From Paenibacillus sp. R14(2021) (GTDB lineage: Bacteria; Bacillota; Bacilli; Paenibacillales; Paenibacillaceae): a stretch of DNA of 64,000 nt. The DNA is taken from positions 2,972,501 to 3,036,500 of the forward strand of contig NZ_CP080269.1 in NCBI RefSeq assembly GCF_019431355.1. The letters run 5' to 3'. The notes below the pieces were generated by a model. It was not told the DNA's origin. It worked only from the letters and a program-made list of their open reading frames with translations, and made no database searches. The translations under genes were made by a program, and so were the position numbers. This document shows, piece by piece, positions 1 to 64,000 of the stretch (its first letter is position 1; each line of letters begins with the position of its first letter).

Positions 1-71
1 TGGATCCTCAACAGGCTACCGATCTCGATGACACCGTATCGATCGACGAAGTCAGCCAACCTCAATCGTGA
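1..71 (+). CDS. C-terminal tail of an unknown protein, 5' end outside window
   Basis: One plus-strand frame is open from base 3 to a TGA at 69-71 and encodes 22 acidic and polar residues ending DEVSQPQS. It stops about 20 bases before an intrinsic terminator, which is what the end of a real gene looks like. A second frame is also open to a TAA at 88-90, so the frame choice is uncertain. Nothing can be said about function. Confidence 0.35.
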   Translation, partial: DPQQATDLDDTVSIDEVSQPQS

Positions 72-92
72 TCGTGATTCCCAACAATAAAA

Positions 93-135
93 TGCCCTGC
101 ACACGGTTCTTACCCCGCGCAGGGCGTTTTTATTT
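93..135 (+). terminator. Bidirectional intrinsic terminator
   Basis: GCCCTGC (94-100) pairs with GCAGGGC (119-125). A T-rich run follows on the plus strand and an A-rich run precedes it, so it can end transcription of both the gene entering from the left and the minus-strand GH18 gene whose stop is at 142. Confidence 0.75.
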
Positions 136-141
136 CCGCAA

Positions 142-1875
142 TTACGGAAGCTGAATTAAAGACTGATGAATGATGGCCCAAATATCATCGGACTGAAATT
201 GCCTCTGCCACGTAGCTGCTCCGGCCAATTTGTACTTCTTCACAAGCGCAACACGTTCCTTCATCGAAAGCGAATCCTCAATCCATATTCGCTGCAGCGC
301 TCCATCCTGCTGGTACTCTACGTAGCGCTGACCGGCATCGGTATCCAATTTAGGCGTGAGCTTATGATCTTTCAAAATCTTCTGTACGGCTTCCATGCCA
401 AGCGCCTTCGAGCTCACTTTGAGTTTACCGCTCTCGTCCTTCTTCTCTGTCCAGAGCCTCGTATAGAGCGGCATCCCCAGCACGACTTTGCTTGGCGGAA
501 CGTTGTCTTCCTCCAGAATACGAAGAATGGATTGTTCCGTCCAAGGCAGCGATGCTACGGAACCCGAATCCTGACTTGATGCCCAATGCTCGTCATAAGC
601 CATAATCATCATATAATCCACGACTTTGCCAAGCGCCGCCCGGTCTAAAAACAAAGACCACATTTCACTGTTAGATTTTGGCGTGACGTCAATCGATACG
701 ACCACGCCCATTTCGTGCATATACGGCGTCAGTTCGCGGACAAACTGTACAAGATTAGCTTTGTCAGCCGTATACACATTTTCGAAGTCGAGGTTAATGC
801 CCTGCAGCTTGTACATTTGCGCGTAGGCCGCCAGCTGTTGGATCATTTTCAAGCGTGCATCCGTACTCGCAAGCGCAGCAGTGGTTCGATCGGGCTCAAA
901 GCTGTTACTGAACACTCCCCATACCTGCATATGACGATTGTGTGCCCAATTGACGTAGGCCATATCAGCTGTACTCTTAATACTCCCCTTGCCGTCCAGC
1001 AGTTGGAACCATGTCGGCGAGACGACGTTTACGCCGGGCATGTCCCCGATTGCCGCTGTATTGGGCGACCTTCCGTAGACGGCTTCCCAGGTTAGATTGA
1101 TTTTGGTGCCCACGGCCTTCCATGCTGGATATACCGGTTCTTCCTGCTGCTTCTTGATCTGCTCCATCTGCGTTAAAGCAAGATTGGATTTGGAAGCATA
1201 GCCCACGATGCCGTCTGGACTTTGGACAAGATACCAGCCTTCCTGCTCGCCCCAGATCCGAACCTCAGTCTCCCCAGGCACCCGCTCGTAAATCGGTGCT
1301 TTGATGGTTGGGCTCCGACGAATCGTCAGCATGCCTTTGGTTTTGGGATTGGCGCCGAGCTGCACAGCCTCTCCCGCCGTCATGACCGTAACAATGTCTG
1401 TTTTCTCGTTATACTCTACTTGAAGTCCATACATCTCCTGCAGCGGTTTGATCGGCATATAGGCCACTTTATTAATAACCTCTGCAGCAATCCGCAGCTG
1501 ATAGGGTTGTTTATTCAATGTCGCCGTCAGCGTATTCGTCTGCATGCGAAGCACCTTATTCGCCGTTGTCATTACGATGGAGCCCGTCTTGCTCTCGTAA
1601 TAAACTTCTTCCTTGAGCCCAAGCTGTTCCTGAATGACCGTGATCGGTATCCGAACCTCGCCGCCTTCAACGAGCGCCCCGTTCTTCATAACCTCGCCGT
1701 GATAGAGCAACGGATGCGCGGCTCCGTAATCCGGCTCTACCACCGTGTTGTTTGGGGCCAGCCGCTGCCAGCCGAACCACATACCGATGACCATTGCGAA
1801 TAAGCCGCTCGTGATGACCAGCCATTTCAACCATCCGCCACTTTGGCGTCTTGGCCGAAACCGAACAGTTTCCAC
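142..1875 (-). CDS. Membrane-anchored GH18-family protein with stalk and SH3 domains
   Basis: A 577-residue surface protein. A short basic N-terminus leads into one membrane segment (about residues 16-36). Residues ~58-165 resemble the copper-amine-oxidase-like N-terminal domain common on Paenibacillus secreted proteins, ~178-235 an SH3-type cell-wall-binding domain, and ~255-575 a glycoside hydrolase family 18 barrel. The family signature appears as GINLDFENV at 359-367, with the catalytic acid Glu366; this variant resembles the YaaH/YdhD type linked to spore or cell-wall peptidoglycan hydrolysis. The start is GTG (1873-1875), with GAGAGGAG about 10 bases upstream. It probably cleaves beta-1,4 amino-sugar polymers such as peptidoglycan; chitin cannot be excluded. 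It lies downstream of perR but behind that gene's terminator. Confidence 0.85.
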   Translation of the reverse strand: METVRFRPRRQSGGWLKWLVITSGLFAMVIGMWFGWQRLAPNNTVVEPDYGAAHPLLYHGEVMKNGALVEGGEVRIPITVIQEQLGLKEEVYYESKTGSIVMTTANKVLRMQTNTLTATLNKQPYQLRIAAEVINKVAYMPIKPLQEMYGLQVEYNEKTDIVTVMTAGEAVQLGANPKTKGMLTIRRSPTIKAPIYERVPGETEVRIWGEQEGWYLVQSPDGIVGYASKSNLALTQMEQIKKQQEEPVYPAWKAVGTKINLTWEAVYGRSPNTAAIGDMPGVNVVSPTWFQLLDGKGSIKSTADMAYVNWAHNRHMQVWGVFSNSFEPDRTTAALASTDARLKMIQQLAAYAQMYKLQGINLDFENVYTADKANLVQFVRELTPYMHEMGVVVSIDVTPKSNSEMWSLFLDRAALGKVVDYMMIMAYDEHWASSQDSGSVASLPWTEQSILRILEEDNVPPSKVVLGMPLYTRLWTEKKDESGKLKVSSKALGMEAVQKILKDHKLTPKLDTDAGQRYVEYQQDGALQRIWIEDSLSMKERVALVKKYKLAGAATWQRQFQSDDIWAIIHQSLIQLP

Positions 1876-1944
1876 CTGTCAAATGCTCCTCTCTGCGATT
1901 GGACACGCTGTTTCCATTCCGGAAAAAACGGCTGCCCTGCTGGA

Positions 1945-1990
1945 AATAAAAAACGCGCAGGCGGAGAGCTTGCTCATCCCTTGCGCGTTC
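1945..1990 (-). terminator. Intrinsic terminator after perR
   Basis: On the minus strand AACGCGCA (1989-1982) pairs with TGCGCGTT (1959-1952), with extra pairing inside the loop (GAGC/GCTC), and a T-rich tract follows. It separates perR from the GH18 gene. Confidence 0.8.
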
Positions 1991-2016
1991 ATTTCATTTT
2001 GTCAAAACAGACCCGG

Positions 2017-2448
2017 TCAGTTATGCCGCGATGCACATGTTGCGCATTGCCCGTAAATCTCCATGCGATGACCTTCCACTCGAAACCCCGTCACTCTGGA
2101 AGCGGCTTCTTCCACCCCGGTCAACGGCGGATGATCAAAGTCCACAATCGTTCCGCAAGAACGGCAAATCGCGTGATAATGCTCCGAAAGATCGGCATCA
2201 AATCGACTCGAATCGTCGCCGTAGGTGAGTTCCTTGATCAGCCCTGCATCAACGAAAAGCCGCAGGTTATTATATATCGTCGCTACGCTCATGCTCGGAA
2301 AAGAAGACGAGAGCGATTTATAAATTTCGTCCGCAGTTGGATGCGATTTGGAATGCATGAGAAAACTTAATATGGCATGACGCTGCGGGGTCATACGAAC
2401 GCCGGTACTTTTTAATTGTTCTAAAGCTTGCTCAACGGTCGCCCCCAT
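2017..2448 (-). CDS. perR: Peroxide-sensing Fur-family repressor PerR
   Basis: A 143-residue Fur-family regulator: winged helix (~1-80) and C-terminal dimerisation domain. The regulatory metal ligands of Bacillus PerR are all present one position earlier: His36, Asp84, His90, His92 and Asp103. Asp at 103, where Fur proteins have Glu, favours PerR over Fur or Zur. The structural zinc site is CRSC (95-98) plus CATC (135-138). Fe-bound PerR represses catalase, ahpCF, mrgA and heme genes, and metal-catalysed histidine oxidation relieves repression. An upstream in-frame ATG at 2511 exists, but ATG 2448 is chosen because it is preceded by AGAAAGGA and gives the usual family length. Monocistronic: own promoter upstream, terminator downstream. 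Confidence 0.93.
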   Translation of the reverse strand: MGATVEQALEQLKSTGVRMTPQRHAILSFLMHSKSHPTADEIYKSLSSSFPSMSVATIYNNLRLFVDAGLIKELTYGDDSSRFDADLSEHYHAICRSCGTIVDFDHPPLTGVEEAASRVTGFRVEGHRMEIYGQCATCASRHN

Positions 2449-2481
2449 GCCCAACACGTCCTTTCTGCATAGTTTAGAACC

Positions 2482-2511
2482 ATTGTACGTGGATACTTTT
2501 CTATTTGTCAA
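2482..2511 (-). promoter_or_regulatory. Sigma-A-type promoter for perR
   Basis: Minus-strand TTGACA (2511-2506), an 18-base gap and TACAAT (2487-2482), about 34 bases before the perR ATG. No clear PerR box is visible around it. Confidence 0.55.
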
Positions 2512-2528
2512 TGAAGGCGGTAATCATT

Positions 2529-4523
2529 TTAAGGGGTGTAACGATTTACCACAATGCTGCTGTTGGCATCGATATTGATTCGGTACGTCGACTCTCCGAC
2601 GCTCCCGCGTATCGTTTTCTTGCTGATTGTTAAGGGCAAGTCCGTAGATACATCACCAAATGTAACGGATCCGCTCACGGAATAGCTGCCCGTTTCAGGA
2701 ATCATCAGATGAATCTCCCCGATTGAGCTGTCTATATCCCAGTCGCCGCCGACAGCTGCGCTTGCGATATTGATATCACCGTTCAATGTGTCCGCTTTGA
2801 TAGCGCCTGACGCTTCTCTAACACCGATCTGACCATTCTTCGTATCTGTATCGATATCGCCGGATATATGCCGTAAATCTATGCTCCCGCTTAATGTAGA
2901 GCCGTCTATACTGCCCGTAATGTCTGCAGCCGCAATGTCGCCGTTATAAGTGTTCAGCTTGATGCTGCCGTCCAGCGCAGCAGCGGTGATGCTGCCGTTC
3001 TTCGTTTCGGCATCTACGGGCCCTGCGATTCGTTTAACCGAAATTTCGCCCGAAGTCACCTTGATGGTCAAACCTCCACTGACGGTAAGATCTGATGTAA
3101 CGACTGAGCCGTTCACGGTCCCGATGTAAAGCTCCACTTGGGGAGTCTTCCCTGTAGTAGACGCATTGGCATTATCTGAAGTTGCAGATTGTCCGGAATT
3201 GGTCGATGAATCGCCGGGTGGAACAGCCTCTTGGTCTACAGGAGGGGCAGGAGAATTCATCGCATCGACCCCTGATTCGGTTGACGAAGTACCACCGTTG
3301 GCATTATTCGCTGACTTGCCGCTGTTCGGATCGTTCGGCGGAGGGGTCGACTGCGCCTGCTTGCCGAAGGCGGAGTCCGCAGGCAGTGTGATTACCATAT
3401 TCATACGCGGCTTACGATCACCGTTAGTCCCGTACGGATGGCCTTTCGCCTCGATTTTGATGTGGTCGTCTCCGCTGATGACAACTTCCGACTTCTCTGC
3501 CGTATTGTCTGCCTCCTGCTGATCGGCGGCATCGACCCACATAACGGTTTCAATGACAATGTCGCCGACATCCCCCTCCTTGACTAGTACACTGCCGTTC
3601 ACGTTATTGATCGCGATAACCGATGTGCTCGGAAGCAGCGGCTCATGGATGGTTTCCTTCTTGTATTGGAAGCCCTTCTCTTCTCCAAATCCGCTTGTGC
3701 CCGTCAAATTGACTTTAAACTCATCCAGCCAGCGAAACGGCATGGATGCATACTGCGTTACAGCAAAGGCTGTCACGGTGACGATAACCGCGATGAATGC
3801 ACCACCGATGTCAAACGATGGCCGCTTCACTCCTTTGCGATACACCAGGCTGGCAATCATAATCTCGATGCCCAGCAGCACAAATGCCGCAGGCCACCAT
3901 TGTCCGAGCAGCTCGATGTCATTCCGGCTGCGCAGCTGATCCCACAGCAGCAAACTGCCGACAGTGACCAGTACGGCAGCCGCCGTGAATCTTCCCAATT
4001 TAAACATCGCCTGCTTCCCCCTTAAAACAATGACTACCGCAAGGCAAATGAGCAGAACCCCAGGCAAATAGGTTCCGGTCGTCTCAATCGGCAGCGACAC
4101 ATCTATAGTCGATTGAACGAGCACAAGGAGTATGAAGCTTATCCCTATGACGGCAATTCCCTGCGCAATTAAAGCAAAGCTAATTCCTCCGTGCCGTTCA
4201 ACCTCTCTATTCGTCCGCGTATCGCCCAGCAGCTCCGCTTCCCGTTCCGCAGCCTCATGACGAAGCTTAGCCGACAGCTGCAGCGTGCTGAACACGCTGT
4301 AAAACCAAAAATAAGGCACACCCAGGCCCAGTAAAATGATAAGCAGCGCAAATTCGCCGCCGCCCTCGTCCGCGAAGCGAATGATACCCGCGATATCGGT
4401 CAGCGTACCCAGCAGCAGAAGCAGACCCGTGACCGTCCTGCCTAAAGCCAAATGCCCGCCGCCAGGAATCAGAAAAGCAAGCAGAGGCGCTAAAGCGGAC
4501 TTCCGACGTGACTGTTCGCCCAT
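2529..4523 (-). CDS. Polytopic membrane protein with extracellular DUF4097-type beta-helix
   Basis: 664 residues from ATG 4523, which follows a near-perfect GGAGGGTGA; the in-frame ATG at 4583 has no ribosome site. The N-terminal ~260 residues hold about seven or eight hydrophobic segments. After a globular region comes a Pro/Ser/Asn/Gly-rich spacer (~395-460), then a C-terminal repeat region (~480-664) where short strands such as NGSI, SGEI, NGDI and SGDI recur. This is the pattern of DUF4097 adhesin-like beta-helices, found in Bacillota envelope-stress genes (liaI/G type). Function is not established; a surface or membrane-stress role is inferred. The extreme C-terminus is compact and lacks an anchor motif. 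Confidence 0.75.
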   Translation of the reverse strand: MGEQSRRKSALAPLLAFLIPGGGHLALGRTVTGLLLLLGTLTDIAGIIRFADEGGGEFALLIILLGLGVPYFWFYSVFSTLQLSAKLRHEAAEREAELLGDTRTNREVERHGGISFALIAQGIAVIGISFILLVLVQSTIDVSLPIETTGTYLPGVLLICLAVVIVLRGKQAMFKLGRFTAAAVLVTVGSLLLWDQLRSRNDIELLGQWWPAAFVLLGIEIMIASLVYRKGVKRPSFDIGGAFIAVIVTVTAFAVTQYASMPFRWLDEFKVNLTGTSGFGEEKGFQYKKETIHEPLLPSTSVIAINNVNGSVLVKEGDVGDIVIETVMWVDAADQQEADNTAEKSEVVISGDDHIKIEAKGHPYGTNGDRKPRMNMVITLPADSAFGKQAQSTPPPNDPNSGKSANNANGGTSSTESGVDAMNSPAPPVDQEAVPPGDSSTNSGQSATSDNANASTTGKTPQVELYIGTVNGSVVTSDLTVSGGLTIKVTSGEISVKRIAGPVDAETKNGSITAAALDGSIKLNTYNGDIAAADITGSIDGSTLSGSIDLRHISGDIDTDTKNGQIGVREASGAIKADTLNGDINIASAAVGGDWDIDSSIGEIHLMIPETGSYSVSGSVTFGDVSTDLPLTISKKTIRGSVGESTYRINIDANSSIVVNRYTP

Positions 4524-4584
4524 AGTCACCCTCCTGATGGAAAAATTCTTTGCCACTATTGTACCATATTCCGAATACGGCAAA

Positions 4585-4615
4585 GAGACATGTCCGCAAG
4601 ATCGGACATGCCTCT
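4585..4615 (-). terminator. Hairpin after gatB
   Basis: Minus-strand AGAGGCATGTCCG pairs with CGGACATGTCTCT (13 bp, one mismatch), 15 bases after the gatB stop. The T-tract is short (CTCTTT), so termination may be partial and could let gatCAB transcription run into the DUF4097 gene. Confidence 0.5.
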
Positions 4616-4629
4616 AGAATAGAGAATCG

Positions 4630-6072
4630 TTATTGATTCAGGCGTGCGACTAGCAGCTTATTGACAAGCGCCGGGTTCGCTTTCCCCTTCGTTTCCTTCA
4701 TGACTTGACCGACGAGGAAGCCAATTGCCTTTTCCTTGCCGGCTTTGAAATCCTCCACCGACTGCGGATTACCGCTTACGATCCGGTCGACGACTTCAGC
4801 GATGGCGCCTTCGTCGCTGATTTGGACAAGGCCCTGCTCCTCAACGATTTGCTGCGGCGACTTGCCGCTCTCCAGCATTTCTTTGAAGACGGTTTTGGCG
4901 ATCTTGCTGCTGATGGTGCCTTTCTCCATCAATCCGATCATTTCGCCGAGGCCTTGGCCTGTCAGCTTGATATCGTCAAGTTCCAAGCCGCCTGCGTTCA
5001 AATAGCCGAGCAGATCGCCCATGATCCAGTTGGACACCGCTTTGGCATCTTTCGTGTAGTTCAGGCTCTCCTCGAAGAAATCAGCGAGCTTCTTGGAAGA
5101 CGTTATGACTTCCGCGTCGTAGGACGGCAGTCCGAAGTCTTCGGAGTAACGCGCTTTGCGGGCGTCTGGCAGCTCCGGAATCGAGGCGCGAACACGCGCC
5201 TTCCACTCGTCGTCGATATGAATCTGAACGAGGTCCGGGTCCGGGAAATACCGGTAGTCGTGCGCCTCTTCCTTGCTGCGCATCGTAAACGTCTTGCCTT
5301 GGGACTCGTCCCAGCGGCGTGTTTCCTGTACGACCTTCCCGCCGCTGTCGAGTACGTCGGCTTGACGCATCTCTTCATACTCCAAGCCGCGTTGTACGCC
5401 GCGGAAGGAGTTCATGTTCTTCAGCTCCGCACGCGTGCCGAACTGCTCCTGACCGTAAGGACGGATACTGATGTTGGCGTCGCAGCGCAGCGAGCCCTCT
5501 TCCATCTTCACGTCGGAAACGTCGCAATAGAGCATAATTGCCTTGAGCTTCTCCAAGTAGGCCTTGGCTTCTTCAGGCGTGCGAATGTCCGGCTCCGATA
5601 CGATCTCAACAAGCGGCGTGCCGACACGGTTAAAATCGACGAGTGAACCGAAGCCTCCGTCGATGTGCGTCAGTTTACCCGCATCTTCTTCCAAGTGGAG
5701 GCGCGTGATGCCGATCCGTTTGGTCTGTCCGTTCACTTCGATATCGATCCAGCCATGCTCGCCGATCGGCTTATCGAATTGCGAGATTTGATATGCCTTC
5801 GGCGAATCGGGATAGAAATAGTTTTTGCGGTCGAACTTGCTAATGTCTGCGATTTGGCAATTCAACGCCATCGCTGCCTTCATGGCATATTCCAGCGCCT
5901 GGCGGTTCAATACCGGCAGCACGCCGGGGTGTCCGAGGCAGATCGGACATGTATGCGTGTTCGGCGGGGCGCCGAAGGAGGTCGAGCAGCCGCAGAAGAT
6001 TTTGCTCTTCGTGTGGAGCTCGACGTGCACTTCCAGCCCGACGACCGTTTCGTATTTGTTCGATTCAAACAT
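4630..6072 (-). CDS. gatB: Asp-tRNA(Asn)/Glu-tRNA(Gln) amidotransferase subunit B
   Basis: 480 residues. GatB binds misacylated Glu-tRNA(Gln) (or Asp-tRNA(Asn)), activates the side-chain carboxylate with ATP and receives ammonia tunnelled from GatA. The N-terminal signature [12 protein letters not shown] is present, and a zinc-type cysteine set (CGC near residue 19 and CPIC about 20 residues later) follows. The C-terminal YqeY-like tail domain that touches the tRNA is complete, ending VARLNQ. ATG 6072 is preceded by GGAGGG; the longer open frame upstream (to 6264) overlaps gatA and is not used. Last gene of gatCAB, 31 bases after gatA. Its presence implies the organism lacks a dedicated glutaminyl-tRNA synthetase or uses transamidation. 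Confidence 0.97.
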
Positions 6073-6103
6073 GACTTTGCCCTCCTGCTTCCTAGCCGTC
6101 CGC

Positions 6104-7561
6104 TTACAGCTGCGGACGCTGTTTATGATGCTCAGTGTGCTGCTCGAAAGCATGCGCGGCGCGCAGCACCGTGCGCTCGTCGAACGCTTTGCCGATGATT
6201 TGCAGGCCGATCGGCAGTCCGTCCGCGAAGCCGCAAGGCACGCTGATCGCAGGCACTCCCGCAAGGCTGACCGGAATCGTGCAAATATCGTTCAAATACA
6301 TCGTAAGCGGGTCTCCGACCTGCTCGCCGATCTTAAAGGCAGGCGTCGGCGCGGTCGGCCCGATGATCAGATCGAAATTCTGGAACACGTTGTCAAAATC
6401 CTGCTTGATCAGCGTGCGCACTTTCTGAGCTTTCAAGTAGTAAGCATCATAATAGCCGGAGCTCAGCGCGTAGGTTCCAAGCATGATGCGGCGTTTTACT
6501 TCCTGGCCGAAGCCCTGGCTCCGCGATTTGCGGTACAAATCGATCAGGTTGTCCGGATTGTCGGCACGCACGCCGTAACGGACGCCGTCGAAACGGGCCA
6601 AGTTCGAGGAAGCTTCCGAGGAAGCGAGCAGGTAGTAGGTCGCAACCGCGTACTCGGTATGCGGCAGGGAGACTTCCTCCCACGTCGCGCCGAGGCTCTC
6701 GAATTGCTTGAGCGCGGCCAGCACCGCTTCTTTCACTTTCGGATCGATGCCTTGTCCGAGATATTCCTTCGGCACGCCGATGCGCAGTCCTTTCACGTCG
6801 CCGTTCAATGCGCTGACGTAGTCAAGGATGTCGACGTTTGCCGACGTCGAATCGTTCGCGTCATAGCCGGCGATCGACTGAAGCACGTAGGCGGAGTCCT
6901 CAACATTCTTCGTGAGCGGACCGATCTGGTCGAGCGACGATGCGAATGCTACTAGTCCAAAACGAGACACTAGACCATAGGTAGGCTTCAAGCCAACGAT
7001 GCCGCAGTATGCCGCAGGCTGACGGATCGAACCGCCAGTGTCGGAGCCGAGCGCGAAATACACTTGTCCCGCCGCTACAGATGCAGCGGAGCCGCCGCTT
7101 GAACCACCCGGTACGTAGTCCGTGTTCCACGGATTACGCGTAGGGTAGAAGCTGGAATTTTCGTTGGAGCCGCCCATGGCGAACTCGTCCATGTTGAGCT
7201 TACCGATCGTCACCGATTGCGCGGCCTTCAGCTTCTTCACTACCGTCGCATCGTAAATCGGATCATAGTTGCGCAAAAACTGGCTTGCGCATGTGGTAAG
7301 CAGACCTTCTGTAACGATATTGTCCTTCACGCCGGCAGGCAAACCGAATAAAAGCCCTTGTTCGCCGCCTTCTACCAGCACCTTGTCGAGCTCGGCAGCC
7401 GCAGCGCGGGCGCCTTCTTCGTCCAAGGTCAAGAACGCTTGAATCGATGCATCGGTTGCGGCAATGCGCGAATACGAAGCATCCACCAAATCGCCGACCG
7501 AAAGCTCTTTCTTTCTCAGTTGGTTATGTACATCCTGCAGGCGTAGATCAAAGAGTGCCAA
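6104..7561 (-). CDS. gatA: Asp-tRNA(Asn)/Glu-tRNA(Gln) amidotransferase subunit A
   Basis: 485 residues, full length for GatA. It is an amidase-signature enzyme that hydrolyses glutamine and supplies ammonia to GatB. The Ser-cis-Ser-Lys catalytic set is present at the textbook positions: Lys79 (in GVKDN), Ser154 (in GGSSGGS) and Ser178 (in DTGGS). It sits 35 bases after gatC and 31 before gatB, in the usual C-A-B order. Nothing unusual was seen. Confidence 0.97.
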
Positions 7562-7596
7562 CAGCCGTTCCTCCCTTCATATCCAAAACGATCGAT

Positions 7597-7884
7597 TTAT
7601 TCCAAAACAGCCGGCACTTTGAACTGGCCGTCTTCATCATCAGGCGCGTTACGCAGCGCGGTTTCATTGGACACGGATTCCCGAATGACATCTTCCCGCA
7701 TCACATTATGAACCGGAAGCACATGGCTCGTCGGCTCCACATCGTCGGTTTCAAGCTCGTTCAGCTTCTCCGCATATTTCAAAATGGCATTCAGCTGTCC
7801 GGCAAACTGCTCTTTCTCCTGCTCGGAGAGCTCCAGCCGGGCCAGGTTGGCCACATGCTCAACATCTTTGATCGTGATGCTCAT
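7597..7884 (-). CDS. gatC: Asp-tRNA(Asn)/Glu-tRNA(Gln) amidotransferase subunit C
   Basis: 95 residues from ATG 7884; the small GatC belt subunit that holds GatA and GatB together. The family motif VANLARLELSE is visible near the N-terminus, as is the conserved LxTDDVEPxxHVLP segment in the middle. The longer frame starting at 7908 adds eight residues without homology. First gene of the gatCAB operon, with its own promoter about 50 bases upstream. Confidence 0.95.
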   Translation of the reverse strand: MSITIKDVEHVANLARLELSEQEKEQFAGQLNAILKYAEKLNELETDDVEPTSHVLPVHNVMREDVIRESVSNETALRNAPDDEDGQFKVPAVLE

Positions 7885-7931
7885 CGTCTCTTGTCCCGTC
7901 CTTTCCATCCAAATCTGAACACATTCTACCC

Positions 7932-7961
7932 ATTATAACGCAAGGCTGGTTTTAAACTCAA
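7932..7961 (-). promoter_or_regulatory. Sigma-A-type promoter for gatCAB
   Basis: Minus-strand TTGAGT (7961-7956), an 18-base gap and a consensus TATAAT (7937-7932), placing the start of transcription about 40 bases before gatC. Confidence 0.65.
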
Positions 7962-8024
7962 CGTAAAGGTGTTCAGATACTTGAAAAGGAAGGTGCTGCT
8001 ATATGAAGAAAAATTTCATACTGG

Positions 8025-8060
8025 GCTAAGGGAAGGCTCACGCTTCTTTCAGCTTTTTTT
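8025..8060 (+). promoter_or_regulatory. Terminator-like leader hairpin before the secreted repeat gene
   Basis: On the plus strand an 11-bp imperfect stem (GCTAAGGGAAG with CTTCTTTCAGC, two G-U pairs, one mismatch) is followed by seven T (8054-8060). It lies 65 bases upstream of the ATG at 8126, and a second hairpin (TTGGCTG with CAGCCAG) follows. It may be an attenuator-like leader, or simply a stop for readthrough. Confidence 0.4.
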
Positions 8061-8125
8061 AAGGTTGGCTGTCCATACTGGGACGTGCAGCCAGCAATAC
8101 CAAGAAGAAACAAGGAGGAACCAAA

Positions 8126-8995
8126 ATGAAAGTAAACAAAACGATGAGAGCTTTGACGATTACAGCCGCGCTTGCGGTCATGATCCCGCTCAGCACCTAT
8201 GCGGCAACAGCGAGCAACAGCACGGCGGCCCCTACCGGATCCGCTTCTGATTCTGCTTCCACTTCCTCTAAGGACGGCAAGCTCAGCTTCCATAAAGGAA
8301 AAGCATTGGCGGACAAGGAGAAGGCTGGACATGTTCATGCTGGCTTCCGCGGCGGATTCGTCAGTCAGGAAATATTGGACCTGCTGAAGCTCGACAAGAA
8401 AACCTTGCAAGAGAAGCTAGCCGCCGGCAAGACGCTTGCACAGGTAGCTGAAGAGCAGGGCGTATCGAGAGACGCGCTGAAGCAGGCCATGATCGCGGCA
8501 TTCGAAAAGCGCCAGGCAGAGGAGAAGAAGGAATTCACCGACAACCTGGACAAAGCAGTCGACGGTCAGCTGAAACCCGAGCAAGGTAAAGGCTTCGGCG
8601 GCGGTTTCGAAGGAAAAGGCCGGATGGGATTCGTCAAAATGGATCTCAACGCTTCCGCTGCATTACTCGGTTTAAGCGAATCGGATTTGCAGAAGGAGCT
8701 TGCTGCCGGCAAATCACTGGCTGATGTCGCGAAGGAAAAAGGCGTTGACGTTCAGAAGCTGATCGATGCACAGAAGAAGCAGATCGTTGACGGCGTGAAC
8801 GCTGCAGTCAAAGCAGGCAAAATGACGCAGAAGCAAGCGGATAAAGTCATCGCGGATGCGGACAATATTGCGGAGAATACTGTAAACGGCAAAAGATTCA
8901 TGAAACCTCATGGACCGAGAGAAGTAATCGGCGGCACAAGTGCGGACAACGGAAGCACCGATGCTCTGGTAACCGGAGAGACCAACGGCGCGTAA
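8126..8995 (+). CDS. Secreted protein with two helical LAAGK repeats
   Basis: 289 residues, strong AGGAGG ribosome site. A signal peptide ends near residue 26 (STYA). After a Ser/Thr/Ala-rich stretch there are two copies of a helical unit, at ~82-125 and ~175-220. Each carries a leucine pair, then LAAGK(T/S)LA(Q/D)VA, then a GV turn and another helix. Such units occur in uncharacterised secreted proteins of Bacillales; a calcium, membrane or cell-wall role is not established. The C-terminal ~60 residues are polar and probably disordered. No Cys, no membrane anchor. It shares the LxLA(x)GK(S)LA style with, but is not clearly homologous to, the secreted protein at 44633-45172. Confidence 0.7.
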   Translation: MKVNKTMRALTITAALAVMIPLSTYAATASNSTAAPTGSASDSASTSSKDGKLSFHKGKALADKEKAGHVHAGFRGGFVSQEILDLLKLDKKTLQEKLAAGKTLAQVAEEQGVSRDALKQAMIAAFEKRQAEEKKEFTDNLDKAVDGQLKPEQGKGFGGGFEGKGRMGFVKMDLNASAALLGLSESDLQKELAAGKSLADVAKEKGVDVQKLIDAQKKQIVDGVNAAVKAGKMTQKQADKVIADADNIAENTVNGKRFMKPHGPREVIGGTSADNGSTDALVTGETNGA

Positions 8996-9206
8996 CGAAC
9001 GCCTGCCTCATCGGCAAACCCAGCAGAAGGGGCACCTCCCACGTCTAGCAGCGTTGGGACGTAATCCTTGCGTGTTCATCAGCCTATTGTCGTACTTCGT
9101 CGCGCGCTGAATGTTCATGCAAGGGTGCGGTGCGCGGAGCTGGCTGCTCCTGAATGAAGCGGCAAACAGATGAACGCCGCTGACACAGCTCCCAACAAAC
9201 CCGATT

Positions 9207-9259
9207 GCAAGAAGGAGCTGTTCCGTTCATCCGAAGATGACGGAACAGCTCCTTCTTGC
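9207..9259. terminator. Very strong hairpin between convergent genes
   Basis: Bases 9207-9225 are exactly complementary to 9241-9259 (19 bp). A bulged T follows, then five more pairs (TCATC/GATGA) closed by a CGAA tetraloop. No T-run follows on either strand. It lies between the ends of the plus-strand secreted gene (8995) and the minus-strand gene (9280), so a bidirectional transcription block or 3'-end stabiliser is the simplest role. Confidence 0.6.
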
Positions 9260-9279
9260 CGACTGGCTTGATGCCCCGG

Positions 9280-9660
9280 TCAGATCCATGCTTTCAGTCG
9301 TACCTGACGCATGAAGTCTTCCCGCGTCTGCGGCTCGCCGCTGCCGCTCTCTTCTTCCTCTTCACCCTGATCCCCATTCATAATCCGGTGGAACAGCTCC
9401 GCGTTATGGGTAGCCAGCGCAAAGTCAATCAGCGCTTCCCGCTCCAGACGATCTACCTCCATCTGAATTAACACGGCTTCCAGCTCAATATCTCCCGCGG
9501 GAACGTAAAAGTTCCGGTTCGCTTTCGGAACACGAATGACGTAATCAAACGCATTGTCCGCATTTCTATCATAAGCGATTATATAACCATACTCCCCGAC
9601 CGGGAGGCTTTGTTCAAATACATCCGAAAGAATAACGATTCGCTGCCCTAGTTTGTACAT
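9280..9660 (-). CDS. Conserved-looking protein of unknown function
   Basis: 126 residues, ATG 9660 behind AGGGGTGG. The N-terminal half is a small beta-rich region (GQRIVILSD, GEYGYIIAYDR) resembling an SH3-like or KOW-like barrel. The second half is helical, with an IDFALATHNAELFHRIM segment, followed by an acidic run (EEEEES) and a basic tail. No signal peptide or membrane segment. The IDFAL...HNAELF helix looks like the IDxALxxxDxxxF helices of small Bacillus regulatory proteins such as UPF0302/IDEAL-type peptides, but the match is loose. I do not recognise the family with confidence. Codon use and ribosome site support a real gene. Confidence 0.7.
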   Translation of the reverse strand: MYKLGQRIVILSDVFEQSLPVGEYGYIIAYDRNADNAFDYVIRVPKANRNFYVPAGDIELEAVLIQMEVDRLEREALIDFALATHNAELFHRIMNGDQGEEEEESGSGEPQTREDFMRQVRLKAWI

Positions 9661-9748
9661 CGATCATCCACCCCTGTCACCCATTAGCCGTACTCTATAA
9701 CTCTATCCTACTAAAAATCAGCATGGAAGTCCAATAGAGTCAACCGGC

Positions 9749-9970
9749 TCACAGCGCTTCAAGCGCGGGTCGTTTGCGAAGGGAGCGCGCTGCGTTTTCG
9801 ACCGCGGCGGCCATTGAGCAGAGCGTTAGTAATGCGGCCGGCCAAGGGATCTGACTGCCGGCAGTAAGACTGCGAGGCTGCACGATGATGATGGCGAGAA
9901 TCCACAGTCAATTGGGACCTCTCATCCGCTCCGCGCGATAAACTGTGAGGTTACAAGATGATCTATTCAT
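9749..9970 (-). pseudogene. Stop-interrupted remnant after yxlD, possibly of the SigY-operon ABC permease
   Basis: ATG 9970 follows a good AAGGGAGA site 22 bases after the yxlD stop, exactly where yxlE/F/G sit in Bacillus subtilis. The frame reads 20 residues to a TGA at 9910-9908 and then stays open for 52 more codons to 9749. The second part is hydrophobic (ILAIIIV, then PWPAALLTL) and ends in a basic tail (RSLRKR), as the last helix of an ABC-2 permease does. I infer a deletion that fused the start of one operon gene to the end of the permease, plus a nonsense change. A chance open frame cannot be excluded. Confidence 0.35.
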
Positions 9971-9991
9971 GATTCTCCCTTTCACAAGCAA

Positions 9992-10201
9992 CTAGTCCCC
10001 AGGCGGCTCAGCCTTCTGAGACCATGGCCTGCGAACAATGAGCAAATAGCAGAGCAGCGGCAACGGAAACTGAATCAGCCCCCACAAGCCCCAAAACCAC
10101 GGGTACCGGCTGTGCTTCTTGGCATCAGCGAACAGCCAATTGGACTGGCAGAGAAGGACAGCGGCAACGGCGATAACGAGTACGATTTTCCACCCTATCA
10201 T
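9992..10201 (-). CDS. yxlD: YxlD-type membrane protein, SigY regulation
   Basis: 69 residues with two membrane segments (about 3-20 and 38-57). The WLFxDAKKHSRYPWFWGLWGL region matches the PLDc_N (phospholipase D N-terminal-like) small-protein family to which YxlD and YxlE of Bacillus subtilis belong, where YxlD and YxlE act against the ECF sigma factor SigY. ATG 10201 overlaps the yxlC stop as ATGA, so the two are translationally coupled. A longer frame upstream (to 10312) overlaps yxlC and is rejected. Confidence 0.75.
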   Translation of the reverse strand: MIGWKIVLVIAVAAVLLCQSNWLFADAKKHSRYPWFWGLWGLIQFPLPLLCYLLIVRRPWSQKAEPPGD

Positions 10202-10593
10202 CTTCGCAGCCTCTCCTTCCTGCCCAACGTGGAAGCCAAGACGAGAAAACCGGCTGCCGCAGCAAACACGACGCTCTGCAGGACGGCAAACAGCAAAATG
10301 CTGCACTGCCAAACGAGCAGCAGTCCGCTAAGCAGGACCAGACTGATCAGCCCAAAAACGAGCCGCTCCGACTGCATGCGGCTGCGAAGCTGCCCCTTAC
10401 GCTCGCGCACCAGCTGCGATAAAGCTTCTACAGACGGCACCTGCGGCTCGATCGCGTGATCCCATTTCTCGACATGACCCCAAAGCAAGTCCCCGAAAGT
10501 CCGTTCCAGCTCCAACTCCTCATCCCGTTTTGCGCTGTTTGCCGCTGCTTCCTCAGCAGCGTTCATCGTGCCTTGCCTGCGCTGTTTCTTCAT
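10198..10593 (-). CDS. yxlC: YxlC-type membrane protein, SigY regulation
   Basis: 131 residues: a basic start, an acidic helix (RDEELELERTFGDLL), the linker VPSVEALSQLV, and two C-terminal membrane segments (~75-95 and ~98-120). This is the layout of YxlC, encoded next to sigY and thought to hold the sigma factor at the membrane. The start overlaps the sigY stop as ATGA. The longer frame (to 10674) lies inside sigY and is not used. The role as part of an anti-sigma device is inferred from synteny. Confidence 0.8.
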   Translation of the reverse strand: MKKQRRQGTMNAAEEAAANSAKRDEELELERTFGDLLWGHVEKWDHAIEPQVPSVEALSQLVRERKGQLRSRMQSERLVFGLISLVLLSGLLLVWQCSILLFAVLQSVVFAAAAGFLVLASTLGRKERLRR

Positions 10594-11132
10594 TCGTCCT
10601 TCAACTCCTTCCTCAGCCTTGCCAGTCCATTGTGCAGCCTGGATTTTACCGTCCCGACCGGAATATCCATCCAAGCGGCAATTTCTTCATAGGCGTACCC
10701 ATAATAATATTTCAGCAGGATCGGGACACGAATTTCATAGGACAGCCCGCCGAGCGCATCCAGCGCCAGCGGCCATTCCTGCTGCTGCATGGCGGCTTGG
10801 AACCGGATGCCCTGCAGCGCCTGCTCCGCCGTCTGCCATTTCTGTGCCCGCTGCTCCTTGCGCATCTCATCGAGATACAGCCTTGTCGCTATCGAGATCA
10901 GCCAGGTGGAGAACTTGCTCCTGCGCTGGAAGTCGCCAATACGCTCAATCGCCTTCAGCATCGTTTCCTGCACGAGATCCTCGGCTATCGCCTTGTTCAT
11001 CGTGATCTTGAGCATATAGCGATACAGCATCGCATAGCCGCCGCGGAGCAAGCTGGCAAGCGCTTCGTCATCGCCGCGGACGGCTAGCGCAACGAGGCGT
11101 TCTTCTTCGAATTGCGATTCTGCGCCGCTCAT
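10590..11132 (-). CDS. sigY: ECF RNA polymerase sigma factor, SigY type
   Basis: 180 residues from ATG 11132 (AAGGGAG upstream). Region 2 covers ~20-85, with the core-binding stretch EDLVQETMLKAIERI and the melting helix FSTWLISIATRLYLDEMRK. Region 4 covers ~120-175, with the helix-turn-helix YAYEEIAAWMDIPVGTVKSRL. It has no region 3, as expected for an ECF sigma. Followed without gaps by yxlC and yxlD, the arrangement of the Bacillus subtilis sigY operon, which responds to nitrogen starvation there. An ECF-type promoter just upstream suggests autoregulation. The downstream yxlE, yxlF and yxlG genes of the model operon are not intact here. Confidence 0.87.
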   Translation of the reverse strand: MSGAESQFEEERLVALAVRGDDEALASLLRGGYAMLYRYMLKITMNKAIAEDLVQETMLKAIERIGDFQRRSKFSTWLISIATRLYLDEMRKEQRAQKWQTAEQALQGIRFQAAMQQQEWPLALDALGGLSYEIRVPILLKYYYGYAYEEIAAWMDIPVGTVKSRLHNGLARLRKELKDE

Positions 11133-11183
11133 GCTTCCGCTCCCTTCGGTTGGATTGGTGCGCTGCCTTGTTATCGAAAGTAT

Positions 11184-11209
11184 GACGGCGAAGGGCGTCC
11201 TTTTGTTCA
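11184..11209 (-). promoter_or_regulatory. ECF-type autoregulatory promoter of sigY
   Basis: Minus-strand TGAACA (11209-11204), exactly 16 bases, then CGTC (11187-11184), about 50 bases before the sigY ATG. TGAAC and CGTC are the typical -35 and -10 elements of ECF sigma promoters in Bacillus, including that of sigY itself. Confidence 0.6.
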
Positions 11210-11218
11210 CTTCCCTAT

Positions 11219-11259
11219 AAAAAAAATACGGCCGCTCCCGCGACGGGAACGAACCGTAT
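11219..11259 (-). terminator. Terminator of the uxuA-SDR operon
   Basis: Minus-strand ATACGG...TTCCCG pairs with CGGGA...CCGTAT and is followed by eight T. It ends the six-gene operon just after the SDR stop at 11271. Confidence 0.85.
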
Positions 11260-11270
11260 GGTAATGCCGC

Positions 11271-12068
11271 TTAAATCGTCATGGCGCCGAAGCCGCCGTC
11301 GACGCGAATCAGCGAGCCCGTCACGAAGCCGGAAGCCGCTTCCGACGCCAGCCACACGACGGCGCCCTGCAGTTCCTTCGGATCGCCGAAGCGCTTCATC
11401 GGAGTATGACCCAAAATGCTGTCGATCCGCTCCTGTGATAGAATCGCGCGGTTCTGCTCCGCCGGGAAGAAACCTGGGATAATGCCGTTAACGCGTATGC
11501 CATGCGGCGCGAATTCTCTAGCCAGAAACTGCGTCATGCTGTTGACCGCGTATTTTGATGCCGAGTAGGTGAACACGCGGGACAGCGGCGGTCCGGAGGA
11601 AACGGAACTGATGGTGATGATGCTGCCCCCATGGCCGGCTTCGATCATTGCTTGGCCGAACACCTGGCACGCCAGCATGACACTCTTGGCATTAACGTCC
11701 ATGATGGCGTCCCATTCCTCCTCCGTAATCTCGAAGAAGGGCGTTGCACTATTCGTGCCTGCCGTATGCAGCAATATATCGGTGCGGCCGTTCGGCGACC
11801 ACGCGTTGATCTCGCTCATCACCCGTTTCAAATCCTCTTTGGACGTCGCATCCGCATGGAACAGCGCTGCACGGCCGGAGGCTAGTAATTTCGCCAGCTT
11901 CGGCTCTGCTTTATCGGTGCTGCGAACGACAAGGGCTGCATCAGCACCATGGTCCAAGAGCGCCTCGATCATGACGCTGCCCAAGGTGCTGGCCGCGCCG
12001 ATGATAACGGCGGTGCGGCCCGTTAAATCGAATAATGGGCTGTTCGTTGAAATGGTTCTCGCCTCCAA
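11271..12068 (-). CDS. SDR-family oxidoreductase, candidate fructuronate reductase
   Basis: Short-chain dehydrogenase of about 265 residues. The catalytic Ser (TISSVSSG) and YSASK are present; the cofactor loop reads IGAASTLGS instead of TGxxxGxG, a variant seen in the YjmF branch. GFFPAEQNRAIL after the active site is typical of SDR D-mannonate oxidoreductases (YjmF/UxuB type), which reduce fructuronate to mannonate. That fits uxuA at the head of the same operon. The listed start is TTG 12068, but it has no ribosome site; a strong GGAGG lies just inside, eight bases before an ATT codon at 12053-12051, so the true N-terminus may be there. Last gene of the operon, 9 bases after the AraC gene. 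Confidence 0.8.
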   Translation of the reverse strand: MEARTISTNSPLFDLTGRTAVIIGAASTLGSVMIEALLDHGADAALVVRSTDKAEPKLAKLLASGRAALFHADATSKEDLKRVMSEINAWSPNGRTDILLHTAGTNSATPFFEITEEEWDAIMDVNAKSVMLACQVFGQAMIEAGHGGSIITISSVSSGPPLSRVFTYSASKYAVNSMTQFLAREFAPHGIRVNGIIPGFFPAEQNRAILSQERIDSILGHTPMKRFGDPKELQGAVVWLASEAASGFVTGSLIRVDGGFGAMTI

Positions 12069-12077
12069 AACGGCGGG

Positions 12078-13019
12078 CTAAATCAGGCTTCCACTGTCGG
12101 CCGCCAGCTGCAGCATACGTTTCCGGTACGATTCCGGACTGACGCCGACCGTTGTTTTGAACAAACGGCTAAAATGCGGCAGCTGATGAAACCCAACCGC
12201 GCGGCATACGTCGGAGACCGATTGCTTGGGCTCCAGCCGAAACATCATTTTGGCCTGGTTAATGCGCCGGTTATATAAATATTTAAAAACGGTCGTACCC
12301 GTTACGTCTTTGAACAAGTTGGACAAATACGGCTTCGTGAGGTGCAGCGCGCCGGCGATATCGTCCAGCGTAATTTCCTCGACATAATGGTCTTCCAGGT
12401 AGGAAATGACGCTCTGCACGTGCTGCTCCCTGAGCGATCGATGCTCCCGTTCATTCACGGGCTCGCTGCACCAATCACGAATGAGATGCAGCAGCTCGAT
12501 GACCCGGATAACAAACCGGTCATACGCCGTCCGAACCCCCGCTTCATTCGTCCTCGTGTACAACCGGTTCATCTCGGCAAGCAAGCCTTCCAGCTCCGAT
12601 TGATCCGCCTTGCTCAAGGACAAGCGGATATTGCGCAAATCCTCGAAGGGCTTCAGCAGCATCGACGCCGTATCCGCTTGCAGTACTCGATGCACGTAGG
12701 CGGGATCCAGATGGATGATCGTCCGGATATAAGGTATTTCCGGCGACGGATTGGGACAATGCAGCGTCATGCCGTGCATGAGGAGCAGATCGCCCGGCTC
12801 GAGCGACATGAGCTTGTCGCCGATCAAATAATTGCACTCGCCCTCTTGAAAATAATACATTTCATAGAAGGCATGCGAATGAAACTGTGCCCCCGCCATC
12901 GGCAAGTCGTTGCGGTACATGAGCTCGATCGGCTGCTGCCATTGCATCGTAAGCGGCACTTCCAACCCCTCCAACTGACACGCCTCATCCGGCGCGTCCT
13001 GATGAAATGATTGTACCAT
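12078..13019 (-). CDS. AraC-family regulator within the uxuA operon
   Basis: 313 residues from ATG 13019 (GGGAGG upstream). N-terminal cupin-like sensor (~30-130, with HSHAFYEMYYFQEG and a PGDLLLMHG strand) and C-terminal double helix-turn-helix (~215-305: ITLDDIAGALHLTKPYLSNLFKDVTG and SVSDVCRAVGFHQLPHFSRLFK). Such proteins sense sugars or sugar acids. It sits inside the uronate operon, 26 bases after a dehydrogenase gene, so it most likely controls this operon. The TTAACcacaGTTAA repeat upstream of uxuA is a candidate target. Confidence 0.85.
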   Translation of the reverse strand: MVQSFHQDAPDEACQLEGLEVPLTMQWQQPIELMYRNDLPMAGAQFHSHAFYEMYYFQEGECNYLIGDKLMSLEPGDLLLMHGMTLHCPNPSPEIPYIRTIIHLDPAYVHRVLQADTASMLLKPFEDLRNIRLSLSKADQSELEGLLAEMNRLYTRTNEAGVRTAYDRFVIRVIELLHLIRDWCSEPVNEREHRSLREQHVQSVISYLEDHYVEEITLDDIAGALHLTKPYLSNLFKDVTGTTVFKYLYNRRINQAKMMFRLEPKQSVSDVCRAVGFHQLPHFSRLFKTTVGVSPESYRKRMLQLAADSGSLI

Positions 13020-13045
13020 GCCGCCTCCCTTCCGGCCCATAGGGA

Positions 13046-14131
13046 TTACAGCCTGACGGCGATATTTTGCGCGGCGATGCACAGCTCGGCTGCCTTGAAG
13101 GCATGTGCCTGCGTCATCGCGTATTCCGTCCGGTTCAAGCAGTCCAGGATCAGCTCGCCAAAATACGGGAAGCCCACTTGGCCGCCCACGGACAGATGAT
13201 GCTCGCCCTCGTGATTGACGAGGTAGACGTGATCGCCGCTGCGATCGCGGGCGATATCGATGTACTTGCGCAGCTCGATAAAGCCGTCTGTGCCGAGAAT
13301 GATCGTCCGCCCGTCGCCCCAGGTGCCAAGACCGTTCGGCGTCAGCCAGTCCACGCGAAAATAATTCGTCGCGCCATTATCGCCTACCAGCGTCGCATCC
13401 CCGAAATCCTCAAGCTCCGGCACGTCCGGATTGTTGTAGTTCGCGACCTTGCTGCTAGCGACAGTGGCATCTTTGCAGCCCGCAAAGAAAAGAAACTGCT
13501 CGATCTGATGGCTGCCGATATCCGTCAGAATGCCGCCGTACTGGGCCTTGCGGAAGAACCAATCCGGACGGGATGGCTTGTTCAGCCGGTGAGGGCCGGT
13601 GCCGATTACCTGCACGACGCGGCCGATCGCACCTTCCTGTATCAGTCGTCCCGCGTAGATCGCGCTCTCCACATGGAGCCGCTCGCTGTAATAGACCATA
13701 TATTTGCGGCCTGTCGAAGCTGTTACCGCTCGCGCTTCCTCCAGCTGTTCGAGTGACGTAAACGGTGTCTTGTCCGTGAAGTAATCTTTGCCATGCTTCA
13801 TGACCCGAACGCCGAGCGGGCCGCGGTCGGACGGAATCGCCGCCGCTGCGACAAGCTTCACTTCGGCATCCTCCAGAACAACTTCCGGTGATGAGGCGGC
13901 TTGGGCTTGCGGATACGTCTTGATAAATTGCTGGACTTTCGCTGGATCGGGATCGTATACCCATTTGAGCGTCGCTCCCGCTTCCAGCAGTCCGTTCGTC
14001 ATGCCGTAAATATGACCGTGGTCGAGCGCCATCGCCGCGAATACGAATTCGCCCGGGCCGCAGACTGGAACCGGCTTGACGATGGATACAGGTGCGTAGT
14101 TCATGCCGTCGTTTCGGTTGAGGTTGACCAT
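13046..14131 (-). CDS. Gfo/Idh/MocA-family oxidoreductase with degenerate cofactor motif
   Basis: 361 residues, NAD(P)-dependent sugar dehydrogenase family: N-terminal Rossmann part (~30-150) and C-terminal alpha/beta part. The expected GxGxxG after the first strand is replaced by FVFAAMALDHGHIYG, and the usual EKP is TDKTPF, so cofactor binding may be altered. WFFRKAQYGGILTDIGSHQIEQF carries the conserved GGxxxDxGxHxxD-like region of the family. The start ATG 14131 overlaps the TAA of the previous gene (TAATG), implying coupling. Substrate unknown; the neighbours point to a sugar or sugar acid. Confidence 0.8.
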   Translation of the reverse strand: MVNLNRNDGMNYAPVSIVKPVPVCGPGEFVFAAMALDHGHIYGMTNGLLEAGATLKWVYDPDPAKVQQFIKTYPQAQAASSPEVVLEDAEVKLVAAAAIPSDRGPLGVRVMKHGKDYFTDKTPFTSLEQLEEARAVTASTGRKYMVYYSERLHVESAIYAGRLIQEGAIGRVVQVIGTGPHRLNKPSRPDWFFRKAQYGGILTDIGSHQIEQFLFFAGCKDATVASSKVANYNNPDVPELEDFGDATLVGDNGATNYFRVDWLTPNGLGTWGDGRTIILGTDGFIELRKYIDIARDRSGDHVYLVNHEGEHHLSVGGQVGFPYFGELILDCLNRTEYAMTQAHAFKAAELCIAAQNIAVRL

Positions 14132-15282
14132 TATTTCTGACTCAGCTCCTCTGCGGGCTGCTCCCGTTTGAATTTCGACGACGCGATCCGCTTGTTCAGC
14201 TCCGCCTCATGCAGCGCCTCGTCAAGCGGCAGCTCCACCCAGTTGTCCAGCCATGTGGACAGGTGCATCGCATTGGAGAGCGTCAAGCCGCGGATCCCCT
14301 CTTCGCCCGGGGCCACAAGCGGCGCATCATGCAGGACGGCGTCCGTGAAGTTCTGCAGAATTCCAGCATGCTCGGGGCTCTTGCCTGGGCTTGGAATATC
14401 GATTTTCCAGCATTCCGGTCCGGCGAAAGGCTCTTTATTGCGTGCATTAAAGGCCGCTTCATCCTCGCGGAGACGGTACAGCGTCATACGCTCGTCTTCG
14501 ATGACGATTTTGCCTCGGCTGCCCGTCACTTCGAGCCGGTTCGTGCCCGGCGCATCCGAGGTTGACGTGATGAATACCGCCGTCGCGCCGTTCGCGTATT
14601 CCGCGTATGCCGTCACGTCGTTCTCGACTTCGATGTCGCGGTGCTTGCCGAATTGGCAGAAGGCGCGGATGCGAGTCGGCATCATGCCGGTCGTCCACTG
14701 CCACAAATCAAGGTTATGCGGACACTGGTTGATCAGAACGCCGCCGCCTTCGCCGCCCCAAGTCGCCCGCCATGTGCCGGAATCATAGTAAGCCTGCGTC
14801 CGATACCAGTTCGTGATGATCCAGTTGATCCGGCGGATTTCGCCAAGCTCGCCCGTTGAAATCAGATCGCGCAGCTTCTGGTAGAGCGGGTTCATGCGCT
14901 GATTGTAGACGATGCCGAACTTTCGGCCGCTGGCCGCAGCCGCATCGTTCATCGCGCGTACCTGCTTGGCGTAAACGCCGGCCGGTTTCTCAATCAGCAC
15001 ATGCATGCCTTTGCCGAGCGCGTGAATCGCCTCCGACGGGTGGTCGTAATGCGGCGTAGCAACAATGACCGCATCGACGAGACCGGAATCAATCATCGCG
15101 GACGCATTCTCGAACACCGCGACCGCGCTGCCGTACTGCTCGCGCGCCCAATCGCGCTTGCTCGCGAATCCATCGCATACCGCCGTCAGAACAGCGCCCT
15201 TGATGATTCCCGACGTTAGAATCGAAGCATGTCCCGAACCCATATTGCCGATGCCGATAATGCCGTATCTCACCTGTGTCAT
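14131..15282 (-). CDS. Gfo/Idh/MocA-family oxidoreductase
   Basis: 383 residues from ATG 15282, preceded by GGAGGAAT. The Rossmann motif GIGNMGSGH is intact near residue 10 and the conserved EKP (LIEKPAGV) follows near 97. The region GGVLINQCPHNLDLWQW gives the catalytic-region Asn/His of the family. Likely oxidises or reduces a pyranose such as inositol, galactoside or a uronate derivative with NAD(H). It starts 2 bases after the epimerase gene and overlaps the next dehydrogenase. A pair of dehydrogenases plus an epimerase is a common oxidise-epimerise-reduce module. Confidence 0.87.
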   Translation of the reverse strand: MTQVRYGIIGIGNMGSGHASILTSGIIKGAVLTAVCDGFASKRDWAREQYGSAVAVFENASAMIDSGLVDAVIVATPHYDHPSEAIHALGKGMHVLIEKPAGVYAKQVRAMNDAAAASGRKFGIVYNQRMNPLYQKLRDLISTGELGEIRRINWIITNWYRTQAYYDSGTWRATWGGEGGGVLINQCPHNLDLWQWTTGMMPTRIRAFCQFGKHRDIEVENDVTAYAEYANGATAVFITSTSDAPGTNRLEVTGSRGKIVIEDERMTLYRLREDEAAFNARNKEPFAGPECWKIDIPSPGKSPEHAGILQNFTDAVLHDAPLVAPGEEGIRGLTLSNAMHLSTWLDNWVELPLDEALHEAELNKRIASSKFKREQPAEELSQK

Positions 15283-15284
15283 GT

Positions 15285-16154
15285 TTATTCCTCCATCCAC
15301 ATTTTCATTTGATTCGCATACGTCTGAAGCATCGTTCGCGTGTCGAACGTGCCGCTGAAATCTTCAACGCCGAACCAGCCGTCATAACCCACCGCGCGCA
15401 AATCACGAAGCACCTGCTTCCATGGCACCATTCCGTTTGCAATCGGCGCCCAGCCGCTGCTCCATGCCACGGGCTGCAAGTGATCCGGCGTTTCGCCCGG
15501 CGCCGCGGACTGCCAGCCCGCGTTCTTCACATGCACATGGGCCAAATAAGGGCCGAGCAGTTCCATGCCCATCCGGTAATTCTCGAATCCCTCGTGCACC
15601 ATGTTGCCGGGATCGTAAAGTACGCCGACAGCATCGGGATTGAACGGCTTCACGAGCCGGTGCGCCAGCGATGCGCTCGGGGTGATCGTGACGTGATGCG
15701 TCTCCACCAGCGCCTTGATACCGTAATGCAGTGCTAGCGATTCAATTTCACGCAAATAAGCGGTGGCCTGCTCGAACAGCTCGTTGTAGCTGCGAGTGCG
15801 GTCGTAGCCCGGTACCCCTACGCGAACCATGGAGGCGTCGAATCGTTTGGCCAAGCGCATGATTTTCTCGGTTTCTTCGATGTCGCCGCAGGCCAGATAT
15901 GGCGTAATGGCAATACTTTGGCGGCCGTGCTTGGAAGCCGCTTCGCGGAATGCGGCGATCTCGGCGTCGTCCGCATTCGGCGAAATCGTGGAGCGGTTGT
16001 TGCCCCAGAAGGATGGCTTCTCGGACCGCACCTCGGCAGGCGTGTCCTTGCAGCGCCATTCCAGTCCGGCAATACCCGCGCCCGCAGCAGCCTCGCAAAG
16101 CTCCTCGGGCGTAAGGTCCGGCGCGGCAACCGTAAATATCGACAGCTTCAACAT
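15285..16154 (-). CDS. Sugar phosphate isomerase/epimerase family (TIM barrel)
   Basis: 289 residues of the xylose-isomerase-like/AP endonuclease 2 barrel. Metal-ligand type residues are visible as VETHH (~160), LYDPGNMVHEG (~190) and HVHVKN (~215), and GVEDF near the C-terminus. These enzymes interconvert keto sugars or act as inosose dehydratases with a divalent metal. Placed between uxuA (9 bases upstream) and the two dehydrogenases, it likely handles the same substrate series. Exact substrate unknown. Confidence 0.85.
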   Translation of the reverse strand: MLKLSIFTVAAPDLTPEELCEAAAGAGIAGLEWRCKDTPAEVRSEKPSFWGNNRSTISPNADDAEIAAFREAASKHGRQSIAITPYLACGDIEETEKIMRLAKRFDASMVRVGVPGYDRTRSYNELFEQATAYLREIESLALHYGIKALVETHHVTITPSASLAHRLVKPFNPDAVGVLYDPGNMVHEGFENYRMGMELLGPYLAHVHVKNAGWQSAAPGETPDHLQPVAWSSGWAPIANGMVPWKQVLRDLRAVGYDGWFGVEDFSGTFDTRTMLQTYANQMKMWMEE

Positions 16155-16163
16155 GGGTCGGGC

Positions 16164-17210
16164 TCAGCTCCTTGTTTTCGAAATCGCTTCCCAAATGCCG
16201 TTCAAATACGTCGCGCCAAGCGCTCTGTCGAACAGTCCATAGCCGGGACGCCCCTGCTCGCCCCAAATCATCCGTCCGTGATCCGGACGAAGCGGACCCG
16301 CGAATCCTGTGTTATAGAGCGCTTCGAGCACGCGCGTCATGTCGATGGAACCATCCGACGAGAGATGCGACGATTCTTGGAAGGAACGCGGTCCCGTCCG
16401 CAGAATGTTCCGCGTATGCGCAAAATGCAGCTTGCCCTGCGCGCCAAAATGTTGAATGATTGCGATCAAATCGTTGTCCGCGTTCGCGCCGAGCGAGCCG
16501 GAGCAGAACGTTATGCCGTTCGAAGGGCTGTCGACATGCTCCGTTAGACGGCGAAGCTGCGCCATGCTGCTAACGATGCGCGGCAGTCCAAAAATCGGCC
16601 ACGGCGGATCATCCGGGTGAATAGCCATGACGACGCCGGCTTCCTCCGCAACCGGAATTACCCGCTCGAGGAAATAAGCAAGATTGCTGAACAGCGTCTC
16701 TTCCGATACCTCCGCATAAGCCTCGATAAGCTGCCCTATCTCTTCCTTCGTATAGCTCGAATCCCAGCCCGGCAGAGACAGATCGCCCTTGACCGGGTCC
16801 ATGCGAGAGATGGTCTCGTCCTCGAACGTCAGCGTCGTCGAGCCGTCCGGCAGTACATGCGCCAGATTGGAGCGCGTCCAATCGAAAACCGGCATGAAGT
16901 TGTAGCAGATGACCGGTACGCCGGCTTCGCCAAGCCTGCGGATGGTTTGACTGTAATTTTCAATGAGACGATCGCGATTCGGCCGGCCAAGCTTGATGTC
17001 CTCATGCACGGGAACGCTTTCGATTACAGCCAGCTGAAGCCCCGCTGCTTCGATCGTTTCCTTCAGCGCCGCAATGGACGATGCCGGCCATGCCTCGCCG
17101 ACCGGCACATCATACAGCGCGGTTACGATACCGTAAATGCCAGGGATTTGGCGGATATTTTGCAATGTGACAGGATCGTTCTGACCAAACCACCTGAACG
17201 TCATTTTCAT
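16164..17210 (-). CDS. uxuA: Mannonate dehydratase
   Basis: 348 residues. UxuA dehydrates D-mannonate to 2-keto-3-deoxygluconate in hexuronate breakdown, with Fe2+/Mn2+. Family marks are the start [38 protein letters not shown] and a C-terminal [12 protein letters not shown], which carry the His and Asp metal ligands. ATG 17210 is preferred (AGAGGT eight bases upstream); a GTG three codons earlier is possible. First gene of the six-gene operon ending at 11271. The uronate isomerase partner uxaC lies 33 kb away with its own regulator. Confidence 0.95.
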
Positions 17211-17322
17211 GGACAGCACCTCTTATAGCTAAAATGGTAAGGCTTGCAAAACGAATAAGATCACGAACTCAAACCCATTGTAGCATAGGCCAAATCAATT
17301 CCTATCGCTTGGCACGATGAGA

Positions 17323-17336
17323 TTAACCACAGTTAA
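17323..17336. promoter_or_regulatory. Inverted repeat upstream of uxuA
   Basis: TTAAC-CACA-GTTAA, a perfect 5-4-5 inverted repeat about 115 bases before the uxuA start, in the gap between the M24 terminator and the operon. Candidate binding site for the operon's AraC regulator or another repressor; nothing proves it. Confidence 0.3.
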
Positions 17337-17382
17337 ACCTTTGCGGATATTCGGTTGTTAGAGTCAAAGCCGGCGCAATTTG

Positions 17383-17422
17383 AAAAAGCCGTCTGCGGCG
17401 TCGCGGGGACGGGACAGACGGC
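17383..17422 (-). terminator. Terminator after the M24 peptidase gene
   Basis: Minus-strand GCCGTCTG (17422-17415) pairs with CAGACGGC (17395-17388), followed by TTTTT. It separates the peptidase gene from the uxuA operon. Confidence 0.85.
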
Positions 17423-17463
17423 AATGTATAGCATGGTGAACCTAGAAGTCGCTCAGAGGAATC

Positions 17464-18702
17464 TCAGAGGACGATAAGTCCCTCCGGAGACTGAGTCAGC
17501 TGACGGCAGCCGGTTTCCGTAATCAGGTAACTGTTCTCGATGCCGACGACGCCCCTGCCGGGGAACGTGAATTTCGGCTCCACGGCAAGCACCATGCCAG
17601 GCTCCATTCCGTCGCCGAAGCCGCGGGCAAGCACCGGCCATTCATCAACCTCGAGCCCTATGCCGTGGCCGAGAAATTTGACCTGATTGCTGCCAAAGCC
17701 CATGAAATGATCGGCGAGCCCCGCCGCGGCGGCATCCGCAAGCGACGCGGCATAGACGGCATCGCATGCCGTGCCGGGGCGCAGCAGCTGCTCCGCATGG
17801 CGGATAATCCGCTCTGACTGGGCATAGGCCTCCGCCAGATCATCCGGCAGACCGCCAATGACCGCGGTACGCGTCTGGTCGATCACATAGCCGTCGATGC
17901 AGCAGCCGATATCGATCAGAATCGGCTCGTGGCGGACGATGGCTTTACGGCTCGTGCTCTGCGGAGCGGCCGGACCGAGACCGAGGCCGCCGGCCGGGCC
18001 GTCGAATGCACTCGGTACGGCCGCAGCCGCTCCCGAGCCTAGCATGCCTGTCATGATTTCCATGTTGTAGCTGCGCGTTCGCATGAGGCCGATATGCCCG
18101 CGGATTCGCATCTCGTATTCGAGACGGGCCATCAGCTCAAGCTCGGTAAGCCCTTCTTTGATGATGGGCAGGGAAGCCTCCAGCGCTTCCGCCACCACTT
18201 GGGCGGCTGCTTCGATTCGGCTGACCTCCCACGGCGATTTGATCATCCGCTCCCGTCGAAGCAGCGCCGAGCCGTCGATCAGCGAACACGGCGCCTCGCC
18301 ATTACCCCCGGCGAGCACTTCAAGCAGCTTCGCATAAGTTGCTGCCGGAAGCACATCCATTTCCGTCGCAATCATGACCGCCGCCCCCGCTGCTTTGGCA
18401 AATACGGCCGGATGACGCTGCGCCAGCTGCTTTCGGAAGCCGCGCAGCGAGGCCAATGCCTCGACCAATGCAGCCGACTCCGACTGCGCGCGCTCCAAGC
18501 TGCGCCGAACATAAAATACCGCTTCTCCCTCAGCAGGGATAAACGCATAGCCCGCCTGCATCGAGCCCGTATAATAATATAAATCCACATGCTGCGTAAC
18601 GAGGAAGGCGTCGATGCCTTCGTGGACTAACCGCTCCTGCAGCCGTACGATTCTTGCCGTGATCTCTTCCCGTGCCACTGCTTCCAATTGTCTGTCGTTC
18701 AC
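17464..18702 (-). CDS. M24-family metallopeptidase (Xaa-Pro dipeptidase type)
   Basis: 412 residues: creatinase-like N-terminal domain (~15-145) and pita-bread catalytic domain (~165-410). All five dinuclear metal ligands can be read: Asp in LIDIG, Asp in VIDQTRT, His in LGHGIGLEVDE, Glu in AVEPKF and Glu in GIENSY. These enzymes release an N-terminal residue before proline, or cleave X-Pro dipeptides, in the cytoplasm. A Gly/Ala/Pro-rich insert lies between ~215 and 245. It is 65 bases downstream of the last Tad-operon gene with no clear terminator between, so it may be cotranscribed by readthrough, but no role in pilus biogenesis is implied. Confidence 0.88.
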   Translation of the reverse strand: MNDRQLEAVAREEITARIVRLQERLVHEGIDAFLVTQHVDLYYYTGSMQAGYAFIPAEGEAVFYVRRSLERAQSESAALVEALASLRGFRKQLAQRHPAVFAKAAGAAVMIATEMDVLPAATYAKLLEVLAGGNGEAPCSLIDGSALLRRERMIKSPWEVSRIEAAAQVVAEALEASLPIIKEGLTELELMARLEYEMRIRGHIGLMRTRSYNMEIMTGMLGSGAAAAVPSAFDGPAGGLGLGPAAPQSTSRKAIVRHEPILIDIGCCIDGYVIDQTRTAVIGGLPDDLAEAYAQSERIIRHAEQLLRPGTACDAVYAASLADAAAAGLADHFMGFGSNQVKFLGHGIGLEVDEWPVLARGFGDGMEPGMVLAVEPKFTFPGRGVVGIENSYLITETGCRQLTQSPEGLIVL

Positions 18703-18767
18703 TGAACCCGCTCCTTGCGCTTAGCTTTGTTCCTCCCATTACAACAAAAGAACGGCAGGCACGTCAA

Positions 18768-19250
18768 CTAAGACGTCAGCTCCGCCGTTCCTTTGATGGT
18801 CCATGTGATCGGTTCAATAACGGCAAATACGCGCGGATACACGATTCTGGCAATCAGCACAACGCCGGGACGCCGCAGTGTTACTTCGTAGTCGGCGCTG
18901 TCATTCCGGTACGTATACGGAAAGGTGTTGTCGTCATTGATGATCTGAAAATCGACAAGCTCGACCCGCTCCTTCAAGTACGCGCCCGGCAAGGGCACTC
19001 CGTCTTCGCCGAGCTGTAAATTGCGCTGCAGGTACAAACCGGCTGCCGCACGTGCAGCAGCTTCGTCAATGTGTAGCCGGCCGTCGGCAAGCGCTGCCGC
19101 ATCCACCTGCTGCGCAGCGGCATGAGCAGCACGATTCACGGCATGCTTGCCTTGAAACAACGCCGCAATCGCCATTTCCTCATCGGTTTGCAGCGCATGC
19201 AGCAGCATCCAGACGACCATCATCAGCATAACGAGCACGAGCTTGTACAT
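18768..19250 (-). CDS. Pseudopilin-like protein, last gene of the Tad-like operon
   Basis: 160 residues, ATG 19250 with GAAAGGA upstream. The N-terminus is almost pure hydrophobic (residues 4-20), then comes a helical Ala-rich stretch (~30-75, HAVNRAAHAAAQQVD) and a beta-rich C-terminal half with IINDDNTFPYTYRNDSADYEVTL. This layout matches the TadE/TadF or DUF4320-type minor pilin proteins, an N-terminal membrane helix displaying an extracellular domain. No prepilin-peptidase motif is evident. It lies 40 bases after the previous gene. Confidence 0.65.
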   Translation of the reverse strand: MYKLVLVMLMMVVWMLLHALQTDEEMAIAALFQGKHAVNRAAHAAAQQVDAAALADGRLHIDEAAARAAAGLYLQRNLQLGEDGVPLPGAYLKERVELVDFQIINDDNTFPYTYRNDSADYEVTLRRPGVVLIARIVYPRVFAVIEPITWTIKGTAELTS

Positions 19251-19290
19251 CAGTCTCTATCCTTTCCCGAACGGCATACATCAATGATGG

Positions 19291-19716
19291 TTAAGGTACA
19301 TACTCGCTCATTTTCGTCCCTGTGGCTTTGAGCAGGGCGTCTGCCTGCGGCGGATTGATGCCGATTAATCGGTCAATATTCAGCAGCCCTTCCACCGGGT
19401 AAGTAGCCGTTAGCGATAACGGCGCTCCGCGGAGAAGCGGAGCTGCCGGATTCGTGGCATCCGGCCCGCCTTCCGACGACACCTCGAAACCAATCGAGGC
19501 CGGATCTAAGCCGAAGCCGGCCATTCGGAGCTTTGCTTCGTTTAGCATTGCGGCATCGATATAACCGTGATCTCCGTTCGCGCCGACTTCCAGCAAATAA
19601 TCCACCTCCTGCTGGAGCACAGCTTGACGTGCGATCAGCACATGCTTATAAATCGGTGAAAACATGAACCAGCACATCATGGCGGCCAGCAGCACGAATA
19701 CGAGGAGACTCTTCAC
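19291..19716 (-). CDS. Pseudopilin-like membrane protein of the Tad-like operon
   Basis: 141 residues beginning at GTG 19716, which overlaps the stop of the preceding 48-residue gene as GTGA. One N-terminal membrane helix (~3-20) is followed by a helical stretch (VLIARQAVLQQEVDYLLEVGAN) and a polar, probably beta-rich domain (LRGAPLSLTATYPV). Gly/Ala-rich acid patches occur in the middle. It resembles TadE/F-like accessory pilins in architecture only; I do not recognise the exact family. Coupled translation with the small upstream peptide suggests a common structure. Confidence 0.65.
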   Translation of the reverse strand: MKSLLVFVLLAAMMCWFMFSPIYKHVLIARQAVLQQEVDYLLEVGANGDHGYIDAAMLNEAKLRMAGFGLDPASIGFEVSSEGGPDATNPAAPLLRGAPLSLTATYPVEGLLNIDRLIGINPPQADALLKATGTKMSEYVP

Positions 19717-19859
19717 GGACTCATCCTCCGGATGCTGTCGCTCATATGGCTGCCCGATCGCTCCAGTTGTTTAGTCGTCCCTTCCTCGCCGCCCGTAACG
19801 TCCGTGTAGACGAGTACGGCGACGATGATGAGCAGCAGCGTCATTAGCAGCGAACGCAT
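19713..19859 (-). CDS. 48-residue membrane peptide of the Tad-like operon, paralogue of its neighbour
   Basis: Not in a typical ORF size range but well supported: ATG 19859 preceded by GAAGGAGG, stop at 19713 overlapping the next start (GTGA). Residues 1-18 form one hydrophobic helix (MRSLLMTLLLIIVAVLVY), the rest is polar and ends in SDSIRRMSP. The spacing of GT..Q.E..G......I..M is shared with the 50-residue peptide encoded just upstream, so the two look like a duplicated pair. Candidate pilin-like subunit or assembly peptide; it lacks the Gly/Glu prepilin cleavage motif of classical Flp. Confidence 0.7.
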   Translation of the reverse strand: MRSLLMTLLLIIVAVLVYTDVTGGEEGTTKQLERSGSHMSDSIRRMSP

Positions 19860-19898
19860 CACGCGCCTCCTTCCCCAGTGCAGCACATTCTACCGGCT

Positions 19899-20051
19899 TT
19901 ACGGCGTAAGCATGGTGCTGATTTTCGTATTGGCGGAATTGCCCTGCGACTCGATTTGCGCCTTCGTGCCCGTCGTGTCTTTGTTGATGATGGCGTTAAA
20001 CAACAGAATGACGACGACCAGCATCATTACCGTGATTAGAATATTACGCAT
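19899..20051 (-). CDS. 50-residue membrane peptide of the Tad-like operon
   Basis: ATG 20051 with AAGGGGGTGA upstream; stop 19899. The first ~20 residues (MRNILITVMMLVVVILLF) are a membrane helix, followed by a polar Thr/Ser/Gln/Asn-rich tail (residues 24-50). It lies 14 bases after tadC and 39 before its 48-residue paralogue. In Tad loci this slot is often taken by the major Flp pilin, so it is a candidate for the main subunit; the missing cleavage motif and absence of a prepilin peptidase gene in the window argue for caution. Confidence 0.7.
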   Translation of the reverse strand: MRNILITVMMLVVVILLFNAIINKDTTGTKAQIESQGNSANTKISTMLTP

Positions 20052-20065
20052 GCACGCTCACCCCC

Positions 20066-20956
20066 TTAGTTCAATGAATTAAACAGCTTCTGTCCTTCCC
20101 GGACCCAGGGATAGATGAAAATTTGGAATGTGTACAAAATCGGGATACCTGCCAGTACGAACAGAAAGTACGACGTCGATTCCTTGCGGCTGTCCTTCGC
20201 AAGCTCCAGCTTCTCCTTGTAATCCTGGATCCGCTCGCGCAGCAGCTCGTAATATCGCTCGCTCTCATGCAGGCGAAGCGAATCGATCGTCTCTACGAAG
20301 CTGAGCCCTTCCTCCGTTCCAAGTCTGAGCTTTAGACGCCTAAGCGCGCCTTCCGCGTCGTGATACCACTCGCCGAGCAGCTGCTGCAGGTCGCTCCGCA
20401 TGACACGGGTAAAAGGAAGACAGCGCATAAGCTTCGTATGGATATGGAGCGAGGAACCCGAGAGATAGAGCAGCTGGTTGCTAATCACATAGATTTCCTT
20501 GGTCATCCGCTCCGCGCGCGTTCGGCGCACCGCCTCGAGCCATGGCAGATCCCATAAGAGCAGCAGAAGCATGATCGCAAGAACAAGCGGAGCGGCAACG
20601 CGCGGCACGGCGTTCAAGCGCACAAACGAAAGCCCGTAAGCCAGCGCGCACCAGATCGGCGTGCTCATGAAGAACATCCGGCGAAGCAGGAGATACATGG
20701 TCGCATCCCCGGTATATCCGCAGCCGGCTAACAGCCGTTCCCTTTCCTTGAAGGATGGCGCATTGCGGCTTAAACCGAACGCCCGAAGCCACCGCTCATG
20801 AACGGTATAGGTCCGCCATTTCAATAATGCCAAATGCCCAAAACGCGGCCGTTTGAAGGAGACGGCCTTCAGCAGAGCGACGACAAACACGATACCGAGC
20901 ACATATTGAACGGCAAGAGCCGCCCACATCAATGCCATTTCGAATGAGTTGCCCAT
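20066..20956 (-). CDS. TadC-like inner membrane platform protein
   Basis: 296 residues with membrane segments near 8-28, ~90-110, ~120-145 and ~262-284, the pattern of GspF/TadC-family proteins in which a cytoplasmic helical domain lies between segment pairs. The region ISNQLLYLSGSSLHIHTKLMRC matches the conserved part of the type II secretion F domain. It would form the membrane platform with TadB, on which the CpaF ATPase works. ATG 20956 is the only reasonable start; the ribosome site (AAGGAG) is a little far at 13 bases. 19 bases after tadB. Confidence 0.75.
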   Translation of the reverse strand: MGNSFEMALMWAALAVQYVLGIVFVVALLKAVSFKRPRFGHLALLKWRTYTVHERWLRAFGLSRNAPSFKERERLLAGCGYTGDATMYLLLRRMFFMSTPIWCALAYGLSFVRLNAVPRVAAPLVLAIMLLLLLWDLPWLEAVRRTRAERMTKEIYVISNQLLYLSGSSLHIHTKLMRCLPFTRVMRSDLQQLLGEWYHDAEGALRRLKLRLGTEEGLSFVETIDSLRLHESERYYELLRERIQDYKEKLELAKDSRKESTSYFLFVLAGIPILYTFQIFIYPWVREGQKLFNSLN

Positions 20957-20975
20957 AACGCCGGCAGGGCTCCTT

Positions 20976-21911
20976 TCACATTTTTTTGCGAGAGAGCCAT
21001 AGGCCCATGACGAAGGATAAAAAAATCATGACAGCTGCGTTCAGCAGCATGTCGCGGCCTCCAGGGTCGATGACGTAATACCGATAAGCGTTCTCCGGGT
21101 TGTAATGGACGTTGATGCCCACGAATAACAGCAGAAACAAGAGCGGAGAGAAATTCGCGATCCGAATCTCCAGCAGCTTGTTGCGCTCCTGTTGATTCGA
21201 TCTTCGGGCTTTGCGCATATCCGTGATCAAATCCTTCAAATTCCCCGCTATCGGATGGCCCTCCGCCAGCCCCGCACGAACGATATTGATAAAATAATCG
21301 GCCCATACATGGCCAAGCGACGCCGCGAATATCCGCAGGCTGGCCTCATCGTCTCCACGGACCGATACGTTGCGGTACAGCTGCTCGAACACCGCCTGCA
21401 TGGGACCGAGCAGCCGCTTCTCCTCCACCGTGCGCTGCAGCGCGGCGCGGATCTGCCGGCCGCCGCTGACAAGGCAGCATTGATAGAACAATTCCACCGC
21501 CGGCAGAAAATCGATTCGTGTCTTCATCTGGCGGTGCACCAGCATCATGCGAAGCAGCAGATAGGGCAGGGAAACGAGTACGCCGCCCAGCAGGAGCATG
21601 CCCTTCAAGCTTTGGAAGAACAGACCGCCGAACGCTGTCCCGATAAGTAGAAGCAGCAGGCTGGTTACGACAAGCGAGCCCGGGCGCCAGCTGAGCTGCA
21701 ACGATTCCAGCAGCTCCGATACATGCCTGTACGACCGGTCAAACCGCTGCAGATAACGGGCAAGCCGCTCCTCGATCCGCTTCTCCCGCCGATAATGCAA
21801 TCGGCCGATCACCTGCTGCCGATGCAGCCATAAGCCCAGCAAATGACGGAAAGCGATAAACAAGGTGCAAAACAAGGCCGCCGCGAAAGCAAGCAAGGCA
21901 AACTTGGTCAT
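20976..21911 (-). CDS. TadB-like inner membrane platform protein
   Basis: 311 residues. Membrane segments lie at about 5-25, 78-97, 105-122 and 240-265, with a further one near 285-305. The central cytoplasmic region (~125-235) includes ELFYQCCLVSGGRQIRAALQR and GLAEGHPIAGNLKDLITDMRKAR, matching the T2SS F domain as found in TadB. It begins with ATG overlapping the cpaF stop (ATGA), so the motor and platform genes are translationally coupled. Nothing abnormal seen. Confidence 0.8.
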   Translation of the reverse strand: MTKFALLAFAAALFCTLFIAFRHLLGLWLHRQQVIGRLHYRREKRIEERLARYLQRFDRSYRHVSELLESLQLSWRPGSLVVTSLLLLLIGTAFGGLFFQSLKGMLLLGGVLVSLPYLLLRMMLVHRQMKTRIDFLPAVELFYQCCLVSGGRQIRAALQRTVEEKRLLGPMQAVFEQLYRNVSVRGDDEASLRIFAASLGHVWADYFINIVRAGLAEGHPIAGNLKDLITDMRKARRSNQQERNKLLEIRIANFSPLLFLLLFVGINVHYNPENAYRYYVIDPGGRDMLLNAAVMIFLSFVMGLWLSRKKM

Positions 21912-23356
21912 AATGCGCCACCTGCGCTTCCCTCCCGGTCTTCATCAAGCCGCTGTTGTCCTCTCTCATCCGGGTCAGGCCAGACCGATCGCCAGGATTC
22001 ACCCATCTCCCTAAGCAGTCTGGCTGCCGCATTTGCAGAAGGCAGATGCGGATACGTCCAATCTCCAGCCGCTTCGTCAAATACCGCCCATTCCCGCACG
22101 ACCGGCTCCCCGCGTTCCCACGCCATCTCCGCTAAACGCACCAATCGGCGCCGGCCGCCGGCAAAACGCATTTCAATGCCGATCTGAGTCACATATTCCG
22201 TTATCCGCTTCATAAGCCGGTCGCCATTCATGCCCCGGCCGTCCTGCATGCACATATCGGTAATGGCTTCCGGCACATCCTCGAGCGTATTGGCATGCAG
22301 CGTCGTCATGCTCCCTGCATGTCCGCGCGTACAAGCCCTCACATAGATGTTGGCATCCTCGTCCCGAATTTCGGCATGGATGATCCGCTGCGGCGATTGA
22401 CGGAGCGCGAGCTTAAACGCTTGCCCGGAACCATGCAGCTGATCCTCCTCATCCACCTCGTATTCGATGACGTTCTTCTCGGGAAAATCCTGCTGGAGCA
22501 TGAGCTCATGCCGGCTCTCGATCGTAATGAGTCGTTCTTCATCCGGCAGTTCCCCGATCAGTGCTTTAATCAGATGAGTCTTGCCGGAGTTCGTCGGCCC
22601 GATAATGACAACATTAAATCTGGCGCGCAGGACAGCCAGCAGCATCTGCCGCAGCCGTTCGCTGATCGTGCCGTATTCCGTCAGTCCGAGCTGATCCAGC
22701 CGAAAGCGCCGAACCGTATAGAAACGCAGGGTAAGCGTCGGCTTCGCCGTAAAGCCGAAGCCCGTCATTGTCACCCGCGTGCCGTCCCGAAGCATAACTT
22801 CCGCCCAGCGTTTGCGCGGGTTAATACGGTCATTGTTGTACAGTACGAGATTCTGCTGAATCCGTTCAACCTCGCGCAGCGACTCGAATGCGTAGGTCGA
22901 AGGATGGCTGACCCCGTCCCGCACCTCGAAAATAACCGTGCCAACGACTTGTATTTCCTCCAGCCCTTGCCGATTTCGAAGGACCAGCTCAAGCACGTTC
23001 ATCCCAATTACTTCTGCGAACAAGGCTTCGGCAAGCGTACCGTACGGATGTTTGTAGCCGTGCAATTCAAGAATGCGCTGCCGGAGCAAACGGTCGGAAA
23101 TAACGGCCAATATTCGTTCGCGATCATCCGTATAGCCGAGTACCGCGCGGTTCAGGCTCTCGTTGTACTCGCGCCGTTCCTCTTCTGTTTCTCCTCTCTG
23201 CTGCGCCAAGTATGTCCGCACGTCCTCCGCGAGCCGCTTGAAGTCCTGCTGAGCAGCTGCGATCGAAACCGCCTCTTCCTCCCCGCCTCCTTCTCCAGCC
23301 CATAACGCAGCCGAGAAAGCAGCGGGCGAGAAGCGAATTTCCTCCTTTCTCGTCAA
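21908..23356 (-). CDS. cpaF: CpaF/TadA-type secretion ATPase
   Basis: 482 residues. This VirB11/GspE-superfamily hexameric ATPase powers pilus extension or secretion. Visible motifs: Walker A GPTNSGKT (253-260), Asp box ITIES (277-281), Walker B region RIIHAEIRDED (with Glu329) and His box HAGSMTTLHAN (346-356). Normal motifs imply an active motor. The N-terminal ~45 residues are acidic and Gly-rich and precede the usual CpaF N-domain. Start is TTG 23356 overlapping the preceding stop as TTGA, with GGGGTGAG as ribosome site. Downstream tadB overlaps by ATGA. Confidence 0.92.
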   Translation of the reverse strand: MTRKEEIRFSPAAFSAALWAGEGGGEEEAVSIAAAQQDFKRLAEDVRTYLAQQRGETEEERREYNESLNRAVLGYTDDRERILAVISDRLLRQRILELHGYKHPYGTLAEALFAEVIGMNVLELVLRNRQGLEEIQVVGTVIFEVRDGVSHPSTYAFESLREVERIQQNLVLYNNDRINPRKRWAEVMLRDGTRVTMTGFGFTAKPTLTLRFYTVRRFRLDQLGLTEYGTISERLRQMLLAVLRARFNVVIIGPTNSGKTHLIKALIGELPDEERLITIESRHELMLQQDFPEKNVIEYEVDEEDQLHGSGQAFKLALRQSPQRIIHAEIRDEDANIYVRACTRGHAGSMTTLHANTLEDVPEAITDMCMQDGRGMNGDRLMKRITEYVTQIGIEMRFAGGRRRLVRLAEMAWERGEPVVREWAVFDEAAGDWTYPHLPSANAAARLLREMGESWRSVWPDPDERGQQRLDEDREGSAGGAL

Positions 23357-24213
23357 GAGCTCACCCCGCCCCGATGCGTCAGCAGCTTCTTATGCCAAGG
23401 CTGCACAACCGGCTTCGTCTGACGCCTCATCCCGTACGCTTCCGTTATAGCTTTCGCCGGCCCTTGCATCATTCGCTTTCCCCGATCGTTCTCGGTCAGC
23501 CATTCCTCCAACGTCCCGCTGTCCAGCTGCGTCAGCATTGAATCTGTCAGCGTCAGCTCACCAAGCATCGTCACGCCGAGCTCTTTGCCAATGTCCTTCA
23601 CATGAAATCCTCCCTTGCTCCAAGGCGAATGAATAATGATGCTCTGAAATGACTCCAGCGAAAAGCCGTAAAGCGGCGAAAGCTGCCTCACCCAGCGCTG
23701 TCCATCTTCTTGAAAATGGGACAATGCACTTGTCGTGACGACGATTCTCGTACTCGCTCTTCGCAGCGCGCTTAGGGTTGCCGCATTATCCCAATAAGCC
23801 CCGACGTCGGCAACCACCATATCGAACGTATGCTGCGCTGTTTCCAGCACGTGATCGATTTCCTCGATCGTATAGAATTCCGCCTGATCCCGAAGCATGT
23901 TGCCGAACAGAACATGCAGACCCGGCTGTTTGCGGCATCGATGCATGGAGCGAAGCAGCTTGTCTGGATAAAGCGAGCGCGTCGCCATCTCCGGCCGCAG
24001 CGAATCGAGCGTGGCGGCGGGCTCATCAACACCCAGATACCGGTGCGTCTTCGCACTCTTCAAATTCAAGCATAAATAGCCGACGGTGCCGCCGCTTTCC
24101 TCTGCGATCCGGCAAGCTGCGGCAAATGCGGCAGCCGATGTTCCGATATTCGGCGTCGTTCCGACGAATGCAATGATCGGCGCCCCCTCCATACGCGCTG
24201 GAAGCCGACTCAT
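23353..24213 (-). CDS. TadZ/CpaE-like MinD-family protein lacking the Walker A lysine
   Basis: 286 residues from ATG 24213 (AAAGGAG; overlaps the previous stop as ATGA). The fold pattern follows ParA/MinD proteins: strand, phosphate loop FVGTTPNIGTSAAA (16-29), LCLNLKSAKTHRYLG, MVVADVGAYWDNAATL and VVTTSALSHFQE. The loop should read KGGxGKT/S; here both the deviant lysine and the second lysine are absent, so ATP hydrolysis is doubtful. TadZ proteins place Tad machines at cell poles and some members have weak ATPase motifs. Its position between the SAF protein and CpaF supports the call. Confidence 0.75.
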   Translation of the reverse strand: MSRLPARMEGAPIIAFVGTTPNIGTSAAAFAAACRIAEESGGTVGYLCLNLKSAKTHRYLGVDEPAATLDSLRPEMATRSLYPDKLLRSMHRCRKQPGLHVLFGNMLRDQAEFYTIEEIDHVLETAQHTFDMVVADVGAYWDNAATLSALRRASTRIVVTTSALSHFQEDGQRWVRQLSPLYGFSLESFQSIIIHSPWSKGGFHVKDIGKELGVTMLGELTLTDSMLTQLDSGTLEEWLTENDRGKRMMQGPAKAITEAYGMRRQTKPVVQPWHKKLLTHRGGVSS

Positions 24214-24935
24214 CGCACCTGCTCCTTTGCAGGCGCGCCTGCATTCAGCGATTCCGAAGAGTATGCAATGACGACTTTGCTCCTCCCGCCCTTGCACAAG
24301 GCATCCAGCTGCAGCCACTGATCCTCCGTTAAATTCAAATTGATATAATCAATCATCCTGTTGGCATCCCGTCTCGAGGCGTACATGCCTTCCTTGTCTC
24401 CGTTTGCCAGCGACATCAAATTGGGATTCTTCGTATCGTCGATCTCCACGTTGCCGGCTGTCTTGACGGAAGCGACCGTAACCGGATCCTGGAATAACCG
24501 TGCGGAATTCACCGTCTCCCCAGACACATACAGCATGACCTTGTCTCCTGCCCGGATCCCATTCGAGATGGAAAGCACATAGTCCCTTGGAATGCCGAAC
24601 GTCGACTGGCTCCTGCTTGGCAGCAGCCGGAACTTATCTAATTTCCAATCGAGCAGCGGTTCTCCCGCACCTAGAGGGACGACCACTTCCATCCCGCTCA
24701 GCTCGTCGCCGCGCACCGACATCTCCGGGCTGTACAAGGCTTTGGCAATCTGCTTCGTACCGAGCATGTCCGTCGTAAGCCGCTCACCCGCCGCGACAAA
24801 CCGAACAGGCACAACAACACTGACCGTTTCCTGAAACTTAACCTGGCGCAGCTGCAGTACATATACGCCGTAAACCAGAAGACCTGATAGAAGCGCTGCT
24901 GCCGCTGAAATGACCATATTTCGTCTACGATTCAT
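24210..24935 (-). CDS. SAF-domain CpaB/RcpC-like protein, first gene of Tad-like operon
   Basis: 241 residues, ATG 24935 behind GGAAGGGAT. One N-terminal membrane segment (~8-27), then an SAF domain (~40-110: VVVPVRFVAAGERLTTDMLGTKQIAK and VVVPLGAGEPLL) and a beta-rich C-terminal region (YVLSISNGIRAGDKVMLYVSG). In other Tad systems CpaB/RcpC lies outside the membrane and helps pilus assembly. Here it heads a nine-gene run with overlapping or closely spaced starts. The terminator-like hairpin that lies only ~35 bases before its ATG may control the operon. Confidence 0.8.
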   Translation of the reverse strand: MNRRRNMVISAAAALLSGLLVYGVYVLQLRQVKFQETVSVVVPVRFVAAGERLTTDMLGTKQIAKALYSPEMSVRGDELSGMEVVVPLGAGEPLLDWKLDKFRLLPSRSQSTFGIPRDYVLSISNGIRAGDKVMLYVSGETVNSARLFQDPVTVASVKTAGNVEIDDTKNPNLMSLANGDKEGMYASRRDANRMIDYINLNLTEDQWLQLDALCKGGRSKVVIAYSSESLNAGAPAKEQVR

Positions 24936-24968
24936 CCTGATCCCTTCCGCAGTGGAAGCGCCGATATA

Positions 24969-25015
24969 TAAAAAAAAGAACGCAGGCCGGGCATGGTGCC
25001 CAAGCTTGCGTTCTT
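24969..25015 (-). terminator. Terminator between bactofilin genes and Tad operon, possible attenuator
   Basis: Minus-strand AAGAACGCA (25015-25007) pairs with TGCGTTCTT (24985-24977), with an inner GGGC/GCCC stem, followed by eight T. It ends the bactofilin transcript, but it also lies between a good promoter (25059-25087) and the first Tad gene at 24935. Confidence 0.8.
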
Positions 25016-25058
25016 CGCATAGCGGTCGCTAATGATCTGCTCATATAATGTTGACCTC

Positions 25059-25087
25059 ATAATAGCAGACATTATTTTAGCTGTCTA
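25059..25087 (-). promoter_or_regulatory. Promoter candidate for the Tad operon
   Basis: Minus-strand TAGACA (25087-25082), 17 bases, TATTAT (25064-25059). It starts inside the gap after the second bactofilin gene and directs transcription through the terminator hairpin into the Tad genes. Confidence 0.5.
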
Positions 25088-25112
25088 GATAAAATTGGGA
25101 TTTTTGTCGAAC

Positions 25113-25784
25113 CTACAACTTGAGCTCCTTTTTAATCTGCGCGTATCCGCTGCGCTTGAGCGATTTACGATACTCCACCGTTCCGATCCGGCAGCCGCTG
25201 CCGATCGTGACATGCGTGCCACGTACCACATCGGCAATCGTGTTCTCCAGATAGATTGTTTCCCCTTCGATCAGCTCTGCCGTGAGCGTCATTGGTCCCT
25301 GGCCGGAAAAGAACTGCTTGATCCCTCCCCATTTGGTCGGCCTTACGGTTATCCGTCCGCCGCCGATTTCCTTCGCACGGCAAGGTCCCCACGTACGGAT
25401 ATCCACCTCGTTCGCGTTCAGCAAGCCGTGAATATGAAATCCGCCGCGCGAGTCGAATGCGTCGGCCTCGCATTCGCCGCGTACGTCGAGCTGTCCTCTA
25501 ATTTTGATTGTGCGGCTCCTCATGCTGCCTTGAAGATCCATCTGCCCCATGATGCTGAAATCATTGCCGAATAAGTCGCCTCGCACGGATGCTTCTCCGA
25601 TCAGCCGGATTTTGCCGGATTTGAGTGAGCCGTCCACCTCGATATTGCCCATGCTGCGGATGGAGTCGCTCTCCAGCGGACCGAAAATCTGCGCCTCGCC
25701 CATAACACGCACGTTATGGTAGCTGCCGCCGTTCGTAGAGCCGTTGCCGGTAATATGAATATTCGGCTTCATCGTCATATGCAC
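25113..25784 (-). CDS. Bactofilin-like polymer-forming protein
   Basis: 223 residues. Short repeating strands with regular glycine turns (IHITGNGSTNGGSYHNVRVMGEAQIFGP, SIRSMGNIEVDGSLKSGKIRLIGEASVRG and so on) form a right-handed beta-helix of the bactofilin (DUF583) type through residues ~10-125, followed by a second small beta region. Bactofilins self-assemble without nucleotide into cytoskeletal filaments; BacE/BacF (YhbE/YhbF) in Bacillus subtilis act in flagellar assembly. GTG 25784 has GGAGGAGG seven bases upstream; ATG 25778 is possible. Second gene of the pair, 18 bases after its paralogue. No Cys or membrane segment. Confidence 0.72.
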   Translation of the reverse strand: MHMTMKPNIHITGNGSTNGGSYHNVRVMGEAQIFGPLESDSIRSMGNIEVDGSLKSGKIRLIGEASVRGDLFGNDFSIMGQMDLQGSMRSRTIKIRGQLDVRGECEADAFDSRGGFHIHGLLNANEVDIRTWGPCRAKEIGGGRITVRPTKWGGIKQFFSGQGPMTLTAELIEGETIYLENTIADVVRGTHVTIGSGCRIGTVEYRKSLKRSGYAQIKKELKL

Positions 25785-25802
25785 CCCGTTCCCTCCTCCG
25801 TT

Positions 25803-26498
25803 TTAGCCAGCAATTTGGTGCCGGTCGCCGACCTGCGCCAGCGGATGAACGATCAAATCGCCGCTGTACTCTACGCGGCCGATCTCACAGCCTGGACCGA
25901 TAATAACGGTTCGGCCGCGGACGACAGCTGCCGTGGTCTGTTCCAGCTCAATGATGTCGCCTTCGATGAGTGAAGCATTCATACGTGCCTGCCAGATCGG
26001 GAGCAATGACTTCATGACGCGCAGCAGCTTGGCGCTGCCGACATGCTTGATGCTTATAACGCCGCCTCGTATGCCTTCTGCCCGTCCCGGCCCTTCCAAT
26101 TGCAGGTCGATGCTTTCACCGGTCAGCCAGCCGTCCACGAGAAATGCGCCTCTCGCCTTGCATTTCTTCGTCTCGCAGCTTCCCTTCATTTTCAAATAAC
26201 CGCCAAGCTGCAGCTCCTCCGTGCAAAGCGAGCCATGAACGTGGATATGACCTTCAAGCTTCACAGCCGGGGACAGCACCGATCCTTCGCACGTAAACTT
26301 GCCGGATGCCTCCAGTTGCTCCGACGCCGTAATGCCTCCTTCTACCGTCGACATGCCGCTTGTCGTAAATGTAAAGCAGTCGATTGCCCCGTTTACCTTG
26401 CATACACCTTCCATCTTGACACTGTAGTAATCACCGCCGCCTGCATGACCGATGCCTGCGATTTGCAAATCCGGACGACTCGTCGTTTTCATATGCAT
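25803..26498 (-). CDS. Bactofilin-like polymer-forming protein, paralogue of its neighbour
   Basis: 231 residues from ATG 26498 (GGGGAG seven bases upstream); an ATG at 26519 lacks a ribosome site, and the shorter start also gives the same MHMK/MHMTMK beginning as the next gene. The same glycine-paced beta-helix is visible (YYSVKMEGVCKVNGAIDCFTF, VEGGITASEQLEASGKFTCEGSV), followed by a C-terminal extension that contains ELEQTTAAVVRGRTVIIGPGCEIGRVEY, closely parallel to the paralogue. The pair probably co-polymerises. It is next to the Tad-like operon, raising the idea of a scaffold that positions that machine. Confidence 0.72.
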   Translation of the reverse strand: MHMKTTSRPDLQIAGIGHAGGGDYYSVKMEGVCKVNGAIDCFTFTTSGMSTVEGGITASEQLEASGKFTCEGSVLSPAVKLEGHIHVHGSLCTEELQLGGYLKMKGSCETKKCKARGAFLVDGWLTGESIDLQLEGPGRAEGIRGGVISIKHVGSAKLLRVMKSLLPIWQARMNASLIEGDIIELEQTTAAVVRGRTVIIGPGCEIGRVEYSGDLIVHPLAQVGDRHQIAG

Positions 26499-26637
26499 TC
26501 CTTCACTCCCCTGGTTCATTCTCTTACTCTCATTATGGCTCGCATCGCCATGAGGAGACAGCGGCGGAAGATGGAACTTGAGCTACGTCCGCAGACGGAT
26601 GGCGCTTGCCTCTTCTGCGGCAGTCCCCGGAAGCGCA

Positions 26638-26662
26638 CAAAAAAAAGAGCCTTGCAGGCCCT
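26638..26662 (-). terminator. Terminator after ndoA
   Basis: Minus-strand AGGGCCT-GCA-AGGCTCT hairpin with one G-U pair, followed by eight T, 30 bases after the ndoA stop. Confidence 0.8.
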
Positions 26663-26693
26663 CATGGTGTGTACGTCTATCGGTAAGATAACT

Positions 26694-27044
26694 TCAAAAA
26701 TCAATAAGACCGACACTGATTTGAAGCGCTTCATCCACCTTACGCATCATTTCATCGTCAAGGTGAGTGATTTTGTCAGTTAAGCGCTGCTTATCAATCG
26801 TTCGAATCTGTTCGAGCAAAAGTACGGAATCCCGGTCGAAGCCATGGGATGCCGCATCGATTTCGACATGCGTCGGCAGCTTCGCCTTCTGAATCTGGGC
26901 GGTAATGGCTGCCACAATGACAGTTGGACTGAAGCGGTTGCCGATATCATTTTGAATGACGAGAACAGGCCGTACTCCACCCTGCTCAGAGCCAACAACA
27001 GGTGACAGGTCCGCAAAAAACACATCGCCGCGTTTAACGATCAA
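26694..27044 (-). CDS. ndoA: Endoribonuclease toxin EndoA/MazF
   Basis: 116 residues, essentially the MazF-family length. It begins [37 protein letters not shown] and the conserved Arg25 (GVRPVLV) plus the [15 protein letters not shown] and [16 protein letters not shown] segments match Bacillus EndoA, which cuts UACAU in mRNA. The start is TTG at 27044, two bases after the antitoxin stop with GGGGTG as ribosome site, so the antitoxin is translated first. A terminator follows. Highly conserved; nothing odd. Confidence 0.95.
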
Positions 27045-27046
27045 GC

Positions 27047-27328
27047 TTACACCCCGCTTACGAGTCGGCCGAGCGTATCGCCGGCATCTTCCTCCGCTTG
27101 AAAAGCTTCCGACGCCATTACCAGGTTAATCTTGGCCATCTCCAGATAGCCCCGCTGCATAGAATCTCGAATCTGGCGCTTCTTCCGCTCAATCAAATAC
27201 AGCTTCATAGCCTGACGAATAAATTCGCTTCGGTTCGAGTTTTCTTTGGCGACGATTCCGTCGACTTCCTCCAGCAAATGATCCGGTAAGCTGATCATAA
27301 TCCTTTTGGTATTTTGCAAATTGGCCAC
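27047..27328 (-). CDS. ndoAI: Antitoxin EndoAI, ribbon-helix-helix
   Basis: 93 residues from GTG 27328 (GGGGGTG upstream). The N-terminal strand-helix-helix ([40 protein letters not shown]) is a CopG/MetJ-type DNA-binding fold; the C-terminal helix wraps EndoA and blocks its active site. In Bacillus the gene follows alr; here it does too, but 316 bases away with its own leader full of inverted repeats that could be its autoregulatory sites. Confidence 0.93.
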
Positions 27329-27391
27329 CGAACTCGCACCCCCAAAACATTTCCAGCAAGGTGAACCGGCTATCGCCGTCTATAAGAAGGC

Positions 27392-27403
27392 GAAACGCGT
27401 TTC
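27392..27403. promoter_or_regulatory. Perfect palindrome GAAACGCGTTTC in ndoAI leader
   Basis: A 12-base perfect palindrome 64 bases before the ndoAI start. Ribbon-helix-helix antitoxins bind short palindromes, so it is a candidate operator. Confidence 0.35.
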
Positions 27404-27411
27404 ATCCCGGA

Positions 27412-27452
27412 GAAATATAAGCCTACAGATAGTCAAAAAAGGCTTATATTTC
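27412..27452. promoter_or_regulatory. 12-bp perfect inverted repeat in ndoAI leader
   Basis: GAAATATAAGCC (27412-27423) and GGCTTATATTTC (27441-27452) are exact complements with a 17-base loop. No T-run follows on the minus strand, so it is not an ordinary terminator; RNA structure or operator are both possible. Confidence 0.4.
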
Positions 27453-27644
27453 AAAAAACAGTAACAGTATGTCATTGTTTGGTCCGTATTATACACCCTG
27501 ATATGTATGCGCACCGTATATCAAGTATGCTGCATACATGTATAACCGCAAAGACTTTAACACCAATTTAAACACGCTAATCTACATTATTCGAGACCAG
27601 ACGATAAAATCCTCTTGTCCCAGCGCTAAACCCAGCAAAGAAAA

Positions 27645-28832
27645 TTATTCCACCGTGCGCAGCAGCGGGTTGACGACAGCAATCGTCCTCTGATCTCGGG
27701 TATATACACGCGGAACGCGGGAAGCGATCATGCAGGTCACTTCATAATTAAGCGTTCCGAGCTTATCCGCTACTTCCTCGGCCGAGATGACGGCGTTCCC
27801 CTGCGAGCCAATGAGCACGACCTCTTCCCCGTTAACGACCGGCCCAGGCCCGCCGGCCGAATCCAGCCCAATCATGCACTGGTCCATGCAAATCGTTCCG
27901 AGCACGGGCACACGCCGGCCGCGTAGCAGCACCTCCGCCTTGCCTGTCAGCATGCGGCTGAAACCGTCCGCATAGCCGACCGGAAGCGTTCCGATCGCCT
28001 CGTCGCCTTGTGTTACATACCGGCTGCCATAGCTGATTCCCCAGCCCTTCGGCACTTGCTTGACCATGACGACTTCGGTCTTGAGCGTAAGCACAGGCTT
28101 CAGCGCGATACGCTGCCGGTTCACTTCCGTCGAAGGATACAGGCCGTACATGCTGATTCCTAGGCGAAGCATGCCGCCGCCCATCTCAGGGGTATCGATT
28201 CCTGCAGCGCTGTTCGCTGCATGAATGATCGGAATGTTCAGTGCTTCCGTTCTGAGCTGCTGAACAAGTGCAGTGAAACGCCCGTGCTGCAACTGCGTGT
28301 AGCTCTTATCAGCCTCGTCCGCGCGCGCGTAATGCGTAAACAGCCCCTCGACGTGGAGGTTCGGTTCTTCCATAGCACGACGGATAAAGGCCACCGCATC
28401 CTCGCCGGCCAACTGACCAAGGCGTCCCATTCCCGTATCGATCTTGATGTGCACCGTGAGCTTCTTGCCGCTCGGCAATGCAGCCGCGGCTTCAAGCACG
28501 TCCTCGCGAAACAAAGCTATCGCGATGTCGGCATCCCGGGCAATCGCAAGACCTTCGGGCGGAACATAGCCCAGGACGAGAATCTTGGCCTTCAATCCGG
28601 CCTGCCTCAGCTGAAGCGCCTCATCCAAAAATGCGACACCCAGATAATCGACGCCGCAGCGTTCCGCTTCCCGGGCCGTTTCAACCGCACCATGCCCGTA
28701 GGCATTCGCCTTTACCGAGGCCATAAGCAGCATGCCCCCAGGAATGGCCTTGCGGAAAGCCTGTAGATTATGCGCCAGCGCATCCAACGAAATTTCTGCC
28801 CGCGTCGGGCGATAATAAGCTGCTGTGCTCAC
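27645..28832 (-). CDS. alr: Alanine racemase
   Basis: 395 residues. PLP enzyme making D-alanine for peptidoglycan. The lysine that binds PLP lies in ASVKANAYGHG near residue 40, the C-terminal catalytic Tyr in GWGISYGSRYVT, and the conserved PVLGTICMDQCMI is intact. Start is GTG 28832 with AAGGTGGAG upstream. It lies between the lipoprotein gene and ndoAI, the Bacillus order (ydcC-alr-ndoAI-ndoA). An unusual feature is the long structured leader: a promoter at 29015-29044 and a terminator-like hairpin only 20 bases before the start codon. Confidence 0.96.
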   Translation of the reverse strand: MSTAAYYRPTRAEISLDALAHNLQAFRKAIPGGMLLMASVKANAYGHGAVETAREAERCGVDYLGVAFLDEALQLRQAGLKAKILVLGYVPPEGLAIARDADIAIALFREDVLEAAAALPSGKKLTVHIKIDTGMGRLGQLAGEDAVAFIRRAMEEPNLHVEGLFTHYARADEADKSYTQLQHGRFTALVQQLRTEALNIPIIHAANSAAGIDTPEMGGGMLRLGISMYGLYPSTEVNRQRIALKPVLTLKTEVVMVKQVPKGWGISYGSRYVTQGDEAIGTLPVGYADGFSRMLTGKAEVLLRGRRVPVLGTICMDQCMIGLDSAGGPGPVVNGEEVVLIGSQGNAVISAEEVADKLGTLNYEVTCMIASRVPRVYTRDQRTIAVVNPLLRTVE

Positions 28833-28851
28833 CTTGCTCCACCTTCATTCC

Positions 28852-28889
28852 CAAAAGTAAACGCCTGCCGCGTAGCTGGGCAGGCGTTT
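28852..28889 (-). terminator. Terminator hairpin directly before alr
   Basis: Minus-strand AAACGCCTGCC (28889-28879) is perfectly complementary to GGCAGGCGTTT (28869-28859), followed by TTTACTTTT. It can end the lipoprotein transcript or act as an attenuator of alr, since a promoter lies upstream at 29015-29044. Confidence 0.7.
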
Positions 28890-29014
28890 ATCTCAAAATC
28901 CAAGCCTGATAAGATTCACCCTTATCATTGCGCTTGTATTTCTCCGGAATGAAACAAGCCGCGCCGCCGATCAAGACGGAGCGGACCGTTTCACCTTGTT
29001 AACCCATAACCTTT

Positions 29015-29044
29015 ATGTTAAACGCTAACGCTCGGGGCTGTCAA
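29015..29044 (-). promoter_or_regulatory. Promoter candidate for alr
   Basis: Minus-strand TTGACA (29044-29039), an 18-base gap and TAACAT (29020-29015). The resulting leader would be about 180 bases and contain stems TGAAAC/GTTTCA and GATAAG/CTTATC before the terminator hairpin. Confidence 0.5.
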
Positions 29045-29099
29045 TGAAAGGCTGGGGTCATCGTAATGGGCAAGTGTTGGAAATCCAAGAATGGAACGG

Positions 29100-30440
29100 T
29101 TACTTGGATATCTCGCCTTGAACGGATTGCGCGACTTTAATCATCTCATTCTCTGGCAGGTTTCCGCTCGTAATCCGGAACTCCTTGCCTTCGTACGTCC
29201 ATGTCAGCGTATGCTGCCCCAGCTCTTCGCCGAAGAGTTGACCGTAGGTAAAACCGAGATCGACGAGTTTCCCTGTCGTTGCGGAAACGGCTACATCCTT
29301 CGGCTGCGTCTCGATCAACGTGTATTCATAGTCGCCGGCATAACGGATCATAATGCCCGGATTGCCGCCGAAAACGATATCCTGCTGGTCTTTCTCCGAG
29401 ACGCCGTCCGGTAAATACGATGGCTCCATGCCCGTAAAAGTGCCTTCCGCAGGGGCAACCGCGCCTTCTGCTCCGTCGCTTGAAGCATTATCGGAGGCGT
29501 TGTTGCTGCTGTTGCTGCCATCGGCGTCCGCATTCGTCGCATTCTCGTCCGGACTTGCATTGTCGGTTGACTGGTTCCCATTGTTCGAGCTGTCTGCGTT
29601 CGTTGCGGCATTGTTGGACGGATCGGCGTTATTTTCCGAGTTGTTCGTGCTGTCGTTCGTCGTTATCGTGTTGGCATTCTCGTTCGCTCCGCTATTCGTG
29701 CTGTCGTTCGTCGATGTTGTGTCGGCATTCTCGTTCGCTGCGCCATTCGTGTTATCGGCATTGTTGTCAGGGTCGGCCATCGTCGGCTGATCGCCGCCTG
29801 CTGCCGGCGTGCCCATATTCTTCTGGGTATCGAATACGCCCTTCTCCAGCTTGGAGCCGAATTCAAACGAGTCGAATTTCACCGAGACCATAACCGCATT
29901 ATTCGTATCGCTGACTTCGACTTTATTCGGTGCGTAATCGGATTTGTTCAGCCAAATTTTCTGACGGGCCAAGGTACCGTTCTGATAATTCGCCATGACG
30001 TCGAAGACGTAGGCGTCATTATCTACTGCAAACTGACGGGAGTTGTCCAGCAGAATGCTTTGGACAAGCGTTTGATACAAGTAGACCTGGCCTTGGTTCG
30101 CCGGCCAATCGCTCTGGAACCGGAAGACTTTGTTCAGCCGCGGCGTTAGGACAAATACGCCTTCGTCGTTGCGCAGCACGATCTGCGTAATGTCTTTCTT
30201 CGCATTCGTCAAGGCGATGCGGTAATACTGCGGCTTCTGGTACGAAACATCCACATCGTACTCGAGCGGCTGCTGGCCGGTGAACAACGTCATTTTACCC
30301 TTGCCGTGGTAGCTGTCCAAACCGTTTAACGTTTTGTCCAAATCCTTGACAACCGATTCCGCGTCCTTAGTCCCGCAGCCTGCGAGCACCGCCGTGAGGC
30401 AAAGCAGGATTACTGCGATGAAACTGAATCGACGACGCAT
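29100..30440 (-). CDS. LolA/YdcC-like lipoprotein with Asn-rich linker
   Basis: 446 residues. A lipobox (LAGC) makes Cys22 the anchor on the outer membrane face. Residues ~25-215 form the LolA-like half-barrel of the outer-membrane-lipoprotein-sorting family; ~333-446 resemble the DUF4367-type C-terminal domain. Between them is a ~110-residue linker made almost only of Asn, Ser, Thr, Asp and Ala. Bacillus YdcC is the syntenic homologue (next to alr), a mother-cell sporulation lipoprotein under SigE. A SigE-like promoter lies upstream here, which supports that identity. The linker is longer and simpler than in typical YdcC. Confidence 0.82.
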   Translation of the reverse strand: MRRRFSFIAVILLCLTAVLAGCGTKDAESVVKDLDKTLNGLDSYHGKGKMTLFTGQQPLEYDVDVSYQKPQYYRIALTNAKKDITQIVLRNDEGVFVLTPRLNKVFRFQSDWPANQGQVYLYQTLVQSILLDNSRQFAVDNDAYVFDVMANYQNGTLARQKIWLNKSDYAPNKVEVSDTNNAVMVSVKFDSFEFGSKLEKGVFDTQKNMGTPAAGGDQPTMADPDNNADNTNGAANENADTTSTNDSTNSGANENANTITTNDSTNNSENNADPSNNAATNADSSNNGNQSTDNASPDENATNADADGSNSSNNASDNASSDGAEGAVAPAEGTFTGMEPSYLPDGVSEKDQQDIVFGGNPGIMIRYAGDYEYTLIETQPKDVAVSATTGKLVDLGFTYGQLFGEELGQHTLTWTYEGKEFRITSGNLPENEMIKVAQSVQGEISK

Positions 30441-30555
30441 GAAATCAACCCCTCATCACAATTTTTTAAACGTATCCGGAGCTGTAGAGCAGCCAGTGCG
30501 GATATCTCGCACAGGGCTCGTACGGGACGTGGCCGTTTACGCTCGACTTGTACCA

Positions 30556-30584
30556 TGTGTATGAGGGGACTTGGCCGATTATGC
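30556..30584 (-). promoter_or_regulatory. SigE-type sporulation promoter for the YdcC-like gene
   Basis: Minus-strand GCATAAT (30584-30578), exactly 14 bases, then CATACACA (30563-30556). This fits the SigE pattern (-35 like GHATATT, N14, -10 CATACAHT). The gene start is about 116 bases downstream. Confidence 0.5.
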
Positions 30585-30611
30585 AGACAAGTTGGAGCTT
30601 GTTCGATAAAT

Positions 30612-30657
30612 GGCAGAAGGCCCGGTGCTCTCTCGCGAGATCAACGGGCCTTCTACT
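30612..30657 (-). terminator. Hairpin after the M4 protease gene
   Basis: AGAAGGCCCG pairs with CGGGCCTTCT around a loop that contains the palindrome TCTCGCGAGA, with GGCAG/CTGCC extending the base of the stem. T-tract is weak (CCATTTAT). It separates the protease from the lipoprotein gene. Confidence 0.6.
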
Positions 30658-30671
30658 GCCTTTAATAAGAA

Positions 30672-33600
30672 TTAATTGATAAATGCAAGCTGCTGGAGCA
30701 TTTTGTGCAGAGCAACGACTGCATTGGCGCGTGTCACCGGAAGCGCAGGTTCAAATTGTCCGCGCAAGCCCGTCTCCATGATGCCGCTGCTCAGCATCGT
30801 CTTGACATCGTCCGCCGCCCAGCTTGCTACTGCCGCCGAGTCAGAGACGGCATTGAAGTCGATGGACCGCGATTGAAGCGTCTTGCCCGCTTTGCCGGTA
30901 TAATCGACCGCTCTAGCGATCATAACCGCCATCTCCTGGCGGGTGATGATGCCGTTTGGCGTAAACCTGCCCTTATCATCGCCGATAATGAAGCCGGCTT
31001 TGGCTGCGCCGTCCACGACGCCTGCATACCAAGCCTTCTGATCCACGTCGATGAACCGAAGCGTGCTGCTCTGCGGAATCGTCATGCCGAGCGAACGAAC
31101 CAGCAGCGCGGCGAATTCCGCCCGCGTGACTCGCTGTTCCGGCTTGAAAAGCGTGTCCGTAATGCCGAGAACGACTTTTTTGGAAGCCATGATTTCGATA
31201 TCGTTCTTTGCGGCGTGGTTCTTGATGTCCGAGAACGATTTGGACGCGCTCGTGATCGTATAAATGCTGTTATGGGGCGCCTTGACGTCAACGAAAACAG
31301 CTGTGCCTTCTTTACGTACGAAAGCAGGCACGAAGGTCGATCCTTTGGACACCGGATCATAGACAAGCGCCGTAACATGGTTAGCATCGACGCTGTCGCT
31401 TAAGGAGAATGTCCGGGTCACGTAGGTGCCGTTGAAATCTTTCATTTCAATCGACTTGCCCTGGTTGTCCAGCGTAACCGTAAAATTGAAGGAAGCCGAC
31501 AGTTTCGCGAAGCCCTCTTCTAAAAGCTGCTGCTCAATAGTCGAGTTAAGCGCTGCACCTATCCGTTCCATCGTAATTAAAATATGCACATTTCCTAAAT
31601 CCAGGCCGCTTGCGCCTAAGCTTTGCTTCAGATTGTCGCCGCTAAACGCTTCGAGCGGAAGGGAATACGTGACATCGTTGGATTGGATGACAACCGCTGT
31701 CTGCCCATTGGCTTTGCTCGTTGATGCCAGCAAACTTGCCGGAAGCTCCACCGTCGTCTTGTTACCGATGGTTCCAACAGGGATGACGACCTTCGGCGTA
31801 ATGGACTCGCCATGCTCTTTCTGATAGGTATCCGAGTTTTGCTGCGCATCCTTGAACGCTTGCGCCAATCTATCCGGATTTGGCGTGACCTGATCCACTT
31901 TTTCACCGCTCGTATCTATTTCTTGCTTGATTACGAAATCGTCCGAGCCCAATGTCACCGTGGGGTCAGCAGCTGGTGCAGCAGGAGGAGTGATCATACC
32001 GCCACCTCCGCCTCCACCTCCACCTCCACCTACAGGAGGCGGTGTTCCCCCGCCGCCTCCGCTTGTCGGAATCGGGCAGGCACGGAGACTTGTGCTATTA
32101 GCTGCTGCCGCTTGCGCCGAGATGGCATGCGGACTCGCCTTGCGAGCAGGCTGTTCATTGAGCGAAAACGCTGCGATCGTTACACCCATGTCGTCATTCG
32201 CGTATTCCATGAACAGCTTATTAGCCTCGTCGCCAAGGAAGATCTCTTCTGCATTCGCAGGAACAGCACGTTCGCTCTCCAGCTGAAACGAAGCGTAATT
32301 ATAGGTTCTAAGCTTGCCGTTGTCCAAGGTATAGAACTTCTGCAAATCTTGCGAGAAAACGATGCTTTGGAACGGCTCGATGCTTCTTGAGTAGACCATG
32401 TCGTCTGCTTTAACCGATGAAGTCGTGAAAATCGTGCCAGCTCCGTTAAACAAATAATTGCCGTCCGGAGAAATCCGGAGGTATGTCGACATTGCGTAGT
32501 CGCCATGGTAAGGAGAATCATAGCCGCCGATCGTCGACTTGGGGTCGGTAAACTGAGCGGCCGCGTTAACATTGTACGCATAAATATCCCTAGGGCTAAC
32601 ATCGGTGTTGATGGAATAAAGATGACTTGAGCTGCCCAGCTGCAAATAACTGGCCTCGCGGATCGTCACGGTATCGACCGCCGCCTTCGTCGTACCAGAG
32701 AAGGACGTAAAATTGGTCCATTGTCCCGAGCCTGAGGACACATAGATATTTCCGTCCGCATCCACCACCAGATCAAACGGATCGATCGGCACGTTGAACT
32801 GATCCAGCTTCGTGAGCGTCTCCCCGTTCAATATCGCAATGCTACCCGTTTGATCTTCATTCCACCACGTATAATCGTGAGGCCGATCAACGAGAGCAAC
32901 GTAGAGCTTCCCGTTCGCCCAGTACAGCCGCTCAGGCTGACGATCCATCTCAATGCTCTCAACATCGCCGGTATCGAGGTTCACCGCGTTAACCGTAAAG
33001 CTTTTGTCGGCAATGGTATACACAATCGGCTCAGTTGGATGCTTTATCATCTGCTTCACGTCGCTGTTGATATGCGCCCAATCCTTGCCTGCGGCAATCG
33101 GAAGCGAATTCGTTCGGTTAATGACTGGAACGTTCTTGAATGCATCCAGCTCATTGCCGTTAAAATCTGTCACATTCAAGTACGTTTCCTCATCAGAAGG
33201 CTTATAGGAAACACTGACCTCGTCCGTGGGAGCTACACGATCGGGCAGTGTCAGAACAAGTCTTCTCGCGTTCGAAGTAACATCGATAGGCTGAACGGTG
33301 CTACCGTTGATTTCCAACGAGAAGGTTTCCCTCGTGGAACTATAGGAGGCTTGCACGTATTCATTAAACGTAAGGGTAAGCTTATCGCCGCTCACTCTAG
33401 CCGTGCTGAGCACCGGCTTGGCGGTATCGTCCGATAAGAAATACGTGCTTGTCCAGTCGGATCGCACGCCTTTTAAATCCGTGCTCTTCAAATTGGAAAC
33501 GGACAGCTTGTAGCCATTTTGCGAAACAAGCGCGTTGGTCGTCAAATAGACAACATTCTGATCGTCGCAATCCACTTCGACTTTGCTGATTTGAGGGTCG

Positions 33601-35960
33601 GCATTCCCGAGCAGCAGAGATTCGAGCTTATAGTTCGCCGTGTTCCCAAGCGTCGAAAAATCCATCGCATGATCGAACACGGCCATAACGACGTTATCGC
33701 TGATCGAGCCTGCGGCCAGAAGCTTCGGACTGAGGGAATCTTTTACGGCTGCTACCGTCCATGTCTGCTTGCTGCCGTTCTCAGCCGTTACTGTATAAGT
33801 CACAGGTATCGACAAATTGATAGCCGTACCGCTGGCAGGAGTAACTGAAGCCCCTTGCGATACGCGGACGACCGGACTGATTGCGGTCAGATCGTCATCA
33901 TTCTCGGCATAGACCGTGACCCGATGGCCGATCGGATCGACAATCGCCGGCCCGCTCATGAATTCGGCATTGAAATCGTCGATATTGTTTTGCGACTCCG
34001 GATCCAAGACGGCGCCTTGAACCAGCCAATCCTGCGCCAGGCCGTTATCGGATGTGATCGTATACTTGACGGGCACCTCGAAATTCTGCGTTTCCGTCGG
34101 GTCCGGACTGACGGAAGCCCCCGGCGAGACGGCAATACTCGGTGCTAACTTCGTGAGATCGGTGCCGTATTTCACTTGAAACGTTACGGTATGCGAGGCA
34201 CTGTTAATGATAGCATTATCCGCCATTCCCGTCGTATGGAAGGCCACAATGTTATTCTCATTGCTTGTGTATGGCAAACCGACGGCCGCCCATGCGTCCT
34301 TGACGGCGGCAATCACTGCTTCCTTCTGCTCCTCAGGGAGATTTAAATCGCCAGCGGCCAGCACGAACGCGTCTCTTGCAGCTTCAAACCCCGAAGTAGG
34401 CGTCAAATAGGAAGTCAGCGCTCCATAGGTGATTTGGCCGAGCAGTGACCGGCCCTGGCCCTCTAAGCCCGCGACGCCGTCAATACCGGTCGCAACCAAG
34501 TAGGCCGCGTGGTTCGGAATGCCGCTATTCAAATGAACGCCGCCGTTATCGTGATCCTCGTCCTCAGGAAGCTGCACGTAGCCTGCCATGGTTGAAGGCT
34601 GCGGATCTAGGCCGCGGTCCGGATTCTGCATGTCGCGAAGCACGCCATGTACGCCGGCAACGCCCGTATCTTCGCCGATTGCCCAGTCCTCATCGTCAAA
34701 CACGGCAGCCATGATGTCAGAGACGGACTCGTTCAGCGCTCCCGATTGTCCGACATAATCCAGATTCGCGGAATATTGGGTGACCGCATGCGTAAATTCG
34801 TGGGCGATTACGTCGTTCGCGCACGTCAAGCATTCAAACAAGTCCGCGCCGTCTCCATAAACAATTTCGTACCCGTCCCAATAGGCATTATCAATGGCTC
34901 CGCCATTCACGACCGAAATAATCGACATGCCATTTCCGTCCAAGCTGTTGCGTCCAAAACGATTGGCATAAAAATCGTAAACCTGCCCCGCAAAATAATG
35001 CGCGTCAACAGCCTCAGGATCCGCAAAATCCGAGGAGCTCGATGTAATCGGGAAGAACGGATTTTCGATATCGTAGGTATCGATCGTACCCTTCTCCGAA
35101 CCGTTCTCCGAGCTGTACATCGGTTTTGTTTTATCGATCAACATGTACGTTCCGTCGGACTCCTGCGAGACATTAATCGCTCTAGAAGTACCATAATAGC
35201 CTTTGCCTGAGCCTGCTGCGCTTTCTCCCGCTTGCTCCATTAAGCTGAACTTCTTGAGAACCGCGCCGGTTTGCGCATCAACGAAACCAGTCCAACGTCC
35301 GATTGTAGGCTGGATATATTCCATCTCAACCCGGTAAGCCAGCTTATACGTGCCTTCATATGGATAAACGAGCAGTTCCGTCTTAGGCTGTCCAAGTTCA
35401 CGCGCAGCGATATGGCCGCCAAGCGTAATGGTATATCCGACTGCCTGCTCAACATCGGCCTGAAAGAGGCCTGCCGCCGCTGACGGCGCGATTGCCGGCT
35501 GCGTCTCCAGTGACAACGCATCTAGATCCGACGACGAGTCGTTCGTAATCGCGTACATACGCTTGTCCGCGCCTAGATGGGCGGTTACATATTTCCCGTA
35601 TACAGGCAGCCCTTGGTAGGTTTGCTGCAGCAAGTAATGCTGTTTGCCCCCATTGTCTCCCGTCTTCTTCACAATCGATAGATTGCTCTTGATGCCAGTC
35701 AAGCTCTTCGCATCCTGCTTGGGCGTGAAGAAATCAACCACATCGGAGTCGGACTCCAACTCGCCGGACAGCTTGCCTTGCAGCAAGCGCGGCGCATCCG
35801 ACAGAGACAGCCCCTGCGACTCCCCGGCCAAAATCGGATTGCCCGCCATGCCTTCATTACCGTTTGCATTTGCCGATGCAGCCGGAACGAAGACTCCGGA
35901 GACAACCATTACCATGGCCATTGCAGATGCCAAATAGGACTTAAGACGTAAATACCTCAA
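30672..35960 (-). CDS. Giant S-layer-anchored M4 (thermolysin-like) metalloprotease
   Basis: 1762 residues. Signal peptide (~1-31), FTP and PepSY-type propeptide (~50-245), then an M4 catalytic domain (~255-575) with HEFTH at 387-391 and the third zinc ligand Glu411 in ALNES; a later VHLNSG supplies the catalytic-side His. Then two DUF5018-like repeats (TVTFQVKYG..., VTVYAENDD...), Ig/SwmB-like strands, a beta-propeller (~900-1310), a poly-Gly/Pro linker (~1345-1370), an unnamed domain and three SLH domains (~1575-1760) that would hold it on secondary cell-wall polymer. Start is TTG 35960 with GGAGGA upstream. Bacillolysins are normally secreted free at 500-600 residues; this form stays on the surface. 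Confidence 0.9.
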   Translation of the reverse strand: MRYLRLKSYLASAMAMVMVVSGVFVPAASANANGNEGMAGNPILAGESQGLSLSDAPRLLQGKLSGELESDSDVVDFFTPKQDAKSLTGIKSNLSIVKKTGDNGGKQHYLLQQTYQGLPVYGKYVTAHLGADKRMYAITNDSSSDLDALSLETQPAIAPSAAAGLFQADVEQAVGYTITLGGHIAARELGQPKTELLVYPYEGTYKLAYRVEMEYIQPTIGRWTGFVDAQTGAVLKKFSLMEQAGESAAGSGKGYYGTSRAINVSQESDGTYMLIDKTKPMYSSENGSEKGTIDTYDIENPFFPITSSSSDFADPEAVDAHYFAGQVYDFYANRFGRNSLDGNGMSIISVVNGGAIDNAYWDGYEIVYGDGADLFECLTCANDVIAHEFTHAVTQYSANLDYVGQSGALNESVSDIMAAVFDDEDWAIGEDTGVAGVHGVLRDMQNPDRGLDPQPSTMAGYVQLPEDEDHDNGGVHLNSGIPNHAAYLVATGIDGVAGLEGQGRSLLGQITYGALTSYLTPTSGFEAARDAFVLAAGDLNLPEEQKEAVIAAVKDAWAAVGLPYTSNENNIVAFHTTGMADNAIINSASHTVTFQVKYGTDLTKLAPSIAVSPGASVSPDPTETQNFEVPVKYTITSDNGLAQDWLVQGAVLDPESQNNIDDFNAEFMSGPAIVDPIGHRVTVYAENDDDLTAISPVVRVSQGASVTPASGTAINLSIPVTYTVTAENGSKQTWTVAAVKDSLSPKLLAAGSISDNVVMAVFDHAMDFSTLGNTANYKLESLLLGNADPQISKVEVDCDDQNVVYLTTNALVSQNGYKLSVSNLKSTDLKGVRSDWTSTYFLSDDTAKPVLSTARVSGDKLTLTFNEYVQASYSSTRETFSLEINGSTVQPIDVTSNARRLVLTLPDRVAPTDEVSVSYKPSDEETYLNVTDFNGNELDAFKNVPVINRTNSLPIAAGKDWAHINSDVKQMIKHPTEPIVYTIADKSFTVNAVNLDTGDVESIEMDRQPERLYWANGKLYVALVDRPHDYTWWNEDQTGSIAILNGETLTKLDQFNVPIDPFDLVVDADGNIYVSSGSGQWTNFTSFSGTTKAAVDTVTIREASYLQLGSSSHLYSINTDVSPRDIYAYNVNAAAQFTDPKSTIGGYDSPYHGDYAMSTYLRISPDGNYLFNGAGTIFTTSSVKADDMVYSRSIEPFQSIVFSQDLQKFYTLDNGKLRTYNYASFQLESERAVPANAEEIFLGDEANKLFMEYANDDMGVTIAAFSLNEQPARKASPHAISAQAAAANSTSLRACPIPTSGGGGGTPPPVGGGGGGGGGGGMITPPAAPAADPTVTLGSDDFVIKQEIDTSGEKVDQVTPNPDRLAQAFKDAQQNSDTYQKEHGESITPKVVIPVGTIGNKTTVELPASLLASTSKANGQTAVVIQSNDVTYSLPLEAFSGDNLKQSLGASGLDLGNVHILITMERIGAALNSTIEQQLLEEGFAKLSASFNFTVTLDNQGKSIEMKDFNGTYVTRTFSLSDSVDANHVTALVYDPVSKGSTFVPAFVRKEGTAVFVDVKAPHNSIYTITSASKSFSDIKNHAAKNDIEIMASKKVVLGITDTLFKPEQRVTRAEFAALLVRSLGMTIPQSSTLRFIDVDQKAWYAGVVDGAAKAGFIIGDDKGRFTPNGIITRQEMAVMIARAVDYTGKAGKTLQSRSIDFNAVSDSAAVASWAADDVKTMLSSGIMETGLRGQFEPALPVTRANAVVALHKMLQQLAFIN

Positions 35961-36157
35961 CTATGCTTCCTCCTCAAATGATTCCATCCATACTAAGAAT
36001 AGTAAAAAATACCACAACTCTTAATATAGTTGAATCCATTTTAAGAGACAATGCATTTTCATAGTCTTATGAATTCGGTGACCGCCAACTCCAGTGAAGT
36101 GAGCGATGCGCATGCGCCGCGTTGATACCATTTTTAGCCCCTTTACTGTGTATAATA

Positions 36158-36183
36158 ATTCATTTATATTAATAATTATTCAT
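36158..36183 (+). promoter_or_regulatory. Spaced ATTCAT repeats before the transcarbamylase gene
   Basis: ATTCAT occurs at 36158-36163 and 36178-36183, 20 bases apart (two helix turns) in a very AT-rich segment just after a TATAAT at 36151-36156. ArgR boxes contain TGAAT/ATTCA half-sites, so an arginine-type repressor site is one idea, but here the halves are direct, not inverted. Confidence 0.3.
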
Positions 36184-36201
36184 ACTTTAAGGTGGTCGAA
36201 T

Positions 36202-37119
36202 ATGAAACATCTGTTATCTTTAAAGGAATTTAACCGGCAAGAGCTGATGGCACTTATTCAGAAAGGCCTCGACATCAAGCTGAACCCTGAGGACTACTCC
36301 CACGCGCTCAGCCGCAAAGGATTACTGATGCTTTTTCAAAAAACGTCGACGAGAACGAATCTCTCCTTCCAATCCGGCATCAACCAAATGGGCGGGTATG
36401 CCGTTACGATGGACTGGGCATCCAGCAATTTCAGTATTTCGCCTATTCAGTACGAATCCCGATACGTCTCGCGCAACAGCGACTTCATTATGGCGAGGCT
36501 GAAAAATCATGCCCACCTTCTGGAGCTCGCCGCCTATGCAACCGTTCCAGTCATCAATGGCTGCTGCGATCGGTACCATCCCTGCCAGGCTTTGGCCGAT
36601 TTGATGACGATCTATGAGGTATCCGGAACCTTCGACGACATTACCGTCACCTATGTCGGCATTCATAATAATGTTGCCAATTCGTTGATTGCAGGCTGCA
36701 TGGCCCTAGGCGTTCGTCTGCTGCTCGTCACGCCGATCGTGAATGAAGCTTCGTGGGACGAGGAGCTTATGTCGCAGGCTTATCGGAGCGGATTCGTTGC
36801 CAACATGGACATATTGGCTGAAGCTGCCGCGCTCTCGGATTATGTGTATACAGATACATGGATCGACATGGAGCATTACAATGATCCGGATTACCAATCG
36901 GAAAAAGAATTCCGACTGGCGACGATGATGCCCTACCAGGTAAACAGCATGAATCTCGGAGACCGTACACCGTACATCATGCATGACATGCCCATCCATC
37001 CCGGATTCGAAATTGCCGCGGAGCTGGTCGAATCGAACAAATCCGTCATCTATCAGCAGGCGGAGAACAGAATGCACGTTCAGAAGGCACTCCTGTTGTA
37101 TTTGCAAAATATCGATTAA
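36202..37119 (+). CDS. Orphan aspartate/ornithine carbamoyltransferase-family protein
   Basis: 305 residues from ATG 36202 (AAGGTGG upstream). The carbamoyl-phosphate side is nearly normal: TSTRTN at 48-53 (usually STRTR), HPCQ at 126-129 and NNVAN near 156. The second-substrate side is altered: the ornithine motif D-x-x-x-SMG reads TDTWIDME and the HCLP loop reads MHDMP (260-264). So it probably carbamoylates an amine other than ornithine. No other arginine gene is nearby; it stands between the protease and an MFS exporter. The ORF could be extended 32 codons upstream, but that part looks non-coding. Alternative: N-acetylornithine or putrescine transcarbamylase. Confidence 0.75.
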   Translation: MKHLLSLKEFNRQELMALIQKGLDIKLNPEDYSHALSRKGLLMLFQKTSTRTNLSFQSGINQMGGYAVTMDWASSNFSISPIQYESRYVSRNSDFIMARLKNHAHLLELAAYATVPVINGCCDRYHPCQALADLMTIYEVSGTFDDITVTYVGIHNNVANSLIAGCMALGVRLLLVTPIVNEASWDEELMSQAYRSGFVANMDILAEAAALSDYVYTDTWIDMEHYNDPDYQSEKEFRLATMMPYQVNSMNLGDRTPYIMHDMPIHPGFEIAAELVESNKSVIYQQAENRMHVQKALLLYLQNID

Positions 37120-37288
37120 GAACCGCTCAGTCGCACTATTCCAGCCTTGCACTACGCAAATGTTTGCCGCCTGCGGCTGCCCGCTCGGTCCAATGAACGT
37201 CCTCCCCCTCGGTCCCGGGATTGATTCCGCACCGCCGGCAATGGCTTATAATCAGGTCAGCTGGTAAAGACAGGAGAGGTTATTACGC

Positions 37289-38821
37289 ATGATCGAAACG
37301 AAAAAAAGCAATAAACGGCTCGTGCTCATCGGCCTGATGCTGGGGCTGATCTTCGCCGAGCTCGATGAGACCGTCGTATCGACGGCCATGCCGACGATTA
37401 TCCGGGAGCTGCACGGCCTATCGCTCTACGGCTGGGTCGCAGGCGTCTACATGCTTGCCGTCACGATGTTCATGCCGATTCTCGGCAAGCTCGCCGATCT
37501 GTACGGCCGCAAGCGCGTTTACTTAAGCTGCATGGCCTTGTTCATGACCGGCTCCATTGTCAGCGGATTGGCCGGTTCTATGACGATGCTGCTCGTCGGG
37601 CGCGGCATACAAGGGATCGGCGCAGGCGGGTTGATGCCGCTCGCGCTCGTCATCATCGGCGATACGTACCCGCTGGAGCAGCGGGCGAAGATTCAAAGCT
37701 TATTCGGCCCGCTCATGATTCTGCCGCAGCTGCTCGGCCCGACGGTCGGCGGCTATATGGTCGGCCACGTCAATTGGCACTGGGTATTCCTGATCAATAT
37801 TCCCGTTGGACTCATTGCTGCGTCCGTGCTTTCAATCGGTATGCGGGAATCCCGCGGCCAAGAGAAGCGGTCGATCGACTGGCTGGGCGCAGGCACGCTA
37901 GTCGCCGCCCTGCTTTCCCTGCTGCTGACGCCGGTGCTCATCGACAACCAAGGCTTGTCCTGGTCATCGCCGCTCATCATCGGCTTGCTTGTGCTCTCCG
38001 GTCTGCTGACGGCTCTCTTCATCTACATCGAGCGCCGCGCCGAGGAACCGATCATTCCGCTGCGGCTCTTCCGCAACCGGTCGGTCGTCGTCCTATCCGC
38101 CATCGTACTCATTCTGATGCTTGGCATTATGGGCGGCATCGCAACCTTCCCGTTCTTCGCCCAGAACGTCATGGGGCTGACCCCGACGGCAGCCGGTTAT
38201 CTCATGCTTGCCTTCATGGCCGGCGCGATTCCGTCGAGTATCGTGAACGGCTTTCTCATCACGAAGGTGCCTTACCGCAATTTGTTCATCGCCTGCTTCC
38301 TGCTGCCGATCGTGGGCTTCTATCTGCTGACGCAAATCGATATCAGCACGACCATCGTCTACATCGTGGTGACGTTCTTCATCCTCGGTCTAGGCATCGG
38401 CGTACTGTTCGGCAGCGACAATCTGATCGTGCAGGAATCCGTCGACAAAGCCGACAGCGGCTCTGCGCTCGGGACGGTGCAGCTGTTCCAAGCGCTCGGC
38501 GCCACGATCGGCCTAAGTATCTTCGGCAGCCTGCTGGCGCGGCACATTAATACGGGTGTATCCGGACTGGCAGACCAGCTGCCTGAAGGAACGGCGAAGA
38601 ATATCGCGACCGGCGGCATTCCGGATGGCCTTCCGCACGAGCTGTTGGTTAAGGTGCAGACCGTGTTCGCGGAATCGTTCCAACATATATTCAACATCTC
38701 GTTCGTCTTCGTTATCGCGGCTTTCGTTGCCTGCTGGTTCTTGAAGAAGGAAGTGCTGCAAAAACGGGAGGAAGACACTGCTGCCCCAGCGGCAGCGGCG
38801 GAATCATCCGCGCATCTGTAG
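37289..38821 (+). CDS. MFS transporter, DHA2 (14-helix) drug:H+ family
   Basis: 510 residues with about 14 membrane segments. Motif A-like GKLADLYGRKRVYL (~70-83), the D1-type LDETVVSTAMPTI at the first helix and GRGIQGIGAGGLMPLAL match multidrug exporters of the EmrB/QacA/Bmr3 group that move cationic or amphiphilic compounds out of the cell using the proton gradient. The polar C-terminal tail is Ala-rich. ATG 37289 follows CAGGAGAGG. Substrate unknown. It is 170 bases downstream of the transcarbamylase with a TTATAATC-type promoter element in the gap, so possibly separate. Confidence 0.88.
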   Translation: MIETKKSNKRLVLIGLMLGLIFAELDETVVSTAMPTIIRELHGLSLYGWVAGVYMLAVTMFMPILGKLADLYGRKRVYLSCMALFMTGSIVSGLAGSMTMLLVGRGIQGIGAGGLMPLALVIIGDTYPLEQRAKIQSLFGPLMILPQLLGPTVGGYMVGHVNWHWVFLINIPVGLIAASVLSIGMRESRGQEKRSIDWLGAGTLVAALLSLLLTPVLIDNQGLSWSSPLIIGLLVLSGLLTALFIYIERRAEEPIIPLRLFRNRSVVVLSAIVLILMLGIMGGIATFPFFAQNVMGLTPTAAGYLMLAFMAGAIPSSIVNGFLITKVPYRNLFIACFLLPIVGFYLLTQIDISTTIVYIVVTFFILGLGIGVLFGSDNLIVQESVDKADSGSALGTVQLFQALGATIGLSIFGSLLARHINTGVSGLADQLPEGTAKNIATGGIPDGLPHELLVKVQTVFAESFQHIFNISFVFVIAAFVACWFLKKEVLQKREEDTAAPAAAAESSAHL

Positions 38822-38885
38822 ATTGACAATTGCGGCAGTCATGGCTATAGTGATTCTAATGATTACCTAAATACTTCCATATGTG

Positions 38886-39163
38886 AAAGCCAGGAATGGA
38901 AAGAGTAGCTTGAAACGGTTGTCCAAGCGAGCCGGCGATTGGTGAGAGGTCCGGCACACCCGTTCAAGCGAATGGCTCCGTTCGCTTCAATCCGAACGCC
39001 GACGCTCGCCGGCAAGTAGGCGTTGACGGCATGTCCCTCCGTTATCTTGGGGAATCATGTTAGTGGTCTTGACATGAATGAGAGCGGCCGGTCGGCCGAA
39101 TTCGGGTGGTACCGCGGAGTTCTGACACTTCGTCCCTTTATAGGGATGGAGTGTTTTTATTTT
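38886..39163 (+). ncRNA. T-box riboswitch controlling trpS
   Basis: Leader begins near AGGAATGGAAAGAGTA. Stem I pairs GCTTGAAACGG with CCGTTCAAGC, and the 3' side carries a likely tryptophan specifier TGG at 38973-38975 inside GCGAATGGCTCC. The T-box core TGGTACCGCGG lies at 39107-39117, and a terminator ACACTTCGTCCC...GGGATGGAGTGT followed by TTTTTATTTT at 39125-39163. Uncharged tRNA-Trp would bind and allow readthrough to trpS. Confidence 0.92.
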
Positions 39164-39191
39164 GCCCAACATTCGAGGGAGGTTTTAAGTC

Positions 39192-40184
39192 ATGAAAATC
39201 GTTTTATCCGGCATCAAACCAAGCGGCGAGCTCAATATCGGCGGCTATGGAGGTGCACTCCATCAGTTTCTAGCCCTGCAGCAGCAGCAATTCGAGTGCT
39301 TGTTCTTCGTGCCCGATCTTCATGCCGTCACCGTGGCACAGGACCCAAATGTCTTGCGCAAGCGCACGATGGACATTGCCGCGTATTACATCGCTGCTGG
39401 CATCGACCCCAAGAAAGCGACGATTTTCATCCAATCCCATGTCTCCGCGCATGCCGAGCTCGGCTGGTTGATGGAGACGCAGGCGCATTTCGGGGAGTTA
39501 AGCCGGATGACCCAGTTCAAAGAAAAATCAAACGGCAAAGATACGGTCAGCTCCGCGCTGTTCACGTATCCCGTCCTGATGGCGGCCGATATTCTGCTCT
39601 ATCAGGCTACCCACGTTCCTGTCGGCGATGATCAGAAGCAGCATCTGGAAATGACGAGAGACTTGGCTGCCCGGTTTAACCAACGATTCCGTCCTGTCTT
39701 TACCGTCCCTGAGCCGATCATTCAGCAGCTTGGCTCCCGCATTATGAGCTTGGATGATCCCGCGAAGAAAATGAGCAAGAGTAATCCAAATGCAAACAGT
39801 TATATTCTGTTCCAGGATTCGCCAGAGGTCATTCACAAAAAAATAGCCAAAGCAGTAACCGATTCCGAGGGCGTTGTCCGCTGCGACTGGGCTCATAAGC
39901 CTGCAGTCAGCAATTTGATCGAGATCTATGCCGTCTTTGCCGATGAGTCCGTCGAGACGATCGAATCGCGTTATAAAGGCGTAGGGTACGGAGCCTTCAA
40001 GCGGGATCTCGCCGATGTCATTGCGGCCAAACTGCAGCCCATTCAGCGTCGCTACAGCGAAATCGTGGAATCGGATGAGTTGATTCGGATTTTGAAGGAC
40101 GGTGCGGTCAAAGCAGCTGAAACCGCAAACCGAACGCTGCTCCAAGCGAAGCAAGCAATGGGGTTCGTCACCTGGGCGCAGTAA
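39192..40184 (+). CDS. trpS: Tryptophanyl-tRNA synthetase
   Basis: 330 residues, class I synthetase. The HIGH-type signature reads GIKPSGELNIGGYGGA (canonical: GxQPSGxLTIGNYxGA) and the second signature KMSKS is intact (~195). Both lie where expected. ATG 39192 follows a strong GAGGGAGG and the T-box leader. The GGY in place of GNY is slightly unusual. Expression should rise on tryptophan starvation. Confidence 0.96.
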   Translation: MKIVLSGIKPSGELNIGGYGGALHQFLALQQQQFECLFFVPDLHAVTVAQDPNVLRKRTMDIAAYYIAAGIDPKKATIFIQSHVSAHAELGWLMETQAHFGELSRMTQFKEKSNGKDTVSSALFTYPVLMAADILLYQATHVPVGDDQKQHLEMTRDLAARFNQRFRPVFTVPEPIIQQLGSRIMSLDDPAKKMSKSNPNANSYILFQDSPEVIHKKIAKAVTDSEGVVRCDWAHKPAVSNLIEIYAVFADESVETIESRYKGVGYGAFKRDLADVIAAKLQPIQRRYSEIVESDELIRILKDGAVKAAETANRTLLQAKQAMGFVTWAQ

Positions 40185-40215
40185 TGGATTCGAGCCAAGG
40201 CAGTCGTGCTTGCAG

Positions 40216-40728
40216 CTAGTGGATCAGCTTCCGCAGTTCTTCGGTCATCTGCTCTCTTCGCTCCGGCTCCATATGGAACTGCGCCGGCGTATTTTGAAAT
40301 AAAGCGATGGACCAGCTTCCGTCCCGTTTCACGGCGGTGAGCGCATGCTGGGCATTCAGCTTGGGATCCAGATCAGCGGCCCCCTCCGGGACGAGACCGG
40401 CATATGCACGGAGAATGGCTGCATCAGCGGTCAGCAGCTGCACGGATTTGATGCTTGCATAATAAATCGGCGTCTTGTGATGGGCAAAAATCGGCGCCAA
40501 ATGCGCATGGACTTCCGCACTTCCCGAGGCTTCGCTGCCATCGAACCCGATCATCTCGCTCTCTTTCGCAAAAGGAGCGGCCATCTCTTCCGCATTTCTG
40601 TTGTTCCAGCCGGCAAGCAGCTGCTGATAGAGTCGAACGACCGCAATTTCATCCTCCTGCAAGAAAGAGTCATGTGCGGCGAGCCGTGCCGCATAATGAT
40701 GTAGAATATAGTCAACGTCAGCAGGCAT
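40216..40728 (-). CDS. SnoaL/SgcJ-like protein (DUF4440 fold)
   Basis: 170 residues. The core (~25-145) has the features of SgcJ/EcaC family proteins: the helix VVRLYQQLLAGWNNRNAEEMAAPFAKE followed by DG, then VHAHLAPIFAHHKTPIYYASIKSVQLLTADAAILRAYAG. NTF2-like folds serve as binding or catalytic pockets with varied substrates. No signal peptide. Ribosome site AAGGGAG precedes ATG 40728. Divergent from the MurG-like gene; no operon partner. Confidence 0.75.
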   Translation of the reverse strand: MPADVDYILHHYAARLAAHDSFLQEDEIAVVRLYQQLLAGWNNRNAEEMAAPFAKESEMIGFDGSEASGSAEVHAHLAPIFAHHKTPIYYASIKSVQLLTADAAILRAYAGLVPEGAADLDPKLNAQHALTAVKRDGSWSIALFQNTPAQFHMEPERREQMTEELRKLIH

Positions 40729-40801
40729 TGATTTCCCACTCCCTTGAACGAATTGTTTTGTGATACGCTGTCAGTACTGATTTTAACAAGGAGAGCCGCA
40801 T

Positions 40802-41911
40802 ATGCCAACTGTATCTCCTCCCCTCCCGAAGGGCGAGAAACCAAAGCGCATTCTGTTTACGGGCGGGGGATCGGCGGGCCATGTGACCGTCAACCTAGCG
40901 CTCATTCCCGTTCTGCAGGCGCAGGGCTGGGATATTTCCTATATGGGCTCCAGCGGCGGCATCGAGAAGCAGCTCGTAGGCAGGCTGGCCGATGTCGCGT
41001 ATTATGGCATTTCAACCGGGAAGCTGAGACGGTATGTCGATCTGCAAAATATGAAAGATCCGTTTCACGTGGTGAAGGGCGTCTTTCAGGCATATCGGCA
41101 TATCCGCAGGCTCCGCCCCGACGTCGTCTTCTCCAAAGGCGGATTCGTCTCGGTACCCGTCGTGCTTGGCGCGTGGCTGAACCGTGTGCCCGTTATCATC
41201 CATGAATCGGATCTAACGCCTGGACTCGCGAACCGGATCGCGAATCCATTCGCCAAACGAGTGTGCATAACCTTCGAAGAAACAGCTGCGCATATCAGCG
41301 GCGGCAAGGCGCTTCATGTCGGGCCGATCGTACGGAGCGAGTTACTGAGAGGCAGCGTGCTGAAAGGTTTGCAGTGGAGCAAGCTGCTTCCCGGCAAGCC
41401 GGTGCTCCTGATCATGGGCGGAAGTCTCGGATCGAAGCGGATCAACGAAATGGTGCGGCGCAGCCTGCCGGAGCTGACGCGGACCTATCAGGTCGTCCAT
41501 CTGTGCGGCAAAGGCGAGCTTGATGAGAGCTGCAGCCATGTCAAAGGCTACCGGCAGTACGAATACATCCACGACGAGCTGCCAGATATCGTTGCTTGCA
41601 CGGATGTCGTGATTTCGCGTGCGGGCTCAAACTCCATCTTCGAATTTCTGGCGCTGCGCAAGCCGATGCTGCTCATTCCGCTGTCCAAGGAAGCCAGCCG
41701 CGGGGATCAGATTTTGAACGCGGAATCCTTCCGCAAATCCGGTTACTGCGAGGTTATACAGGAGGAAGAGCTGACGGATGAAGCATTCTTGACCGCGCTC
41801 GGCAAGGTGCATGCGGAGCGAGACGCCATCCGTGCCCGCATGCGCCAAAACGAACTCGGCGATCCCGTGGGCCGGATCGTGACGCTTATTCGGGAAACCT
41901 GCGGAGAATAA
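40802..41911 (+). CDS. murG: MurG-family glycosyltransferase, second type
   Basis: 369 residues, GT-B fold. N-terminal nucleotide-sugar region GGGSAGHVTVNLALIPVL and central MGGSLGSKRINEMV, then SRAGSNSIFEFLALRKPMLLIPLS match MurG (lipid I to lipid II GlcNAc transfer). Canonical MurG has GGTGGHxYPA, so this belongs to the GGGSAGH type found as a second MurG in several Bacillota. It stands alone, not in a dcw cluster. Start ATG 40802, AAGGAG upstream; the first ~15 residues are Pro-rich. It may act in sporulation or another cell-wall polymer rather than main wall growth. Confidence 0.85.
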   Translation: MPTVSPPLPKGEKPKRILFTGGGSAGHVTVNLALIPVLQAQGWDISYMGSSGGIEKQLVGRLADVAYYGISTGKLRRYVDLQNMKDPFHVVKGVFQAYRHIRRLRPDVVFSKGGFVSVPVVLGAWLNRVPVIIHESDLTPGLANRIANPFAKRVCITFEETAAHISGGKALHVGPIVRSELLRGSVLKGLQWSKLLPGKPVLLIMGGSLGSKRINEMVRRSLPELTRTYQVVHLCGKGELDESCSHVKGYRQYEYIHDELPDIVACTDVVISRAGSNSIFEFLALRKPMLLIPLSKEASRGDQILNAESFRKSGYCEVIQEEELTDEAFLTALGKVHAERDAIRARMRQNELGDPVGRIVTLIRETCGE

Positions 41912-41922
41912 AGACGGTGAAA

Positions 41923-41961
41923 GCGAAACAGCCTGCCTCGAGAACGAGCAGGCTGTTTCGC
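41923..41961 (+). terminator. Perfect 14-bp hairpin after the MurG-like gene
   Basis: GCGAAACAGCCTGC (41923-41936) is exactly complementary to GCAGGCTGTTTCGC (41948-41961). T-tract is absent after the stem, so it may be a bidirectional or weak terminator. Confidence 0.65.
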
Positions 41962-42081
41962 TGCAGCAATGTGCATATACGGGGTCCGAATCCTTCAGCC
42001 TCATCCGCCTCCGCGGTATCCGAAGCTGCTTTTCTCCCAATCTACATCGCCAAGACCCAAAATCCAAACATGCCATTCTAA

Positions 42082-42110
42082 TTGTTGGAATCTCCGTCCT
42101 GTAGTATTCT
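42082..42110 (+). promoter_or_regulatory. Promoter for the AraC gene at 42170
   Basis: TTGTTG (42082-42087), exactly 17 bases, TATTCT (42105-42110), giving a short leader of about 50 bases. Confidence 0.45.
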
Positions 42111-42169
42111 GATTGCAGTTTAATATTTCTCCGGACATGCATTCATTCGTCGCAAGGAGCATGGTAACC

Positions 42170-43030
42170 TTGAAAATAACCGTTACTTACGAGCATGATG
42201 TGTCGATAAACGCTTTTCATTGGACGCCGAAAACCTACCGGCAGCCGCTCCATGCTCATTCCAGTTTGGAAATGGGGTTGTGCCTGTCGGGAACGGGGAC
42301 GTTTTATTTCGGCAGCAAGCAGTACCACGTAAAACAAGGGGATGTATTTCTCGTCAACAACGAAGAGCTGCACATTGCGCAGTCGGATCCAGACGATCCC
42401 AGTCATTATCTCTTCTTGAATTTCGACAGTTCGCTGCTCATGATGGAGGATCCCTGCTTGCTGCTTCCCTTCTCCTACCATTCCGCAAATTTCAGCAATC
42501 TGATCCCGGCAGGATCGCCGCTTGCGGAGGCGATTATTCCGTGGATGACGACGATCGAACGGGAGCTGCGCGAACAAGCCCCTGGGTATATGGCGTTAGC
42601 CAAAAGCGCGCTTATACAGCTCTGCGCCCAGCTGCTGCGTCATTCCCATAACAGCTTGTCCGCTTCGCGGCAACTGTCCATGGCTCAATCCATGCTGCAA
42701 ACCAAAGCGCTCGCGCAGCTGGTGGAGCAGCGCTACCGCGAGCCGATCAGCCTGCAGGATATCGCGCAAGAGCTTGGCATCAGCGTTTCCCGTGCCAGCC
42801 GCGTATTTCACGAAACGACGGGACGGAAATTCGCCGATTACGTCGCATTGCTCCGCGTGCAGGAAGCCCGGCGGCTGCTCGCCGGAAGCGATAAACAAGT
42901 GGCGCATATCGGGTTCGAATGCGGCTTTCAGAGTCTCGCGACCTTTTACCGCGTGTTCAAAGAGGAGACGGGCGTTTCGCCTGTTCATTTTCGCCAAACG
43001 CTCGGCTTGGATATACCGGAAAAACACTAA
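42170..43030 (+). CDS. AraC-family regulator next to ADP-ribosylglycohydrolase
   Basis: 286 residues from TTG 42170, which has AAGGAG 10 bases upstream. An ATG at 42161 is in frame but only one base from the ribosome site. N-terminal cupin (HAHSSLEMGLCLSGTGTFYFGSKQYHVKQGDVFLVN) and C-terminal two-helix-turn-helix domain (ISLQDIAQELGISVSRASRVFHETTG and VAHIGFECGFQSLATFYRVFKEETG). Likely senses a sugar. The gene precedes the ADP-ribosylglycohydrolase-family gene by 111 bases on the same strand and may control it. Confidence 0.85.
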   Translation: MKITVTYEHDVSINAFHWTPKTYRQPLHAHSSLEMGLCLSGTGTFYFGSKQYHVKQGDVFLVNNEELHIAQSDPDDPSHYLFLNFDSSLLMMEDPCLLLPFSYHSANFSNLIPAGSPLAEAIIPWMTTIERELREQAPGYMALAKSALIQLCAQLLRHSHNSLSASRQLSMAQSMLQTKALAQLVEQRYREPISLQDIAQELGISVSRASRVFHETTGRKFADYVALLRVQEARRLLAGSDKQVAHIGFECGFQSLATFYRVFKEETGVSPVHFRQTLGLDIPEKH

Positions 43031-43141
43031 CGCTACCACTATCGCAAATAATGAGAATTCAGCTCCCCATTCCTGAGAAGATCGCTCTCCCGTTGTCCGA
43101 TACAATAAAGTCACTACCTTCAGGAGAGGAATGTTGCAGCA

Positions 43142-44539
43142 ATGGCAGGATGGGATACGTTATATCACTTGGTCAAGGAAGAAGTAAAGCAGCGCGGAGA
43201 AGAAGGCTGCGATGTAAGCGGGTTTGCGGAACGGGTACAAGCTTCAAAGACTGACGAAGCGGAACTGACGGCGATTTATAATGAGCTGATGGCACTTCCG
43301 ATCGCGGAGCACTTCAAGTATAACGAGCCGTCGGAGCTTGATGAAATCAGGGCACAGCGTCCGCAAGCGGTAGCCGTCTCCCCTCGGACTTGGTCGGATG
43401 CCGAATGGCTCGATAAATTCAACGGCGCCTGGCTTGGCCGCTCGGCTGGCTGTGCGCTTGGCAAACCGCTAGAATCTTGGCCGTTCATGAACGGCTCGGG
43501 CGGCAGAGCCGGATGGGAGAACGTGAAGCTGTGGTTCGAAGGTGCGGATGCATGGCCGATTCAAGGCTATACGCCTACGGAATCCGAAAGTACCATCGCG
43601 TATCCGGATCTGTATCTTGTTCCATGGTGCAAGGCGAGCAGACGCGAGAATATCGCTTATATGGAAACCGACGACGATATACGCTACACCGTGTTGGGAC
43701 TTCTCATGCTGGAAGAGTACGGAACAGATTTCGAATCCTGGGATATCGGCAAAATGTGGCATCGGCGACTCAGCTACAAACAAGTCTGTACGGCGGAAAC
43801 ACAGGCGTATTTGAATTTCGCGCAGGTGACCTCGCATCTTCACGGCCAATCGCGGGAGGAGCTGTCGCAGTATCCGAAGGATTGGGTGCGCACGTACCTC
43901 AATCCGTATCGGGAATGGATCGGCGCGCAGATCCGCGTCGACGGATACGCTTACGGTGCCGCAGGTAATCCCGAACTTGCCGCCGAGCTGGCATGGAAGG
44001 ACGCCTCGTTCTCGCATGTGAAGAACGGCATCTACGGTGCCATGTTCTGCGCGGCGATGATCGCCGCCGCCTTCGTCGAGAGCGACGTCCGCAGGATCGT
44101 CGACATCGGACTCAGCGTCATTCCCGCCAACTGCCGCTTGGCGGATGACATCAAGCTTGCCATTATCATCGCCTCGTCGACGAACGATCAAGTAAGCATG
44201 GTCAAGCAAATATGGGATGCATTCAGCCACTACGATCCCGTGCACACGAACAATAATGCCGCGCTTTGCGCTGCGGCGCTCATCTACTCCGGCGGAGATT
44301 ACGAGAAGGGCATCACCACAGCCGTACTAGGCGGCTGGGATACGGATTGCAACGGCGCGACCGTCGGCTCCATCCTTGGCGCCATGCTCGGCGGCAGCGC
44401 GCTGCCCGCTTCATGGATTGCGCCGCTGAATAACAAACTCTACGCCGAAGTACACGGCTTCCACCCCATTGCCATCACGGAATGCGCGCGCCGCAGCTAT
44501 AACGTATTCCGCAAGCTGCAGGCATCATCCGTGCAATGA
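43142..44539 (+). CDS. ADP-ribosylglycohydrolase (ARH/DraG) family protein
   Basis: 465 residues. The N-terminal ~90 residues are family-specific and helical. The DraG fold starts near GAWLGRSAGCALGKPLESW. Metal-ligand motifs are METDDDIRY (Thr176, Asp177-Asp179) and GGWDTDCNGATVGS (near residue 400), the two halves of the dinuclear Mg/Mn site. In many Paenibacillus genomes such proteins lie beside AraC regulators and sugar genes; some act on small N- or O-glycosides rather than on ADP-ribosylated protein. Here too the upstream gene is AraC-type. Substrate unknown. Confidence 0.85.
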   Translation: MAGWDTLYHLVKEEVKQRGEEGCDVSGFAERVQASKTDEAELTAIYNELMALPIAEHFKYNEPSELDEIRAQRPQAVAVSPRTWSDAEWLDKFNGAWLGRSAGCALGKPLESWPFMNGSGGRAGWENVKLWFEGADAWPIQGYTPTESESTIAYPDLYLVPWCKASRRENIAYMETDDDIRYTVLGLLMLEEYGTDFESWDIGKMWHRRLSYKQVCTAETQAYLNFAQVTSHLHGQSREELSQYPKDWVRTYLNPYREWIGAQIRVDGYAYGAAGNPELAAELAWKDASFSHVKNGIYGAMFCAAMIAAAFVESDVRRIVDIGLSVIPANCRLADDIKLAIIIASSTNDQVSMVKQIWDAFSHYDPVHTNNNAALCAAALIYSGGDYEKGITTAVLGGWDTDCNGATVGSILGAMLGGSALPASWIAPLNNKLYAEVHGFHPIAITECARRSYNVFRKLQASSVQ

Positions 44540-44545
44540 CAGCCC

Positions 44546-44607
44546 AAAAAGCAGCAGCAGGCACCCATCGGTGAATAAACCGCCGGGTGCCCGCAACTGC
44601 TTTTTAT
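44546..44607 (+). terminator. Terminator after the ADP-ribosylglycohydrolase gene
   Basis: AAAGCAG and GGCACCC on the left pair with GGGTGCC and CTGCTTT on the right, followed by TTTTATT. Also faces the end of the minus-strand gene at 44633. Confidence 0.75.
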
Positions 44608-44632
44608 TGTTCGCTATGGCGAAGCGGTCCCG

Positions 44633-45172
44633 CTATCGCTTTCCGTCATACGTCTTGGATTCCGCTCCTGAAGAAGGATTGCCTTCTCGCTGCTTGATCA
44701 TGCGGTTCTTGCAGGCGTCTTGAATTTCCTTGTGCAGCTGTCTGGCCGACTTGCCTTCCGTCGCGATGCCGAGCCGTTTGGCCGTTTCCTGCAGGCGGGC
44801 GAGGCGCTGCGCTTGTTTCTCCGCCTTGAACTTCTCCCACTTGGCCGGGTTGGCCTTGCGCGCTTCTTTCAGCTCCTTGTGCAGCTGTTCGGCGGACTTG
44901 CCCTCCGATGCGATGCCGAAATACTGCGCTGCTTCCTTCATATGCTCCAGCTTGCGGGCTTGGCGTTCCTCCCGGTTATGACCGTGGCCATGGCCGCTCC
45001 AGCGCCAATGGTCGCGCTCCTGCTCATGCTGTGCCTGCATTTGCTCCGAGGATGGCAGCTGCTGCTCCGTGGAAGGTGCAGTTGCCATTGCATGGACCGG
45101 CATGCCTGCCAGCAGCAGCGCCGCGGCAGTTCCGAGCACAGCCAATTGTTTGCGCAAAATGTGTGTTCTCAT
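44633..45172 (-). CDS. Secreted basic protein with two GKSA-LHKE repeats
   Basis: 179 residues. Signal peptide ~1-28 (AVLGTAAALLLAGMPVHA). Then a short His/Trp-rich segment (RDHWRWSGHGHGHN). Then two helical repeats: KEAAQYFGIASEGKSAEQLHKELKEA and ETAKRLGIATEGKSARQLHKEIQDA. The motif FGI-GKSA-LHKE is repeated with about 48-residue spacing. No lipobox, and the single Cys lies in the tail. Function not known; it looks like a small secreted helical protein, possibly metal-binding through HGHGH. It faces the CobW gene (45243) 70 bases upstream. Confidence 0.7.
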   Translation of the reverse strand: MRTHILRKQLAVLGTAAALLLAGMPVHAMATAPSTEQQLPSSEQMQAQHEQERDHWRWSGHGHGHNREERQARKLEHMKEAAQYFGIASEGKSAEQLHKELKEARKANPAKWEKFKAEKQAQRLARLQETAKRLGIATEGKSARQLHKEIQDACKNRMIKQREGNPSSGAESKTYDGKR

Positions 45173-45242
45173 CTCAAATCAGCTCCCTTCGCGGGCCATA
45201 CTTCGACCCATTCTGAGGTAGCTTGTCCATCCGCCGCATCAT

Positions 45243-46352
45243 TTATCCAACAATATCCAAATTATTATTTTCGAGCTTCGCCAAGTCGGCGAGCAGCGAT
45301 TGCTTGTTGAAATGCTCCCCAATAAACACCGCCACGTCGTTCACGTTTCCCTGCGGCGTGATGCGAATGAACTCCGTCTCACGGTAGGCGAACTGAAACA
45401 GAAAACGGCTGTTCGTGTCGGTGAACGTCACAATGCCCTTCGCGCGATACACGTTCTGCGGGAGTCCGTTCAGCAGCTCCTCGAACGCATGACTGTTGAC
45501 CGCGCCGGCAAAATAATGCGTAAGCGTCATGACATGCGCATGCGAGCTGTAAACCTCATCGCCGCCGGAATGATTGTGGTCATGACGGTTGGCGTGATCC
45601 TCCTCATGCGCATGGTCGTGGCTGCAGTTAGCACCGCAAATATGGCGGCCTTCGTTCAAACCCACCGTGCCGGCTCCCGCATCCGTTCGAGGCGGGAGCT
45701 CCGCCGCCAAATCGAAGGCGGACATATCGATCATGCAGCGCACCGTCACCGTGAGCGGCGCGAACGCATTCAGTTCACGCACGAGCTGCTGCACCTCGAC
45801 GAGCTCTTCCGGCGCAAGCTTGTCTGCCTTGTTCACCACAAGGTCCGTCGCGCAGCGGATCTGATCCTGCATCAGCTTGAACGTACGTCCGCCGCGTTTG
45901 CTCCGCTCCAGCAGCTCCGGGCCGTCGACAACGGTCGCGATCGTTCGCAAATCGATGCGCATGAGAAGCGCGGCTTCGGTAATCGCGTCGAGAATTTCCA
46001 TCGGGTTTGCCGCGCCTGTGGATTCGATCAGCACCACATCCGGGCGGTGTTCCTCAATGAGCTCCTTCAGCTCGATGCTGAGATCGCCGCGAATCGTGCA
46101 GCAGATGCAGCCGCCCAGCATTTCGGCCATCGGTACGTCGCCGTCCACGAATTGACCGTCCAAATTGACATCGCCCAGCTCGTTCATCAGAATCGCGACT
46201 TTCAGATCCTGTGCTTTATAGTAATCGACAACATGGTTTAGAAGTGTTGTTTTGCCGCTTCCCAAGAAACCGGACAGCAGATGGACCGGAACCGCCTTCT
46301 GCTCGCCTGGCTCCTGATTAGATTCGTTCCCCTTCACGTCAGCTTGTATCAT
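45243..46352 (-). CDS. CobW/G3E-family GTPase with His-rich linker, likely zinc chaperone
   Basis: 369 residues. P-loop GFLGSGKTTL (28-37), then CxCC metal motif GCICC (82-85 region), NKAD guanine specificity (VVNKADKL) and a His/Asp/Asn-rich linker (~230-266, HDHAHEEDHANRHDHNH) before the CobW C-terminal domain (RAKGIVTF). Such proteins insert or store zinc or cobalt. ATG 46352 has GGAGAGGAAGAGG upstream. Divergent from a second CobW gene. A Zur-box-like site overlaps its promoter, so zinc limitation should raise expression. Confidence 0.87.
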   Translation of the reverse strand: MIQADVKGNESNQEPGEQKAVPVHLLSGFLGSGKTTLLNHVVDYYKAQDLKVAILMNELGDVNLDGQFVDGDVPMAEMLGGCICCTIRGDLSIELKELIEEHRPDVVLIESTGAANPMEILDAITEAALLMRIDLRTIATVVDGPELLERSKRGGRTFKLMQDQIRCATDLVVNKADKLAPEELVEVQQLVRELNAFAPLTVTVRCMIDMSAFDLAAELPPRTDAGAGTVGLNEGRHICGANCSHDHAHEEDHANRHDHNHSGGDEVYSSHAHVMTLTHYFAGAVNSHAFEELLNGLPQNVYRAKGIVTFTDTNSRFLFQFAYRETEFIRITPQGNVNDVAVFIGEHFNKQSLLADLAKLENNNLDIVG

Positions 46353-46384
46353 CTGCCTCTTCCTCTCCAGCGTAAGTTGGAACC

Positions 46385-46405
46385 ATTATACCGTTAAGAT
46401 TACGA
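46385..46405 (-). promoter_or_regulatory. Zur-box-like operator overlapping the CobW promoter
   Basis: CCGTTAAGATTACGA (46391-46405) matches the Bacillus Zur box TCGTAATNATTACGA at 11 of 14 positions, with the right half perfect and the flanking TTT also fitting. It touches a perfect minus-strand TATAAT (46390-46385). It lies between the two divergent CobW genes and could repress both in zinc-replete cells. Confidence 0.6.
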
Positions 46406-46496
46406 TTTTAACAGCCGCGCAGGAAGTGGTGTTATTTCCGAAGCGAGACGCATATTCTTCATGAATGTGAAGCTTGGAAGGAGGGCGTGTCCAATC

Positions 46497-47636
46497 ATGG
46501 AGCAACGCGCAATACCGGTGATCGTATTAAGCGGCTTTCTGGGCAGCGGCAAAACCACGCTGCTGCTGAAGCTGCTGCAGCAGGCCAAATCGAGCGGACT
46601 CCGCGCATCCGTGCTGATGAACGAGATCGGCGCCGTCGACGTCGACGGCACGCAGGTGAGCAGCGAATCCGCCTATCAAACGATGGAACGCATTACGGAA
46701 GGCTGCCTCTGCTGCAGCAAGAAAAGCGAGCTCGCGCAGTGCATCGAACGGCTTGCCCTGATGCAGCCGGATGTCATCGTCATGGAGCTGACCGGCGTGG
46801 CGAATCCGGAGGAAATCGTGGAAGCCATGACGGAGCCGTCCATCATCGGCAAAGTGGCGCTGCACCGGATCGTAACCGTGCTGGATGCGGAGCATGCGCT
46901 GGATTATAACAGCATCTTCTCCTCGGATCGGGAGCTGATTCGCACGCTTCGGCGGCAGCTGGAAGCCGCCGATATTATCATCGCGAACAAGTTCGATCTC
47001 GTGTCCAATCGCACCGCGGACAAAATCAAGGCACTCGTCCGCGATCGTAACGCAGCCGCCGCATTCGTCAGCGCGATCCGCTGCGAGGTGGATGCCGCCA
47101 TCGTGCTCGGCGGCATTGCGCCTTCCGCGGTGCGGCGGCAGCCCGTCATCTCGGGCGCCCGGCCGGCGGCAGCAGCCGTACGACCCGCGGCTGCGCATAG
47201 TGCTGCAAACACCCGCGCGGCGGCAGTGCAGGCTTCGCCGGCAGCGCGCGGCAGCGCCTCGCAGTCCGCGGGAAGCAGCGAAGCAGTCCGTGCCGTCGCT
47301 GACGCAAGTGCCGTTTCGCACGCCAGGCCAGCCGCTTCTTCGAACTCCTACTCCCGCATTCGCACGGCCGCCATCTATCCCGGTGCGGATGCCGCAGGCA
47401 TCTCCCGCAAGCAGTTCGAAGCCTTCATCGGCAGCAGAGGCAGCGTGTGTCTTCGGGCCAAAGGCTATATGCCCTATGGCCGGGACGGCAGCATGGCGCT
47501 CTTCCAGCTGGCCGGCAAACGGCTGGAATGGTCGCCGAGCAGCTATGACGGCGAGCCGTATTTCGTCATGATCGGCATCGATTTGGACGAAAGCCAGATG
47601 CAGTTGGAATGGAAGAGGCTTACGGCGCGGCAATAA
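46497..47636 (+). CDS. CobW/G3E-family GTPase with Ala-rich linker
   Basis: 379 residues from ATG 46497 (GGAGGG 11 bases upstream); a longer frame from 46461 adds a poorly conserved start. P-loop GFLGSGKTTL at 13-22, CxCC variant EGCLCCSKK near 75, NKFD (IIANKFDLV) and the C-terminal CobW region (RAKGYMPY). Between ~215 and ~300 is an Ala/Ser/Arg/Val-rich low-complexity linker with no His-rich tract, unlike the neighbour. Probably a metal chaperone with different specificity or a paralogue adapted to the same metal. Shares the Zur-box-like region upstream. Confidence 0.82.
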   Translation: MEQRAIPVIVLSGFLGSGKTTLLLKLLQQAKSSGLRASVLMNEIGAVDVDGTQVSSESAYQTMERITEGCLCCSKKSELAQCIERLALMQPDVIVMELTGVANPEEIVEAMTEPSIIGKVALHRIVTVLDAEHALDYNSIFSSDRELIRTLRRQLEAADIIIANKFDLVSNRTADKIKALVRDRNAAAAFVSAIRCEVDAAIVLGGIAPSAVRRQPVISGARPAAAAVRPAAAHSAANTRAAAVQASPAARGSASQSAGSSEAVRAVADASAVSHARPAASSNSYSRIRTAAIYPGADAAGISRKQFEAFIGSRGSVCLRAKGYMPYGRDGSMALFQLAGKRLEWSPSSYDGEPYFVMIGIDLDESQMQLEWKRLTARQ

Positions 47637-47676
47637 GCGATTCCTCCCGCCATGAACCTATATCGAGCGACATAGC

Positions 47677-47703
47677 AAAGCCCGGCGGAATCCGCCGGGC
47701 TTT
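47677..47703. terminator. Bidirectional terminator between CobW and binding-protein genes
   Basis: AAAGCCCGGCGG-AAT-CCGCCGGGCTTT, a perfect 12-bp hairpin between convergent gene ends (47636 and 47710), with A- and T-rich flanks. Confidence 0.8.
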
Positions 47704-47709
47704 AAGCTT

Positions 47710-49290
47710 TTATTCAAAATATCCTCTTGTAAACGAAACGCTGTCGAAGTTGTCCAAGTAGACGTGTTTCAGATTCGTCTTATGAATGATATCAGTCACG
47801 TAGTAATAAAGCGGAATAATAACCATATTGTCCATCAACAGCTTCTCTGCCTTCGCATAGAGCTTCGTTCTAGCCGCGATGTCATTGGTCTTCTTCGCTT
47901 GTTTGAGGATTGCATCATATGCAATACTTTTCCAGCCGGAATCATTATTCGGGCTCCAAGAAGCGAAGTATTCCAAGAACGTTGCCGGATCCGCATAGTC
48001 TGCTCCCCATCCCGCTCTCGCGATATCAAAGTTGAGGTGCTCGCGATTCTTAAGAAGCACTCCCCATTCCTGGACTTCGATCTTAGCTTGAATACCTAAA
48101 TTCGTCTTCCATTGCTCGATAATTCGCTGTCCAATCTCCTCGTGCACCCCTGCAATCGAGATGATTGTTATCTCTGGGAGCTTCTTCAATCCTTCTTCCT
48201 GAAGGCCTTTCGCCAATAACTTCTTGGCTGCTTCGCGATCTTCGGCAAAATAACCATCGGCTACCTCGTCGCGATAATCCTTCTTGGCACCCGGCAATCC
48301 GTAAGGGATGAATCCCGTGGCAGGCTTTCCGTGTCCGAGATCCTTGCGGCTGATCGCCATGGCCAGCGCTTTACGGATGTTGACGTTCGTAAACGGCTTC
48401 TTCTTCATATTCACTTGATAGTAATACGTCGAACGGGAAGGCAAGTGATAGCTGTCCTTCTCCAAGATCTGCATATCGGATGCATTAGATACGTTCCACG
48501 CCGATCCGTTGATCCAGTCCGTTTGTCCCTTCAGATAACGGCTTTCCAGCGATAGGCCTGCACTCGGCAGAAACTGCACCTCCGAAAAACGAATGCTGCC
48601 CGCATCGTAATAATCGTTATTTTTAGCAAGTAAAATCCCTTGACCATTCCACGCTTTCAGCTTGAATGGACCGTTTGTGACCATCGTTTCGAGCTTTTCC
48701 GCCCAGTGTGCGTTCGCTTTCGCAGTCGGCGCGTAGATCGGATCGAAAATCGGCAGCGTAAGCATGCGCGGGAAATAAGCGGCAGGCTCCTTCAGCTTCA
48801 CTTGCAGCGTGTAGTCGTTGAGTGCCTTCACGCCAACCTTAGCCGCGTCTTTCACTTTGCCCGCGTGATAGGCCTCTGCGTTCGCGATCACGAAGAGGTC
48901 GTAGTCCAAACCTTTGCTCGCTGACGGCGCGAGGCTGTTTTTCCATGCATATTCAAAATCCGATGCCTTTACCGGCTGCTTGTTGCTCCATCTCGCATTC
49001 GATCGAAGCACGAAGGTATAGGTTGTCCCGTCGCTCGATACCTTCCACGACTTCGCCATGCCCGGCACGACCTGTCCAGATTCATTCATGCGGACTAAAC
49101 CCTCGTAAAGTCCATTCATGACGGAAATCGAGGTGCTGTCAGCCGCTTCAGAAGGATCGAGCAGATCGGGAACCGAGAAAGTTCCCATGACAAAACGCTG
49201 CGCATCTCCTTTCGCCGAAACGGATACCCCCAATAGATTAACCGCTCCAAATGCCAGCAGGCCGACCAGCCATTTCTTAGCTGTCTTCAA
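47710..49290 (-). CDS. Oligopeptide-type solute-binding protein without lipobox
   Basis: 526 residues, DppE/OppA (SBP family 5) fold: FSVPDLLDPSEAADSTS, VPGMAKSWKVSSDGTTYTFVLR and WSNKQPVKASDFEYAWK near the N-terminus. The leader (residues 1-26) ends VSVSA-KG and contains no cysteine, so it is not a lipoprotein and should be released by signal peptidase I, which is unusual for a Gram-positive ABC receptor. No permease or ATPase gene is nearby. Start is TTG 49290 with GGGAGAGG upstream. It is 15 bases after the amidotransferase-like gene and presumably in operon with it. It may be a free binder or use a shared membrane complex. Confidence 0.82.
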   Translation of the reverse strand: MKTAKKWLVGLLAFGAVNLLGVSVSAKGDAQRFVMGTFSVPDLLDPSEAADSTSISVMNGLYEGLVRMNESGQVVPGMAKSWKVSSDGTTYTFVLRSNARWSNKQPVKASDFEYAWKNSLAPSASKGLDYDLFVIANAEAYHAGKVKDAAKVGVKALNDYTLQVKLKEPAAYFPRMLTLPIFDPIYAPTAKANAHWAEKLETMVTNGPFKLKAWNGQGILLAKNNDYYDAGSIRFSEVQFLPSAGLSLESRYLKGQTDWINGSAWNVSNASDMQILEKDSYHLPSRSTYYYQVNMKKKPFTNVNIRKALAMAISRKDLGHGKPATGFIPYGLPGAKKDYRDEVADGYFAEDREAAKKLLAKGLQEEGLKKLPEITIISIAGVHEEIGQRIIEQWKTNLGIQAKIEVQEWGVLLKNREHLNFDIARAGWGADYADPATFLEYFASWSPNNDSGWKSIAYDAILKQAKKTNDIAARTKLYAKAEKLLMDNMVIIPLYYYVTDIIHKTNLKHVYLDNFDSVSFTRGYFE

Positions 49291-49305
49291 TTGTTTCCTC
49301 TCCCT

Positions 49306-50028
49306 TTACCCTGAAATTTCATATTCTCGCGCAAAACCCCGCTGCCTGCCAGCACTCGCCACGAATGCATCCACCAAGCCATGCGGCTGCTCCGGCGTCG
49401 AGCGCAATTGCGGCACGAACAGCGTACCGATATAGAACGGATGCCCGGGCAGCTCGACGACCCTCGGATTTCCTTGTGCGTCGGTGCCGGCGATCCGTAA
49501 ATCCGACGCTTCGATCAGCGCTTGATAGGCCGGGTTAAGCCCGTAATTGCATCGGAACGGCTCTACTGTTCGAAGGATTCCAAAGATGGCCGCGATTCGC
49601 GACGAAGGCGCCATGACGATCTCGCCTTCCTGGCCGACCAAGGAGCAGGCCAGCTTGCTGATCAGCGGCACGTCGGCAGCCGGATCCAGCTCTTCGTGAC
49701 GTGCATCCGCGAGCAGCAGTTCATGCCGAGCGTACTCCAGGATCATCTGCTGAAAGCCGCCGCATGTTCCGAGCAGGGGTACCCCGTTCTCTCGCGCGTA
49801 CCGGATCATTCGCATGACGCCCTCCGGCGATTCCGGGCTACCAGGAGCAATCCAGAAACCGTCGTACGCCGCCGCGGCAGACGCCGGGTGCTCCGGTATC
49901 TCAGTCGTCGGCAGCCATGCGTAATCGAGATCAGCGTCCAATTTGCGCGCGGAATGCTCCAGCGCCTCCTGCGTTGCTTGCTGCGACGGATAGCCCGGAT
50001 GATAGTCGCCGACGATGCCGATTTTCAA
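49306..50028 (-). CDS. CTP-synthase-like glutamine amidotransferase domain with lost His-Glu
   Basis: 240 residues, class I GATase fold. Nucleophile region is GTCGGFQQ (Cys89; usual G-x-C-x-G-x-Q). The His-Glu part that normally reads FHPE reads LFVPQL (204-208), so both partners of the triad are replaced by Val and Gln, though the segment around it (HPFYIGT...RSTPEQPHGLVDAF) strongly resembles the CTP synthase end. The enzyme cannot make ammonia in the normal way. Possibly a binding protein for glutamine-like substrates. Start TTG 50028 (GGAGGGG upstream). First gene of an operon with the binding protein at 47710. Confidence 0.78.
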   Translation of the reverse strand: MKIGIVGDYHPGYPSQQATQEALEHSARKLDADLDYAWLPTTEIPEHPASAAAAYDGFWIAPGSPESPEGVMRMIRYARENGVPLLGTCGGFQQMILEYARHELLLADARHEELDPAADVPLISKLACSLVGQEGEIVMAPSSRIAAIFGILRTVEPFRCNYGLNPAYQALIEASDLRIAGTDAQGNPRVVELPGHPFYIGTLFVPQLRSTPEQPHGLVDAFVASAGRQRGFAREYEISG

Positions 50029-50063
50029 GTAGATCCCCTCCTTCGGATGATTTCACGTTCGGT

Positions 50064-50072
50064 ATCATACCA
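50064..50072 (-). promoter_or_regulatory. Extended -10 promoter for the amidotransferase-like gene
   Basis: Minus-strand TGGTATGAT (50072-50064): TG one base before TATGAT. It lies about 36 bases before the TTG start and 25 after the uxaC terminator. Confidence 0.45.
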
Positions 50073-50094
50073 TAATTTGGGCAAGTGCAGCGCA

Positions 50095-50133
50095 CAAAAA
50101 AACTGCCGCCCCATCACATGATGGCAGCGGCAG
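50095..50133 (-). terminator. Terminator after uxaC
   Basis: Minus-strand CTGCCGCTGCCATCA...TGATGGGGCGGCAG hairpin (mismatch/bulge in the middle) followed by seven T, just after the uxaC stop at 50141. Confidence 0.85.
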
Positions 50134-50140
50134 CTCCGAA

Positions 50141-51553
50141 CTACTCCTCAAATCTGAAATACGCCTTCGCGTTACCGTAGCTGACGCCCTGCACCAATTC
50201 GCGGAGCAGCTCCGCATCGTCCGGCGCTTCGCCGTTCTCCACCCACTCGCCGAGCAGGCTGCAGAAAATCCGGCGGAAATATTCATGCCGCGTATACGAG
50301 AGGAAGCTGCGGGAGTCCGTCAGCATACCGATGAAACGGCCAAGCAGGCCCATGTTGCCGAGCGCCTTCAGCTGCTCCAGCATGCCGTCCTTCGTATCGT
50401 TGAACCACCAAGCCGCGCCGAGCTGAATTTTGCCCGGAATGCCGCCGCCTTGGAAACTGCCGATGAGCGCTGCGAGCACGTTGTTGTCGGTCTGGTTGAG
50501 CGAATAGACGATCGTGCGCGGCAGCTGGTCGTCTTGATCGAGCCGATCCAGCAGCCGAACAAGCGGGACGGCGACCGGGCTGTCGCCGATGGAGTCGAAG
50601 CCCGTATCGGGACCGAGCTCGGCGAACCGGCGGGTATTGTTGCTGCGGTGCGCGTTGATATGATATTGCATCGACCAGCCCAATTCCGCATACAGCCGTC
50701 CCAGGAAGAGCAGCGTATAGGTCTTGTACTTGCGTTCTTCCTCCAGCGTCACACCGCCGCCCTCCAGCGCCTTCGCGAAGATGCTTGCCGCTTCCTCGCG
50801 TGTCGTCTCCGCCCACGGCACGTAGTCGAGCGCATGATCGGATACGCGCCCGCCGACGGCATGGAAGAATCTCGCCCGCGCTTCAAGCGCATGCAGCAGA
50901 TCATCGTAGCTATTAAGCTCCAGCTGCGCCGACTCGCCAAGCTTCCCAAGGTATTCGAGGAACGTCGGACGGTTGATTTCCAGCGCCTTGTCCGGTCGGA
51001 AAGACGGCAGTACGCGAAAGCCAAGATCCGGTTCCTGCGCAAGCAGCGCATGATGCTCCAGCGAATCCGCGGGGTCGTCGGTCGTGCACACGACTTCGAC
51101 GCCGGCATTCCGGATGAAGTCCCGCACAGCATAGCCGCCGCCCTGGAGCTTGGCATTCGCTTTGGCCCAGATAACCGGCGCGTTCGCTTCATTAATGAGT
51201 TCCTCGATGCCGAACAACCGCCGCAGCTCCAGATGCGACCAATGATAGAGCGGATTGCCGAGCGTCATCGGCACGGTGCGGGCAAAAGCCAGGAAACGCT
51301 CATAATCCCCGACGCCTTCGCCGCCCGTTATGTATTTCTCCTCGACGCCGTTCGCGCGCATGGCCCGCCATTTGTAATGGTCGCCGTACAGCCATACCTC
51401 CGTAAGATTGTTGTAGGTCCGGTTCTCGTAAATATCTTGCTGGCTTAGATGGCAGTGATAGTCAATAATCGGCATGCCTGCCGCATAGTCGTGGTAAAGC
51501 CGCTTGGCTGTCTCGTTTTGAAGCAGAAAGTTTTTGCCCATGAACGCTTTCAT
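50141..51553 (-). CDS. uxaC: Glucuronate isomerase
   Basis: 470 residues from ATG 51553 (GGAAGGTG upstream). UxaC converts D-glucuronate to fructuronate and galacturonate to tagaturonate. Metal-site motif DYHCHLS near residue 27 and the later TTDDPADSLEHH, YHINAHRSNN and SFLSYTRHEYFRRI segments match the family. Total length is typical. It is monocistronic with a terminator, divergent from an AraC regulator. It provides the first step of a uronate route that continues with the SDR and uxuA at 11-17 kb. Confidence 0.95.
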   Translation of the reverse strand: MKAFMGKNFLLQNETAKRLYHDYAAGMPIIDYHCHLSQQDIYENRTYNNLTEVWLYGDHYKWRAMRANGVEEKYITGGEGVGDYERFLAFARTVPMTLGNPLYHWSHLELRRLFGIEELINEANAPVIWAKANAKLQGGGYAVRDFIRNAGVEVVCTTDDPADSLEHHALLAQEPDLGFRVLPSFRPDKALEINRPTFLEYLGKLGESAQLELNSYDDLLHALEARARFFHAVGGRVSDHALDYVPWAETTREEAASIFAKALEGGGVTLEEERKYKTYTLLFLGRLYAELGWSMQYHINAHRSNNTRRFAELGPDTGFDSIGDSPVAVPLVRLLDRLDQDDQLPRTIVYSLNQTDNNVLAALIGSFQGGGIPGKIQLGAAWWFNDTKDGMLEQLKALGNMGLLGRFIGMLTDSRSFLSYTRHEYFRRIFCSLLGEWVENGEAPDDAELLRELVQGVSYGNAKAYFRFEE

Positions 51554-51635
51554 CGTGCGCGAACACCTTCCTTTATCCGAATTCTTCCTTATCAGCATAC
51601 CGCAAAATCTGCAGGTTATCTTGCTGTATCTTGCC

Positions 51636-51659
51636 ATAAGCGCTTCTTGATTCGCTTAT
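51636..51659. promoter_or_regulatory. Inverted repeat between uxaC and its AraC regulator
   Basis: ATAAGCG (51636-51642) and CGCTTAT (51653-51659) form a perfect 7-10-7 inverted repeat in the divergent gap, a natural place for the operator of the AraC protein at 51736. Confidence 0.45.
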
Positions 51660-51735
51660 TTTGCGCTACACTAAGAGGATTAGAACGCTGCTGCCGCAAT
51701 GTGGTGATCCCGCTCGCAGCAGATCGGAGGACCAC

Positions 51736-52593
51736 ATGAAGCTCATACCGGACATGCCCATTACTTATGGCGACGAGGAAGGCGATTTCTATATTCAGCG
51801 GGTCCACCGGACGAAGCCCTTCGGCCGCACGAACCATTATCATGGCACGTATGAAATCTATTATTTAGTCTCGGGGGAACGCGTCCATTTTATCGATGGG
51901 CGCACGGTACGGCTGACCGCAGGCGCTCTCGTGCTCGTGAACAAGCAGGTCGTCCACAATGCGTCGGATCTCGGACCGCCGGAGCATGAACGCATCGTCA
52001 TCAATTTCAGCGACGCCTATCTCGGCACGGGCCACCCCCTTCATGATCCGCTGCTGCTGAAACCGTTCGAACGCCAGACCTGCCTGCTCAAGCTTCATTC
52101 GCAGGAACAGGTATTCATGGAGCAGCTGCTTGGCAAAATGATCGCGGAGGCCGCCCATCGGCGTCCCGGCTTCGAGACCTACCTGCGCGTACTCCTTACG
52201 GAGCTGCTGCTCTTCGCCGCGCGATTGCCCGTGCAGGAGCAGCAGGAATCGCAGGATCCGCACAGCCCGCTGCATCGGAAAATAGCCGAGGTCATGCAGT
52301 TCATCGGCGATCATTACGAGACGCGCCTGTCGCTGCCGGATATCGCCAAACGATTCTTCGTCAGTCCGTACTATTTAAGCCGTTCGTTCAGAACCGTCAC
52401 CGGGTTTACGCTTATCGAATATGTTCACCTGACCCGGGTCCGCGAAGCGCAGCGGCTTCTTCGCTCCACGGATCTGAAAATTATCCTAATCGCGGAGCGG
52501 ACGGGCTTCGAGAGCACGGGGCATTTTGACCGCATCTTCAAGAAGCTGACAGGCACGACGCCCTTGCTGTTCCGCAGGATGAACCGGTTGTAG
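51736..52593 (+). CDS. AraC-family regulator divergent from uxaC
   Basis: 285 residues from ATG 51736 (CGGAGGACC upstream; in-frame codons to 51661 are not used). Cupin sensor ~25-135 (RTNHYHGTYEIYYLVSGERVHFI, AGALVLVNKQVVHN) and double helix-turn-helix ~190-280 (LSLPDIAKRFFVSPYYLSRSFRTVTG, ILIAERTGFESTGHFDRIFKKLTG). Being divergent from uxaC it is the probable uronate-responsive regulator. Confidence 0.88.
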   Translation: MKLIPDMPITYGDEEGDFYIQRVHRTKPFGRTNHYHGTYEIYYLVSGERVHFIDGRTVRLTAGALVLVNKQVVHNASDLGPPEHERIVINFSDAYLGTGHPLHDPLLLKPFERQTCLLKLHSQEQVFMEQLLGKMIAEAAHRRPGFETYLRVLLTELLLFAARLPVQEQQESQDPHSPLHRKIAEVMQFIGDHYETRLSLPDIAKRFFVSPYYLSRSFRTVTGFTLIEYVHLTRVREAQRLLRSTDLKIILIAERTGFESTGHFDRIFKKLTGTTPLLFRRMNRL

Positions 52594-52673
52594 GCATCAT
52601 TCTCCAGCTGATAATTACATGATCCCCCGCCTGCTGTGCACCGCGAATACTAGTTATTTTCGGCAGGTTACGC

Positions 52674-52679
52674 TATAAT
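52674..52679 (+). promoter_or_regulatory. -10 element for the 55-residue gene
   Basis: Consensus TATAAT 42 bases before the small gene; -35 is not convincing. Confidence 0.35.
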
Positions 52680-52720
52680 TCTTGCAATAAACTACGCGAT
52701 AAGGTGAGGTGCATGAAGCT

Positions 52721-52888
52721 ATGAGTCCCCGTTTGCTGCAAATCGTCAGCATCTTCTTTATCGGTTACGGCATTATCGACATCTTGTTCGTCAACTACAT
52801 CCTTGGCATCGCCCTGCTCATCATCGGCATCGCGATGATGGCAAGCGGCATCAAGAAACAGCGCGCGCTGAAGCAGCCGAAGAAGTAA
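52721..52888 (+). CDS. 55-residue two-helix membrane protein
   Basis: ATG 52721 with AGGTGAGGT upstream; two membrane segments (~5-23 and ~26-43), basic tail (KKQRALKQPKK). A tiny frame ATGAAGCTATGA (52713-52724) precedes and overlaps its start, which may tune translation. The antisense open frame here is a shadow. A promoter element lies upstream and a strong terminator hairpin downstream, so the gene is real; function unknown. Confidence 0.7.
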   Translation: MSPRLLQIVSIFFIGYGIIDILFVNYILGIALLIIGIAMMASGIKKQRALKQPKK

Positions 52889-52925
52889 GCGGCCGCGGCG
52901 CAGGAATCGGCAATTGTTATCGACA

Positions 52926-52967
52926 GACAAACAAGCAGCCTTCGCGAATGAAGGCTGCTTGTTTGTC
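52926..52967. terminator. Perfect 18-bp bidirectional terminator
   Basis: GACAAACAAGCAGCCTTC (52926-52943) is exactly complementary to GAAGGCTGCTTGTTTGTC (52950-52967), loop GCGAAT. It separates the small membrane gene from the convergent NAGPA-domain gene. Confidence 0.85.
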
Positions 52968-53001
52968 ATTCCATAAGACCGGGCATTACGGGTGTTCCCG
53001 C

Positions 53002-53865
53002 TTATTCCAGCAGCCGCATCATCTGCACGACCGGCCGGCCGTCACCGCTCAGCCGAACCTCCCGGCTGCGCAGCTGGGAAGAACCGTCGCCGTCGAGGAA
53101 AATACCGTTCACGAGCCTGCCCGCTCCGATCTTCTCCTTTACCGCCGAACGGAACTCCGCCAGCGTTCCTTTCGTCGTGCTGACGATTAAATACAGGCTG
53201 CCGTCGGCATCGTAGACGGCACCGCTGCGAAGCCGGCTGTCATCGGCATTTGGCGCATGCTCTTCAGTGACCCGCTGCTGCCAGAGATCGTCTCGGTCAA
53301 GGCTCATGCTGATGCCGCCCTGCGCCCAGAAGTGCGCGCGGTCCGCTACCTTCAGCTCATCAGCCTGCCCGACCGTCTGCACGCTGAGCTTGTCCGCCGC
53401 GCCGTCCCATACGAGTGTCCCCCTCGTGTATTTCGCATTGTGGTCGCCCGCCCCGTAGACGCCCGGCGCTGCATTGACCGGCTTCCCGTTGACCTCCGCT
53501 ATACTAAGCAGCCCTTCCTCGTAGAAGAAGCCGCCGTTCACGCCGTAATAAGGTCCTGCGGCAACATTCGTATGTATCGATGCCAGACTGACGTTGCTCG
53601 GACGGGTCAGCAAGTAATGAAGCTCCATGCCGTTCGAGGCTGCAGCATCGCCATAAGTATATGCATGCGGCATATCGACCTCCTCATCCTTCGGCTGTCC
53701 CCCGCCGAACGGCGTCGTAAGCAGGAACAGCGCCGAGGCCACCATAAGCAGAAGCGCCGCGCCGCCGCTGATGCACAGGAGCATGAGCGTTTTCTTGTCC
53801 GTGCGTTCCTTCTCTATCATTGCTGCTTCCACGAGCTGATCTTCCCGTATTGCTTCATTCTCCAT
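53002..53865 (-). CDS. Membrane-anchored phosphodiester glycosidase (NAGPA) domain protein
   Basis: 287 residues. Acidic N-terminal tail, one membrane segment (~27-49), extracellular domain. Marks of the NAGPA/DUF2233 family are GVNGGFFYEEG (~118), DRAHFWAQGGISMSLDR and the C-terminal LDGDGSSQL with Asp, Gly and Ser residues. The family acts on phosphodiester-linked sugars; bacterial members are linked to cell-wall or polysaccharide modification, probably at the outer cell face. The N-terminal ~25 residues are cytoplasmic. ATG 53865 (AGAGGT upstream). Confidence 0.8.
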   Translation of the reverse strand: MENEAIREDQLVEAAMIEKERTDKKTLMLLCISGGAALLLMVASALFLLTTPFGGGQPKDEEVDMPHAYTYGDAAASNGMELHYLLTRPSNVSLASIHTNVAAGPYYGVNGGFFYEEGLLSIAEVNGKPVNAAPGVYGAGDHNAKYTRGTLVWDGAADKLSVQTVGQADELKVADRAHFWAQGGISMSLDRDDLWQQRVTEEHAPNADDSRLRSGAVYDADGSLYLIVSTTKGTLAEFRSAVKEKIGAGRLVNGIFLDGDGSSQLRSREVRLSGDGRPVVQMMRLLE

Positions 53866-53993
53866 CTCGTCCGTAACCTCTCTGCGCCAAAGTAAGCTTC
53901 TATGCTTCCATTATAGGGCAATTGCGGACAGAGGTCACGGTCCCCTGGAGACGAGCAGAGATTTACGCCGCGCAGAGTGTCTCACGTACAGCG

Positions 53994-54359
53994 CTATCCC
54001 GAAACGGTCTGCGAGAAATGCCAGCATACGCCTGCCGGGTCGATCAGATGCACCTCTCGTTTGCCCCAAGGATAGGCGACCGGTTCCTTCGCCCTGATTC
54101 CGAAATCGCCGGATTCCTGAATGGATGAGATGAGCGTCCACCATGCGTCCAGATCCGCTACTTCCAGCTCGACCATGAACTGCTCCTGCATCGCCTGATC
54201 GTGGAAATTCTGCAGGTAAAACTCCTGTTCTCCGATCCGGAAGACGCTGATTGCGCTGTCCGAGTATCCTTTCTCAAACCCGAGCGCCTCGAAGAAACGC
54301 ACCGCGAGCGCGTAGTCCGCACCGGAAGGCACAAACGGTCTTAGCTTGATTGCTTTCAT
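53994..54359 (-). CDS. VOC-superfamily protein (glyoxalase/bleomycin-resistance fold)
   Basis: 121 residues from ATG 54359, which has GAAGGAGG upstream and overlaps the TAA of the hydrolase gene (TAATG). Fold: beta-alpha-beta pairs with LRPFVPSGADYALAVRFFEALGF and VHLIDPAGVCWHF; the usual His/Glu metal ligands are not obvious. Could be a binding or resistance protein. Coupled to the preceding alpha/beta hydrolase. Confidence 0.75.
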   Translation of the reverse strand: MKAIKLRPFVPSGADYALAVRFFEALGFEKGYSDSAISVFRIGEQEFYLQNFHDQAMQEQFMVELEVADLDAWWTLISSIQESGDFGIRAKEPVAYPWGKREVHLIDPAGVCWHFSQTVSG

Positions 54360-55396
54360 TACACAGCCTCCTTCGATATCCACATCCCCTGAAACCATGA
54401 ATAAGCCAATTTGCCCGAAATCACATGTCCGCCCTCGAAATGGTCGAAGGCCAGCCTCGACTCGCTGCCGATGCATGCGTATACGGACTTGATCCCTTCA
54501 TAGGCCGCAATGGTTGCTTTCTCCGGAAAAATAGGATCTTGCGATCCCGCTTCGATAAGCAGCGGCTTCGGCGCGATCAGTCCCAGCAAGTCCGGCATTT
54601 CGGCGAGCAGCGAGAGCCCCGGTACGAAATTGTCGATGCAGTGCGGGATGGATAAAATGCTGGCCTCAAACGTATTCGTGAATCCACTGACGACAGCAGC
54701 AGAGATGCGGTCATCGATGGCTGCAGCAAAGGAGGCAACAAGACCGCCGCCCGAAATCCCCATGACACCAATCCGCTCCGCGTCCACGTCGCCGCGCGCA
54801 AGCAAATAATCGACGCATCGCAGCGTTTCGAAGACGCGATAGCCCGCCATCGTCTGCCCCATAGCCAGCAGGAACGTAGACAACCGGTGGCAGGAATTGC
54901 TCTGCTCGGCATCTTCGGCCAGCTTGCGGTCACCGAAGCCGAATAACTCGGGGGCTACGGTAAGATAGCCGCGCTGAGCAAGCTCCACGGCAAAGTCCTT
55001 CTGGTAGCCGCGATCCGAGCCGCTCTTCTCCGTGCCGTCCGGATGCAAGCCTACGATGTCCCGGCTGCCATAACCATGCCCGTGCAGGGCGATAACTGCT
55101 CCTTGCTCCGGCTTGTACGCCTTCGGAATCAAGACGTACACCGGCATGAAGAGACCCTCGTACGTTTCCATGCTGATCCGCTCGCGGATATACGTGCCGC
55201 AGTCGACGGATTCCAGCCGAACCGGCGTAAGCGGCTCCTTCATTCGACCGCCAGGAAACCCGCCGAGCAGCTCTACGAAACGCTCCCGCAGCCCGTCCCG
55301 CCACAGCTGCCATTCCTCCGGCGTCTGCGCTTCGAAGCCCGCGGATGGTTTCGTCCGCGCATACAATTGTTTCAAATAGTCATCCGGCTGCCACAT
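54359..55396 (-). CDS. Alpha/beta hydrolase (acetyl-xylan-esterase-like)
   Basis: 345 residues from ATG 55396 (GGGAGGAAT upstream); an earlier ATG at 55423 has a weaker site. Oxyanion-type ALHGHGYGSRDIVG near 95, nucleophile GISGGG (Ser near 205) and C-terminal DHFEGGHV for the His. The family (acetyl xylan esterase/cephalosporin deacetylase, abhydrolase_7 type) removes acyl groups from carbohydrate or drug esters. Cytoplasmic. First of a two-gene unit with the VOC gene; it follows the sugar-importer operon and its terminator. Confidence 0.82.
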   Translation of the reverse strand: MWQPDDYLKQLYARTKPSAGFEAQTPEEWQLWRDGLRERFVELLGGFPGGRMKEPLTPVRLESVDCGTYIRERISMETYEGLFMPVYVLIPKAYKPEQGAVIALHGHGYGSRDIVGLHPDGTEKSGSDRGYQKDFAVELAQRGYLTVAPELFGFGDRKLAEDAEQSNSCHRLSTFLLAMGQTMAGYRVFETLRCVDYLLARGDVDAERIGVMGISGGGLVASFAAAIDDRISAAVVSGFTNTFEASILSIPHCIDNFVPGLSLLAEMPDLLGLIAPKPLLIEAGSQDPIFPEKATIAAYEGIKSVYACIGSESRLAFDHFEGGHVISGKLAYSWFQGMWISKEAV

Positions 55397-55535
55397 GAGC
55401 GATTCCTCCCAGGGATGATTCATAAATGGTACCCCTATCCAATTCGCGACCGCAAGATAAACTCCTGTCGGCTCTCGCAAATAGGAGACTCATGCCGTCT
55501 CGCGACCCGTCCTCGCCGCAAATCACCTCAACTCG

Positions 55536-55570
55536 TCAAAATCCCGTATGCGCTAAGGAACGCATACGGG
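55536..55570 (-). terminator. Terminator after the sugar-binding protein gene
   Basis: Minus-strand CCCGTATGCG (55570-55561) pairs with CGCATACGGG (55552-55543), then ATTTT. It ends the ABC importer operon. Confidence 0.8.
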
Positions 55571-55590
55571 GTGGAGTAGCCCTATATTAC

Positions 55591-57027
55591 TTATTTCACC
55601 GTCTTATTGTACGTTTCGATTTTTTCCGTGATCGCTTTAGCCGCATCGTCGAGTGCTTGCTTCGTATCCTTCTGTCCGTTGAAGGCTTCCTCGATCGCGC
55701 CTTCCACGATTTGGCGTGCTTCCGGGAACACGCCCATCACGGCCCCTTGCGTCGCCGGACTCAGCTTGGTCGCATGCAGCTGGTCAACGGCGGTCTTGAA
55801 CTGCGGATAGCTCGCCATGTTGTCCTTGACGATCTGCTCGTCGTAGGCTTTCTTCGTGATCGGGAAGTAGCCGGTGTTGATGTGCCACTTCGCCTGCGTC
55901 GCCGGTTCGGCCAAATATTTGATGAATGCCCAAGCGGCCTTCTGCTCGTCGGCCGACTTGTTGTTCATGATCCACAGGCTCGCGCCGCCGACGACAACGC
56001 CGCCGTCCGACACGCCGTCCGGCTTCGGCAGGAATGCCGTGCCGACCTCGAATTTGCCTTTCGCCCCGTCGACGATGCCGCGAAGCGATGCGGTCGAGTC
56101 CAGCGTCATGCCGATTTGGCCGGCCAGGAATGCCTTCTTCGTATCGTCGGTTTTGCGGCCCAGATTAAGCGCGACCTTGCTGTCCACGAGATCCTTCCAC
56201 CATGTCAAGGTTTTAACGCCGGCATCGCTGTTAAGGAGCGATTGCGTCGCCGCCGCCGTGCGGCCGTTGCCGTTATTGTCGTATTCCGCGCCTTGATTCG
56301 CGAAGAACTGCTCCATGAACCAACCGTAAATCGCGAAGGAAGCACCGGATTTGCCGTTCTTCGTGAGCGCCTCAGCGGCCTTCTTCACTTCCTCATAGGT
56401 AGCCGGCGGCTTCTCGGGATCAAGGCCGGCCGCTTTGAACATATCCTTGTTGTAATAGAGGATCGGGTTGGATGTATTGAACGGCATCGAATAGAGCTTG
56501 TTGTCGAACGTATAGTAACCGAGAATGTTTCCTTCCAGATTGGAAACATCATAGCTGTCGGCATCGATAAAATCCTGCACCGGCGTGATCGCTTTGGAGT
56601 CGATCATGAACTTGGAGCCGATCTCGTACACCTGGATCAGCGACGGACCGGACTTGGAGTCCATCGACGCTTTCAATTTATTCAAGCTGTCGTCGTAGGC
56701 GCCTTGGTACACTTCTTCCACCTGAATATCGGGGTGAGCCGCGTTGAAATCCGATACCAGCTGCGTGACCGCTTTGCCCAGCTCGCCGCTCATGGAATGC
56801 CACCATACCACTTTAACCGGCTCTTTCGCAGACTCGGTCTGCGCCGTATCGTTTGCTTTGGTGTCCGTCGCCGCCGTGTTCGCGTTTGCCGTCGTTACCG
56901 CTGCTGCGTTCCCCTTATCGCCTGCCTTGTTTCCCTCATTGGCCGTATTGTTGCCGCATGCGGCCAGCAGCACCATCAGTCCCGCCGTTGCGAGGGGCAA
57001 GCCCGCGCGAAGCTTCATTGCTTTCAT
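55591..57027 (-). CDS. Sugar ABC transporter substrate-binding lipoprotein (UgpB type)
   Basis: 478 residues. Lipobox LAAC makes Cys24 the anchor. A long polar spacer (~25-70, Asn/Ala/Thr/Lys-rich) is followed by the SBP family 1 fold: VKVVWWHSMSGELGKAVTQLVSDFNAAHPDIQVEEVYQG. Binds a glycerol phosphate or oligosaccharide outside the cell. Third gene of the operon after the two permeases (order permease, permease, binding protein). ATG 57027 with GGGAGTGAG upstream. No ATPase gene nearby; the shared MsmX-type ATPase is probably used. Confidence 0.9.
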   Translation of the reverse strand: MKAMKLRAGLPLATAGLMVLLAACGNNTANEGNKAGDKGNAAAVTTANANTAATDTKANDTAQTESAKEPVKVVWWHSMSGELGKAVTQLVSDFNAAHPDIQVEEVYQGAYDDSLNKLKASMDSKSGPSLIQVYEIGSKFMIDSKAITPVQDFIDADSYDVSNLEGNILGYYTFDNKLYSMPFNTSNPILYYNKDMFKAAGLDPEKPPATYEEVKKAAEALTKNGKSGASFAIYGWFMEQFFANQGAEYDNNGNGRTAAATQSLLNSDAGVKTLTWWKDLVDSKVALNLGRKTDDTKKAFLAGQIGMTLDSTASLRGIVDGAKGKFEVGTAFLPKPDGVSDGGVVVGGASLWIMNNKSADEQKAAWAFIKYLAEPATQAKWHINTGYFPITKKAYDEQIVKDNMASYPQFKTAVDQLHATKLSPATQGAVMGVFPEARQIVEGAIEEAFNGQKDTKQALDDAAKAITEKIETYNKTVK

Positions 57028-57136
57028 TGTCGTTTCTCACTCCCGTTATTTGTTTTTTTATTGGATGAACGTCCGAGGACGCTGCCCACGAAGGTTAAAA
57101 GAGCACCAGGCAGCCGCTAACGAAGCCGGCAGCGGA

Positions 57137-57964
57137 TCAGCCCTTGACGGCGCCCGCGGTTAGCCCGCGGACCAGCTGTTTCAGCCCTACGACGAGCAAG
57201 AGCAGAGAGGGAAGCATCACGAGCGCAACGCCCGCAAGCACGAGATTCCACACGGTAACCTCTTGGAACTGGAGCATGCTGATGCCGATCTGCACCGTAC
57301 GCATGGCATCGCTGTTCGTAATGAGCAGCGGCCACAAATACATATTCCAGGCGCTTAAGAACGCGTAGACCGCAAGTGAGGCGAGCGCAGGACGGGACAA
57401 CGGAAGAACGATAACCGTGAAATGCCGCACATGTCCGCAGCCGTCCATCCGTGCCGCTTCGAACAGCTCCCGCGGAAGCTGGAGGAAAAACTGCCGCAGC
57501 AGGAACACGCCGAAGGCCGAGGCCAAGAACGGGACGGTCAAACCTTGATAGGAATCGAGCCAGCCCCATGTTTTGACGGTCAGGTAGTTCGGAATCATCG
57601 TGACCTCCCACGGAATCATCATCGAGGAGATGAAGACCGCGAACCAGAAGGCTTTGCCCCGAAACGACACATAGACGAAAGCATAGGCCGCCATGCTTGC
57701 CGTAATCAGCTGCCCGAGCATGACGAGGGTCGAGATGAAGAAGCTGTTCAGCAGAAAAGATTGCAGCGGCACGAGCTCCAGCACTTCCCGCAGACTGCCG
57801 AGGTAGAGATGCGATGGAACCATCTTCGGCGGATACTGATTGGATTCATCCGGCGTCATGAATGCTGCGAGGAATGTGTAGATGACGGGATAAAGCACGG
57901 CCGCAGCAGCGGCTGCAAGCAGCAGATACTGCAGCGAGCGTTGAACCACCCTAGACGTTCTCAA
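57137..57964 (-). CDS. Sugar ABC transporter permease (MalG/UgpE type)
   Basis: 275 residues. Real start is TTG 57964, which overlaps the stop of the first permease (TTGA) with GGAAGGTG upstream; a longer open frame to 58948 is the reverse reading of permease 1 and is rejected. Six membrane helices and the EAA-like motif ELFEAARMDGCGHVRHFTVIVLPLSRPAL match MalG/UgpE, the ABC import partner of the neighbouring permease. Confidence 0.9.
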   Translation of the reverse strand: MRTSRVVQRSLQYLLLAAAAAAVLYPVIYTFLAAFMTPDESNQYPPKMVPSHLYLGSLREVLELVPLQSFLLNSFFISTLVMLGQLITASMAAYAFVYVSFRGKAFWFAVFISSMMIPWEVTMIPNYLTVKTWGWLDSYQGLTVPFLASAFGVFLLRQFFLQLPRELFEAARMDGCGHVRHFTVIVLPLSRPALASLAVYAFLSAWNMYLWPLLITNSDAMRTVQIGISMLQFQEVTVWNLVLAGVALVMLPSLLLLVVGLKQLVRGLTAGAVKG

Positions 57965-58905
57965 TGGTAATGCACCTTCCTCTCCGCGAATCGGAACTGC
58001 AGGAAGGTCAGCAGCATGATGAAGGCAAACAGCACCAGCGACAGCGCGCTGCCCGTGCCGAACTGATAGTTGACGAACGCTTCCTGATAGATGGAATAGA
58101 CGAATACGTCGGTGGAACCCGCCGGGCCCCCTTTGGTCAAAATATGGATTTGTCCGAACGACTGGAAGGCATTCATGATCGAAACGACGGATAAGAAGAA
58201 GAGTGTCGGAGACAGCAGCGGAATGATGATTTGAATGAAGGTTCGGATCGGACCGGAGCCGTCCATGCGCGCACTGTCGAAGATATCGTCGCCAATGCTC
58301 TGAAGGCCGCTCAGCAGCACGATGTACGTGAAGCCTGAATTCATCCAAACCGTCATGATGGACACCGAAACAAGTGCCCAAGACGGATCTGTCAGCCATT
58401 GGACGGGCGGCAGGCCGAGCGCGGATAAGAAGTAGTTCAGCGTCCCTGTCGTCGGATGATACAGCATCGACCAAATGACGGAAGCCGTACTGACGGACAA
58501 CGCAACCGGCAGGGAGAAGATGAATTGGAACAGCCGCATGCCGCGAGTTTTGACATGCGTCAAGGCGGCAAGCGCCAGCGCGGCAAGCAAGCCGGCCGGT
58601 ACGGTGAAGGCGGTGAATTTCAGCGTGATGCTGATGCTGTTCCAGAAGTCGGGGGAACCAAACAGCCCCGTGTAATTGTCCAGTCCAACAAACTCGGCGA
58701 CTCTGCCGCGCGGATCGGTTAAGAAGAAGCTTAAGTAGACCGATTTCAGCAGCGGATAAAATAAAAACACCGCGAACAGCAGCAGCGAAGGCAGCATAAA
58801 CAGATAGCCGACGCCCGTTTCCTTCCAAGCAGCAGGCAAACTGCGTCTCCTGCTCCGCATGCGTCTGCCGGAACGCAGCGCGATTCCCGCATCCGTCGTA
58901 TTCAT
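57961..58905 (-). CDS. Sugar ABC transporter permease (MalF/UgpA type)
   Basis: 314 residues from ATG 58905 (AGAGGTGG upstream). Basic start, six membrane helices, and the ABC EAA loop DIFDSARMDGSGPIRTFIQIIIPLLSPT near the C-terminal side. First gene of the importer; its stop overlaps the start of the second permease. No ATP-binding subunit in the window, as usual for this family in Bacillota. Confidence 0.9.
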   Translation of the reverse strand: MNTTDAGIALRSGRRMRSRRRSLPAAWKETGVGYLFMLPSLLLFAVFLFYPLLKSVYLSFFLTDPRGRVAEFVGLDNYTGLFGSPDFWNSISITLKFTAFTVPAGLLAALALAALTHVKTRGMRLFQFIFSLPVALSVSTASVIWSMLYHPTTGTLNYFLSALGLPPVQWLTDPSWALVSVSIMTVWMNSGFTYIVLLSGLQSIGDDIFDSARMDGSGPIRTFIQIIIPLLSPTLFFLSVVSIMNAFQSFGQIHILTKGGPAGSTDVFVYSIYQEAFVNYQFGTGSALSLVLFAFIMLLTFLQFRFAERKVHYH

Positions 58906-59046
58906 GACAACCACCTCTTCCTTCCAGCTTCCCTAGTAGGATAAGCATGCCTTGTTAGGGAGGTGTTTTCAGGGCGTGAAGAAATTGTAAGATTCCACGG
59001 CACAGGCGCCAACTGGTTCAAACCGAATTCATATACCGCCGTCTTC

Positions 59047-59099
59047 GCAAAATAAAGGCAGGTTCCGGAATCATTCGCATGATTCTGGAACCTGCCTTT
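59047..59099 (-). terminator. Terminator after the phytase-like gene
   Basis: Minus-strand AAAGGCAGGTTCC... and GGAACCTGCCTTT form a near-perfect 20-bp hairpin followed by ATTTT. Confidence 0.85.
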
Positions 59100-59114
59100 T
59101 CTGTTACCTGCCGC

Positions 59115-60596
59115 TTACCACAAATCTTTAACTTCGATTTCCCACACTTGGGTTGGCTTATCGACGATCTTCAGCACGCCGTTCGCATCGTACTCCGTTA
59201 CGCCGAAGTCGTTGTCGTTCGCAATCGCGATGCGATTCTTGTTCACGACCGTCAGACCCTCGAACTTCTCGAACGGGTAGCCGAGCTTCGTCAAATCCAC
59301 AACTAATTCCTTCGGAGCTGTCGTAATATTTGCCGCTTTGAATTGATCCGCCGTTGCGCCTTCAACCGTATTGCTGATGTCTTTGCCAAGAATGTTCGTT
59401 GCTTTGGACAGGTCGATCTTGTATACGCGTTTGATTTGCGCGGCTGCTCCTTCGTTCTTGTCTCGCTCGTCCACCAGCAGCACGTCGCTCGAAATCGCCG
59501 ACAGGTCGGAGATGACGACATCCTTCTGATTGACTTTGACGAACGACTTGGCATCCTCAGCTACGTAGACATACTCCCCGACGATTTGCTGCGCCTTGAG
59601 GTCCATCTTCAGAATACGCAGGTTGCGGGACGCTTCGCCTGTCGCTTGATCCGGCACGGCCATCGGGCTTTGGATGGAAGCATACAGGAACTTGCCGTCT
59701 GGGCTGATCGTTACGCCTTCAAAGCCGCGGTTCGCGATGCGCTTCGCATAGATCGCCGGAATGGCTTCGATAATCGGCGTTTGTGCATCCTTCAGCAGCG
59801 CTTTGTCGCCAAATGGTACATAACGGGCAATTTCTGTTCCGTCGCGTTTGATATGAATAAGCGAAGGGCGGTATTCATCCGAGAGCCAGAACGTATCATC
59901 GGATGGGCTGTATGTGATGCCTTCCAGATCGAGACCGTCCGGATCGAGCGGCAGCAAGGTTTTGCCCGTGTTATCATAGGACTTCTCATCCGCAGCGATG
60001 TTGCTTAGGCCCGTCAGGTACTGATTCTTCGATACGAGGCCTGTCTTGCCTGCAGGCAGCGTCAGCTTCGTCGTCGCGAGAACGTTCACTTGGTCGCCGA
60101 CAAGCTCGATTTTGTAGAAACGCGGCTCATAGCTTTGCACCGGGAATGTGCGGTTGACCGATTTATCGATTGTAATTTGTCCGTTCGGACCGCGGTCTGC
60201 CAGCGTATAGAATACGTTGTCCGGGTCGCCGGGCATATGCAGCAGGCCGGAGAAGCCGCCTTCTTTAATATTGCTGCCCAAGCTTGGCGCATTGTTCCAT
60301 GTATATTTTGCTTTTACAAACGGGTAAGCTTTCAGCGTCAGCGTTTTTGTCGTATTGTCCCAAGATGCCTGTTGGCCAAGCGCATCGCCCATCGCTTTCA
60401 CAGGTACATAGAGGCTTCCGTTAATGACAACGGCATCCTTATCGAGCTTCACTTCTTTGTCGTCCGCGATCAGCTTGGCATGAACGACGATCGCTTTCAG
60501 CGCGGCTTCGGCCGCATTCGCGATTTGCGTGCTGCAGGCAACGACGGATACAAGCGCCGCCGCCGCGATCCACTTCTTCTTGGAACCTGACTTCAT
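59115..60596 (-). CDS. Secreted esterase-like phytase-family protein with stalk domain
   Basis: 493 residues. Signal peptide to ~28 (TQIANA), copper-amine-oxidase-like N-terminal domain (~35-95, VNGSLYVPVKAMGDAL), then a beta-propeller-like esterase/phytase family domain (~105-490) with LDPDGLDLEGITYSP, LADRGPNGQI and RGFEGVTISPDGKFLYAS. The related family cleaves phosphate esters or shows esterase-like activity; exact substrate is not known. Secreted and not anchored. Divergent from the VOC gene; its promoter is 60729-60757. Confidence 0.8.
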   Translation of the reverse strand: MKSGSKKKWIAAAALVSVVACSTQIANAAEAALKAIVVHAKLIADDKEVKLDKDAVVINGSLYVPVKAMGDALGQQASWDNTTKTLTLKAYPFVKAKYTWNNAPSLGSNIKEGGFSGLLHMPGDPDNVFYTLADRGPNGQITIDKSVNRTFPVQSYEPRFYKIELVGDQVNVLATTKLTLPAGKTGLVSKNQYLTGLSNIAADEKSYDNTGKTLLPLDPDGLDLEGITYSPSDDTFWLSDEYRPSLIHIKRDGTEIARYVPFGDKALLKDAQTPIIEAIPAIYAKRIANRGFEGVTISPDGKFLYASIQSPMAVPDQATGEASRNLRILKMDLKAQQIVGEYVYVAEDAKSFVKVNQKDVVISDLSAISSDVLLVDERDKNEGAAAQIKRVYKIDLSKATNILGKDISNTVEGATADQFKAANITTAPKELVVDLTKLGYPFEKFEGLTVVNKNRIAIANDNDFGVTEYDANGVLKIVDKPTQVWEIEVKDLW

Positions 60597-60728
60597 TTCA
60601 TCATCTCTCCCCGTTTATGGATACGATCTCTCATATGTCCAAGTATAGGGAAGCAGTATTAATCCTACGTAAACAAAGGATGAATAATTTGTAAAACCTT
60701 GGATGTCGAATTGTTCCTTTTCCCCAAA

Positions 60729-60757
60729 ATTATAATAGGCTAAATAACTGTTTACAA
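60729..60757 (-). promoter_or_regulatory. Promoter for the secreted phytase-like gene
   Basis: Minus-strand TTGTAA (60757-60752), 17 bases, TATAAT (60734-60729). Its -35 shares bases with the -35 of the divergent promoter at 60751. Confidence 0.6.
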
Positions 60758-60785
60758 GTTACAAATGACTGGGTATTATAATACC
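60751..60785 (+). promoter_or_regulatory. Promoter and overlapping palindrome for the VOC/PPOX operon
   Basis: TTTACA (60751-60756), exactly 17 bases, TATTAT (60774-60779). A perfect 14-base palindrome GGTATTATAATACC (60772-60785) covers the -10, the typical spot for a repressor. Confidence 0.6.
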
Positions 60786-60820
60786 TGTAATAAACTTTTG
60801 ATTGTTAGGGGACGAAGGTT

Positions 60821-61258
60821 ATGCAAATTGGCCACATTGGCTTGAATGTTTCGGATCTAAACCGCTCCATTACTTTCTACACTGAGGTACTTGGTCTCAA
60901 GCTGCGCACACTGTCCGAGGAACCGGGGAAGCGATTCGCCTATCTTGGCGATGACACGAAGAATACGGTTACGTTGTGGGAGCAGAGCGAAGGCACGTTC
61001 TCAAAGCGTACGCCCGGCCTTCATCATTTGGCATTCGAAGCGGATTCCGCCGAGGCTGTTAAATCGTATGAAGAGAAGCTGAAAGCCTACGGGGCTTCGT
61101 TTATTTACGAAGGCTTGGTCGTGCACAGAGAAGGCGGCGATTCCGGCGGTATTTTCTTCGAGGATCCGGACGGTATCCGCGTGGAGATCTACACGGCGCA
61201 GGGCGTCAGCGGACACGACCATTCCAGCGCGAACGGCTCCGCCTGCGGCTTCTTCTGA
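60821..61258 (+). CDS. VOC-superfamily glyoxalase-like protein
   Basis: 145 residues. Glyoxalase I-type fold with metal ligands His5 (IGHIGLNVSD), Glu/His in the middle (GLHHLAFEA) and Glu in the last strand (IRVEIYTA). A C-terminal GHDHSSANGSACGFF tail adds His and Cys. Likely detoxifies an aldehyde or epoxide adduct. Overlaps the next gene by one base (TGATG), so it is coupled to the PPOX-family protein. Promoter with palindromic site upstream. Confidence 0.82.
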   Translation: MQIGHIGLNVSDLNRSITFYTEVLGLKLRTLSEEPGKRFAYLGDDTKNTVTLWEQSEGTFSKRTPGLHHLAFEADSAEAVKSYEEKLKAYGASFIYEGLVVHREGGDSGGIFFEDPDGIRVEIYTAQGVSGHDHSSANGSACGFF

Positions 61259-62169
61259 TGAGCTATCATCCCGGCGAAATAGAGGTGCAGGAGCGGGCAG
61301 GCGTCAGACTTATCGCAGAACGAAACAAGGGGGTCTATCGCGAGATGCCGGACGTCGCAATGGATTTTCTATCCTCACAGCCGTTCCTCTTCCTCGGCGC
61401 AGCCGAGGAAGATGGCACGATGTGGGCTTCGGCCGTGTTCGGCGTGCCCGGTTTCGTACGGGCGTCAGACCCGCGCACCGTTATCGTCGGCAGCCTGCCT
61501 GCTGACGGGGACCCGCTCCTTCGCTGTCTATTCGCGGGCAATCCCGTCGCGACGATTGCGATGGATTTCGCGACCAGACGCCGGATGCGCACGAACGGGA
61601 TGATTTCAGCCGTCGGCCCAGCGTCATTCACGCTGCAGACCGATCAGGTTTACGGCAATTGCCCTAAATACATTCAGGCGCGGGAATGGACACTGCGCGA
61701 AGGCATCCAGGCGGAGTCTTCCACTGCTGGGTTCATGACACTGACGAAAGAAGCGCTGTCGCTCATAAGCAGGGCGGATACATTCTTCATCGCCAGCCAT
61801 CATCCGGAATCCGGGGCGGATGTGTCCCACCGGGGCGGCATGCCCGGGTTCGTCGTCGCCGAGGACAACGAAACGCTCGCGTTCCCCGACTATAGGGGCA
61901 ACGCTATGTTCAACACGCTTGGCAACTTGAACGAGTACCCGCAAGCGGGGCTCCTCTTTATCGATTTCGATTCAGGCAGCCTGCTGCAGCTGACAGGTAC
62001 GGTCGAGATCGAATGGGACGTCGAGGGAAGCCCGCATGATCTCCTCGGCACGGAACGTATCGTCCGATTCCATCTGGAACGGGGGCGGCTAATGAGAAAC
62101 GCCATGCCGCTGACATGGAGTCCCGTTCAATACTCACCGGCTAACCCGAAGGTGCGTGCAGAAGGTTAA
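61258..62169 (+). CDS. Pyridoxamine 5'-phosphate oxidase-family (split-barrel) protein
   Basis: 303 residues. Two flavin-type split-barrel halves: AMDFLSSQPFLFLGAAEEDGTMWASAVFG and AFPDYRGNAMFNTLGNLNEYPQAGLLFIDFDSGSLLQLTGT. A flavin-reductase-like or stress-related role is typical (general stress protein 26 type). ATG overlaps the VOC stop, so both are one operon. A terminator hairpin (62214) follows. Confidence 0.82.
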   Translation: MSYHPGEIEVQERAGVRLIAERNKGVYREMPDVAMDFLSSQPFLFLGAAEEDGTMWASAVFGVPGFVRASDPRTVIVGSLPADGDPLLRCLFAGNPVATIAMDFATRRRMRTNGMISAVGPASFTLQTDQVYGNCPKYIQAREWTLREGIQAESSTAGFMTLTKEALSLISRADTFFIASHHPESGADVSHRGGMPGFVVAEDNETLAFPDYRGNAMFNTLGNLNEYPQAGLLFIDFDSGSLLQLTGTVEIEWDVEGSPHDLLGTERIVRFHLERGRLMRNAMPLTWSPVQYSPANPKVRAEG

Positions 62170-62213
62170 CGCCGGCTTGGACGCGTACGCCGCCGCAGCC
62201 GGCACCGCTTCAA

Positions 62214-62257
62214 ACAAAGCAAAACCGGGACGACGCAGCGTCCCGGTTTTGCTTTGT
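62214..62257. terminator. Perfect 19-bp bidirectional terminator
   Basis: ACAAAGCAAAACCGGGACG and CGTCCCGGTTTTGCTTTGT are exact complements between the convergent PPOX and epimerase genes. Confidence 0.85.
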
Positions 62258-62268
62258 CTATATAAGAT

Positions 62269-63099
62269 TTAACCTTCGACCTCATAAGCGCTCTTTAGCG
62301 CAGCTAGCCCCTTTGCAGCCACTTCGTCCGCAGTCATACCGCCGAAATCGTCGATGAACAGCTCCAGCGACAGGAAGCCCCGGTAGCCCGAATCATACAG
62401 CTGCCGCGCAATCGCCGCCGTCGGCGCAACGCCTTCGCCCGGGAACACCCGGTCCGCATCGGTAATGGTCGCGCGCGGCGGATCCGCAGGGTAATCGTTC
62501 ACATGAAAAATACCGATGCCGCTGCCATTCACGCGCTTCAGGTCGTCAATACTGCTGCCTCCGGTATACATATGAAAGGGATCGAGAAGCAGCTTCGCGC
62601 CTTCGACGCCGCTTTCCTGCTGTACCGCAATCGCTTCATCCAGCCGCGACAGCTTGCTGGCCCGGCCCCAGAATTCCAAATACACTTCGATGCCGATGCC
62701 CCGTCCAAGCGCCGCAAGTCGGGCGTAATGCCGTGCCATATCGCTAAGCGTGACGTGCTCGACGCTGCCAAACGGCGGCGCCGCTACGCCGCAGCAGCCA
62801 AGGGCTGCAAGCATGCGCATCTCCCGCTCCGCTTGGGCGAAGGCATCTTCCCGCACGGCCTCGTCCTCGTCCGCCCATTTGAAGAAGGCAATGGCATTTG
62901 CCAGCACGATGCCTGTACGCGTCAAGCATTCCGTTAACGCCTCGGCCGTTCCTCCGTCCGCAAGATACGCCTCGATATCCTTCACCCACAGCTCGATGCC
63001 TTCATAGCCCGCCTTGGCCGCAGCCTCCACCTGCTCCAGCACATTTAGCCGAAAGGGAAACAGGGTCGACGCATTTAATGCTGTTTTGAATGGAAACAA
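62269..63099 (-). CDS. Sugar phosphate isomerase/epimerase (TIM barrel)
   Basis: 276 residues, start TTG 63099 (GGAGG 11 bases upstream). Xylose-isomerase-like barrel: AAKAGYEGIELWVKD, VYLEFWG (Glu ligand), LLLDPFHMYTGG (Asp/His), GIFHVND and LSLELF as the metal site. Probable keto-sugar or inosose isomerase. 20 bases before it on the same strand a dehydrogenase gene ends, so the two may form a small operon entering from outside the window. Confidence 0.85.
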   Translation of the reverse strand: MFPFKTALNASTLFPFRLNVLEQVEAAAKAGYEGIELWVKDIEAYLADGGTAEALTECLTRTGIVLANAIAFFKWADEDEAVREDAFAQAEREMRMLAALGCCGVAAPPFGSVEHVTLSDMARHYARLAALGRGIGIEVYLEFWGRASKLSRLDEAIAVQQESGVEGAKLLLDPFHMYTGGSSIDDLKRVNGSGIGIFHVNDYPADPPRATITDADRVFPGEGVAPTAAIARQLYDSGYRGFLSLELFIDDFGGMTADEVAAKGLAALKSAYEVEG

Positions 63100-63122
63100 T
63101 GCTTATCACTCCTCCCTGGAAT

Positions 63123-64000
63123 CTATCCGTTCACCGAAGCCGCCGCAGGAATCTGAACCGGCAGCGTTCTTCCTTCCTTGCTGCTTTGCAGCGCAAGCTC
63201 GATCAACCTGATGGCCAGCGCGGCTTGCTCCGGTTTGACCTCCAGCTCGGCCTGCCCCTTGATATGCTCCATTACGTTCCGGTAGTAGTCCATATACGAG
63301 CCCGCGGTCGTCTCGACGACACCCTCCACATGCAGTCCGCCGATGGACGTGTTGATTTTGCCCCACAGCTCCCGGGGCTCCTTGCCCCAGCTACGCGTCT
63401 TCGAGGGCTGCGCGCCGGCGATTAGCGCCGCTTCCTGCGGGTCGATTCCATACTTGGTATATGTCCCATCCGAGCCGTACACCACATAGCGCGGAAACGG
63501 TTCTCGCACGAACTTAGACGATTTGAGCCGGATCTTCGGCCCATTATCGTAAAGCAGCGAGACGTCGAAATAATCATGTGCCTCCGCGTTCTCGCGCTGA
63601 ATGCGGACATCGCCGCAAATCGAGTCCGGTATGCCGAACAGCGTGAGCGCCTGATCCATCAGATGGACGCCAAGATCGTAAAAGACGCCCGTGCCGGGCA
63701 AATGGCCTTCCCTCCAATTGGTCGAGCGCATCACGGGATCGAAGCCGTCCCAACGGAACTCGCATTCCATGATTTGACCGAGCAGCCCTAGGCGGAGCAC
63801 CTCTTGCATCGTCAGGAAGTCCCCGTCAAACCGGCGGTTATGGAAGACGCTCAGCACCTTGCCTTTGTCTTTGGCCAAAGCGATCAGCTCCTCCGCTTCC
63901 TCCGCAGTCGGCGTGAACGGCTTCTCGACGACGACATGCTTGCCTGCAAGCAGGGCATCCTTCACGAAGTCGAAGTGGTCCGTGCTCGGCGTCGTCACGA
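63123..64000 (-). CDS. Gfo/Idh/MocA-family oxidoreductase, 5' end outside window
   Basis: At least 292 residues; the N-terminal Rossmann motif lies beyond base 64000. Conserved EKP (VVVEKPF) and GVFYDLGVHLMDQ (the usual GGxxxDxGxHxxD region) are present. Resembles YvaA/scyllo-inositol dehydrogenase-like proteins. Followed by an epimerase gene 23 bases downstream, a typical inositol or sugar module. Confidence 0.85.
   Translation of the reverse strand, partial: VTTPSTDHFDFVKDALLAGKHVVVEKPFTPTAEEAEELIALAKDKGKVLSVFHNRRFDGDFLTMQEVLRLGLLGQIMECEFRWDGFDPVMRSTNWREGHLPGTGVFYDLGVHLMDQALTLFGIPDSICGDVRIQRENAEAHDYFDVSLLYDNGPKIRLKSSKFVREPFPRYVVYGSDGTYTKYGIDPQEAALIAGAQPSKTRSWGKEPRELWGKINTSIGGLHVEGVVETTAGSYMDYYRNVMEHIKGQAELEVKPEQAALAIRLIELALQSSKEGRTLPVQIPAAASVNG

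Follow-up and report, generated by a model that had tools for sequence, protein, structure and literature searches.

The window, meaning the whole 64,000-nt stretch of DNA analysed here, comes from Paenibacillus sp. R14(2021) and contains nine minus-strand ORFs, found at or near the positions assigned in the original prediction, which read in the order CpaB, TadZ, CpaF, TadB and TadC, then four single-helix proteins (peptides A and B and two pseudopilins). A promoter-like site, a leader RNA and two bactofilin genes lie upstream. The features are as follows.

25113-25784 and 25803-26519: two bactofilin genes (PF04519, 36.2 and 28.0 bits; cut-off 27.9)
25059..25087, minus strand: promoter-like site TAGACA-N17-TATTAT upstream of the leader RNA, read from the sequence
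24970..25019, minus strand: leader RNA, a TGCG-AAGAA-CGCA hairpin overlapping a terminator-like stem (AAGAACGCA...TGCGTTCTTTTTTT)
24210..24935, minus strand: cpaB, CpaB-like protein with a SAF domain (PF08666, 23.9 bits, cut-off 21; TIGR03177, E 2e-8, below its cut-off)
23353..~24213, minus strand: tadZ, TadZ/CpaE-like ATPase (gene order; weak TIGR03815 match, E 2e-5, below cut-off; start placed by us where it overlaps the cpaB stop)
21908..23356, minus strand: cpaF, CpaF/TadA secretion ATPase (PF00437, 82.6 bits; best solved match CpaF 8rkd, E 1e-26)
20976..21911, minus strand: tadB, TadB platform protein (PF00482, T2SSF, 29.5 bits; cut-off 25.2)
20066..20956, minus strand: tadC, TadC-like platform protein (gene order and conservation; no Pfam or NCBIfam match)
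19899..20051, minus strand: peptide A, leaderless candidate major pilin, 50 aa (M1-R2 invariant; Shine-Dalgarno-like site)
19713..19859, minus strand: peptide B, leaderless paralogue of A, 48 aa (paralogy to A, 99.35%)
19291..19716, minus strand: pseudopilin 1, leaderless, 141 aa (Met1 at residue +1 of leader-bearing relatives, 5/5)
18768..19250, minus strand: pseudopilin 2, leaderless, 160 aa (Met1 at residue +1 of leader-bearing relatives, 5/5)

The nine-gene operon is real and is a compact, distinct Tad-like machine, as originally proposed; component families and recurrent gene order both support this. The CpaF/TadA assembly ATPase of a Tad/Flp pilus is present, as indicated by PF00437, the solved CpaF structure and a CpaF tree. 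The operon shares with the Tad/Flp (type IVc) pilus a set of CpaF, TadB, CpaB and putative TadC and TadZ and the placement of short subunits between tadC and TadE/F-like pseudopilins, and its 48-50 aa subunits are near the size of the mature Caulobacter pilin, given as 45 residues (PMC11067988). Unlike that pilus, its subunits have neither a class III leader nor Glu5, and no TadV prepilin peptidase, Flp pilin or secretin gene was seen among the nine genes. In related genomes, the gene order recurs far beyond chance, with all nine genes in order in 72 of 80 named loci. Outside the order, in a 398-genome sample of the class, the only full-length match was in the window's own genome; five others were partial, weak and located inside long frames.

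The arrangement upstream of cpaB bears on the proposal that the appendage is positioned by a bactofilin scaffold. In the window, as in a small clade of close relatives, two bactofilin genes sit immediately upstream, but bactofilins adjoin cpaB in only 5 of the 80 named loci; these loci extend just ∼3.7 kb upstream of cpaB, and very diverged bactofilins could escape the search. Among 25 genus, family and order loci with cpaB, bactofilins adjoin it in six, are ∼4-5 kb away in four and are not found within ∼7 kb in 15; in G003, an insertion separates them from cpaB. In addition, the promoter-like site and the terminator-like leader separate the bactofilins from cpaB. A conserved bactofilin neighborhood is thus not borne out, a scaffold role is very improbable, and the bactofilins are a local neighbor outside the system. 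The leader RNA is specific to the operon, with exactly one copy per genome in each of 18 same-genus genomes searched. Against the bglG-cis-reg RNA family (RF03530), it scores 28.2 bits, well below the gathering score of 80. A loosely defined promoter-like site occurs in 87 of 100 upstream stretches, a count made with 15 genomes entered twice and no chance control.

Peptides A and B are paralogues (99.35% probability in a profile comparison), and both are present in 78 of the 80 named loci, with a single one in two Thermobacillus loci; in four of the 80, the match for peptide B is the peptide A gene. The profile searches suggested earlier did not place the twins in a known family: neither matches a protein-family profile above its cut-off, the A/B-to-Flp profile match is below 10% and a sequence search of the peptide A profile against solved structures gave nothing significant. 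The Flp families PF04964 and PF16982, searched as sources of a true pilin, both mark other places in the genome and not this operon. All four helix proteins begin with Met at a hydrophobic helix, and peptide A keeps M1-R2 in all 21 aligned rows. The original observation that the twins are conserved in related loci and have no prepilin cleavage motif stands, and for want of that motif they must be handled differently.

This conclusion extends to the pseudopilins. The sequence shows that none of the four proteins, peptides A and B or pseudopilins 1 and 2, is encoded with a class III leader. No leader ending in Gly or Ala was found in 27 loci (16 of them from the same genomes as the named loci), where subunits begin at the helix and peptide B of L042 begins three codons earlier. 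The same is true of the 80 named loci except for three odd starts (A of L110 and B of L098 and L160). Each pseudopilin has a start codon (ATG, GTG or TTG) precisely where one is expected in all 80 loci, as does peptide A in 79 of 80 and peptide B in 74 of the 76 whose B match is a separate gene. Translation could instead begin upstream, with leaders that were missed. Upstream starts in an open frame are available for peptide A in 31 of 80 loci, for B in 40 of 80 matches (four of which are the A gene), for pseudopilin 2 in 11 and for pseudopilin 1 in only six, so that in 74 loci pseudopilin 1 could not begin any earlier. The window itself offers no earlier start for peptide A or either pseudopilin; peptide B could use a GTG at 19886, which is not conserved. 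Against upstream initiation, the start position is exact while its codon varies, and a purine-rich site lies 4-17 nt upstream in 79 (A), 73 (B), 44 (pseudopilin 1) and 68 (pseudopilin 2) of 80 loci. Residue -1 is also unconserved for A, B and pseudopilin 2; it is P or S in 69 of 80 loci for pseudopilin 1, as predicted by the overlap of this gene with the end of peptide B. That overlap, of 4 nt between start and stop, is found in at least 67 of the 80 loci, including a GTG start in the window. Missed leaders are therefore exceedingly unlikely.

Comparison with relatives suggests where the leaders were lost. Certain Paenibacillales Tad-like clusters (L053-L057 and L059) have the same gene order as the operon, carry two to three leaderless short peptides and encode pseudopilins homologous to those of the operon (89.7% and 98.9% profile probability). 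They differ in that both of their pseudopilins keep class III leaders of the NE[RK]G(G)^ type and their CpaF is in a separate clade. In all 10 comparisons, Met1 of the window pseudopilins falls on the residue (+1) that follows the leader glycine, with an offset of 0 in five of five leader-bearing relatives for each (25 and 45 aligned residues). The pseudopilins thus start with Met where the mature N-terminus of leader-bearing relatives sits, the leader having been lost exactly at the old cut site, and the subunits look genetically pre-cut. Glu5 of the mature helix is also absent: of 320 rows, only 3 have a residue other than L, V, I, F or M at position 5. The leader-bearing relatives likewise have no Glu5 (10 of 10). 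Ordinary Flp pilins that were inspected carry it; a separate set of seven Flp pilins was chosen by a pattern containing Glu5 and is no test of that residue. A quick CpaF tree separates ordinary Tad, leader-bearing relatives and the operon type (SH-aLRT 99-100). This tree has 60 rows, leaving out L029 and L137 (interrupted or partial cpaF), rows with no usable match and nine chosen near-duplicates or relatives. The subunits of L170, a second cluster of G384, are leaderless too, but its CpaF is on a very long branch, so leader loss may have happened once or twice.

The original prediction named a standard Flp gene and prepilin peptidase serving the operon from elsewhere as a finding that would count against it. 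Both do exist in the same genome: ∼95 kb from the operon, a second, ordinary Tad cluster encodes TadV and a leader-bearing Flp. One alternative is that the operon is an ordinary Tad system served by the TadV, and perhaps the Flp, of this second cluster. Flp1-like pilins above cut-off in 39 of 39 relatives and a peptidase in 32 of 32 genomes of one set are consistent with borrowing, and sharing of a peptidase between systems has precedent (PMC6668835). However, none of the four subunits has a leader or cut site on which TadV could act. Furthermore, Peptidase_A24 was found in 106 of 108 genomes searched that were judged operon-bearing by pseudopilin 1, and the two in which it is absent, G381 (one contig, 100% complete) and G156 (110 contigs, 99%), have lost the ordinary Tad cluster as well. 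In both, the operon is intact, its CpaF is the sole PF00437 match and no Flp1-like pilin scores above cut-off. Their pilin genes differ from those of peptidase-bearing relatives with pN of 0.26-0.28 and pS of 0.70-0.76, the synonymous sites being near saturation; for two other genomes, whose comparison is unsaturated, dN/dS is 0.12. By these measures, the operon of G381 and G156 is under constraint, and dependence on the second cluster is improbable.

We suggest that the operon probably encodes a second Tad-derived type IV filament machine, with subunits that are made in mature, trimmed form and do not depend on a peptidase. A conserved basic residue near Met1 (R/K2 in A, B and pseudopilin 1; K3 in pseudopilin 2) would replace the charged leader and may set an N-in, C-out orientation. 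Given the leaderless mature form and this residue beside Met1, subunits would already be competent for assembly on entering the membrane. Their extraction and stacking into a filament would then fall to CpaF with TadB/TadC, and the prepilin peptidase step would not be required. Peptide A would most likely be the main subunit and the pseudopilins tip or minor subunits. Expression may be gated by the leader terminator unique to the operon, and candidate roles at the surface are adhesion, sensing or DNA handling. Both pseudopilins are predicted to have an N-terminal helical stalk to residue 45-46 and a small head (pLDDT 90); structure comparison of the predictions gave middling, mixed matches and no clear pilin family, and a sequence search of the pseudopilin 2 profile against solved structures returned nothing significant.

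A static complex, with A, B and the pseudopilins retained in the membrane in a T2SS-like or mechanosensory assembly driven by CpaF and no filament, is unlikely. In its favor, leader and Glu5 are both lost, no surface filament is known and the N-terminal helices would anchor proteins in the membrane equally well. Conversely, CpaF, TadB and TadC are conserved together with subunits that are themselves under strong constraint, and leader loss exactly at the cut site keeps an assembly-ready N-terminus that a static anchor would not need. On balance, we lean toward a natural type IV filament lineage without prepilin processing, in which leader and peptidase became dispensable once Glu5 was lost.

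Short filament subunits made without a leader have a parallel in the coat protein of phage Pf3, whereas that of M13 is leader-bearing; the Pf3 coat is an unrelated phage protein and would serve as an analogy only. Clostridial tad-like loci also have Tad-like genes and no recognizable prepilin-motif protein, but they keep tadV, and leaderless subunits do not appear in the section describing them (PMC3244431). Within the openly licensed PMC literature, to the extent that its text was available, we found no report of leaderless subunits or of a peptidase-free type IV filament. In Paenibacillus NAIST15-1, two pilus loci are described for which the pilin gene was not found (PMC5072692), and these loci presumably include this operon. 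Pre-cut subunits would explain why pilin finders based on the leader miss them.

Reviews define the type IV filament superfamily by a class III leader together with the peptidase responsible for its removal (PMC4471445; PMC10191384). If our interpretation is true, this pair, held to be universal for the superfamily, would be dispensable after loss of Glu5. The two genomes that have the machine but in which no peptidase was detected would represent a natural control. A machine built around pre-cut subunits also raises the question of what the leader is for, whether timing, safe storage in the membrane or the chemistry of a new N-terminus.

All nine genes of the operon in the original prediction are present in the window as described. 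CpaF, TadB and CpaB pass Pfam cut-offs, the names TadZ and TadC are assigned mainly by gene position, and peptides A and B and pseudopilins 1 and 2 have nothing above cut-off in Pfam or NCBIfam. Features considered alongside the operon are the following:

Window 24970-25019, minus strand: leader RNA upstream of cpaB, with an AAGNA-loop hairpin and a terminator-like stem
Window 17464-18702, minus strand: M24 family peptidase gene, downstream of the operon and found in 67/80 named loci
Window 26694-27328, minus strand: MazF/PemK-like toxin and ribbon-helix-helix partner, adjoining alr
G000:C1:2866425-2881733: ordinary Tad cluster (L068) of the same genome, ~95 kb from the operon

Where present, the MazF/PemK-like toxin is 90-99% identical within the family. 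In two genomes, G003 (L029/L194) and G004 (L030/L195/L196), cpaF of the operon is split by mobile elements at different sites in the gene. These carry a large serine recombinase and comprise an element of roughly 16 kb and a prophage-like one of roughly 42 kb.

The claim that the twin peptides lack a prepilin cleavage motif is borne out, as their starts sit at the helix itself. Across 27 genus, family and order loci, the hydrophobic helix of all four small proteins opens with the initiating Met (ATG, GTG or TTG), the exception being peptide B of L042, which starts three codons earlier; a ribosome-site-like stretch often directly precedes the starts. In the 80 named loci (the best 80 of 157 pseudopilin 1 matches; 16 of the 27 loci are from the same genomes), a start codon is exactly at the expected column for pseudopilin 1 (80/80), pseudopilin 2 (80/80) and peptide A (79/80), and for peptide B in 74/76 loci whose B gene was found by the same search. 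Upstream starts in open frame occur in 31 (A), 40 (B), 6 (pseudopilin 1) and 11 (pseudopilin 2) of 80. The residue preceding Met1 is unconserved in A, B and pseudopilin 2. In pseudopilin 1 it is P or S in 69/80, and here the peptide B gene runs into the pseudopilin 1 start. Basic residues follow closely: R2 in peptide A (79/80), R/K2 in peptide B (74/76), K/R2 in pseudopilin 1 (80/80) and K3 in pseudopilin 2 (80/80). Methionine aminopeptidase is expected to leave Met in place before such residues.

More distant clusters of the same order (L053-L057 and L059) have an identical gene order and two to three short leaderless peptides, and their pseudopilins bear leaders, such as NEKG^ISNL and NERGG^VDVM. 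Of the window's proteins, pseudopilin 2 is clearly homologous to these relatives (profile probability of 98.9%), and pseudopilin 1 shows fair homology (89.7%). Because residue numbering from the leader glycine equals that in the window in 10/10 comparisons (five relatives per pseudopilin; L056 was read by eye only and is outside this count), the leader is, on these comparisons, lost exactly at the cut site. Glu5 is missing in all ten comparison sequences and present in the ordinary Flp pilins read here (seven Flp sequences picked by a Glu5-containing pattern are no evidence on this point), so loss of Glu5 may have preceded loss of the leader. In a further, very diverged cluster, L170 (G384:C14), two short peptides and a pair of pseudopilins are all encoded without leaders, which may reflect a second leader loss.

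The original prediction was to be refuted if a standard Flp gene and prepilin peptidase served the operon elsewhere. Both exist ~95 kb away, but inside L068, which encodes TadZ-, CpaF-, TadB- and TadC-like proteins, a leader-bearing Flp1-like pilin, leader-bearing TadE-like proteins, TadV, and a 756-aa protein whose N-terminus resembles that of a prepilin. Flp1-like genes are above cut-off in 39/39 relatives, with gene order around them read in two. In a quick tree of 60 CpaF sequences, rooted on ordinary Tad, with SH-aLRT support only and a program warning of long branches, ordinary Tad (9 sequences; support 100), leader-bearing (6; 99) and this-type clusters (44; 99) form separate groups, and L170 is a single very long branch apart from all three.

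Prepilin peptidase (PF01478) is present in 106/108 operon-bearing genomes (28 plus 80, the latter judged operon-bearing by a pseudopilin 1 match; 28 of the 117 operon-bearing genomes of the order fell outside this set). It was not found in G381 (one contig, 100% complete) or G156 (110 contigs, 99%), which also have no Flp1-like gene above cut-off and whose sole PF00437 match is CpaF of the operon. These two genomes occupy separate positions in the CpaF tree, and both operons are intact with leaderless subunits. Comparisons of their pilin genes with those of peptidase-bearing relatives gave pN of 0.26-0.28 and pS of 0.70-0.76, the latter near saturation. For another genome pair, which is unsaturated, dN/dS was 0.12. 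The operon is thus, judging from sequence, kept with no prepilin peptidase detected, although a peptidase of another family could conceivably be present. The adjacent M24 family peptidase is probably a bystander, worth keeping in mind as a neighbor of pre-cut subunits.

This-type clusters, as we divided them from others by TadB E-value and gene content, occur in 28/39 relatives (own genome counted), and the genus is fully represented (22/22 genomes). Pseudopilin 1 was matched in 117 of 392 sampled genomes of the order; among named entries, the best 80 of 157 matches come from Paenibacillus, Cohnella and Thermobacillus. A class-level sample of 398 genomes gave no full match except the own genome. 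All nine genes are in order in 72/80 named loci (an initial count of 74/80 included two Thermobacillus loci without peptide B), and both peptides were found in 78/80. The Thermobacillus loci, L109 and L115, carry one twin peptide only, with pseudopilin 1 directly after peptide A, which suggests that peptide A alone is enough. The proposed bactofilin scaffold was not supported: bactofilins adjoin the operon in 5/80 named loci, and in 25 closer loci covering cpaB they are adjacent in 6, at about 4-5 kb in 4 and absent within about 7 kb in 15. By gene order, bactofilins are outside the conserved system.

Upstream of cpaB, the sequence TGCGAAGAACGCA...TGCGTTCTTTTTTT can form a conserved AAGNA-loop hairpin or a terminator-like stem, which are mutually exclusive folds. 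Of 100 upstream stretches (15 genomes counted twice), 98 have this hairpin with a T-run after it. The stem folds in 65/65 aligned elements (out of 94 distinct ones); these had been selected with a pattern containing both arms, so the result is partly by construction; inner stem pairs, outside that pattern, vary yet mostly remain paired. The pattern is missing in 13/108 loci; four of these are variants read by eye, and for most of the rest the available sequence ends short of the DNA upstream of cpaB. A strict pattern has exactly one copy per genome in 18/18 same-genus genomes and none in 11 other genomes, three of which hold the operon with sequence variants. A reversed control pattern had zero matches, and no Rfam family was above cut-off for the element. 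We infer that it would mediate transcription attenuation specific to the operon. By eye, leaders of L053, L056, L057 and L059 look analogous, and those of L054 and L055 do not.

Reviews give type IV filament subunits a class III signal peptide in common and count a dedicated prepilin peptidase in the conserved set (PMC4471445, PMC10191384). MSH loci have no peptidase of their own but co-occur with peptidase-bearing systems (PMC6668835), and a few clostridial tad-like loci are without a prepilin-motif protein yet have tadV (Imam et al., PMC3244431). Among the openly licensed PMC papers searched, no report of pre-cut subunits was found. Of the predicted appendage, the distinct Tad-like machine and the conserved peptides are supported, and the bactofilin placement is not. 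The operon presumably works like a Tad system. Since it fails two defining features of the Tad family, leader and Glu5, but retains the Tad machine, it is best classed as a new Tad-derived variant.
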